Origin: Clostridium sp.
GTDB taxonomy: Bacteria; Bacillota; Clostridia; Clostridiales; Clostridiaceae
Assembly: GCF_030532265.1 (NCBI RefSeq)
Contig: NZ_JAUNLM010000019.1
Coordinates: 1 to 36,357 of the forward strand
Length of the DNA stretch: 36,357 nt
Direction: 5' to 3'
Shown here: positions 1 through 36,357 of the stretch, piece after piece
Position numbering within the stretch: position 1 is the stretch's first letter
How the letters are laid out: the number at the start of each line of letters is the position of its first letter
Made by a program: the position numbers and the translations under genes
The notes under the pieces: generated by a model
Database searches by the model: none
What the model was told of the DNA's origin: nothing
Seen by the model: the letters and a program-made list of their open reading frames with translations, nothing else

Positions 1-2200
1 CTTTTCCACCTCTATTTTGAACCTTATATTCAGTTATAGGTGTTCTCTTACCAAACCCATTTTCACTAACTACTAATAAATCTTCCTCATCTACTGCTAT
101 ATCCATGCATACCGCTACATCATCATCATTTAATGTTATAGCTTTAACCCCTGAAGCTGTTCTTCCCATTGGTCTAACATCTTTTTCATTAAACTTAATT
201 GCTAAACCATTTTGAGTAACCATTATTATGTTAGCATCTCCTCTAGTCATTTTAACTTTAAGAAGTTCATCTCCTTCTCTTAAGTTAATAGCTATAAGTC
301 CACTCTTTCTTAAATTCTTAAATTCTGAAAGACTTGTTTTCTTAACTATACCATTTTTAGTTCCCATAAACAGATATCCATCTTCATAAACATCATTTAC
401 AGTAAGTACAGTTTCTATTCTTTCATCTGACTCTATTTGAATAAGGTTTATTAAATTTGTTCCTTTTGCAGCTCTACCAGCCTCTGGTATTTGATATCCC
501 CTTAACTTATATACTCTTCCTCTATTTGTAAAGAATAATATGTCAGCATGTGTTGAAGTAACCATTACATGTTCTACAAAATCATCTTCTTTAGTAGACA
601 TTGCCTGGATTCCCTTTCCACCTCTTTTTTGTGCTGAATAGACGTCAGAGGTAATTCTCTTAATATATCCTGAGTGAGTTAATGTTATTACTATTTCTCT
701 CTCTTGAATTAAATCTTCTACATCTATTTCATTAACATTTGCTTCTATTTCTGTTCTTCTTTCATCACTATATTTATTCTTTATTTCTAATAATTCATCT
801 TTTATTACTGAAAGAAGTTTTTCTTCACTTTCTAAAATTGATTTTAAGTACTCTATTTCTTTCATAAGTGCATTGTACTCATCTTCAATTTTGTCTCTTT
901 CAAGACCAGTAAGTCTTCTTAGTCTCATTTCCAATATAGCTTGACTTTGCTTCTCTGAAAGATTAAATCTTTCCATAAGTGTATTTTTAGCTATTTCTGA
1001 TGTCTTAGAATTTCTTATTATACTTATAACTTCATCAATGTGATCTAAAGCTATTCTCAATCCTTCTAAAATATGTGCTCTAGCTTCTGCTTTATTTAAT
1101 TCAAATAAAGTTCTTCTAGTTATAACTTCTTTTTGGAATTCTATATAATGTTTAAGTATTTGCTTTAAATTTAGTATTTGTGGTTGATTATCAACTAATG
1201 CAAGCATTGTTACCCCAAATGTATCTTGCATTTTTGTATGCTTATAAAGAAGATTTAAAACTACATTAGGATTTGCATCCCTCTTTAGTTCTATAACAAT
1301 TCTCATACCTTCTCTATCTGATTCATCTCTTAAATCTGATATTCCATTTATTCTCTTGTCTTTTACTAATTCTGCTATATTCTCTATAAGCTTAGCTTTA
1401 TTTACTTGATACGGTATCTCTGTAACAATTATTTTATTTCTATTGTTCTCTTCTTCAATTTCAGCCTTAGCTCTAACTATTACTTTACCCTTACCTGTTT
1501 CATAAGCTGATCTTATTCCTGATTTACCCATTATAGTAGCACCAGTTGGAAAATCTGGACCTTTTATAACAGTCATTAAATCAAGTACAGATAATTCTGG
1601 GTTATCTATAAGCATTATAGTACCATCTATAACTTCTCCTAAATTATGAGGAGGTATATTAGTTGCCATACCAACAGCTATACCTGATGATCCATTAACT
1701 AAAAGATTTGGAAATCTTGAAGGTAATACTGATGGCTCTTTCTCTTCCCCATCAAAATTTGGAATAAAATCTACTGTATCTTTACTTATATCTCTAATCA
1801 TCTGAGATGCTATTTTATTCATCTTTGCTTCTGTATATCTCATCGCAGCTGCACTATCTCCGTCTACAGAACCAAAGTTACCATGACCATCAACTAGCAT
1901 ATATCTCATTGAGAAATCTTGAGCCATTCTAACTAAAGCATCATAAACTGATGAATCACCATGTGGATGATACTTACCCAAAACTTCCCCTACTATTCTT
2001 GCACATTTTCTATAACCCTTTTCTGGGGCTAATCCTAATTCATGCATTGAAAATAATATTCTTCTATGAACTGGTTTTAACCCGTCTCTAACATCTGGAA
2101 GTGCACGACCAACTATAACACTCATAGCATAGTCTATATAACACTTTTTCATTTCGTTTTTTATATCTACGGGTATAACTCTTCCCTCATTAAAACTCAT
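1..2200 (-). CDS. gyrA: DNA gyrase subunit A (3' end beyond the window)
   Basis: Catalytic subunit of type II topoisomerase; with GyrB it introduces negative supercoils in the cytoplasm. My translation from the ATG at 2200 begins [17 protein letters not shown] and stays open to base 1 (about 733 codons; the family is usually 800-850, so the C-terminal end is cut off). Visible landmarks are the catalytic region AMRYTEAK with Tyr122, and the quinolone-determining segment [13 protein letters not shown] with Ser83 and Asp87, the residues associated with susceptibility. The GyrA-box QKRGGKG starts the C-terminal DNA-wrapping domain. A second QNRGGK-like motif sits at the window edge. The start is supported by GAGGTG 6-9 bases upstream. 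It lies 22 bp after gyrB and is probably co-transcribed with it. Confidence 0.97.
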
Positions 2201-2222
2201 GTACTTCACCTCGTATTTAGTA

Positions 2223-4142
<1,920 letters not shown>

Positions 4143-4185
4143 CTAAAATTTTATTTTGAATCCTATAGGCGAAGGCATCTTTGAT

Positions 4186-4446
4186 CTATGGATTATAATC
4201 TAAATCTGTTCTTTTAGTTAGTGTTGATGAAGAAATAGGGGATAAGTATATTTTACTTTTCTTATCAACCTCTGCTATAACAAATGATTTTGGCTTATCT
4301 TTTGTTATTCTTTCCACAAATCCATCTTCTTCTGCCATTCTTAAAAATTGAATTGTATCAGAACTATACATTGTTGTTTGTAAATCAAAAATTCCAATAA
4401 CATCTTTTATAGGCACTACAACATTCTCACCTAAGTGTAAAAACAT
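4186..4446 (-). CDS. remB: RemB-like extracellular matrix regulator (DUF370)
   Basis: A small 86-residue protein starting MFLHLGENVVVPIKDVIGIFDL, the signature of the RemB/YaaB branch of DUF370. In Bacillus subtilis RemA binds DNA and RemB is a less characterised paralogue linked to matrix gene control. The conserved position between recF and gyrB is the strongest support for the assignment. GGAGG precedes the ATG by about eight bases. Spacing to recF is only 15 bp, so the two are probably co-transcribed. Its molecular role in clostridia is unknown. Only family membership is seen here. Confidence 0.88.
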   Translation of the reverse strand: MFLHLGENVVVPIKDVIGIFDLQTTMYSSDTIQFLRMAEEDGFVERITKDKPKSFVIAEVDKKSKIYLSPISSSTLTKRTDLDYNP

Positions 4447-4461
4447 TCAGAATTCCTCCTT

Positions 4462-5547
4462 CTATTTTGAGACTATTCCCTCTTTAACTTTAAATAGCTT
4501 TGAATCACCATTTAAGTAATTATTCAAATCTTCTATTCCAGTACATGTTATTATTGTTTGTATATCTTTAATAGAACTTAGAACATACCTTTTTCTATTG
4601 AAATCTAACTCTGATAACACATCATCTAATAAAAGTACTGGATATTCACCAGTTTTCTCTTTTATAATCCTCAAGGATGCAAACTTCATAGTAAGAACTG
4701 CCGTTCTCTGTTGACCTTGGGATCCAAAGCTTTTTGTATCAACATTGTTTATATAAACAGAAAAATCATCTCTATGAGGCCCATTGCCAGTTATCCCCTT
4801 ATCCATATCTCTTTTTCTATTCTTTTTTAATGTTTCATAAAAATCATTTTGAATATTATCTAAATTTTTTATTGTAGAATTATATTTAAATTCAACATCT
4901 TCTTTTCCTGATGTAATATCCTTATGTATCTCTTTGGAATATTCGTTTAAAGACTTTAAATAAGATAATCTCTGCTCAATTATATAAGCTCCAAAATTTG
5001 ATAACTGAAGATCATATATATCTAACATCTCTAAATCAAGATTTCTATTTTTTAGAATTATATTTCTTTCGTTCATTACTTTATTGTATTGAACTAAATT
5101 ATAATAATACTTAGAGTCTAATTGACATAATTCCATATCTATAAATTTTCTTCTTATTCCTGGAGAATCTTTTATAATTTTTAGGTCTTCCGGAGAAAAC
5201 ATAACAACATTAAAATTACCAAATAATTCTCCTATTTTATTTATTTTTACAGAATTTACCTTTATAATTTTTTTACCGTCTTTTAGGATGTTAATATCTA
5301 TTTTTTTATCTAATCGATTTTTGCCAACACTTACACTTAGAAATGCAACTTCACTATTCCAATTTATAAGGTCCTTATCACGTGAAGTCCTATGTGATTT
5401 AGCAAAACCACAATAATATATAGCTTCTAATATGTTCGTCTTACCTTGTGCATTATCGCCCATAAAAACATTAACGTGTCTTCCTAAATCTATTTCTAAA
5501 TTTTCATAATTTCTATAATTTATTAATTTAAGCTTTTTTACATACAT
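4462..5547 (-). CDS. recF: DNA replication and repair protein RecF
   Basis: SMC-like ATPase that acts with RecO and RecR to load RecA at single-strand gaps. Length 361 residues is typical. The Walker A motif GDNAQGKTN is at residues 30-38, the ABC signature-like SQGQQRTAVL is in the C-terminal third, and the Walker B motif LLLDDVLSELD follows with the D-loop. The N-terminus MYVKKLKLINYRNYENLEID is the classic RecF start. It belongs to the dnaN-yaaA-recF-remB-gyrB run. The 88-bp gap to yaaA shows no clear terminator. Confidence 0.97.
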   Translation of the reverse strand: MYVKKLKLINYRNYENLEIDLGRHVNVFMGDNAQGKTNILEAIYYCGFAKSHRTSRDKDLINWNSEVAFLSVSVGKNRLDKKIDINILKDGKKIIKVNSVKINKIGELFGNFNVVMFSPEDLKIIKDSPGIRRKFIDMELCQLDSKYYYNLVQYNKVMNERNIILKNRNLDLEMLDIYDLQLSNFGAYIIEQRLSYLKSLNEYSKEIHKDITSGKEDVEFKYNSTIKNLDNIQNDFYETLKKNRKRDMDKGITGNGPHRDDFSVYINNVDTKSFGSQGQQRTAVLTMKFASLRIIKEKTGEYPVLLLDDVLSELDFNRKRYVLSSIKDIQTIITCTGIEDLNNYLNGDSKLFKVKEGIVSK

Positions 5548-5635
5548 TTATAAACACCCATATTAATTATATCATATTAAAATAATAAAAGCTTATGTTT
5601 ATGAGAATGTAACTAATATAGTCCTCTAAATAAAG

Positions 5636-5842
5636 CTATATTACCTTATAGCTTTCCCCATCAAACTCAACTATATCGTTAATTCTTATTTTTTTTCCTC
5701 TTTGAGTACAAACTTCACCATTTACCTTAACCATTTCATCCATTATATATACTTTAGCTTCTGATCCTAATGATGCAATACCAGCCCATTTTAAAAAAGC
5801 ATCTAATTTTATGAATTCTGTATTTATTTTAATTTCTTGCAT
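5636..5842 (-). CDS. yaaA: S4-domain RNA-binding protein YaaA
   Basis: A 68-residue single S4-domain protein of the YaaA/RlbA family, always between dnaN and recF in Firmicutes. The S4 core is visible as FIKLDAFLKWAGIASLGSEAK, then VKVNGEVCTQRGKKIRINDIVEF. The family is thought to bind RNA or ribosomes; its exact target here is unknown. The start (MQEIKINTEF) fits the family but has no Shine-Dalgarno directly upstream. The only good one, GGAGG at 5891-5895, is about 48 bases away, in front of an 11-codon leader and an 8-bp stem. See the separate leader entry. Confidence 0.92.
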   Translation of the reverse strand: MQEIKINTEFIKLDAFLKWAGIASLGSEAKVYIMDEMVKVNGEVCTQRGKKIRINDIVEFDGESYKVI

Positions 5843-5895
5843 TTTTATTCATAACCAATGTATATAATTTGAATATTTATGCATTGGTTTTCCTC
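5843..5895 (-). promoter_or_regulatory. yaaA leader: 11-codon ORF and stem between the Shine-Dalgarno and start codon
   Basis: Read on the minus strand, GGAGG (5895-5891) is followed after seven bases by an ATG (5884) encoding MHKYSNYIHWL and a TGA ending at 5849, six bases before the yaaA ATG and in the same frame. The leader also has the inverted repeat AACCAATG (5889-5882) and CATTGGTT (5860-5853). This 8-bp stem would extrude about 37 bases and bring GGAGG close to the yaaA start. Either translational coupling or a folded ribosome-binding site could explain how yaaA is translated. The sequence elements are seen; the mechanism is inferred. Confidence 0.55.
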
Positions 5896-5900
5896 CTTTT

Positions 5901-7001
5901 TTATCTTATTAATCTAACAGGTAATACTAGATATTTATAATTATCAGCATCTTTTGCTTTTATAATACAAGGACTTACACTTGAAGTCATTTCCATTACA
6001 ACTTCTTCATCTTCAAAATTCTTTAAAACATCAATTAAATATCTTGAGTTAAATGCAATTTGAATTTTTTCTCCTTGCAGATTTATGAAAACTTCTTCTC
6101 TTACTTTTCCCAATTGAGAATTTGAAGTTATAACTAATGCATCATCTTGAACATCTAATTTAATAAGATTATTATTTCCATCTTTAGCCATTAAAGATGC
6201 TCTTTCTATTCCATTTTGAAGATCTTGTTTTTTAACAGTAACTAACAACTTATGTTCTTCAGGAAGTAATGACTTATAATTAACAAATTTTCCTTCTAAA
6301 AGTCTTGAAATTATTCTTGTTTTGTTTAAATTAAATAAAATATGATTATTTGTAAATGTTATTTGTACTAAATCATTAACATCTTCTAATATTTTTGATA
6401 CTTCATTTAAAGTTTTGCCAGGAATTACAATTTCTATATCAAAATCACTATCTAAATATTCACTTCTTATAGCTAATCTATATCCATCTAAAGCAACTAG
6501 ATTTAATGTTCTCTCTTTAACTTCGAACAATATTCCTTGAAGTATTGGTCTAGTTTCATCTTGAGCAGTTGCAAATGATGTACATTTAATCATATTTTTT
6601 AATATATTTTGTGGAACTTCAATTTGCATATTTTCATTTAGCTTTGGTAGTTCTGGAAATTCATCTGAATTCATATAAACTACATTGAATACTGATTTTT
6701 CACATGTTATTTGAACAGTATCATTTTCCATAGTTTCTATTTTTATATCTGAATTTGGTAATTTACGTATTATTTCACCAAATATTTTTGCATCTATTAC
6801 AATACTACCTTCACTTATTACATCTGCTTCAACTTTAGTTTCTATACTAACATCCATATCTGAACCAATTAATGTTAATCCTTCTTTATTAGCATTTATA
6901 TATATACCTTCTAATACAGACATAGTTGATTTTCCTGTAATAGCTTTTTGTACTATTGATATTCCTTCTTGTAACTTTTGTTTTTCACATATAAAGATCA
7001 T
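5901..7001 (-). CDS. dnaN: DNA polymerase III sliding clamp (beta subunit)
   Basis: Ring-forming processivity factor of the replicative polymerase, 366 residues, three clamp folds. It starts MIFICEKQKLQEGISIVQKAI and ends in the canonical LVLPVRLIR motif, which forms part of the protein-binding cleft. AGGAGG precedes the ATG. The gene is immediately downstream of dnaA across the origin unwinding region, so dnaN transcription may start within or read through oriC. Normal length, no irregularity. Confidence 0.98.
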   Translation of the reverse strand: MIFICEKQKLQEGISIVQKAITGKSTMSVLEGIYINANKEGLTLIGSDMDVSIETKVEADVISEGSIVIDAKIFGEIIRKLPNSDIKIETMENDTVQITCEKSVFNVVYMNSDEFPELPKLNENMQIEVPQNILKNMIKCTSFATAQDETRPILQGILFEVKERTLNLVALDGYRLAIRSEYLDSDFDIEIVIPGKTLNEVSKILEDVNDLVQITFTNNHILFNLNKTRIISRLLEGKFVNYKSLLPEEHKLLVTVKKQDLQNGIERASLMAKDGNNNLIKLDVQDDALVITSNSQLGKVREEVFINLQGEKIQIAFNSRYLIDVLKNFEDEEVVMEMTSSVSPCIIKAKDADNYKYLVLPVRLIR

Positions 7002-7017
7002 TAAATATCCTCCTTAT

Positions 7018-7264
7018 TTATACACAGGTAAGTTTAGTTTATTTTAGTTAGATAAATATAATTTATATAGTAATAATAGTAGTAGGGCATGTGGATATGT
7101 TGATAAGTATTCTAAAGCTAGTAAAATCAACAACATTATATAAAAAAATATTGTGGATAAGTCAGTAACTTTTTATACATCTTATCCACAGTTATCAACA
7201 ATTTATTTTATTTAAATAGTTATCCACATGTTATTATAAAGTTATTATAAACAATTGTTGATAA
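7018..7264. other. oriC, dnaA-dnaN part (DnaA-box cluster)
   Basis: This intergenic region holds eight DnaA-box-like 9-mers. On plus: TTATACACA 7018, TTATCCACA 7182 and 7220, TTATCAACA 7192. On minus (read TGTGGATAA or TGTTGATAA on plus): 7152, 7098 and 7256, plus a one-mismatch TGTGGATAT at 7090. The consensus TTATNCACA and the frequent clostridial variant TTATCAACA are both present. The AT-rich stretch and trinucleotide repeats beside the 7090 and 7098 boxes form the likely unwinding site, listed separately. Together with the cluster beyond dnaA this makes a bipartite origin. Confidence 0.93.
7030..7106. other. Origin unwinding module: AT-rich element, DnaA-trios, two DnaA boxes
   Basis: Reading plus strand there is an almost pure A/T segment (7031-7067), then six consecutive trios TAG TAA TAA TAG TAG TAG at 7068-7085, a GC-containing GGCA spacer, and two DnaA boxes in tandem at 7090-7098 and 7098-7106. 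This order matches the basal unwinding system described for Bacillus subtilis oriC, in which DnaA spreads from the boxes onto trios and strips one strand. The assignment comes from pattern match. Strand opening itself is inferred. Confidence 0.8.
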
Positions 7265-7275
7265 GAATATAAAAA

Positions 7276-8634
7276 TTAACCTTGTGTTAGTTTTTTTGTA
7301 ATATCATCAATTGTATGTTGTAAACTTTCATCTCTATTTAAGTTATCAGATATTTTTTCATAAGCATGAATAACGGTAGTATGATCTCTACCACCAAATT
7401 CTTCACCTATTTTAGGCAAAGACATATCTGTTAGTTTTCTACTTAAATACATTGCAATTTGTCTTGGGTAAGAGACATTACGAGTTCTTCTTTGAGACTT
7501 TAAATCTTCAACTCTTAAATTGAAATAGTTAGCTACTACATCTTGAATTATTTCTATAGTAATGTGTTTACTTTGTTTTTTAGAAATAATATCTTTAAGA
7601 GCTTCAGATGCTAAATCTACTGTTATTTCTCTATTTGTTAAAGATGAGTATGCTACAATTCTAATTAAAGCACCTTCTAATTCTCTAATATTTGATTTTA
7701 TTTTTGTAGCTATATATACCATTACTTCATTTGCTACATTTAATTTTTCTACATCAGCTTTTTTCTTTAATATTGCCATTCTAGTTTCAAAATCAGGAAC
7801 TTGAATATCAGCGATAAGTCCCCATTCAAATCTAGAACGTAATCTATCCTCTAATGTAGGAATTTCTTTTGGTGGTCTATCTGATGATAAGATTATTTGT
7901 TTGTTTGCATCATGTAATGCATTAAATGTATGGAAAAATTCTTCTTGAGTTCGTTCTTTTCCAGCTATAAATTGAATATCATCAATTAAAAGTACATCTA
8001 CATTTCTATATTTATTTCTAAAGTCTTCATTTTTATCGTCCTTAATAGCATTTATTAATTCGTTAGTAAACTTTTCTGATGAAACATAAACAACTTTTGC
8101 ATTTTTATTATTTTGTAAAACATAATGACCAATAGCATGCATTAAGTGAGTTTTTCCAAGTCCAACGCCTCCATATATAAATAATGGATTATATGCTTTG
8201 GCTGGAGATTCAGCAACTGCAAGTGAAGCTGCATGAGCAAATCTATTACTATTACCTATTACGAAAGAATCAAAAGTATATTTAGGGTTAAGGTTTGTAT
8301 TCATCTCATCATTTACTATTATTTTTTTATCATTATTTAAGCTTCTTTTTTGTTTTTTATTTTCTTCTTCATTACCCTGAACTTCAGAAGCTATTAAAAA
8401 TTGAATTGTATAAAGTTTAGAACAAATTGCTTTTATTGAATTGGCTACTAAATCCTTATATCTTTTTTCAAGTATTTCTTGAGTGAATGCATTAGGAACA
8501 CTAATTTTAATAGTATCAGAAGACATAGAAATAGGTTCGCAGCTTTTAATCCATGTATTAAAGCTAACTTCGCTTAATTCGCTTTTTATGATATTCAATG
8601 TTTTTTCCCACAATTCTTTCAGCTCTGCATCCAT
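7276..8634 (-). CDS. dnaA: Chromosomal replication initiator DnaA
   Basis: AAA+ initiator of 452 residues that binds the flanking DnaA boxes and opens oriC. The N-terminal helicase-loading domain (residues 1-80) is followed by a linker and then the AAA+ domain. That domain has Walker [10 protein letters not shown] at about 155-163, Walker [14 protein letters not shown], and the DnaA-type arginine region LRSRFEWGL. The C-terminal DNA-binding domain carries the signature [25 protein letters not shown]-type Shine-Dalgarno lies before the ATG. DnaA boxes on both sides imply autoregulation, an inference from known dnaA promoters. Confidence 0.98.
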
Positions 8635-8696
8635 TTCCGATCCTCCATAAAAATTTTTATTTTATTTTTTTATAAATACAATACAATAATAACAAC

Positions 8697-9053
8697 ATAT
8701 CAACAATTTATTAACAAAATAAGATTTATAAAAATATATGTATATAAAGATATTCACATGTTGATAATTATGTTGATTTAAATATAAAAATTAAAGTTAT
8801 TAACATATGTAAGTTATTAAATATTTAACAGTTTAATTTAACTCAAAATCGCATAAAATAATAAAAAAAGTAGATTAATTTAAAAATTTTGAGAAAAAAA
8901 GAACAAGTTATCAACAGATATATCCACAGTTGTGGATAAGTTCCATTTAATAACAAGTTATTCACAATATATTAATTATGATACCATAAGTAAATAGGGG
9001 GATTCAATAAGTTATCCACAATTTTTAAAATATACTATCCTTAATTATCAACA
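8697..9053. other. oriC, rpmH-dnaA part (DnaA-box cluster)
   Basis: The 536-bp gap between dnaA and rpmH holds no gene but a second box cluster. Exact matches are TGTTGATAA 8759, TTATCAACA 8908, TGTGGATAA 8931, TTATTCACA 8958, TTATCCACA 9012 and TTATCAACA 9045. One-mismatch boxes are at 8697, 8750 and 8920. Boxes at 8908-8939 form a tight group of three. The region must also hold the dnaA promoter. A weak minus-strand candidate (TTGAGT at 8846-8841, TATTTA at 8823-8818, 17-bp spacer) overlaps no box. The rpmH promoter is at the right edge. Confidence 0.9.
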
Positions 9054-9066
9054 ATTAGCTATATTC

Positions 9067-9095
9067 TTGACATAATAAATGGATATATATATAAT
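9067..9095 (+). promoter_or_regulatory. Promoter of rpmH
   Basis: Consensus vegetative promoter: TTGACA (9067-9072), 17-bp spacer, TATAAT (9090-9095). It directs transcription away from oriC into rpmH. The last DnaA box (9045-9053) is 14 bp upstream of the -35 element. Confidence 0.85.
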
Positions 9096-9170
9096 GATAA
9101 GGTAAATCTAAAATATGATAAGTATAGTTATTTTGCTATATAAATTTTTTATTGAAGGGAGTGTAGTGTA

Positions 9171-9305
9171 ATGTTCATGACATACCAACCTAAAAAAAGA
9201 CAAAGAAAAAAAGAACATGGCTTCAGAAAGAGAATGAAAACTGCATCAGGTAGAAACATTCTAAGAAAAAGAAGACAAAAAGGTAGAAAAAAATTAACAG
9301 CATAA
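9171..9305 (+). CDS. rpmH: 50S ribosomal protein L34
   Basis: A very basic 44-residue protein, [18 protein letters not shown] to KGRKKLTA, the invariant L34 pattern with conserved GFRKRM and RKRRQKGRK. It is a structural protein of the large subunit. I chose the first ATG because GAAGGGAG lies about nine bases upstream; the in-frame ATG two codons later is possible. It is first gene of the rpmH-rnpA-yidD-yidC-khpB cluster. A hairpin with a T-run directly after its stop codon suggests that most transcripts end before rnpA. Confidence 0.96.
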
Positions 9306-9330
9306 GGGCCGCATTTTAGTGGCCTTTTTT
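9304..9330 (+). terminator. Partial terminator or attenuator between rpmH and rnpA
   Basis: The stem AAGGGCCGC pairs with GTGGCCTTT around the loop ATTTTA (with two G-U pairs) and ends in a T-run. It starts inside the rpmH stop codon. Since rnpA has no obvious promoter in the remaining 35 bp, partial read-through would set a high L34 to low RnpA ratio. That functional reading is inferred. Confidence 0.7.
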
Positions 9331-9365
9331 CTACAATGTAGGAAAAAAAGGAGTATTAAATACCC

Positions 9366-9740
9366 ATGATATACAGATTAAAAAAGAATAATGAATTTAG
9401 AATAGTATATAGAAGAGGTAAATCTATAGCTAATAATCTTTTGGTATTATATACTTATAATAATAGAAGAAACAGAAATATAGATGGAAGTCTTTATAAT
9501 AAAATCGGAGTGTCTGTTAGTAAAAAAGTTGGAAATAGCGTAGTTAGAAGTAGGAGCAAAAGATTAATAGTTGAATCTTATAGATTAAATGAAGCTTCTA
9601 TAAAAAAGGGGTTTGATTTTATATTTATTGCAAGAACAAATATGAAAGATAAAAGCTTTCATGAAGTTGAAAGAGCTATGAAAAATTTATTTAAGAAAGC
9701 AGGCCTATATAATGAAGAAGATAATTCTAATTCTGATTAG
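9366..9740 (+). CDS. rnpA: Ribonuclease P protein component
   Basis: Protein cofactor of RNase P, which matures tRNA 5' ends. It has 124 residues, and the basic, small sequence shows the family core [27 protein letters not shown]. The usual RNR motif (RNRxKR) reads RSRSKR here, a mild deviation. AAGGAG lies about 11 bases before the ATG, a slightly long spacing that suits the low expression expected after the rpmH terminator. The last 29 bases overlap yidD in another frame, so translation of the two may be coupled. Confidence 0.95.
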
Positions 9741-9921
9741 GTTTTATAGGAGAAATGTATCACCTTTAAAAAATTCATGTTGTAGGTATACTCCTACATG
9801 TTCACAATATGCTATAGATGCAATCCAAAAGTATGGGACTTTGAAAGGTAGTTTTATGGCTATTTGGAGAATTTTAAGGTGTAATCCTTTAAGTAAAGGT
9901 GGATATGACCCTGTTAAATAG
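9712..9921 (+). CDS. yidD: Membrane protein insertion efficiency factor YidD
   Basis: A 69-residue protein with an N-terminal amphipathic/hydrophobic stretch ([18 protein letters not shown]) and the YidD cysteine motifs [13 protein letters not shown] (Cys23, 24, 30) and [13 protein letters not shown] (Cys57). The family sits at the inner face of the membrane and aids YidC-dependent insertion. It begins inside rnpA (29-base overlap) and ends 20 bp before yidC. A purine-rich GAAGAAGATAAT within rnpA may serve as a weak ribosome-binding site. Position and motifs agree fully with the family. Confidence 0.95.
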
Positions 9922-9941
9922 AGTATGGGAGGAAAAAATTT

Positions 9942-10712
9942 ATGATGACTTTGTTTCAACCGATAATTAAGTTTTTTACTATCATCTTTGATAAGTTGCA
10001 TCAATTAATTATAAATGTTGGTATAACGGATCCAGGATGGGCTTATGTTTTAGCGGTTATATTATTAACGGTAATAATAAAAACACTTGTTTTACCATTT
10101 AGTATAAAATCAGTTAAATCAACAAGAAAGATGCAGGAGTTTCAACCTGTAATTAAGAAAATCCAAGAAAAGTATAAAAATGACCCTCAAAAGGCTAATA
10201 TGGAAATGATGAAGGTATATAAAGAAAATAATATTAGTATGACTGGTGGATGTTTACCTATGTTGATTCCACTTCCTATATTAATGGCTCTTTATTACAC
10301 ATTTATGTATGGAGTACAAGGGATAAATGGAGTATCTTTCCTTTGGTTACCAGACCTTGCAGGAAAAGATCCTTATTATATATTACCAATACTTGCGGCA
10401 CTTAGTACATTTATACCATCATATTTAATGACAAAAGCAAACCCAGCTGCAGAGTCATCAGGTATGAATATGATGCCAATGAATATTGGTATGGCGTTAA
10501 TGATGGGATTTATGTCACTTAATTTCCCTGCAATTCTTGTTATATACTGGGTTATAGGTGGAATATATCAATTAGTTCAAACTTATTTCTTAAATGTTAA
10601 ACCAGTTATGGAAACAAAGAAGAAACAAGAAGCTGAAGAGGCATTAAGAGTAGAAAATAAAACTAAGTTTGCTATGCCTAAAGAATATGATAAGAAAAAG
10701 AAAAAGAAGTAA
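9942..10712 (+). CDS. yidC: Membrane protein insertase YidC/OxaA (SpoIIIJ type)
   Basis: A 256-residue insertase in the short Gram-positive format. Membrane segments appear at about 28-50 (WAYVLAVILLTVIIKTLVLP), 100-125, 140-165 and 180-215, with the cytoplasmic hairpin STRKMQEFQPVIKKIQEKY between the first two. No lipobox cysteine is seen near the N-terminus, unlike many Bacillus paralogues. The positively charged tail ends in repeated Lys, as expected for ribosome contact. GGGAGG precedes two adjacent ATG codons; the first was kept. It is followed by khpB, its usual partner gene. Confidence 0.95.
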   Translation: MMTLFQPIIKFFTIIFDKLHQLIINVGITDPGWAYVLAVILLTVIIKTLVLPFSIKSVKSTRKMQEFQPVIKKIQEKYKNDPQKANMEMMKVYKENNISMTGGCLPMLIPLPILMALYYTFMYGVQGINGVSFLWLPDLAGKDPYYILPILAALSTFIPSYLMTKANPAAESSGMNMMPMNIGMALMMGFMSLNFPAILVIYWVIGGIYQLVQTYFLNVKPVMETKKKQEAEEALRVENKTKFAMPKEYDKKKKKK

Positions 10713-10761
10713 TGTTCTTTGATATTATTTAGTATCGTATGAGAGTTGGTGAATAGGGTAT

Positions 10762-11391
10762 ATGAAATTTGTTGAAGTTGATGGAAGAAATGTTGAAGAA
10801 GCAATAAATTCTGCTTTAAAACAATTAAATGTTACTGAAGACAAAGTTACTATAGAAGTAATAGAGGAAGGTTCTAAAGGTTTTTTAAATCTTATAGGGG
10901 TAAAGCCTGCTAAGGTTAAAGTAACATTAAAAAGGGATTATATAGAAGAAGCTAGAAACTTTGTTAGAAGTGTGTTAGATTCAATGGGAGTTTTAGCTGA
11001 GATAAGAATAAGTGAAGAAAATGATACTGTAAAAGTTGATCTTACTGGTCCTAAGATGGGAATAATAATTGGATATAGGGGGGAAACGTTAGATTCTCTT
11101 CAGTATTTAATATCTTTAGTGATTAACAAAGGTCATGATTTTCCTTATAAAAAGGTTATACTTGATACTGAAAATTACAGAGCTAAAAGGGAAGAAACTT
11201 TAAAAAGAGTTGCTTTAAAATCAGCTAACAAAGTTAAGAAAAGTAAAAGGATTCTAAAATTAGAACCTATGAATCCTTATGAAAGAAGAATAATACATGC
11301 TGCATTACAAGGTGATGATAGAATTTCTACACATAGTGAAGGTGAAGAACCTTTTAGAAGAGTTGTAATAGCATTAAATAATGAAAAATAG
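10762..11391 (+). CDS. khpB: RNA-binding protein KhpB/Jag (SpoIIIJ-associated)
   Basis: A 209-residue protein with three domains. Jag-N covers residues 1-50 (MKFVEVDGRNVEEAI to EEGSKGFLNLIG). A KH domain covers about 55-135 with the nucleic-acid-binding loop IGYRGE. An R3H domain at about 140-209 has RRIIH (the R-x3-H motif) and ends RRVVIALNNEK. The family acts with KhpA as a post-transcriptional RNA chaperone affecting cell elongation and sporulation. It lies 49 bp after yidC. Its TAG stop is inside the left arm of a strong terminator. Confidence 0.95.
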   Translation: MKFVEVDGRNVEEAINSALKQLNVTEDKVTIEVIEEGSKGFLNLIGVKPAKVKVTLKRDYIEEARNFVRSVLDSMGVLAEIRISEENDTVKVDLTGPKMGIIIGYRGETLDSLQYLISLVINKGHDFPYKKVILDTENYRAKREETLKRVALKSANKVKKSKRILKLEPMNPYERRIIHAALQGDDRISTHSEGEEPFRRVVIALNNEK

Positions 11392-11416
11392 TGCCAATTT
11401 TATTGGCACTATTTTT
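11384..11416 (+). terminator. Terminator of the rpmH-khpB cluster
   Basis: Perfect 15-bp inverted repeat, AAAAATAGTGCCAAT and ATTGGCACTATTTTT around a TTT loop. The khpB stop codon lies in the left arm. It has A- and T-runs on both sides, so it can act in both directions. Confidence 0.93.
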
Positions 11417-11475
11417 ATTAAAAGTATTATATAAATAATTAAATATGGATTATTATAAAACATATAAGGCTATAT

Positions 11476-11527
11476 TATATAAAAAAAGATATATAAATTT
11501 GCAAATTTATATATCTTTTTTTATATA
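11476..11527. repeat. 52-bp perfect palindrome, second terminator-like hairpin
   Basis: An uninterrupted inverted repeat of 26 bp per arm, centred between 11501 and 11502 (core ATTTGCAAAT), with seven A on the left and seven T on the right. It lies 59 bp after the khpB terminator and 30 bp before the mnmE promoter. It may be a fail-safe bidirectional terminator or insulator, or a cruciform-forming element. No gene lies in the 257-bp gap. Confidence 0.85.
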
Positions 11528-11557
11528 TTAATAATCCAAAAGATACAATATATAGCT

Positions 11558-11586
11558 TTGACTTATTAATTAGATTTCTGTAAAAT
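11558..11586 (+). promoter_or_regulatory. Promoter of the mnmE-mnmG-rsmG operon
   Basis: TTGACT (11558-11563), 17-bp spacer, TAAAAT (11581-11586), 62 bp before mnmE. A near-consensus vegetative promoter placed after two terminators. Confidence 0.75.
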
Positions 11587-11648
11587 TGATATTAGTCTTA
11601 ATTCGGTTATATTAAACAAAAGAACGCTCTTTTAAGGAGGATTATATA

Positions 11649-13028
11649 ATGAAAGAATTTGATACTATATGTGGAATAGCAACTGCACAAGGTGAGGGTG
11701 GAATTGCTATAATAAGAGTTTCAGGAAGTAAGTCATTAGACATTGTTGGAAAAATATTTCAAGGTAAAAATAAATTTGATATAAATACTATGAAAACTTA
11801 CACTATGAAGTATGGTAATATTATTGATCTTTCAAGTGGTGAAGTTATAGATGAAGTTATAATAAGCTATATGAAAGGTCCTAGAAGTTTCACAGCTGAA
11901 GATGTTGTTGAGATAAATTGTCATGGTGGTGTTGTCTCAACTAACAGGGTACTTGAGGAAGTAATAAAGAGTGGAGCTAGAATTGCAGAACCGGGTGAAT
12001 TTACAAAGAGAGCATTTTTAAATGGAAGAATAGATTTAAGTCAGGCTGAAGCTGTTATGGATATAATAACTGCTAAAACAGATTTAGCTATGAAGTCAGC
12101 TGTTATGCAAAGTGAAGGATTACTTTCTAAGGAAATAAATAGGCTTAGAAAATATCTTTTAGATGTTCTTGCACTTATTGAGTATGATGTAGATTTTACA
12201 GAAGATGATGAAGAACCAGATGAAACTGTTCCAATAAGAGTTTCAGAGAGCTTAGAAATTGCTATATTAGAGATGAAGAAATTAATAAATGGAGCTAATG
12301 AAGGTAAGATTATAAGAGAAGGTCTTAAAGTAACAATAATAGGTAAACCTAATGTTGGTAAATCATCACTTATGAATGCATTACTTCAAGAAAAGAGAGC
12401 TATAGTTACTGATATTCCAGGGACTACAAGAGATGTAATTGAAGAATATATAAATCTTGGTGGTATACCTGTAAAAATAACTGATACAGCAGGAATTAGG
12501 GAAACTGAAGACGTTGTTGAAAGAATCGGCGTTGAAAGATCAAAAGAGAAGCTAGAAGAAGCAGATTTAGTAATATTAATGCTTGATACTTCAAGACCAT
12601 TAGAAGAAGAAGATAGAGAGATTATAGAGTCAATAAAAAATAAGAAGGTAATAGTTTTATTAAATAAGGTTGATTTAGAGCGTAAGATAGATTTAGATGA
12701 ATTAAAACATTTAGATAATTTCATTGAAATATCAGCTATGACAGGCTTTGGATTAGAGGATTTAAAAAATAAGATAAAGGATTTATTCTTTAATGGAGAA
12801 GTTGATAATGAGAGTTTAATAATAACTAATAGTAGACATAAACAAGCGTTATATAGAGCTTTAGAAAATTGTGAAAATGCACAGAATAGATTAAAAATGA
12901 ATGAGTTTTTAGATCTTATTTCAATATATGTAACATCAGGATTGAGAGCATTAGGAGAAATTACAGGATCAGAGCTTGAGGAAGATTTAGTTAATAAGAT
13001 ATTTAGTGAATTCTGTGTAGGTAAATAG
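11649..13028 (+). CDS. mnmE: tRNA modification GTPase MnmE
   Basis: With MnmG it installs the 5-carboxymethylaminomethyl group on wobble uridine (U34) of several tRNAs. Length 459 residues is normal. The N-terminal formyl-THF-binding domain covers 1-120 and helical parts follow. The inserted G domain has GKPNVGKSS at about 232-240, PGTTRD (G2), DTAGIRET (G3) and NKVDL (G4). The C-terminal end FCVGK carries the conserved CxGK cysteine motif. AAGGAGG lies eight to nine bases before the ATG. It leads an operon with mnmG (10-bp gap) and rsmG (19-bp gap). Confidence 0.98.
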
Positions 13029-13038
13029 GAGGAAAAAT

Positions 13039-14931
13039 ATGAGATACAATGCTGAAGATTATGATGTTGTAGTTGTAGGGGCTGGTCACGCAGGTTGTGA
13101 AGCAGCTCTTGCATCTGCAAGAATGGGATTAAAGACATTAATATGCACAATTAACTTAGAAGCAATTGGAATGATGCCTTGTAATCCTAATATAGGAGGA
13201 ACTGCTAAGGGACATTTAGTTAGAGAAGTTGATGCATTAGGTGGAGAAATGGGAGTTAATATTGATAACACCTATATACAATCAAGAATGCTTAATACAT
13301 CAAAAGGTCCTGCTGTTCATTCATTAAGAGCACAAGCAGATAAAATGAAATATCAACAAAGAATGAAAAGAGTCTTAGAAAGTCAGGAAAATCTTTATGT
13401 AAGACAAGTAGAAATAGTTGATTTAATTGTTGAAAATGGAAAAATTAAAGGGGCTGTTTCTAAAAATGGAGCAATATTTGGATGTAAGGCAGTTATATTA
13501 GCTACAGGAACATATTTAAAGGCTAAAATAATAATTGGTGAAGTAAGTTATAACAGTGGACCAAATGGATTATTACCAGCAAATGATTTATCTCAAACAT
13601 TATTAGATTTAGGAATAGAACTTAGAAGATTCAAAACTGGTACTCCACCAAGAGTAAATAGAAGATCAGTAGATTTTTCAAAGATGATAGAACAAAAAGG
13701 TGATGAAAAAATAGTTCCGTTTTCATTTATGAGTGAAAACATAGATAGAGAGCAAGTTTCATGTTATTTAACTTATACAAATGAAGATACACATAAGGTT
13801 ATAAATAATAATATAGGAAGATCTCCTATATATAATGGATCAATAAAAGGAATAGGACCAAGATATTGCCCATCAGTAGAGGATAAGGTAATGAGATTCC
13901 CAGATAAGGGAAGACATCAAATTTTTGTAGAGCCAGAAGGTGATGATACAGATGAATTATATATCGGAGGATTTTCATCATCACTTCCAGAGGATGTACA
14001 AATTAAAATGTTAAGAACAATAGAAGGTTTAGAAAATGCAGAGGTAATGAGATCAGCATATGCTATTGAATATGACTCAATAAATCCAATGCAATTAAAG
14101 CCAACACTTGAATTTAAAAATATAGAAGGTCTTTATGGAGCTGGACAATTAAATGGTAGTTCAGGATATGAAGAAGCAGCTGCACAAGGTATAGTTGCTG
14201 GTATTAATGCTGCATTAAAGATAAAGGGCGAAAATCCAATGATATTAACTCGTTCAGATGCATATATAGGTGTATTAGTAGATGATTTAGTTACAAAAGG
14301 TACTAATGAACCTTACAGAATGATGACATCAAGAGCTGAATATAGATTACTTTTAAGACAAGATAATGCAGATTTTAGATTAACTGAAATTGGACATAAT
14401 GTAGGTCTTGTAACAGAAGAAAGATATAATAAATTTTTAGAAAGAAAAAATAATATAGAGTCAGAGCTTGAAAGATTAAGAAATCTTCAAATAACTAATA
14501 AGGTAGAAAATAATAATATATTAGTTAAATTAGGAAGTACAGAGCTTAAAAAACCTATAAGTTTTTATGAACTTATAAAGAGACCAGAGCTTGATTATTT
14601 TATGGCAGTAGAGTTAGACCCTGAAAGACCAGAATATCCAGATAATGTTGGTGAACAAATAAATATTATGGCAAAATATGAAGGTTATATAACAAATCAA
14701 TTGGAACAGGTAGAACAATTTAAGAAATTTGAAAAGAAATTATTACCTAAAGACATAGATTATATAGATGTAAAGGGATTAAGAACAGAGGCTATACAAA
14801 AATTAAATGATATAAAACCTATGAGTATAGGTCAAGCATCAAGAATATCAGGAGTATCACCAGCAGATATATCTGTGTTGCTAATATATTTAGAATATCA
14901 TTATGGTAAGAAAGAAAAGCAAGATATCTAG
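13039..14931 (+). CDS. mnmG: tRNA uridine-5-carboxymethylaminomethyl modification enzyme MnmG
   Basis: FAD-dependent partner of MnmE, 630 residues. The dinucleotide-binding motif [20 protein letters not shown] is at residues 11-30. The family signature [24 protein letters not shown] follows, with its conserved Cys, and a second signature, [16 protein letters not shown], starts near 372. The C-terminal MnmE-binding region ends in the helical [20 protein letters not shown] precedes the ATG. It is transcribed with mnmE and rsmG. No irregularity seen. Confidence 0.98.
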
Positions 14932-14950
14932 ATTCATAAAGGAGGAAAAT

Positions 14951-15670
14951 ATGGATTTTTATAATATTATGAAAACGGCAGCTGATGAGGTTAATATACA
15001 ATTTGATGAACAAATGTATGATAGATTTATTAAATATATGAGATTAGTACAAGAGTGGAATCAAAAAATAAACCTTACTGCAATAACAGAAGATGAAGAA
15101 TTTATAAAAAAACATTTTATAGATTGTATCAAAGCATTTAAGAGTGATGAACTTAAAAATGCTAAGACTATAATAGATGTTGGAACAGGAGCAGGTTTTC
15201 CTGGAATGCCAATAGCTATATTGAGAGAAGATATAGAAGTTACTTTATTAGATTCATTAAACAAAAGAATAAATTTCTTAAATTTAGTTATTAAAGAGTT
15301 AGGGTTAAAAAATGTAATAACTATTCATTCAAGAGCAGAAGATGGAGCAAGAAAAAAAGAATTAAGAGAAAAATTTGATGTTGCTACATCAAGAGCTGTT
15401 GCTAATATGGCTGTATTATCAGAATTTTGTTTACCTTATGTAAAAGTATCTGGATATTTTGTAGCTTTAAAAGGTCCTGCTATAGAAGAAGAGTTAGCTA
15501 ATAGTGAAAAAGCATTAGATACATTAGGTGGAAAACTTTTAAGAGTTGATGAAACTATTATTGAAGGAACAGATTTAAATCATAATATAGTAGTTGTTGA
15601 AAAGATAAAACAATGTCCAAAAACATACCCTAGAAAAGCAGGAACCGTAGCTAAAAAACCAATAAAATAG
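14951..15670 (+). CDS. rsmG: 16S rRNA m7G527 methyltransferase RsmG
   Basis: SAM-dependent enzyme that methylates G527 of 16S rRNA in the cytoplasm; loss is known to give low-level streptomycin resistance. I place the start at 14951 because AAAGGAGG lies five bases upstream and the protein then begins [14 protein letters not shown], giving the usual 239 residues. An in-frame start at 14903 inside mnmG would add 16 unlikely residues. The SAM-binding motif [15 protein letters not shown] is clear, as are [20 protein letters not shown] and FVALKGP. Last gene of the mnmE operon. Confidence 0.96.
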
Positions 15671-15806
15671 ATTATTATAATAAATATATATTATAAAAAA
15701 GCTTAATACAAAATAAAATCATAAAAAGAGGAAATAAATGTAATATAGCGAATTTAATATATATTTGAATATTACTGTAATTTTATAAGGGATGGGTAGA
15801 GCCAAT

Positions 15807-16589
15807 ATGAATAATGAGATATTAAAGATTGATATTAAGGATATAATTCCCAATACATATCAACCAAGAAAATACTTTGATGAAAATGCTTTAAATGAAT
15901 TATCACAATCTATAAGGACACATGGAATAATTCAGCCAATAACTGTTAGAAAAAGGGGTGAATTCTATGAGTTAGTGGCAGGAGAGAGAAGATGGAGAGC
16001 GGCACAGCTTGCTGAGCTTAAAGAAGTTCCTTGTAATGTAATAGATATTAATGATATGGAATCAGCAGAAATAGCACTTCTTGAAAACTTACAAAGAGAA
16101 GATTTAAATTTTATAGAAGAAGCAGAGGCTTATTACAATTTAATTAATGATCATAAATTTACTCAGGAGCAATTAGCTAGACGTATGGGTAAAAAGCAGT
16201 CTACTATAGCTAATAAGTTAAGAATATTAAAGCTTAGTAATAAGGTTAGAGAATTATGTGTTATTAATAATTTAACAGAAAGACATGCAAGAGCATTACT
16301 TTCTGTTCAAGATGAGAAGCTTCAATTAAGTATATTAAAAAAAGTTATAAAGGGAAGTTTAAATGTAAGACAAACTGAAGAACTTATAAATAAGGAGCTT
16401 TTAAAAATTGCAGGAAAAGAATTGAGTGGAAAATCTAAGAAAAAAATTAAAGCTATATTTCCAGCAAAATTATATGTAAATACTATAAAACAAGTATTTG
16501 ATAAATTTAGTATACCTGCTAAATATAATGTTAATGATTCTGAAGAATATATAGAAATAAATGTAAGAATTCCAAAGCAAAAGAAGTAA
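15807..16589 (+). CDS. noc: Nucleoid occlusion protein Noc (ParB paralogue)
   Basis: A ParB/Noc-family CTPase-type DNA-binding protein, 260 residues. The N-terminal CTP domain holds LVAGERRWRAAQ and LLENLQREDLNFIEEA. The HTH follows (FTQEQLARRMGKKQSTIANKLR). At the four positions reported to separate Noc from ParB it has Gln (GKKQ), Lys (ANK), Lys (ILK) and Arg (ERH), the Noc set. This supports noc over a second parB. I prefer ATG 15807 to the ATG at 15792, which would add MGRAN. The first conserved strand begins almost immediately, so the N-terminal membrane-binding segment of Bacillus Noc is absent. Confidence 0.9.
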   Translation: MNNEILKIDIKDIIPNTYQPRKYFDENALNELSQSIRTHGIIQPITVRKRGEFYELVAGERRWRAAQLAELKEVPCNVIDINDMESAEIALLENLQREDLNFIEEAEAYYNLINDHKFTQEQLARRMGKKQSTIANKLRILKLSNKVRELCVINNLTERHARALLSVQDEKLQLSILKKVIKGSLNVRQTEELINKELLKIAGKELSGKSKKKIKAIFPAKLYVNTIKQVFDKFSIPAKYNVNDSEEYIEINVRIPKQKK

Positions 16590-16598
16590 ATAACTGTA

Positions 16599-16643
16599 AA
16601 ATAAATCGCTAAGGTTTTAAAAACTTTAGCGATTTATTTATTT
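16599..16643 (+). terminator. Terminator after noc
   Basis: Long stem: AAATAAATCGCTAA (16599-16612) pairs with the segment ending at 16639, extended by GGTTT/AAACT with one G-U pair and a three-base loop. A T-rich tail follows. It separates noc from parA, so parA-parB should have its own promoter. Confidence 0.88.
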
Positions 16644-16750
16644 TTAAATTTACATTTATTAGCAAAATAAATAAAAGCTGAAGAATGTATTAAGATACTA
16701 GTTTTATCTTTTAATATGATATAAAAAAATATATAATATATTATGAAGAG

Positions 16751-16793
16751 AGAGGGGGTGCAAGGCTCTAAGATTGATTAGGGCTAACTGCGA
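16751..16793 (+). promoter_or_regulatory. parA leader: purine-rich Shine-Dalgarno separated from the start by a hairpin
   Basis: AGAGGGGG (16751-16758) is the only strong Shine-Dalgarno, 35 bases before the parA ATG. Between them GCTCTAA (16665+100, that is 16765-16771) pairs with TTAGGGC (16778-16784) around GATTGA, and an outer GCA/TGC pair set (16760-16762 with 16789-16791) closes the fold next to the start codon. Folding would leave only a few unpaired bases between Shine-Dalgarno and ATG. A weak AGGG at 16780, ten bases upstream, is the alternative and lies in the stem. Confidence 0.45.
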
Positions 16794-17576
16794 ATGAAGA
16801 CAATTTGCATATTTAATCAAAAAGGTGGTGTTGGAAAGACAACCACGAATATTAATTTAGCAGCATATCTTGCCATGTCCGGTTATAAGGTGTTAACAAT
16901 TGATATAGATCCTCAAGGTAATACAACTAGCGGGTTAGGAATAGATAAAAGAGGGCTTGAGACATCAATGTATGATGTTATAACATCTGATGCAAGTTTG
17001 AAGGATGTTATTATACATAGTGATCTTATTTCAAACTTATATATAGCACCATCAACAATGGAACTTGCAGGGGCAGAGGTAGAAGTTATAGGAAAAGATG
17101 ATAGAGAAAGAATACTTTTAAATAAAATAAATGAAGTTAGAGAAGAATTTGATTTTGTGTTTATTGATTGTCCACCATCACTAGGCGTATTAACAATAAA
17201 TGCATTAACATGTTGTGATTCAGTTTTAATTCCAATTCAATGTGAGTTTTATGCATTAGAAGGAGTTGGACAACTTATAAATACAGTAAAACTTATAAAT
17301 AAGTCATTAAACCCTAATTTAAAAATTGAGGGAGTAATTATGACTATGTATGATTACAGAACAAAATTAAGTAATGAAGTATTTAATGAGGTTAAGAATT
17401 TCTTTGGTGATGTAGTTTATGAAAATAAGATACCTAGAAATATTAGATTGGCAGAGTCACCAAGCTTTGGATTACCAATAATGCTTTATGATGAAAAATG
17501 TAAAGGTGCAGACGCTTATTCTGAATTAACAAAAGAATTTTTAAAGAGACAGAATATGGTGAAGGGTGATAAATAG
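16794..17576 (+). CDS. parA: Chromosome partitioning ATPase ParA/Soj
   Basis: Walker-type ATPase of 260 residues that works with ParB-parS on origin segregation and, in Bacillus, modulates DnaA. The deviant Walker A KGGVGKTTTNINLA begins at residue 10. FVFIDCPPSLGVLTINAL is the A'/B region. EFYALEGVGQL and NIRLAESPSFGLPI are typical of chromosomal Soj. There is no N-terminal HTH, as expected for the small chromosomal type. Its TAG stop abuts the parB ATG without a gap, so the two are a translationally coupled pair. The start region is unusual; see the leader entry. Confidence 0.97.
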   Translation: MKTICIFNQKGGVGKTTTNINLAAYLAMSGYKVLTIDIDPQGNTTSGLGIDKRGLETSMYDVITSDASLKDVIIHSDLISNLYIAPSTMELAGAEVEVIGKDDRERILLNKINEVREEFDFVFIDCPPSLGVLTINALTCCDSVLIPIQCEFYALEGVGQLINTVKLINKSLNPNLKIEGVIMTMYDYRTKLSNEVFNEVKNFFGDVVYENKIPRNIRLAESPSFGLPIMLYDEKCKGADAYSELTKEFLKRQNMVKGDK

Positions 17577-18437
17577 ATGAGTAAGAAGTTTGGTTTAGGA
17601 AAAGGATTAGGAGCTTTGATTCCAGATGAGGTTGAATCTAAATCAAAAGAGAAAGAAAAAAAGAATTCCAGTACACTTATACCATTAAATAAAATAGTAA
17701 ACAACGCAGATCAACCAAGAAAATTTTTTGATAGTGATAATATAGCAGAGTTAGCTGAATCTATAAAAAACCATGGAATAATTCAACCATTAATACTAAA
17801 GAAAGATGGAACTAAATATACTATAATAGCTGGAGAAAGAAGATGGAGAGCATCTAAAATTTTAGGCATTAAAGAGGTTCCAGCAATAGTAATGGATTTA
17901 AGTGAGAAAGAAATATTAGAAGTTTCATTAATAGAAAATATTCAGAGGCAAGATTTAAATCCAATTGAAGAGGCTTTAGCATATAGAAAGTTAATAGAAG
18001 ATTTTAAATTAACTCAGCAAGAATTAAGTAAAAAAATTGGAAAATCTAGAGTTGCAATATCAAATACAATGAGACTTATAAACCTAGATGAAAGAGTTCA
18101 ACAGTATCTTATTGAAAGTGTTATTTCTGAAGGTCATGGAAGAGCACTATTATCTATAGAAAATAAGGATTTGCAATATGAAATTGCCCAAAGAATAATT
18201 GATGAGAATCTTTCAGTAAGAGAGGTAGAAAAATTAATTAAAGATTTATTTAAAAAGAAAAATGAAATTAAAAAGGAAATAGAACAAAATCCTTATATAA
18301 ATGATATTCAAAATAGACTTCAAGATTATTTCGGAACGAAGGTAAATATAAATTCAAAAAATAAAAAAGGAAAAATAGAAATAGAATATTATTCAGATGA
18401 TGATTTGAATAGAATTTTAGAATTATTAAATATGTAA
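17577..18437 (+). CDS. parB: Chromosome partitioning protein ParB/Spo0J
   Basis: CTP-dependent DNA clamp, 286 residues, loaded at parS. The N-terminal GLGKGLGALIP (residues 6-16) is the ParA-interaction motif. The CTPase region has IIAGERRWRASKI and SLIENIQRQDLNPIEEA. The HTH reads LTQQELSKKIGKSRVAISNTMRL. The specificity positions are Arg (GKSR), Thr (SNT) and Gly (EGH), the ParB type. The C-terminal dimerisation domain starts at about residue 225. GAAGGGTGAT at the end of parA is the ribosome-binding site. Two parS sites begin at the base following its stop codon. Confidence 0.97.
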   Translation: MSKKFGLGKGLGALIPDEVESKSKEKEKKNSSTLIPLNKIVNNADQPRKFFDSDNIAELAESIKNHGIIQPLILKKDGTKYTIIAGERRWRASKILGIKEVPAIVMDLSEKEILEVSLIENIQRQDLNPIEEALAYRKLIEDFKLTQQELSKKIGKSRVAISNTMRLINLDERVQQYLIESVISEGHGRALLSIENKDLQYEIAQRIIDENLSVREVEKLIKDLFKKKNEIKKEIEQNPYINDIQNRLQDYFGTKVNINSKNKKGKIEIEYYSDDDLNRILELLNM

Positions 18438-18453
18438 TGTTTCACGTGAAACA
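18438..18453. other. parS site 1 (ParB loading site)
   Basis: Perfect 16-bp palindrome TGTTTCACGTGAAACA, identical to the Firmicute parS consensus. It starts immediately after the parB stop codon. Confidence 0.97.
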
Positions 18454-18469
18454 TGTTTCACGTGAAACA
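18454..18469. other. parS site 2, tandem with site 1
   Basis: A second exact TGTTTCACGTGAAACA directly abutting the first, giving 32 bp of two tandem palindromes with zero spacing. It ends 26 bp before the DUF4446 start codon. Confidence 0.97.
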
Positions 18470-18495
18470 CTTTTAAAGGAAGGACGGAAGAAAAA

Positions 18496-18996
18496 GTGGA
18501 AAATTTAATAGCATCATTAGAAAACTATTTACCTTACATATTAATAGGAATGGGAATAATAATTTTATTACTTCTTATCTTAGTTATTGTGTTATGGAGA
18601 TCAATGAGTAAGTTGGAAGGAAAATTTAGAAGATTAATGAGGGGAACTACTACTAAAAATTTAGAAGAACTTATAAATAATAAATTAGATAGTGTTGAAG
18701 AAGCAACTAATGCTGCAAATGCTGCTGCATCATCATGTGAAGCTTTAAAAGTTGAAATGCAAGGATGTGTACAAAAAGTTGGTATAATGAGATATAAAGC
18801 TTTTGAAGATGTTGGAAGTGACTTAAGTTTCTCAATAGCTATATTAGATGGATATAATGATGGTATAATATTAACTGGTTTGTATGGAAGACATGATAGT
18901 ACAACATATGCTAAGCCTGTTGATAAAGGTATATCAAGATATGAGTTATCAGAAGAAGAAGCTCATGTATTAAAGGAAGCTATGAATAGTAAATAA
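18496..18996 (+). CDS. DUF4446 family membrane-anchored protein
   Basis: A 166-residue protein of unknown function, regularly found directly after parB in clostridia. One N-terminal membrane helix (about residues 14-33, YILIGMGIIILLLLILVIVL) is followed by a basic stretch, a helical segment rich in Ala and Glu, and a C-terminal domain with MRYKAFEDVGSDLSFSIAILDGYNDGIILTGLYGR, the most conserved part. The start is GTG, with AAGGAAGG and GGAAG upstream. The parS pair lies between it and parB, so both genes are probably on one transcript. I can assign the family only, not a role. Confidence 0.85.
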   Translation: MENLIASLENYLPYILIGMGIIILLLLILVIVLWRSMSKLEGKFRRLMRGTTTKNLEELINNKLDSVEEATNAANAAASSCEALKVEMQGCVQKVGIMRYKAFEDVGSDLSFSIAILDGYNDGIILTGLYGRHDSTTYAKPVDKGISRYELSEEEAHVLKEAMNSK

Positions 18997-19041
18997 AATA
19001 AAAATGTACTTTATGATTTAATCATAAAGTACATTTTTATT
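18997..19041. terminator. Bidirectional terminator between convergent DUF4446 gene and yyaC
   Basis: Nearly perfect inverted repeat with arms of about 22 bp (18997-19018 and 19020-19041), core ATGATTTAATCAT, and A/T runs at both ends. It serves the plus-strand parB unit and the minus-strand yyaC, whose stop codon is at its right edge. Confidence 0.92.
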
Positions 19042-19628
19042 TATATTTTATTTGAAAAAAGAGAAGGTGAATTATACTCTATTAATTTATTTATAGAGTA
19101 TAATATTCCCTTTGAGATGGCTTCAGCTAAGTTAAAAACTGTATTTAAACGTGTATTTTGAAGTACCATAAATTGAGACTTACTATTTATATTAACCACA
19201 CCTATTATACTTAATTCACCAACTGGAGTTAAATCTTTTTCTAATGCTAATCCAGGTAAAAGTGGAGAATTATTTATTAATACTTTACCTACATTTTGAA
19301 ATTCACCTAATGCAGCATCAATTCCAACTATAAATGGATCATTAAAATTAGTATATATTTTATTTAATGTATCCTGTAAGTTTTGACAATGAATTGGATA
19401 ATTTAATGAACCATATACATATATTTTTTTTGAGTTATATCTTACATTTTTTAAATTATGACCAACTAAAGGACCAAGTGAATCACCAGTTGACCTATCA
19501 GACCCTATACATAAAAAAACTATAGGTCTATTTTTATCAAATTCTGATTTTAATTTATAGTAAAGATATTCTCCAATATCAATAAAAGAATTATTTATTG
19601 TGCTATCTACTGAAATTTTATTTAACAT
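19041..19628 (-). CDS. yyaC: Putative spore protease YyaC (DUF1256)
   Basis: A 195-residue member of the YyaC family, related in fold to the spore protease GPR and hydrogenase maturation proteases. Seen motifs are FLCIGSDRSTGDSLGPLVG (residues about 40-58), NYPIHCQNL and VGIDAALGEFQNVGKV; the Asp residues in the first and third are candidate metal ligands. The family is present in spore formers and expressed during sporulation in Bacillus. It is on the opposite strand to its neighbours. Its GGAGG (19639-19635) has ideal spacing, but most of it lies in one arm of a stem that also covers part of the start codon. Confidence 0.88.
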   Translation of the reverse strand: MLNKISVDSTINNSFIDIGEYLYYKLKSEFDKNRPIVFLCIGSDRSTGDSLGPLVGHNLKNVRYNSKKIYVYGSLNYPIHCQNLQDTLNKIYTNFNDPFIVGIDAALGEFQNVGKVLINNSPLLPGLALEKDLTPVGELSIIGVVNINSKSQFMVLQNTRLNTVFNLAEAISKGILYSINKLIEYNSPSLFSNKI

Positions 19629-19675
19629 AAAAAGCCTCCTTTTTTGAAATTATTTCCAAAGATGAGGCTTTTTAT
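19627..19675 (-). promoter_or_regulatory. Hairpin burying the yyaC ribosome-binding site; also a terminator for the upstream gene
   Basis: On the minus strand ATAAAAAGCCTC (19675-19664) read from the end of the upstream gene pairs perfectly over 12 bp with GAGGCTTTTTAT (19638-19627). The loop is 25 bases. The right arm holds four bases of the yyaC GGAGG and the first two bases of its ATG, and its five-T run makes the fold resemble an intrinsic terminator. Read-through RNA from the cysteine-desulfurase-like gene would therefore hide the yyaC start. The pairing is seen; the control is inferred. Confidence 0.65.
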
Positions 19676-19684
19676 TCTTACATT

Positions 19685-20836
19685 TTATAATTCTTTATGA
19701 GCTTTTTCTAAAATAGATATTGTGTAATCTATTTCTTCATCTGTATTGAAATAGGAAATGCTGAGTCTTACAGTTCCTTCTGGAAAAGTGCCTATAGTTT
19801 TATGACACATAGGTGCACAATGAAGTCCAGATCTATTACTTATACCATTTGATTCTAAGTAAAATGATAGTTCTGATGTTTCAACTCCATCTAAATTAAA
19901 AGATATTGAAGTAGTTGAATTTTCTCCACTAATATCTCCATAAACTTTATACCTTTCCATTGAACTTATTGATTTAATTAATTTTTTATATAATTTTTTA
20001 TTTTTGTTTTTTATATTTTCTATTCCAACGTTATTTATAAATTCTATTCCGTTAGATAGACCAACTATCCCAGGAATATTTAAAGTGCCACATTCAAATT
20101 TATCAGGCATAAAATTAGGTTGATGTATTTCATGAGATAAGCTTCCAGTACCACCTTCTAACAATGGTGTACATATTTCATTTAATTTATCATCTATGAT
20201 AAATCCACCTATCCCTTGTGGTCCAAATAAACTTTTATGACCAGTAAAAGCTAATGCATTAGCTCCTATATCATAAAAATCAATAGGTACTGTTCCTGCC
20301 GATTGAGCTGTATCTATTATGAAGAATATATTATTTTTTTTGCATATTTCTCCGATTTCTTTAATTGGTTGAATAGTACCAATTACATTAGAAGCATGTG
20401 TAATTATTACTAGCTTTGTATTTTTTTTTATTAAATTTTCTATATCTTTAGGATTTATAAAACCATCAAAGCTTGCCTTAACAAAATCAACTTCAACATC
20501 AAGTTTTTCTTTACATGAAATTATAGGTCTGATTACAGAATTATGTTCTAATGATGAAGTTATTACATGATCACCTTTACGTAATATTCCTTTTATAAGG
20601 ATGTTTAAAGACATAGTTATGTTATTTGTAAAAACTACATTTTCAAATTTATCATAGTTAAAAAATTTGGCTATTCTTTCTCTTGCTAAGAATATTTCTC
20701 TATTGCTTTCTAATGCATTTGAATGATTTGATCTGTTAGCATTTCCACCTATATTTACTAAGTAATTATAAATTGAATCGCTCACAACCTTAGGTTTAGG
20801 AAAGGTTGTGCTAGCATTGTCTAAATAAACTTTCAT
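19685..20836 (-). CDS. Cysteine desulfurase-like aminotransferase class V protein
   Basis: PLP-dependent enzyme of 383 residues in the cysteine desulfurase/selenocysteine lyase superfamily. It starts MKVYLDNASTTFPKP. Visible are the PLP lysine Lys201 (FTGHKSLFGPQG), His98 (LEHNS), Asp175 (IIDTAQSAG) and the catalytic-loop Cys340 (RSGLHCAPMCH), then GTFPEGTVRLS. It resembles the family named after Enterococcus faecalis EF2568 rather than IscS or housekeeping SufS. No iscU or suf genes are nearby. It lies 16 bp after the LysE-type exporter and is probably co-transcribed. The substrate (cysteine or selenocysteine) cannot be decided from sequence. Confidence 0.85.
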   Translation of the reverse strand: MKVYLDNASTTFPKPKVVSDSIYNYLVNIGGNANRSNHSNALESNREIFLARERIAKFFNYDKFENVVFTNNITMSLNILIKGILRKGDHVITSSLEHNSVIRPIISCKEKLDVEVDFVKASFDGFINPKDIENLIKKNTKLVIITHASNVIGTIQPIKEIGEICKKNNIFFIIDTAQSAGTVPIDFYDIGANALAFTGHKSLFGPQGIGGFIIDDKLNEICTPLLEGGTGSLSHEIHQPNFMPDKFECGTLNIPGIVGLSNGIEFINNVGIENIKNKNKKLYKKLIKSISSMERYKVYGDISGENSTTSISFNLDGVETSELSFYLESNGISNRSGLHCAPMCHKTIGTFPEGTVRLSISYFNTDEEIDYTISILEKAHKEL

Positions 20837-20852
20837 ATTCTTACACCTTCTT

Positions 20853-21491
20853 CTATAATATTACATATATTCCATAAATAACAAAAATAATACCGATAAT
20901 ATACAAAACATAAGTCAATAAATTTGATGCTGTTTTATTAATATCTTTTTTTAATAATTTAAGTCCTTTTGAAGCTAGAATATTTAATACAATTAACCAG
21001 GACATGCTTCCAATAATCATAAATAATAAAGATATACAAAAAAATAAATAACCATAACTTTTCCAAACTGCTGCAACAGTTCCACTAAAAGCTATCCAAA
21101 AAGAAAAAGTTAATGGATTAATAAGTGTAATTATAAATCCAGACATGAACCCTTTTGATTTATTTGAATTTACAAATTTAGTTGAAACTTTATTAGCAGA
21201 AGTTTTATTTTTTTTTGAAAATTTAGCAAATATAATTAATACTATTCCAGAAATAATCCAAAATAAACCTTTAGAAAATTTGTTGTTATTTACCATACTA
21301 AATAATCCTAAATTTATTACTAGTAAATATGTATAATCAGCAACTAATGCACCCATAGATACTTTAAATCCACTCCAAAAGCCTTTGCTTAATGATCTGT
21401 TTACGGCCTCTAGCCCAGCAGGGCCAATAGGTATAGATGCAAAAAGTCCCGATAAAAAACCTATAAAAGGCGCTTTTATAATAGGCATCAT
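20853..21491 (-). CDS. LysE/RhtB-family amino-acid exporter
   Basis: A 212-residue integral membrane protein with about six predicted helices. The family signature appears near the N-terminus, GFLSGLFASIPIGPAGLEAVNRSL, with the conserved Pro-Gly-Pro-like IPIGP, and ITLINPLTFSFWIAFSG forms the second half-repeat. The family exports amino acids such as lysine, threonine, homoserine or cysteine derivatives. Which one here is unknown. AAGGAG lies six to seven bases before the ATG. It leads a minus-strand unit with the cysteine-desulfurase-like gene, so a sulfur amino acid is a reasonable guess only. Confidence 0.85.
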   Translation of the reverse strand: MMPIIKAPFIGFLSGLFASIPIGPAGLEAVNRSLSKGFWSGFKVSMGALVADYTYLLVINLGLFSMVNNNKFSKGLFWIISGIVLIIFAKFSKKNKTSANKVSTKFVNSNKSKGFMSGFIITLINPLTFSFWIAFSGTVAAVWKSYGYLFFCISLLFMIIGSMSWLIVLNILASKGLKLLKKDINKTASNLLTYVLYIIGIIFVIYGIYVIL

Positions 21492-21505
21492 AACAATCTC
21501 CTTCT

Positions 21506-21523
21506 ATACATAAAGTTATGTAT
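21506..21523. promoter_or_regulatory. 18-bp operator-like dyad upstream of the LysE-type gene
   Basis: Perfect inverted repeat ATACATAA-AG-TTATGTAT (8-2-8) located between the predicted -10 element and the ribosome-binding site of the minus-strand unit, overlapping the -10 element by two bases. The position suits a repressor. No matching regulator gene is in the window. Confidence 0.5.
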
Positions 21524-21550
21524 TTTATTATAAAACAAATATTAATACAA
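21522..21550 (-). promoter_or_regulatory. Promoter of the LysE-type and cysteine-desulfurase-like unit
   Basis: On the minus strand TTGTAT (21550-21545), 17-bp spacer, TAAAAT (21527-21522), about 30 bp before the start codon. It runs divergently to the DUF3343 gene. Confidence 0.6.
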
Positions 21551-21585
21551 TTCATTAAATTTGAATAAAAAGAGTATTATATTTC

Positions 21586-21613
21586 TTTATAAAATTTTTA
21601 AAATATATATAAT
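21586..21613 (+). promoter_or_regulatory. Candidate promoter of the DUF3343-mscS unit
   Basis: TTTATA (21586-21591), 16-bp spacer, TATAAT (21608-21613). The -10 is perfect but the -35 is weak, so this is a tentative call in very AT-rich DNA. Confidence 0.4.
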
Positions 21614-21645
21614 ATAGTTAGAATACATTTTAGAAGGAGAGAATT

Positions 21646-21879
21646 ATGAAATATTATATAGTAGTATTTAAGAATACACATGATGCAATGGCTGGAGAAA
21701 AATATTTAAAGGAAAAGGGCTATAATTTTAGGATAATGCCAACACCTACTTTAATAACTCAAAGTTGTGGGATTTGTGTTAGATTTGAGGATGGAATAAA
21801 TATTGAACAGGTAAAAAGTGAAAATTTTGAATATAAAAATGTATATTGTAAAGATGAAGATGGATATAAAGAAATGTAA
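21646..21879 (+). CDS. DUF3343 protein, putative Se/S carrier-like
   Basis: A 77-residue protein, MKYYIVVFKNTHDAMAGEKYL, matching the DUF3343 pattern: an N-terminal strand, a helix, then TPTLITQSCGICVRF with Cys41 and Cys44, plus Cys68 near the end. The family has been proposed to carry sulfur or selenium. The conserved cysteine pair is consistent with that, but no activity is proven. AGAAGGAGAG precedes the ATG. It is divergent from the cysteine-desulfurase-like gene, which makes a shared role worth considering, and is 25 bp before mscS. Confidence 0.82.
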   Translation: MKYYIVVFKNTHDAMAGEKYLKEKGYNFRIMPTPTLITQSCGICVRFEDGINIEQVKSENFEYKNVYCKDEDGYKEM

Positions 21880-21904
21880 TTAAAACTTTAGGGAGAGTGG
21901 AGAG

Positions 21905-22777
21905 ATGAAAAATTTTCTTTTTGATTCATCTGTTTGGACAGAAAAATTTTATAAGGTTGCTATTGAAACATTAGATTATGTAGTATCAAAAGGTATTAAA
22001 ATTATTATTGTAGTATTTTTAATGTTTATATGTATAAAGATAGGAAATAGAGCAATAAAAAAATTTGTTGATAGACAAGTTAATAATCAAAATTCTAGAT
22101 TATCAATTAATCCTCAAAAAGCAATTACTGTTGGTGCTGTAATGCATAGTATATTAAAATATGCAGTGTATTTTATAGGACTTGCGATAATATTATCAGA
22201 TATATTTAAGGGCGTATCATTAACTGTAGCTAGTATTGGTGGTTTTGCATTAGGTTTTGGTGCACAAAGCTTAGTACAAGATATAATAAATGGATTTTTT
22301 ATATTGTTTGAGGATCAATATGGAGTAGGGGATTATGTTACTATAGGAAATTTTGAGGGAATAATAGATAGTATAGGAATAAGAACAACTATATTAAAGG
22401 ATTTTAATGGTGACTTGCATTTAATACCTAATGGAACAATAAAAGAAGTTACAAATCATTCAAGAAATAATATTAGGTTTATTGTCGATGTATCAATAGC
22501 TTATGAGCAAGATATTGATAATGCGCTAAGTGTAATAAGAGAAACTTGTGATAAGTTTCAAGAAAAGTATAAAGATGATGTTCCAAATCCTATTGATATA
22601 TGGGGAGTAACTGCACTTGGAGCATCAGGAGTTAATATAAGAGTCGTTGGTTTTAGTAAACCAATGAAGCAATGGGCTATGGAAAGAGAGCTTAGAAAAG
22701 AAATAAAAGAAGCGTTAGATAAGGCAAAAATAGAGATTCCTTATAATAAAACAGAAATAATAGTTAAAAATGAGTAA
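21905..22777 (+). CDS. mscS: Small-conductance mechanosensitive channel (MscS family)
   Basis: A 290-residue channel that releases solutes on hypo-osmotic shock. Three membrane segments are visible at about 28-48, 78-98 and the pore-lining TM3 near 104-130 (TVASIGGFALGFGAQSLVQD), with the Ala/Gly packing typical of MscS. The cytoplasmic beta domain then begins GVGDYVTIGNFEGIIDSIGIRTT, followed by NGTIKEVTNHS. The C-terminal domain ends KIEIPYNKTEIIV. The family is common in this location beside rpsF in clostridia. GGGAGAG lies before the ATG. It could also be called YkuT/YggB-like. Confidence 0.92.
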   Translation: MKNFLFDSSVWTEKFYKVAIETLDYVVSKGIKIIIVVFLMFICIKIGNRAIKKFVDRQVNNQNSRLSINPQKAITVGAVMHSILKYAVYFIGLAIILSDIFKGVSLTVASIGGFALGFGAQSLVQDIINGFFILFEDQYGVGDYVTIGNFEGIIDSIGIRTTILKDFNGDLHLIPNGTIKEVTNHSRNNIRFIVDVSIAYEQDIDNALSVIRETCDKFQEKYKDDVPNPIDIWGVTALGASGVNIRVVGFSKPMKQWAMERELRKEIKEALDKAKIEIPYNKTEIIVKNE

Positions 22778-22814
22778 TAATAAATTTTTAAATTTATAGA
22801 ATGGAGGAATATAA

Positions 22815-23009
22815 TTGGTAGAAAATTTTAATTTAGGCGATATAGTTGAAATGAAAAAACAGCATCCTTGTGGAGAGAAAAATTTTGAAATAACAAGAAT
22901 TGGTGCAGATATAAAGATAAAATGTGTCGGTTGTGGAAGAATTATCATGATACCAAGAAGTAAATTCCAAAAAGGTGCAAAAAAAATAGTTCATAAGGCA
23001 GAAAATTAA
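22815..23009 (+). CDS. DUF951 domain protein
   Basis: A 64-residue protein of the small DUF951 family, nearly always upstream of ychF or rpsF in Firmicutes. Its pattern is FNLGDIVEMKKQHPCGEKNFEITRIGADIKIKCVGCGRIIMIPRSKFQK. The cysteines in HPCG and CVGCG resemble a zinc-binding or rubredoxin-like knuckle, an inference. The start is TTG at 22815 with GGAGG seven bases upstream; no in-frame ATG near the N-terminus would preserve the conserved GD motif. Function unknown. Confidence 0.85.
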   Translation: MVENFNLGDIVEMKKQHPCGEKNFEITRIGADIKIKCVGCGRIIMIPRSKFQKGAKKIVHKAEN

Positions 23010-23018
23010 CAAAAGTTC

Positions 23019-23047
23019 TTGAAAAAGTAAAATTATAATGATAGAAT
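23019..23047 (+). promoter_or_regulatory. Promoter of the rpsF-ssb-rpsR operon
   Basis: TTGAAA (23019-23024), 17-bp spacer, TAGAAT (23042-23047). Transcription would begin a few bases before the structured rpsF leader. Confidence 0.6.
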
Positions 23048-23060
23048 TATAAATTGTAAT

Positions 23061-23096
23061 CCCTGCTGTGCAAAGCACAGCCGTTAGTCCGAGGGG
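23061..23096 (+). promoter_or_regulatory. rpsF leader hairpin, probable S6:S18 binding motif
   Basis: Stem GCTGTGC (23065-23071) and GCACAGC (23075-23081) with loop AAA. Outer bases CCCT (23061-23064) can pair with AGGG (23092-23095). The asymmetric 3' bulge between the two stems contains CCG (near 23081-23083 and again 23089-23091). A CCG-bulge hairpin ahead of rpsF is the described target of the S6:S18 complex, which represses its own operon. This one ends in the rpsF Shine-Dalgarno, so binding would block it. Confidence 0.7.
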
Positions 23097-23110
23097 AGGA
23101 GGTGAAAATG

Positions 23111-23398
23111 ATGAGAAAGTACGAAACTATATTCATACAACACCCATCACTTGACGAAGAGGCTGTTAAAGCTAACATCGAAAAGTTTAAAGGTGTAATA
23201 GAAAATGGTGGAGGAACTGTAGAAAACGTTGATGTTTGGGGTAAGAGAAAGCTTGCTTACGAAATCTCAAAAGTTAGCGAAGGATACTACACATTAGTAG
23301 AATTTACAGCAAACCCAGAATTACCAAGAGAATTAGAAAGAGTATTCAGAATTACTGATGGTCTTATAAGACACATCGTAGTAAGTAAGGAAGCGTAA
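23111..23398 (+). CDS. rpsF: 30S ribosomal protein S6
   Basis: A 95-residue structural protein of the small subunit platform that pairs with S18. The start at 23111 gives MRKYETIFIQHPSLDEEAVKANIEKF, the normal N-terminus, with AGGAGG eight bases upstream; GTG 23102 and ATG 23108 would add MKM or M. Family motifs NVDVWGKRKLAYEISKVSEGYYTLVEF and RVFRITDGLIRHIVV are complete. It is followed by ssb after 16 bp. Codon choice has more C-ending codons than neighbours, fitting high expression. Confidence 0.97.
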   Translation: MRKYETIFIQHPSLDEEAVKANIEKFKGVIENGGGTVENVDVWGKRKLAYEISKVSEGYYTLVEFTANPELPRELERVFRITDGLIRHIVVSKEA

Positions 23399-23414
23399 GA
23401 GAGGTGATATTGTA

Positions 23415-23855
23415 ATGAACAAAGTTATACTTTTAGGTAGACTTACAAAAGATCCTGAATTAAGATTTGCAGCAGGAAGTGGTAATGCAGTTACTAGATT
23501 TTCAGTTGCAGTTACAAGACAATTCAAGAGAGATGAGGCTGACTTTATCAATTGCGTAGCATTTGGAAAGCAAGCTGAGACAATAGCACAATATCTTACA
23601 AAAGGTAGCCAAATCGCAATTACTGGAAACATCAGAACTGGTAGTTACGATGCACAAGACGGTTCAAAGAGATACACTACTGATGTAGTTGTAGAAAGCT
23701 TTGAATTTGTTGGTGGTAAGAGTGGCAACAACGCTGGATCATTTAATAATGATTTTGGCGGAAATAATTCTGATTATTCAAAGCCAACAAACGATCCGTT
23801 TGGTGGTTTCGATGATGACATGACTCCTGTTGATGACGGAGATATGCCATTTTAG
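23415..23855 (+). CDS. ssb: Single-stranded DNA-binding protein
   Basis: A 146-residue OB-fold protein that coats single-stranded DNA at replication forks. It starts MNKVILLGRLTKDPELRF. The OB core has FSVAVTRQF, DFINCVAFGKQAETIAQYLTKGSQIAITGNI and TDVVVESFEFV. A Gly/Asn/Asp-rich linker follows, and it ends in the acidic tip DDGDMPF that binds partner proteins. GAGAGGTGAT is upstream. The rpsF-ssb-rpsR arrangement is universal in Firmicutes and expression is shared through the S6:S18 leader. Confidence 0.98.
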   Translation: MNKVILLGRLTKDPELRFAAGSGNAVTRFSVAVTRQFKRDEADFINCVAFGKQAETIAQYLTKGSQIAITGNIRTGSYDAQDGSKRYTTDVVVESFEFVGGKSGNNAGSFNNDFGGNNSDYSKPTNDPFGGFDDDMTPVDDGDMPF

Positions 23856-23883
23856 AGATTTTCAAGGTAAGGAGGTTTAAGTG

Positions 23884-24129
23884 ATGAGAGAAAACAACAG
23901 AAGATCTGGTAGAATGAGAAGATCTAAGAGAAAAGTTTGTGCTTTTTGTGTAGAAAAAGCTGAATCAATAGATTACAAAGATGTAGCTAAGTTAAGAAAG
24001 TATGTAACTGAAAGAGGAAAGATACTTCCAAGAAGAATTTCAGGAACATGTGCTAAGCACCAAAGACAATTAACTACTGCAATCAAGAGATCAAGAAACA
24101 TAGCATTATTACCATTCACAACTGAATAG
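23884..24129 (+). CDS. rpsR: 30S ribosomal protein S18
   Basis: An 81-residue basic protein, [21 protein letters not shown], with the core [43 protein letters not shown]. Three Cys residues (CAFC, GTC) together with a His match the zinc-containing form of S18. AAGGAGG is eight bases before the ATG; GTG at 23881 would add one Met and is less likely. It ends the operon at a strong terminator. Confidence 0.97.
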
Positions 24130-24138
24130 TAGTAATTA

Positions 24139-24180
24139 AAGAGTACTACAGAATTTGTATTTCTGTAGTACTCTTATTTT
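24139..24180 (+). terminator. Terminator of the rpsF operon
   Basis: 15-bp perfect stem AAGAGTACTACAGAA and TTCTGTAGTACTCTT with a seven-base loop and a T-rich tail, 10 bp after rpsR. Confidence 0.93.
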
Positions 24181-24201
24181 TTGCAAAAAATTATCAGCTT
24201 C

Positions 24202-24230
24202 TTGCATTAGTAATAGAAAAAAATTAAAAT
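24202..24230 (+). promoter_or_regulatory. Promoter of the mazG-like-gdpP-rplI-lonC operon
   Basis: TTGCAT (24202-24207), 17-bp spacer, TAAAAT (24225-24230), between the rpsR terminator and the GTG start of the MazG-like gene. Confidence 0.6.
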
Positions 24231-24262
24231 ATACATACAGGGTATTTGTGGGAGGGGTATTT

Positions 24263-24583
24263 GTGAGAAAGAGAGATTTAAATATTATGAGAAATGTAAA
24301 AATCATAGATAATCTAAAGGCTCAATTAATAAGGGTTATAGGTGATTTTTATACATTATTAACTAGAGGTAGTAATGTAGCTGAAGAAGCTATTGTTGAA
24401 TGTATAGCAGGAGCTATAATAATCTTATATGTATTAGGAGAAAAACTAGGATATTCTCTACCTGAGATAGATCATGAGATGAAAAAGAAGCTTGATTTTG
24501 GGATAAGATCAGAAGATGAAGTTGAAAAAGAAGGAAAGAGCTTGAGTAAACTTAAGGAGTATATTTCAAACAGAAGAGACTAA
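24263..24583 (+). CDS. MazG-like family protein
   Basis: A 106-residue mainly helical protein similar to clostridial MazG-like proteins. The core DNLKAQLIRVIGDFYTLLTRGSNVAEEAIVECIAGAIIILYVLGEKLG has the acidic EEAIVE pattern reminiscent of the all-alpha NTP pyrophosphohydrolase metal site, though the full ExxE...ExxD set is not clear, so activity is uncertain. I chose GTG 24263 because GGGAGGGG lies eight bases before it. Longer in-frame readings would begin inside the rpsR terminator. It is 21 bp before gdpP and probably co-transcribed with it. Confidence 0.75.
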   Translation: MRKRDLNIMRNVKIIDNLKAQLIRVIGDFYTLLTRGSNVAEEAIVECIAGAIIILYVLGEKLGYSLPEIDHEMKKKLDFGIRSEDEVEKEGKSLSKLKEYISNRRD

Positions 24584-24604
24584 TAATTAAATAGGAGGAG
24601 TTTT

Positions 24605-26548
24605 ATGAATATAGATAAATTATTGAAAAAACTCATAAAGCCCGTAGGATTAATTTTATCTTCTGTAATATTCTTTTTATTAGGATATAGTCAAATTGGA
24701 TTATTGATAGCAATAATATATTTTATAGATAATTTTTATCAGTTAAATAATTATTGGAAGAAGGAAGAGGATATAAATCAATTTACTAAAGAAATAAATG
24801 AAGCTGTTAAGGATACTGTAGAAAATACAATATTACCAATAGCTTTAATAGACGATAAGGGTATTATAGAATGGCATAATAATGTATTTAATGAGTTAGA
24901 TGATCGAAGAAGTTTTCTAGGAGAAAATATACTTGGTATAGCAAGAGGATTAAAGTTAAGTGATATATTAGATTCTGATAAAGGATTGCATCAAAAACTA
25001 AAATTAAATAGTAAACTTTATGATGTTTATAGTAAGAAGATATTTAGAAAAGATAAACAATTATATTTAATTTATTTTAATGATATAAGTGAGCTTATAG
25101 GATTAGATGCAACAAGAGAAAGCGTAGTATTAATAGAAGTAGACAATTTTACTGAAGTTTTAGATTCAACAATTGAGTCAGATAAGCCTTTAGTTATTGC
25201 AGAAATTGATAGAGAATTAAGTAGCTATGCTCATAAACTTGAAGCTATGATAAAGAAATATCAGACTAATAAATATATACTATCAATTCAGGATAAATAT
25301 ATTGATGAGGAAATAAGTAATAATTTTAATATATTAGATAAAATATCTAATATAAATAAAGGAAATAAAATAGAAGTAACATTAAGTGTGGGAGTTGGAA
25401 GAGGTGGTATATCACCATTAGAAAACTATAAGTATGCTTCTATAGGAAAAGAGTTAGCTTTAGGAAGAGGCGGAGATCAAGTTGTTGTAAAGAGTCCAGA
25501 TAGTGTAAAAATATTTGGGGGAAATAGCAAGGAGATAGAAAAGAGGACTAAAGTTAGAGCTAGAGTTGTTTCTCATGCATTAAAAGAACTTATATATGAA
25601 AGTAATAAGATATTTATATTAGGACATAAAAATTTTGATATGGATTGTTTAGGTGCTGCTGTAGGTATGGCAAGTGCTGTAAGACAACTTGGTAAATCAT
25701 GTAATATAATATTAGATGATAGCAATAAAGATGCAGTAGAATATTATTTGAAACAATTGCAAGTAGATGGAAAGTATGCTAATCTATTTGAAACATCAGA
25801 AGAAGCTAAGAAAGAAGTAACTGATGAATCATTACTGATAATTGTAGATGTACACAATAGAAACTATGTTGATAATTTAGATCTTATAGAAAATTCAAAA
25901 AGAAAAGTTATAATAGATCATCATAGAAGAAGTGCAGATATAATAGGAGATACTTTACTAAATTATATAGAAGTTTATGCATCATCAACATGTGAAATGG
26001 TAACAGAAATTATACAATATATGATTGAAAATGTAACTTTAAATAAATTAGAAGCCGAAGGTCTTTTAGCAGGTATTTATATGGATACAAAGGGATTTGC
26101 TTTTAAAACAGGAGTAAGAACCTTTGATGCAGCATCATTTCTTAGAAAAATGGGGGCTGAAACTACAGAAGTTAAAAAGATGTTTACTGATAATTTAGAA
26201 GATTTTATACAAATAGCTGATATAATTAAATCAGCAAAGATAGAAGATAATATTGCTATATCAGTATGTCCTGCAAATGTTAAGGATACAGTAATGATTG
26301 CAAAATCAGCAGATGATTTGTTAAATATATCAGGCGTTTTAGCTAGTTTTGTTTTAGCAAATATTGATGGCCACACTTATATTAGTGCTAGATCTATTGG
26401 TGATATAAATGTTCAAATAGTTTTAGAAGCTTTAGGTGGTGGAGGTCATATGAATATGGCTGGTACTAAGATGCCAAATAAAACAATAGATGATGCCTTA
26501 ATTGAATTAAATGAGGCAATTACAAAATACTTAAGGGTGGGTGAATAA
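24605..26548 (+). CDS. gdpP: Cyclic-di-AMP phosphodiesterase GdpP
   Basis: A 647-residue membrane-anchored enzyme that cleaves c-di-AMP and so affects osmotic balance and beta-lactam tolerance. Two N-terminal helices (about 13-30 and 31-46) are followed by a PAS-like domain (about 70-155). A degenerate GGDEF domain (about 170-300) ends near SVGVGRGG. The DHH domain has [13 protein letters not shown] at about 339, [13 protein letters not shown] and DHHRR at about 437. DHHA1 carries [11 protein letters not shown] near 610. GGAGG precedes the ATG. rplI follows after one base. Confidence 0.96.
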
Positions 26549-26549
26549 C

Positions 26550-26996
26550 ATGAAAGTAATTTTATTAAAGGATGTTAAAAGTTTAGGAAAAAAAGGTGAT
26601 GTTGTAAATACATCAGATGGATATGCAAGAAATTTCTTATTTCCAAAGAAGCTTGCAGAAGAAGCTACAAATAATAATTTACACATCTTAAATAATAAGA
26701 AAGAAAATGAAAGAAAGCAAAAGCTTGCAGAACTTGAAGCAGCTCAAAAATTAGCAGGAGAATTAAAAGGAAAAGAAATAAAAATAACTGCTAAAACAGG
26801 AGATAATGGTAAGTTATTTGGAGCTATAACAAGCAAAGATGTAGCTACAAAGATAAAAGAAAATTATAAAGTTGAGATTGATAAGAAAAAGATTGTTATG
26901 GAAACAATAAAGGTAGCTGGAGGATATGATATAGAAGTTAAATTATATCCAGAAGTATCAACAAAAATGAAGGTTATTATTGTTCCACAAGCTTAA
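26550..26996 (+). CDS. rplI: 50S ribosomal protein L9
   Basis: 148 residues, the usual length, starting [36 protein letters not shown], the N-terminal rRNA-binding domain. The long connecting helix ([21 protein letters not shown]) and C-terminal domain ([17 protein letters not shown]) are clear. The start at 26550 fits the family; the GTG at 26541 would add MNN. Its ribosome-binding site AAGGGTGGGTG is inside the last codons of gdpP, so translation of the two is probably coupled. Confidence 0.97.
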
Positions 26997-27010
26997 GGAG
27001 GAATAGTATT

Positions 27011-28906
27011 TTGAAATTACGCGAGGAAATTGGTTTCCTGCAAGATATAATAAATGGTGATTTATCACAAGACTCTCAAATAAATGTTCTATTTGACATA
27101 TTAAAAAATGTATTAGATGAAGGTGCTATAAGAGCTAGAACAGTAAGATTTAAACTTAAAGATTATGTTGGATCAAAGAATATAGCTGAGAGAGCATATG
27201 CATTAAATATGATAGCTTCAGATGGTGCTGGAATTGAAGTAGTACCACCAGAAGATAAAGTAGATGAAGTTATTGAAGATGCTGTTGTGTGGATTTCAGA
27301 AGAGATAGCTAAAAGATATGTTCAAAATCAAATAGAATCAAAAGTAGAGAAGGCTATAATGGAAAAGCAAGAAAAGTATATAGATGAAATGAGACTTTCC
27401 ATTATTAAAAAAGAAAAGGGCAGTGAAAACCAAAAAACAAAGAAAAAATATGAAGAACTTAAAGAATTAGATGATAGAGTAACAAGTAAAAATATAATGA
27501 GCTTTTTAAGACCTGAAAAGTTAGATGAAATAGTAGGTCAAGAGAGAGCTATAAAATCATTAATATCAAAATTATCATCTCCGTATCCACAACATATAAT
27601 TCTTTATGGACCACCAGGAGTTGGTAAGACTACAGCAGCTAGAATAGCACTTAATGCTGCTAAAGATTTAGAATTTACACCTTTTGATGATAAATCTAAA
27701 TTTGTTGAAGTAGATGGAACAACTTTAAGATGGGATCCAAGAGAAATAACAAATCCTTTACTAGGCTCAGTACACGATCCTATATATCAAGGAAGTAAGA
27801 GGGATTTAGCGGATATTGGAGTACCTGAACCAAAGCCAGGTTTAGTAACAGAGGCTCATGGAGGAGTATTATTTATAGATGAAATAGGAGAACTTGATAA
27901 TATTCTTCAAAATAAACTTTTAAAAGTATTAGAAGATAAGAGAGTTGAATTTTCATCATCATATTATGATCCAGATGATGAAAAAACTCCTAAATATATA
28001 AAATACTTATTTGAAAAGGGAGCTCCAGCGGATTTCGTTTTAATTGGTGCAACAACAAGAGAACCTGGAGAAATAAATCCTGCTCTTAGATCAAGATGTA
28101 CAGAGGTTTATTTTGAGCCACTTGGAGTTAAAGATATTCAAGATATAGTAAGAAATGCTGCTAAAAAGCTTGGGGTTTCATTAGAAAAAGAGGTTCCAGA
28201 GTATATAAGCAGATTTACTATAGAGGGAAGAAAAGCTGTAAATATACTTACTGATGCTTATGGATTTGCATTATACAAGAGAAAGAATAAGCCTAAAAAG
28301 TTAAAAATAACTTTAAAAGATGTAGAGGAAGTAGTATCAATAGGAAGGTATACTCCGTTTGAAATAGTAGAAAATCATACTGAATATGAAGTTGGTCATA
28401 TATATGGTTTAGGAGTAAGTGGATTTATAGGTTCAACACTAGAAATAGAAGCATCAGTTTTTGAAGCAAAGAAAAAGGGTGCAGGAACTGTAAGATTTAA
28501 TGAGACTGCAGGAAGTATGGCTAAAGATTCTGTATATAATGCAGCTTCAGTAATAAGAAAACTTACTGATAAAGACATAAAAGATTATGATATTCATGTC
28601 AATGTAGTTGGTGGAGGAAAAATAGATGGTCCATCAGCAGGTGCAGCAATAACAGTTTGTATAATAAGTGCTTTATTAAATAAACCTTTAAGACAAGATG
28701 TTGCTATTACCGGGGAAATATCATTAAGAGGAAAGGTTAAGCCTGTTGGAGGAATATTTGAAAAAATATATGGTGCAAGAAGAAAAGGAATAAAATTAGC
28801 TATTGTGCCAGAAGATAATAAAAATGATATTCCACAAGGATTAACTGATATAGAAGTTAAAACTGCAAAAACTATTGAAGATGTAATGAATTTAGTTTTT
28901 GAATAA
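27011..28906 (+). CDS. lonC: ATP-dependent protease LonC (sporulation-associated Lon family)
   Basis: A 631-residue Lon relative lacking the classical N-terminal substrate domain. The AAA+ module has Walker A GPPGVGKTT at about 200-208 and Walker B VLFIDEIGEL near 286. The C-terminal protease domain has the catalytic Ser in GPSAGAAI near 541 and Lys in RGKVKPVGG near 576. The length and domain order fit the clostridial spore-associated LonC group. The start is TTG, nine bases after GGAGG. It follows rplI by 14 bp and ends in a strong terminator. Confidence 0.9.
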   Translation: MKLREEIGFLQDIINGDLSQDSQINVLFDILKNVLDEGAIRARTVRFKLKDYVGSKNIAERAYALNMIASDGAGIEVVPPEDKVDEVIEDAVVWISEEIAKRYVQNQIESKVEKAIMEKQEKYIDEMRLSIIKKEKGSENQKTKKKYEELKELDDRVTSKNIMSFLRPEKLDEIVGQERAIKSLISKLSSPYPQHIILYGPPGVGKTTAARIALNAAKDLEFTPFDDKSKFVEVDGTTLRWDPREITNPLLGSVHDPIYQGSKRDLADIGVPEPKPGLVTEAHGGVLFIDEIGELDNILQNKLLKVLEDKRVEFSSSYYDPDDEKTPKYIKYLFEKGAPADFVLIGATTREPGEINPALRSRCTEVYFEPLGVKDIQDIVRNAAKKLGVSLEKEVPEYISRFTIEGRKAVNILTDAYGFALYKRKNKPKKLKITLKDVEEVVSIGRYTPFEIVENHTEYEVGHIYGLGVSGFIGSTLEIEASVFEAKKKGAGTVRFNETAGSMAKDSVYNAASVIRKLTDKDIKDYDIHVNVVGGGKIDGPSAGAAITVCIISALLNKPLRQDVAITGEISLRGKVKPVGGIFEKIYGARRKGIKLAIVPEDNKNDIPQGLTDIEVKTAKTIEDVMNLVFE

Positions 28907-28945
28907 TAAAGTAAAGAAGATTTTAATCTTCTTTACTTTATTTTA
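28905..28945 (+). terminator. Terminator of the gdpP-rplI-lonC operon
   Basis: 18-bp inverted repeat (AATAAAGTAAAGAAGATT pairing with its complement to 28942) that starts in the lonC stop codon, tiny loop, followed by a T-rich tail. Confidence 0.93.
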
Positions 28946-29001
28946 TTATTTTTATTATATAGATTATATGATAAAATTAAAATTTGGAAGGAGGTATAAG
29001 C

Positions 29002-30336
29002 ATGGAAACAACAGTTAATAAAACATTGCCACAAAGTATAGAAGCGGAACAATCAGTAATTGGTTCTATGATTATTGATAGAAGTGCAATAGCTCAGGCT
29101 GCTGAAGGACTAGAAGAAAATGATTTTTATAGAGACAGTCATAAAGTTTTATTTAAAAGCATACTTGATATGTTTAAAAAGGATATGGCTGTAGATTTAG
29201 TTACTGTACTTGAGGAGTTAAAAGCTAACGATATGTTAGAAAGAGCTGGCGGTGTTACATATGTAACAGAAATAACATCATCTGTACCAACTACAGCTAA
29301 CCTTTCTTCTTATATAAAGATAGTTCAAGAAAAATCAACGCTTAGAAAGCTTATAAAAGCTTCAACTTCTATTATTGAAGAAAGTTATAATAAACAAGGA
29401 GAAGTTGAAGATGTATTAGATGCAGCAGAAAAAAGAATATTTGATATAGCAGAAAAAAGAACTACAAGTGATTTTGAACCTTTAAATCAAGTTCTTGAAA
29501 GAGGATTTATTGAAATAGAGAGATTATTTAATAATAAGGGTGAAATAACAGGAGTAGGATCTGGATTTGTAGATTTGGATGCGAAAACTTCAGGATTCCA
29601 AAAAGGTGATATGGTTCTTATAGCTGCAAGACCATCAATGGGTAAAACAACATTTGCACTAAATATTGCAGAATATGCAGCACTTAGAGAAGGTAAAAGT
29701 GTAGTTATATTTTCTTTAGAAATGTCTAAAGAACAATTGGCATATAAGCTTTTATGTTCAGAAGCAAATGTTGATATGTTAAAGCTTAGAACAGGTGCTT
29801 TAGATGATAAAGATTGGGAGAATATAGCAAGAGCTACAGGACCATTGTCTAAAGCAAAGATATATATAGATGACACTGCAGGGGTTTCTGTAATGGAAAT
29901 GAGATCAAAATGTAGGAGATTAAAGATAGAGTATGGTATAGATTTAATTCTTATAGATTATCTTCAACTTATGTCAGGATCTTCATCAGAGAGTAGACAA
30001 CAAGAAGTATCAGAAATATCTAGATCTATAAAAGCATTAGCAAAGGAAATGGAATGTCCAGTTATAGCATTATCTCAGTTATCTCGTGCACCAGAACAAA
30101 GAGCAGATCATAGACCGATGCTATCTGACCTTAGAGAATCTGGTTCAATAGAACAAGATGCTGACCTTGTTATGTTTTTATATAGGGATGAATATTATAA
30201 TAAGGAAACTGAAGATAAAAATGTAGGGGAATGTATAATAGCAAAGCAAAGAAATGGTCCTGTTGGAACTGTTAAATTAGCTTGGCTTGGTCAATTTAGT
30301 AAATTTGGAAATTTAGATACTATACATACAGAATAA
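29002..30336 (+). CDS. dnaB: Replicative DNA helicase DnaB (DnaC in Bacillus nomenclature)
   Basis: Hexameric fork helicase, 444 residues. It starts METTVNKTLPQSIEAEQSVIGSMI, the primase-interacting N-terminal domain. The RecA-like domain has Walker A ARPSMGKTTFALN near 209-221, LILIDYLQLMSG as Walker B (H2), and ALSQLSRAPEQR (H3) with SDLRESGSIEQDAD. I use ATG 29002, with AAGGAGG nine bases upstream; the open frame extends to a TTG inside that ribosome-binding site. It follows lonC's terminator and has its own terminator, so it is probably transcribed alone. Confidence 0.97.
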   Translation: METTVNKTLPQSIEAEQSVIGSMIIDRSAIAQAAEGLEENDFYRDSHKVLFKSILDMFKKDMAVDLVTVLEELKANDMLERAGGVTYVTEITSSVPTTANLSSYIKIVQEKSTLRKLIKASTSIIEESYNKQGEVEDVLDAAEKRIFDIAEKRTTSDFEPLNQVLERGFIEIERLFNNKGEITGVGSGFVDLDAKTSGFQKGDMVLIAARPSMGKTTFALNIAEYAALREGKSVVIFSLEMSKEQLAYKLLCSEANVDMLKLRTGALDDKDWENIARATGPLSKAKIYIDDTAGVSVMEMRSKCRRLKIEYGIDLILIDYLQLMSGSSSESRQQEVSEISRSIKALAKEMECPVIALSQLSRAPEQRADHRPMLSDLRESGSIEQDADLVMFLYRDEYYNKETEDKNVGECIIAKQRNGPVGTVKLAWLGQFSKFGNLDTIHTE

Positions 30337-30359
30337 TTATTTACAACTACTATGAAAAG

Positions 30360-30386
30360 CTCACCGTATCAGGTGAGTTTTCTTTA
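30360..30386 (+). terminator. Terminator after dnaB
   Basis: Short stem CTCACC and GGTGAG with loop GTATCA, followed by TTTTCTTT. A-run upstream. It separates dnaB from proC. Confidence 0.75.
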
Positions 30387-30413
30387 TAATAAATTAAAAT
30401 TGGAGGATTGATT

Positions 30414-31214
30414 ATGAGTAAAAAAATAGGATTTATAGGTTGTGGTAACATGGGAAGCTCAATGCTTGGAGGATTAATAAGCAAAGGATTTTCTAATAAT
30501 GAAGATATTATAGTTTCAACTAGAAGTGAAGAATCAAAAGAAAGATTAGAGAAACAATATAGAGTTAATGCAACAGTACATAATGAAGAAGTTGTTGAAT
30601 TTGCTGACGTATTAATTCTTGCAGTAAAACCTTACATGTATAAAGATGTTATTAGTAAAATAAAAGAACATATAACTAAAGACAAAATAATAATAAGTAT
30701 TGCAGCTGGAATAGATTTAGAAGATTTACATGAAATGATAGGAGAAGATTATAAAATAATAAAAACTATGCCAAATACACCTGCTTTAGTAGGAGAAGGA
30801 ATGTCTGCTATATGTCCTAATTCAAATATTAATGATGAAGAATTAGAATATGTTTGTAATATGTTTAATTCATTTGGTAAATATGAAATACTTTCAGAAG
30901 AGGATTTTCATGGATTTATAGCACTTTGTGGATCATCACCAGCATATGTATTTATGTTTATAGAGGCTATGGCTGATGAAGCTGTAAAACTTGGTATTCC
31001 AAGAAGTAAGGCATACAAAATGGCAGCTCAAAGTGTACTAGGTTCAGCAAAGATGGTATTAGAAACAGGTAAACACCCTGGAGAATTAAAGGATATGGTA
31101 TGTTCACCAAAAGGTACAACTATAGAAGCAGTATGTGAACTTGAAAAGCTTGGTTTTAGAAATTCTATAATAGGAGCTATGGATAAATGCGCAGATAAAT
31201 CAAAAAATATGTAA
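30414..31214 (+). CDS. proC: Pyrroline-5-carboxylate reductase
   Basis: Final step of proline synthesis, NADPH-dependent, 266 residues. The Rossmann motif GFIGCGNMGSSMLGGL begins at residue 6. The C-terminal dimer domain has the ProC signature region LGSAKMVLETGKHPGELKDMVCSPKGTTIEA. GGAGG is seven bases before the ATG at 30414 (a TTG two codons earlier is less likely). It stands alone between the dnaB terminator and a separate small transcription unit. No regulator site for proC itself is evident. Confidence 0.96.
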   Translation: MSKKIGFIGCGNMGSSMLGGLISKGFSNNEDIIVSTRSEESKERLEKQYRVNATVHNEEVVEFADVLILAVKPYMYKDVISKIKEHITKDKIIISIAAGIDLEDLHEMIGEDYKIIKTMPNTPALVGEGMSAICPNSNINDEELEYVCNMFNSFGKYEILSEEDFHGFIALCGSSPAYVFMFIEAMADEAVKLGIPRSKAYKMAAQSVLGSAKMVLETGKHPGELKDMVCSPKGTTIEAVCELEKLGFRNSIIGAMDKCADKSKNM

Positions 31215-31232
31215 TAAATTTATTTTTATATG

Positions 31233-31261
31233 TTGACAAAGTAAAAAATAGAATATATACT
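31233..31261 (+). promoter_or_regulatory. Consensus promoter of a noncoding unit
   Basis: TTGACA (31233-31238), exactly 17 bp, TATACT (31256-31261). It is one of the best promoters in the window and does not precede any protein gene before the next terminator. Confidence 0.85.
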
Positions 31262-31269
31262 ATAGTTAG

Positions 31270-31284
31270 TGATAATCAATATCA
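31270..31284. promoter_or_regulatory. Fur-like operator at the transcription start of the noncoding unit
   Basis: TGATAATCAATATCA matches the 15-bp Fur 7-1-7 consensus (TGATAATCATTATCA) at 14 of 15 positions, and the surrounding 19 bases (31265-31283) match the classical 19-bp Fur box at 16. It begins eight bases after the -10 element, so bound Fur would block initiation. A related regulator such as PerR or Zur cannot be excluded. Confidence 0.65.
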
Positions 31285-31385
31285 ATTAGAAAGCGTAAGA
31301 ATTTTGAATTGGTTATATACTGGACACACAGAACACACATAAAAAAACATTAACGCGAAAAACTCCTCTTAATTATTAAGTTAAG

Positions 31386-31426
31386 AGAAAAAAACCTTAG
31401 ATTCCACAGGTCTAAGGTTTTTTTCT
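31386..31426 (+). terminator. Terminator of the noncoding unit
   Basis: Stem of 16 bp: AGAAAAAAACCTTAGA and TCTAAGGTTTTTTTCT around a nine-base loop. It prevents read-through into purA, which has its own promoter candidate. Confidence 0.93.
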
Positions 31427-31490
31427 GTTATTTTTAATTCTATACGAATTATTTATTAAATTTATAGAAAAATATTCGATAATATGTTGA

Positions 31491-31518
31491 TTTACAACTT
31501 CCAGTTTGTTACTATATT
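31491..31518 (+). promoter_or_regulatory. Candidate promoter of purA
   Basis: TTTACA (31491-31496), 16-bp spacer, TATATT (31513-31518). The 115-bp leader has one small hairpin, GAGATT/AATCTC (31523-31539), and no recognisable riboswitch. Confidence 0.5.
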
Positions 31519-31572
31519 CATGGAGATTATAAAAATCTCAATAATTTATATTAATTTATTTAATTAATGTAA

Positions 31573-32919
<1,347 letters not shown>

Positions 32920-32934
32920 TTCCGACTGAAGAAC

Positions 32935-32963
32935 TTGACTTTAATAAATGTATAAAATATAAT
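32935..32963 (+). promoter_or_regulatory. Promoter of the DUF1858 gene
   Basis: TTGACT (32935-32940), 17-bp spacer, TATAAT (32958-32963). It starts 16 bp after the purA stop, so no intrinsic terminator is seen for purA. Confidence 0.8.
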
Positions 32964-33011
32964 TTTTTATAGATGATATTTATGTACTAAAATTATTAAA
33001 GAGGTGAATTT

Positions 33012-33206
33012 ATGATAACTAAAGATATGACAATCGGTGAAATAATAAAAAAGGACCCAACAAGAGCAGAAGTTTTAATGGCGTTTGGAATGGGTTGTGT
33101 TGGATGTCCATCAGCACAAGCTGAAACTTTAGAAGAAGCAGCTGAAGTTCATGGATTAAACTTAGAAGCTTTATTAGAAGCTTTAAACAATAAAGTAGAA
33201 TATTAA
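33012..33206 (+). CDS. DUF1858 domain protein with CxxC motif
   Basis: A 64-residue all-helical protein of the DUF1858 family (related to the N-terminal domain of ScdA/Ric-type iron-sulfur repair proteins). It begins [48 protein letters not shown]. The GMGCVGCP motif (Cys29, Cys32) is the family's hallmark and is a candidate redox or metal site. GAGGTG precedes the ATG. It is a single-gene unit between its own promoter and terminator. Function unproven. Confidence 0.88.
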
Positions 33207-33213
33207 TAAATTT

Positions 33214-33242
33214 AGCAGATAGCCTAGGCTATCTGCTTTTTA
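33214..33242. terminator. Terminator after the DUF1858 gene
   Basis: Perfect 24-bp palindrome (33214-33237), left arm AGCAGATAGCCT and right arm its complement, followed by TTTTTA. It is seven bases after the stop codon. Confidence 0.92.
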
Positions 33243-33283
33243 CTTTACATATATGTTTTTTTAGAAGTTTGTAAAAAATAGTT

Positions 33284-33311
33284 TTAACATATTATTAGTT
33301 AATATTATATT
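33284..33311 (+). promoter_or_regulatory. Candidate promoter of the thioesterase gene
   Basis: TTAACA (33284-33289), 16-bp spacer, TATATT (33306-33311), about 118 bp before the start codon. Flanking AAGTTTG (33265-33271) and CAAACTT (33314-33320) form a 7-bp inverted repeat around the promoter. Tentative in this AT-rich gap. Confidence 0.35.
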
Positions 33312-33429
33312 TGCAAACTTAATATAATTAATAATTTGTAAAAACTAAATTAATAAGTACATGGAAGATAGAAAGTTTAATTAATTTAATGTAGGATTAT
33401 AATAAATAATACTTTGAGGTGTGAGAATA

Positions 33430-34191
33430 ATGACTAATAAATGTATTAAAGAATATACAAAACAATATGAAGTAATGTATAGAGATTCAGATTATAAATT
33501 AAGATGTAAACTTGCATCTATGGTAGATTTTTTCTGTGATATTGGTAATATTCATGCAGAAGCAGTAGGAGATTCAATAGATTTTCAATTATCACATGGA
33601 TGTACTTGGGTATTTTATAAATATGATATAAATATTTATAAATATCCAAAATATAGACAGAAAATAAATGTAACAACAGTTCCATTAGGATTTAAGAAGT
33701 TTTATGCATTTAGAAAATATTTAATAAAAAATGAAGATGGAGAACTTTTAGCAGAGGCGACAGCACTATTTTTCTTAATAAATATAGAAAAGAGAAGACC
33801 CGCTAGAATACTTAAAGAGCAATATAAATTTTATGGTGAATTAGGAGATATGGAAAAAGCCATAGATATGGGAAAAATAAGAAGAATAGATAAAGAAGAT
33901 CATTATAAAGAATTTCAAATAAGGTATAGTGATATAGATTCTAATACTCATGTTAATAATGTAAAATACATTGAATGGGCTATAGAATCAGTTCCAATAG
34001 ATGTGGTTAAGGATTATGAAATAGATAAATTAAAAGTAGTATTTGAAAAAGAAACAACTTATGGAAATAGAATTCATGTATCAGCAGAAGTTATAAAAGA
34101 AAATAATGAATTAATAACACTTCATAAAATTATGGATAAAGATGGTCAAGAACTTACGTTATTAGAAGCTCATTGGAGAAAATCAATATAA
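33430..34191 (+). CDS. Acyl-ACP thioesterase (FatA/TesA-like, double hotdog)
   Basis: Releases fatty acids from acyl carrier protein; 253 residues. The N-terminal hotdog begins KEYTKQYEVMYRDSDYKLRCKLASMVDFFCDIGNIHAEAVG and has WVFYKYDINIYKYPKYRQKINVTTVP. The second hotdog has YKEFQIRYSDIDSNTHVNNVKYIEWAIESVP, with the Asp-x-Asn-x-His-x-Asn-like catalytic region (DSNTHVNN). I use ATG 33430, with GAGGTG eight bases upstream, over the GTG at 33421 that overlaps that site. Bacterial members are described in Clostridium; chain-length preference cannot be read from sequence. Confidence 0.9.
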   Translation: MTNKCIKEYTKQYEVMYRDSDYKLRCKLASMVDFFCDIGNIHAEAVGDSIDFQLSHGCTWVFYKYDINIYKYPKYRQKINVTTVPLGFKKFYAFRKYLIKNEDGELLAEATALFFLINIEKRRPARILKEQYKFYGELGDMEKAIDMGKIRRIDKEDHYKEFQIRYSDIDSNTHVNNVKYIEWAIESVPIDVVKDYEIDKLKVVFEKETTYGNRIHVSAEVIKENNELITLHKIMDKDGQELTLLEAHWRKSI

Positions 34192-34197
34192 AATTTT

Positions 34198-34229
34198 AAA
34201 AATAGACTGCTTTTGCAGTCTATTTTTTT
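34198..34229. terminator. Bidirectional terminator between convergent thioesterase and flavoprotein genes
   Basis: 13-bp stem AAAAATAGACTGC and GCAGTCTATTTTT around TTTT. The minus-strand flavoprotein gene's stop codon (34222-34220) lies in the right arm. Confidence 0.92.
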
Positions 34230-35464
34230 GCAATTGAATTAACTACTAAAAATGCTGAACTCCATGCCCATTGAAGATTAAAACCACCACAATCACCATC
34301 TACATCTAAGATTTCACCTGCAAAGTATAGATTTTCAACTAACTTAGATTCTAAGGTTTTTGGATTAACTTCTTTAGTATTTACACCACCTACTGTTACC
34401 TGTGCATTTTGGAATTCTTTAGTTCCTATACATTTAAATGACCAATTTTTAAGTCTTTCAATTAAAGTATTTTGATAACTCCAATCCATATCACAACAAG
34501 GAATATGAATATCGATAATTCCTATATCTTTAAGTAAAATAGGTATAAGTTTTTTATTAACTACTCCAATTAAAGAATCAGATATACTTCTATGAGAGAA
34601 CATAGCAAGGTGTCCATATATAAAATTACTAACATCATCTAAAGATTTTTCAGGCATCATATCTAAGTTTATCCACACATCGTTATGTTTTTTTAATTCA
34701 CGAGAAACTGTGGATGAAATTTGAAGTATTGGTGGACCAGAAATTCCGTAATCTGTGAATAATATTTCTCCGAATTCTTCTCTAATAATTTTATTGTTAG
34801 ATATTAAAGATACTTTACCTTCAAATTTTATTCCTGACAATCCTTTAAGTCGAGGATAATCAAGTTTTAATTGTACTATGCCAGGCATTGTAGGAGTTAT
34901 TGAGTGTCCTAGGATTTCAGATAGTTTATGCCCTGATCCATCTGAACCAGTTTTAACAGCAGATTTTCCACCACAGCAAAGTAAAAGTTTTGAACAATTA
35001 AAATTAGGAAATTCATCATTACTTGTGGATAATTTAAAAGTTTTTTTCTTGTGGATAGTTTTAACTTTACAATTTGTGTATACAGGTATGTTTCTATCTT
35101 CAAGAGCTAACCTAAAAATATCTACAACTGAAGATGCTTGTAAGGATTGTGGATAAAGTTTGCTATTTTCAAGTTGAACGATTGGAAGTCCTATAGATAA
35201 AAAGAAATTCTTAGTATCTTCTATAGAAAAACTATTTAATGCATCAATAAAGAAATTATCATTTGAACTATGATAATTTTTAAATGGATAACATATAGAA
35301 GAATTTGAAATATTACATCTACCATTTCCGGTAGTTAAAATTTTCTTACCAACTCTATCATTTCCTTCAACTATAGCAACATCTAAACCAAGATCTTTAG
35401 CTAGTATTGCAGACATAAGTCCTGAAGCACCACCGCCAACAATTATTAAATCGTGATATATCAT
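34220..35464 (-). CDS. BaiN/HI0933-family FAD-dependent oxidoreductase
   Basis: A 414-residue flavoprotein of the HI0933/YhiN family, whose members include BaiN of bile-acid dehydroxylating clostridia. The start MIYHDLIIVGGGASGLMSAILAKDLG is placed at 35464 because AAGGAG lies nine bases upstream; an extra 14 codons upstream include that site. Motifs are GGGASG at 10-15, EGNDRVGKKILTTGNGRCNISN, LLCCGGKSAVKTGSDGSGHKL and the C-terminal FAGEILDVDGDCGGFNLQWAWSSA. The substrate is unknown. It is a lone minus-strand gene against the local direction. Confidence 0.88.
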   Translation of the reverse strand: MIYHDLIIVGGGASGLMSAILAKDLGLDVAIVEGNDRVGKKILTTGNGRCNISNSSICYPFKNYHSSNDNFFIDALNSFSIEDTKNFFLSIGLPIVQLENSKLYPQSLQASSVVDIFRLALEDRNIPVYTNCKVKTIHKKKTFKLSTSNDEFPNFNCSKLLLCCGGKSAVKTGSDGSGHKLSEILGHSITPTMPGIVQLKLDYPRLKGLSGIKFEGKVSLISNNKIIREEFGEILFTDYGISGPPILQISSTVSRELKKHNDVWINLDMMPEKSLDDVSNFIYGHLAMFSHRSISDSLIGVVNKKLIPILLKDIGIIDIHIPCCDMDWSYQNTLIERLKNWSFKCIGTKEFQNAQVTVGGVNTKEVNPKTLESKLVENLYFAGEILDVDGDCGGFNLQWAWSSAFLVVNSIAKK

Positions 35465-35556
35465 TTTAAAACGCTCCTTAATAAATCTTTTAAATAATTC
35501 TACCATAGTAATAATTTTGATTAAAGAATGGAATATTAAAAATAGAGGTGTGTATT

Positions 35557-36165
35557 ATGAAAGTTATTGTAAAAGATAAGTATTCAGAGGATTATAATAA
35601 GCAATTTAGTGTAAGAAGAATAAATTATGATAAAGTTTTAGTATTATATCCAAATACTGAAGGAATTAAAGAATTTTATAATAAAGATGTAGAAATATTA
35701 ACTGAAAATAAAATAGATGAATTTTTATTTTCTAATAAGGAACTTTTAAAAATAAGACTTCAAAGGGGAATTTCAGTATTTTTATATAAAGCTTTATTAG
35801 ATGGAATAGAAATTGAGTGTAAGGAAAAATTAGATGAACTAATAATATTATTAGATACTTATTCAATAAATAAACGTAATGTTTGGGAAAAAAACTTACT
35901 TATGCTAGTTAATAATAAATTTCCTATAAAAGTTGAAGCAATTGGGAAAAAATTTAGTAGAAAAGATTATAGTTTAAAGATTAGTACTATAGAAAAAGCT
36001 GAATTTAAAGAATTATGTAATAGAGAAATTAGTAAAATAAAGAAAGAAGTTGATGAAAGAGAAAAATTAATATCAAAATATACTTTAGCTATGGAAAACC
36101 TTGAAAATCCGGGTGTTTTAAAGAATAAACCAAATAATAAAAAAGAATTTAAATTGCTAGAATAA
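35557..36165 (+). CDS. Hypothetical protein, 202 residues
   Basis: I do not recognise this family. It starts MKVIVKDKYSEDYNKQFSVRR (ATG 35557; GAGGTG six bases upstream; GTG 35548 is inside that site). It is soluble and charged, 202 residues, with no signal peptide or membrane helix. The middle (LLKIRLQRGISVFLYKALLDG) looks helical, and the C-terminal third is a Lys/Glu-rich segment (REISKIKKEVDEREKLISKY) that could form a coiled coil. It is divergent from the flavoprotein gene and upstream of tRNA-Glu. No terminator hairpin is clear after it. Codon use is like its neighbours. Confidence 0.75.
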   Translation: MKVIVKDKYSEDYNKQFSVRRINYDKVLVLYPNTEGIKEFYNKDVEILTENKIDEFLFSNKELLKIRLQRGISVFLYKALLDGIEIECKEKLDELIILLDTYSINKRNVWEKNLLMLVNNKFPIKVEAIGKKFSRKDYSLKISTIEKAEFKELCNREISKIKKEVDEREKLISKYTLAMENLENPGVLKNKPNNKKEFKLLE

Positions 36166-36172
36166 TGAATTA

Positions 36173-36246
36173 TTAAATATAAAAAATAAAAAAAATAAAA
36201 AATTATTTAAAAAAGTGTTGACACTTAAATTGATTTTATGTAATAT
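36173..36246 (+). promoter_or_regulatory. Strong tRNA promoter with A-tract UP-like element
   Basis: TTGACA (36218-36223), 17-bp spacer, TAATAT (36241-36246). The 40 bases before the -35 are almost pure A/T with repeated A-tracts, as in UP elements of stable-RNA promoters. Confidence 0.75.
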
Positions 36247-36304
36247 AGTCTATGTGATTAGCGCCAAGTAACGAATAAGCGCAGATTATAAAAAGTTTTA
36301 ACAT

Positions 36305-36357
36305 GGCTCCTTGGTCAAGCGGTTAAGACACCACCCTTTCACGGTGGTAACAGGGGT
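36305..36357 (+). tRNA. tRNA-Glu (TTC), cut by the window end
   Basis: It starts GGCTCCTTGGTCAAGCGGTT, with the usual D-arm. The anticodon stem CCACC/GGTGG (36331-36335, 36343-36347) encloses the loop CTTTCAC with anticodon TTC at 36338-36340. The 5' 53 bases are present to the beginning of the T-arm (CAGGGGT). It follows a strong promoter by about 58 bp. Other tRNA genes probably follow outside the window. Confidence 0.95.

Follow-up and report, generated by a model that had tools for sequence, protein, structure and literature searches.

A conserved small RNA gene, very likely under Fur control, between proC and purA in Clostridium and its possible role in iron sparing

In anaerobic clostridia, central metabolism is built on iron-sulfur (Fe-S) enzymes. 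Small RNAs linking iron supply to enzymes of this kind include RyhB and PrrF, both repressed by Fur, and RyhB has its own family in Rfam. RyhB and PrrF are described as Hfq-dependent proteobacterial RNAs that regulate Fe-S enzyme mRNAs (PMC9410917). The same paper describes FsrA of Bacillus subtilis, which is Fur-repressed, uses a C-rich motif to bind Shine-Dalgarno sequences, lowers the expression of iron enzymes and requires FbpA, FbpB and FbpC, as well as IsrR of Staphylococcus, a Fur-regulated RNA of 174 nt with two Fur boxes, three single-stranded C-rich regions, a terminator and conservation throughout its genus (PMC9410917). It also notes that RyhB, PrrF, FsrA, IsrR and MrsI arose separately (PMC9410917).

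For the clostridia, a full-text literature search returned no described iron-sparing RNA among the matches listed, and no Fur-regulated RNA in Clostridium in the titles and abstract beginnings of those matches. A genus-wide prediction of clostridial small RNAs was reportedly made in 2011, and could include the locus described here. Term searches of the available main text of three C. difficile papers (PMC6311696, PMC3649979 and PMC10267692) and of a study of start sites in three clostridia (PMC9045289) yielded no Fur-linked or iron-linked small RNA, and the available part of a report on C. acetobutylicum RNAs mentions iron once, for RyhB (PMC3879012).

The locus lies in a 36,357-nucleotide stretch of Clostridium sp. 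DNA (the window), where 418 bases separate the proC stop codon (PF14748/PF03807 by Pfam) from the purA start codon (PF00709) and hold a complete RNA gene on the forward (+) strand. Its sigma-A type promoter, TTGACA-17-TATACT (31233..31261; -35 box 31233-31238, -10 box 31256-31261), has a 17-nt spacer and 11 of the 12 consensus bases, and is one of the two best among the 19 promoter-like sites in 30000-33000; as shuffled sequences contain 19.4 such sites, the promoter by itself is no proof. A Fur box, TGATAATCAATATCA, identified by motif scan and conservation, is found at the predicted transcription start (31270..31284). The predicted RNA of about 157 nt (31269..31425) takes its start from the -10 box and agrees with a covariance model match at 31266-31425. 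Single-sequence folding places the transcribed Fur box in a 5' stem-loop (31268..31321), which is followed by an A/C-rich linker with CACACA elements (31320..31341), a conserved core, AAAACTCCTCTTAATTATTAA (31359..31379), containing the proposed pairing segment ACUCC, and an intrinsic terminator with a CCACA loop (31386..31426), the last recognised by terminator scan, fold and compensatory changes. The terminator comprises 18 pairs by the scan and 15 in the fold, followed by a T-run, and is beyond chance, the scan detecting one in 31200-31460 where shuffled sequences average 0.0; the RNA as a whole (31268-31430) folds at -36.2 kcal/mol (z -4.5).

A sequence-only reading of this DNA had proposed an RNA gene between proC and purA with a consensus promoter, a 14-of-15 Fur-like operator at the predicted start, no protein frame and a terminator with a T-run, and each of these features was borne out by the scans and by comparison. 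Its CU-rich, Shine-Dalgarno-pairing segment stood in part. Within ACTCCTCTT (31362-31370) and its surroundings, AAAACUC of the window RNA has a predicted unpaired fraction above 90% and the C after it one of 56%, and ACUC is conserved, whereas the UCUUAA that follows is predicted to be mostly paired, in a hairpin that the sequence-only reading did not note. Judged by sequence and comparison, on which the promoter, Fur box, terminator, non-coding nature, conservation and synteny are based, this is an independent non-coding RNA gene with its own promoter and terminator.

In comparison with the described systems, the locus offers what FsrA uses, a C-rich segment suited to predicted Shine-Dalgarno pairing, since ACUCC is complementary to a Shine-Dalgarno sequence and its ACUC is conserved and predicted to be unpaired. 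Very likely Fur control, unpaired C-rich sequence, a terminator and conservation within the genus are shared with IsrR, from which the locus differs in having a single Fur box (31270-31284) instead of two and, in place of three C-rich regions, one clear exposed ACUCC together with the CCACA displayed by the terminator loop. FsrA itself was compared by description, no Rfam family being matched at the locus at gathering score; RyhB was absent at relaxed thresholds as well, the 14 sub-threshold matches being led by ohsC_RNA at 27.8 bits against the 50 required. The RNA would work like FsrA, IsrR and RyhB, a likeness that, set by description, concerns function.

The Fur box differs from TGATAATNATTATCA at one position, whereas every other site in the window has at least two mismatches, and it is the only one within three mismatches in the last 8 kb; at three mismatches or fewer, the window holds 9 sites, fewer than the 15.5 expected by chance. 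Over 0.70 Mb of the same genome (the window and 40 further stretches), the motif occurred ten times with at most one mismatch, as against 1, 5, 2 and 3 times for its reverse and three scrambled versions. At two mismatches or fewer it was not enriched in this genome (103 sites versus 128 for the reverse), and weaker sites were therefore ignored. The genome contains 17 sites with at most one mismatch, and the loci of 15 were examined: seven precede iron- or transport-type genes (FeoA, FeoB, Ferric_reduct, Flavodoxin_1, Peripla_BP_2, ABC transporter and Zip by Pfam), one is the RNA gene, three are inside coding frames and four adjoin no evident iron function or no clear frame. The FeoA box is a perfect palindrome, with one short frame between it and feoA, and the flavodoxin gene carries 20 identical bases, TGATAATCAATATCAATTAG. 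For the ABC transporter and Zip, iron may be the cargo, a candidate role only. Three Fur-family proteins are encoded in the genome. The near-invariant promoter, box and ACUCCUCUUAA of the orthologues, together with equally close boxes at iron genes of the same genome, make it very likely that the RNA gene is under Fur control. Of the four loci without evident iron role or clear frame, one has its one-mismatch Fur box between genes read as ribosomal protein S4-like and rubredoxin-like (L125, near 1500), and a perfect Fur box precedes a similar ribosomal protein gene in genome G011 (L211).

Conservation was examined within the genus, where the gene (type A) occupies the proC-purA position in 7 of 68 genomes, including its own; a DNA search accounted for six of these and the seventh, G062, is more distant. 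The closest relative found, G030, is 91% identical over a 261-base query, and the RNAs of G030 and Clostridium sp. Ade.TY agree in all of 150 bases; the first 150 RNA bases are identical in Clostridium sp. Ade.TY, C. moniliforme, Eubacterium multiforme, C. sardiniense, C. thermobutyricum and an uncultured MAG. With the window as reference, the -35 box is identical in all six other proC-linked orthologues, the -10 box in five and the Fur box in five, with one base changed in the sixth. The core AAAACUCCUCUUAAUUAUUAA is 100% identical in four and 86% and 52% identical in the two most distant. Identity is 53-88% in the promoter spacer (the five more distant orthologues having 53-59%), 33-90% in the gap after the terminator (33-57% in the same comparison) and 57-80% at proC third codon positions, while within the RNA the 5' stem region ranges from 42 to 94%, the CACACA linker, position by position, from 32 to 95% and the ACAUUAACGCG stretch from 0 to 100%. 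Promoter, Fur box and core downstream of proC were thus found near-invariant where the sequence-only reading had looked to conservation for its check, and the loss of the box in close relatives, which it had named as evidence against itself, was not seen. The DNA between the RNA and purA also has conserved stretches, so that conservation alone cannot mark the ends of the RNA. In six orthologues, the terminator shows compensatory changes in 3 of 15 consensus pairs; the 5' stem-loop has 13 consensus pairs, each present in four to six of the six, with no compensatory change. RNAalifold, applied to a 12-sequence alignment that also included types C and D (below), recovered five pairs inside the Fur box and not the 5' stem-loop, probably because the terminators do not align, which leaves the six-sequence comparison as the structural support for type A.

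The wider family was searched with a type A covariance model built from six sequences, leaving out L022, whose 3' part aligned poorly. The model matched 15 of 206 family genomes, of which four lacked a Fur box and were discarded; the remaining 11 comprise the seven of type A, three from a second genus (type C) and one from a third (type D). Weak matches lacking the box (L042, L044, L047, L048 and L064) were excluded from the counts. As a pattern, a Fur box followed after 55-85 nt by ACTCCT occurs in 24 of the 206 genomes, compared with 2 for the reversed pattern; these are six of type A, ten of type B (described below), three of type C, two of type D, two of another kind and one unassigned (G097, L081). 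Two matches in Paenibacillus (L104 and L109) were rejected, a ribosome-binding site and a signal-peptide-like frame being read after the box. Across 12 sequences of types A, C and D, TTGACA, TATA-T, the Fur box except for one base, and ACTCCT are invariant, and the ACACA of the linker, which recurs in all three types, is nearly so. Among named records, type C is found in C. intestinale, where two tandem copies each have their own promoter and perfect Fur box (L098, 3329-3686), and in C. paridis. With genes identified by reading translations, type D lies directly downstream of dnaB-proC at both loci read, type C of C. paridis is flanked on both sides by other genes within the interval from a dnaB-like gene to purA, and type C of C. 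intestinale is one gene from purA. The shared place and the shared core argue for common descent of types A, C and D.

Among 391 genomes of the class, a set with 19 members of this family, the pattern was found only in the genome of the window. A search for TGATAATCANTATCA in five genomes without a known RNA gave five places in two of the five, none of them, by reading, with the core of this RNA, the boxes of L210 and L213 included. In two further genera (L082, near 1500, - strand; L086, near 1500, + strand), a TTGCA(A/T)-17-TATAAT promoter was observed with the box GATAATCATTATCA, then a common C-rich CCGCCTCTAACTCCCTAAT together with a hairpin, which may represent a third kind of Fur RNA.

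Fourteen other genomes of the genus carry a different RNA with a promoter and Fur box like those of type A (type B; a fifteenth match without a Fur box was not counted). Twelve of the 14 have in common a UCCACA hairpin loop, CUCCUAU, an AGAA-UUAUUUC element and a terminator, and compensatory changes in 11 of 30 consensus pairs over the 12 sequences provide strong evidence for an RNA (type B loci L012, L013, L014, L015, L016, L020, L026, L055 and L058-L061, near 1500 in each). In G006 and G028, ACUCCU is lost and the gene lies 1.3-1.4 kb from a flavodoxin gene. Among named records, type B occurs for example in C. tertium, C. sartagoforme, C. nigeriense and C. gallinarum. It resembles type A in its promoter, Fur box, CUCCUAU core and strong terminator, but differs in the body of the RNA (the UCCACA loop and AGAA-UUAUUUC), in its locus, which adjoins comB on the downstream side in six of the seven loci examined (by Pfam for one), and in the genomes that hold it; no genome among the 206 searched, under stricter filters, had both. 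The present RNAs would add to the separately arisen Fur RNAs, with two unlike types dividing one genus.

These comparisons bear on readings in which there would be no separate RNA gene. The position between two co-directional genes, with no terminator-like site found by the scan from the proC stop to the RNA promoter, would suit a purA leader or attenuator, or a processed 3' end of the proC mRNA. However, a near-invariant promoter and Fur box follow the proC stop, the strong terminator ends 206 nt before the purA start codon with a separate promoter-like site (31491-31518) after it, the related RNA of C. intestinale and C. paridis adjoins neither purA nor proC, and type B adjoins comB at six of the seven loci examined, all of which makes such an origin very improbable. 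A short peptide gene under Fur control is harder still to credit: frames of 10-21 codons, most of which begin with TTG, are present in each of the seven orthologues, but they are the only ones, indels are frequent, and no frame keeps its length, phase and sequence across the seven. That a promoter, an AT-rich palindrome and a proC terminator came together by chance could be entertained because promoter-like sites are no commoner than in shuffles, yet the conservation and synteny across species and genera show the RNA gene to be more than chance, and this reading has almost nothing left of its probability. The four were rejected on the evidence of the terminator, the RNA's own promoter, the frames and conservation.

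We consider it likely that the gene encodes a free-standing, Fur-repressed RNA whose ACUCC masks the Shine-Dalgarno sites of Fe-S enzyme mRNAs, with that of pyruvate:ferredoxin oxidoreductase (PFOR) first among them. Fur binding, the response to iron, the pairing, its targets and the outcome are what we infer from the features above. With plentiful iron, Fur would repress the gene, and with scarce iron it would be transcribed into an RNA consisting of the operator-bearing 5' stem-loop, the A/C-rich linker, the exposed ACUCC core and the terminator. ACUCC(UCUU) would then base-pair with Shine-Dalgarno regions (GGAGU / AAGAGGGGU) in the mRNAs of abundant Fe-S enzymes and block their translation, PFOR first, while the same derepression would switch on flavodoxin and iron uptake genes. 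From its place being kept in several relatives, the RNA probably helps to save iron by shutting off iron-hungry enzymes. As the gene is conserved and has a clear operator and core, iron sparing in clostridia can be put directly to the test.

The ranking of candidate targets drew on 646 sampled genes, those of the window among them, or about 28% of the genome. By duplex energy, PFOR came 6th; 2nd place went to a protein that combines dihydroorotate-dehydrogenase and 4Fe-4S domains, and 8th place to a 4Fe-4S protein of sulfite-reductase-like type (Pfam). Fe-S motifs mark three of the top ten as against 19 of the 646 overall. As a set, however, the 19 Fe-S motif genes were not significantly favoured, either by energy (p = 0.06) or against shuffled-flank controls (p = 0.20), and PFOR dropped to 69th of 646 once intramolecular RNA structure was counted. 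Target prediction around the core thus yielded a high energy rank for PFOR that did not carry over to structure or to the Fe-S genes as a group; given these mixed statistics, Fur control is held to be very likely and the target only a lead. Complements of the core were found at 334 places in six genomes, compared with 177 for the reversed sequence, as is expected of anything resembling a ribosome-binding site; this search, one ambiguity code of which was off, was set aside.

In each of the seven type A genomes, PFOR has the ribosome-binding site AAGAGGGGU, predicted to pair with ACUCCUCUU. This site is also present in five of eight examined genomes without a known RNA of this kind, among the PFOR copies listed, and one such genome's site pairs with the window RNA at -19.2 kcal/mol, versus -18.7 for the window's own; AAGAGGGGU is missing from four additional PFOR copies of type A genomes. 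On AAGAGGGGU sites from genomes of types A and C, RNAs of those two types reach -13.2 to -20.3 kcal/mol and are weaker, at -8.3 to -13.8 kcal/mol, on the PFOR sites of type B genomes. Three ordinary type B RNAs are weak on every PFOR site (-5.4 to -10.5), the exception being the divergent RNA of G028, with up to -15.2 on foreign sites. The PFOR site GAAAGAGGGGUCACGCGAUG of the seven type A genomes would form nine pairs with ACUCCUCUU, and the window species adds further pairs through CGCG. PFOR is the best candidate target, though only suggestively so. As an observation on the site itself, GAAAGAGGGGUCACGCGAUG, found at a single PFOR gene in each genome, shows no difference among seven species (L132, L133, L130, L134, L136, L135 and L158) and exceeds what a Shine-Dalgarno sequence needs.

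The clostridial iron-sparing RNA of the sequence-only reading is therefore supported in part, as an independent Fur-controlled RNA gene through its orthologues and the boxes at iron genes, and not in a significant preference for Fe-S targets. A Fur-regulated RNA with some other job, acting on a neighbouring pathway or on uptake genes or as a sponge for another RNA, would be consistent with Fur control and RNA conservation being better supported than the targets, and with top predicted partners that include genes without Fe-S motifs. Such a role is unlikely, as the Fur-repressed Firmicute RNAs FsrA and IsrR spare iron with C-rich segments (PMC9410917), a scheme that the exposed ACUCC fits. The masking of Fe-S enzyme mRNAs remains the preferred reading, and a narrower form of it can be put forward tentatively, as doubtful in its full detail: the Fur RNA of the dnaB-proC-purA region of Clostridiaceae would be vertically inherited, its ACUCCUCUU would stop PFOR translation under iron shortage, a single Fur event thereby moving carbon flow from ferredoxin/PFOR to flavodoxin, and the type B species would have an unrelated Fur RNA and PFOR sites without a match.

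Two minor observations were made elsewhere in the window. Between the terminator and purA, upstream of the purA promoter, the stretch 31446-31483 (TACGAATTAT...AATATTCGATA) is 66-97% conserved in the orthologues and presumably resembles a purine-repressor site. At the end of the window, a partial tRNA match (36305-36357) is cut off by the window edge.
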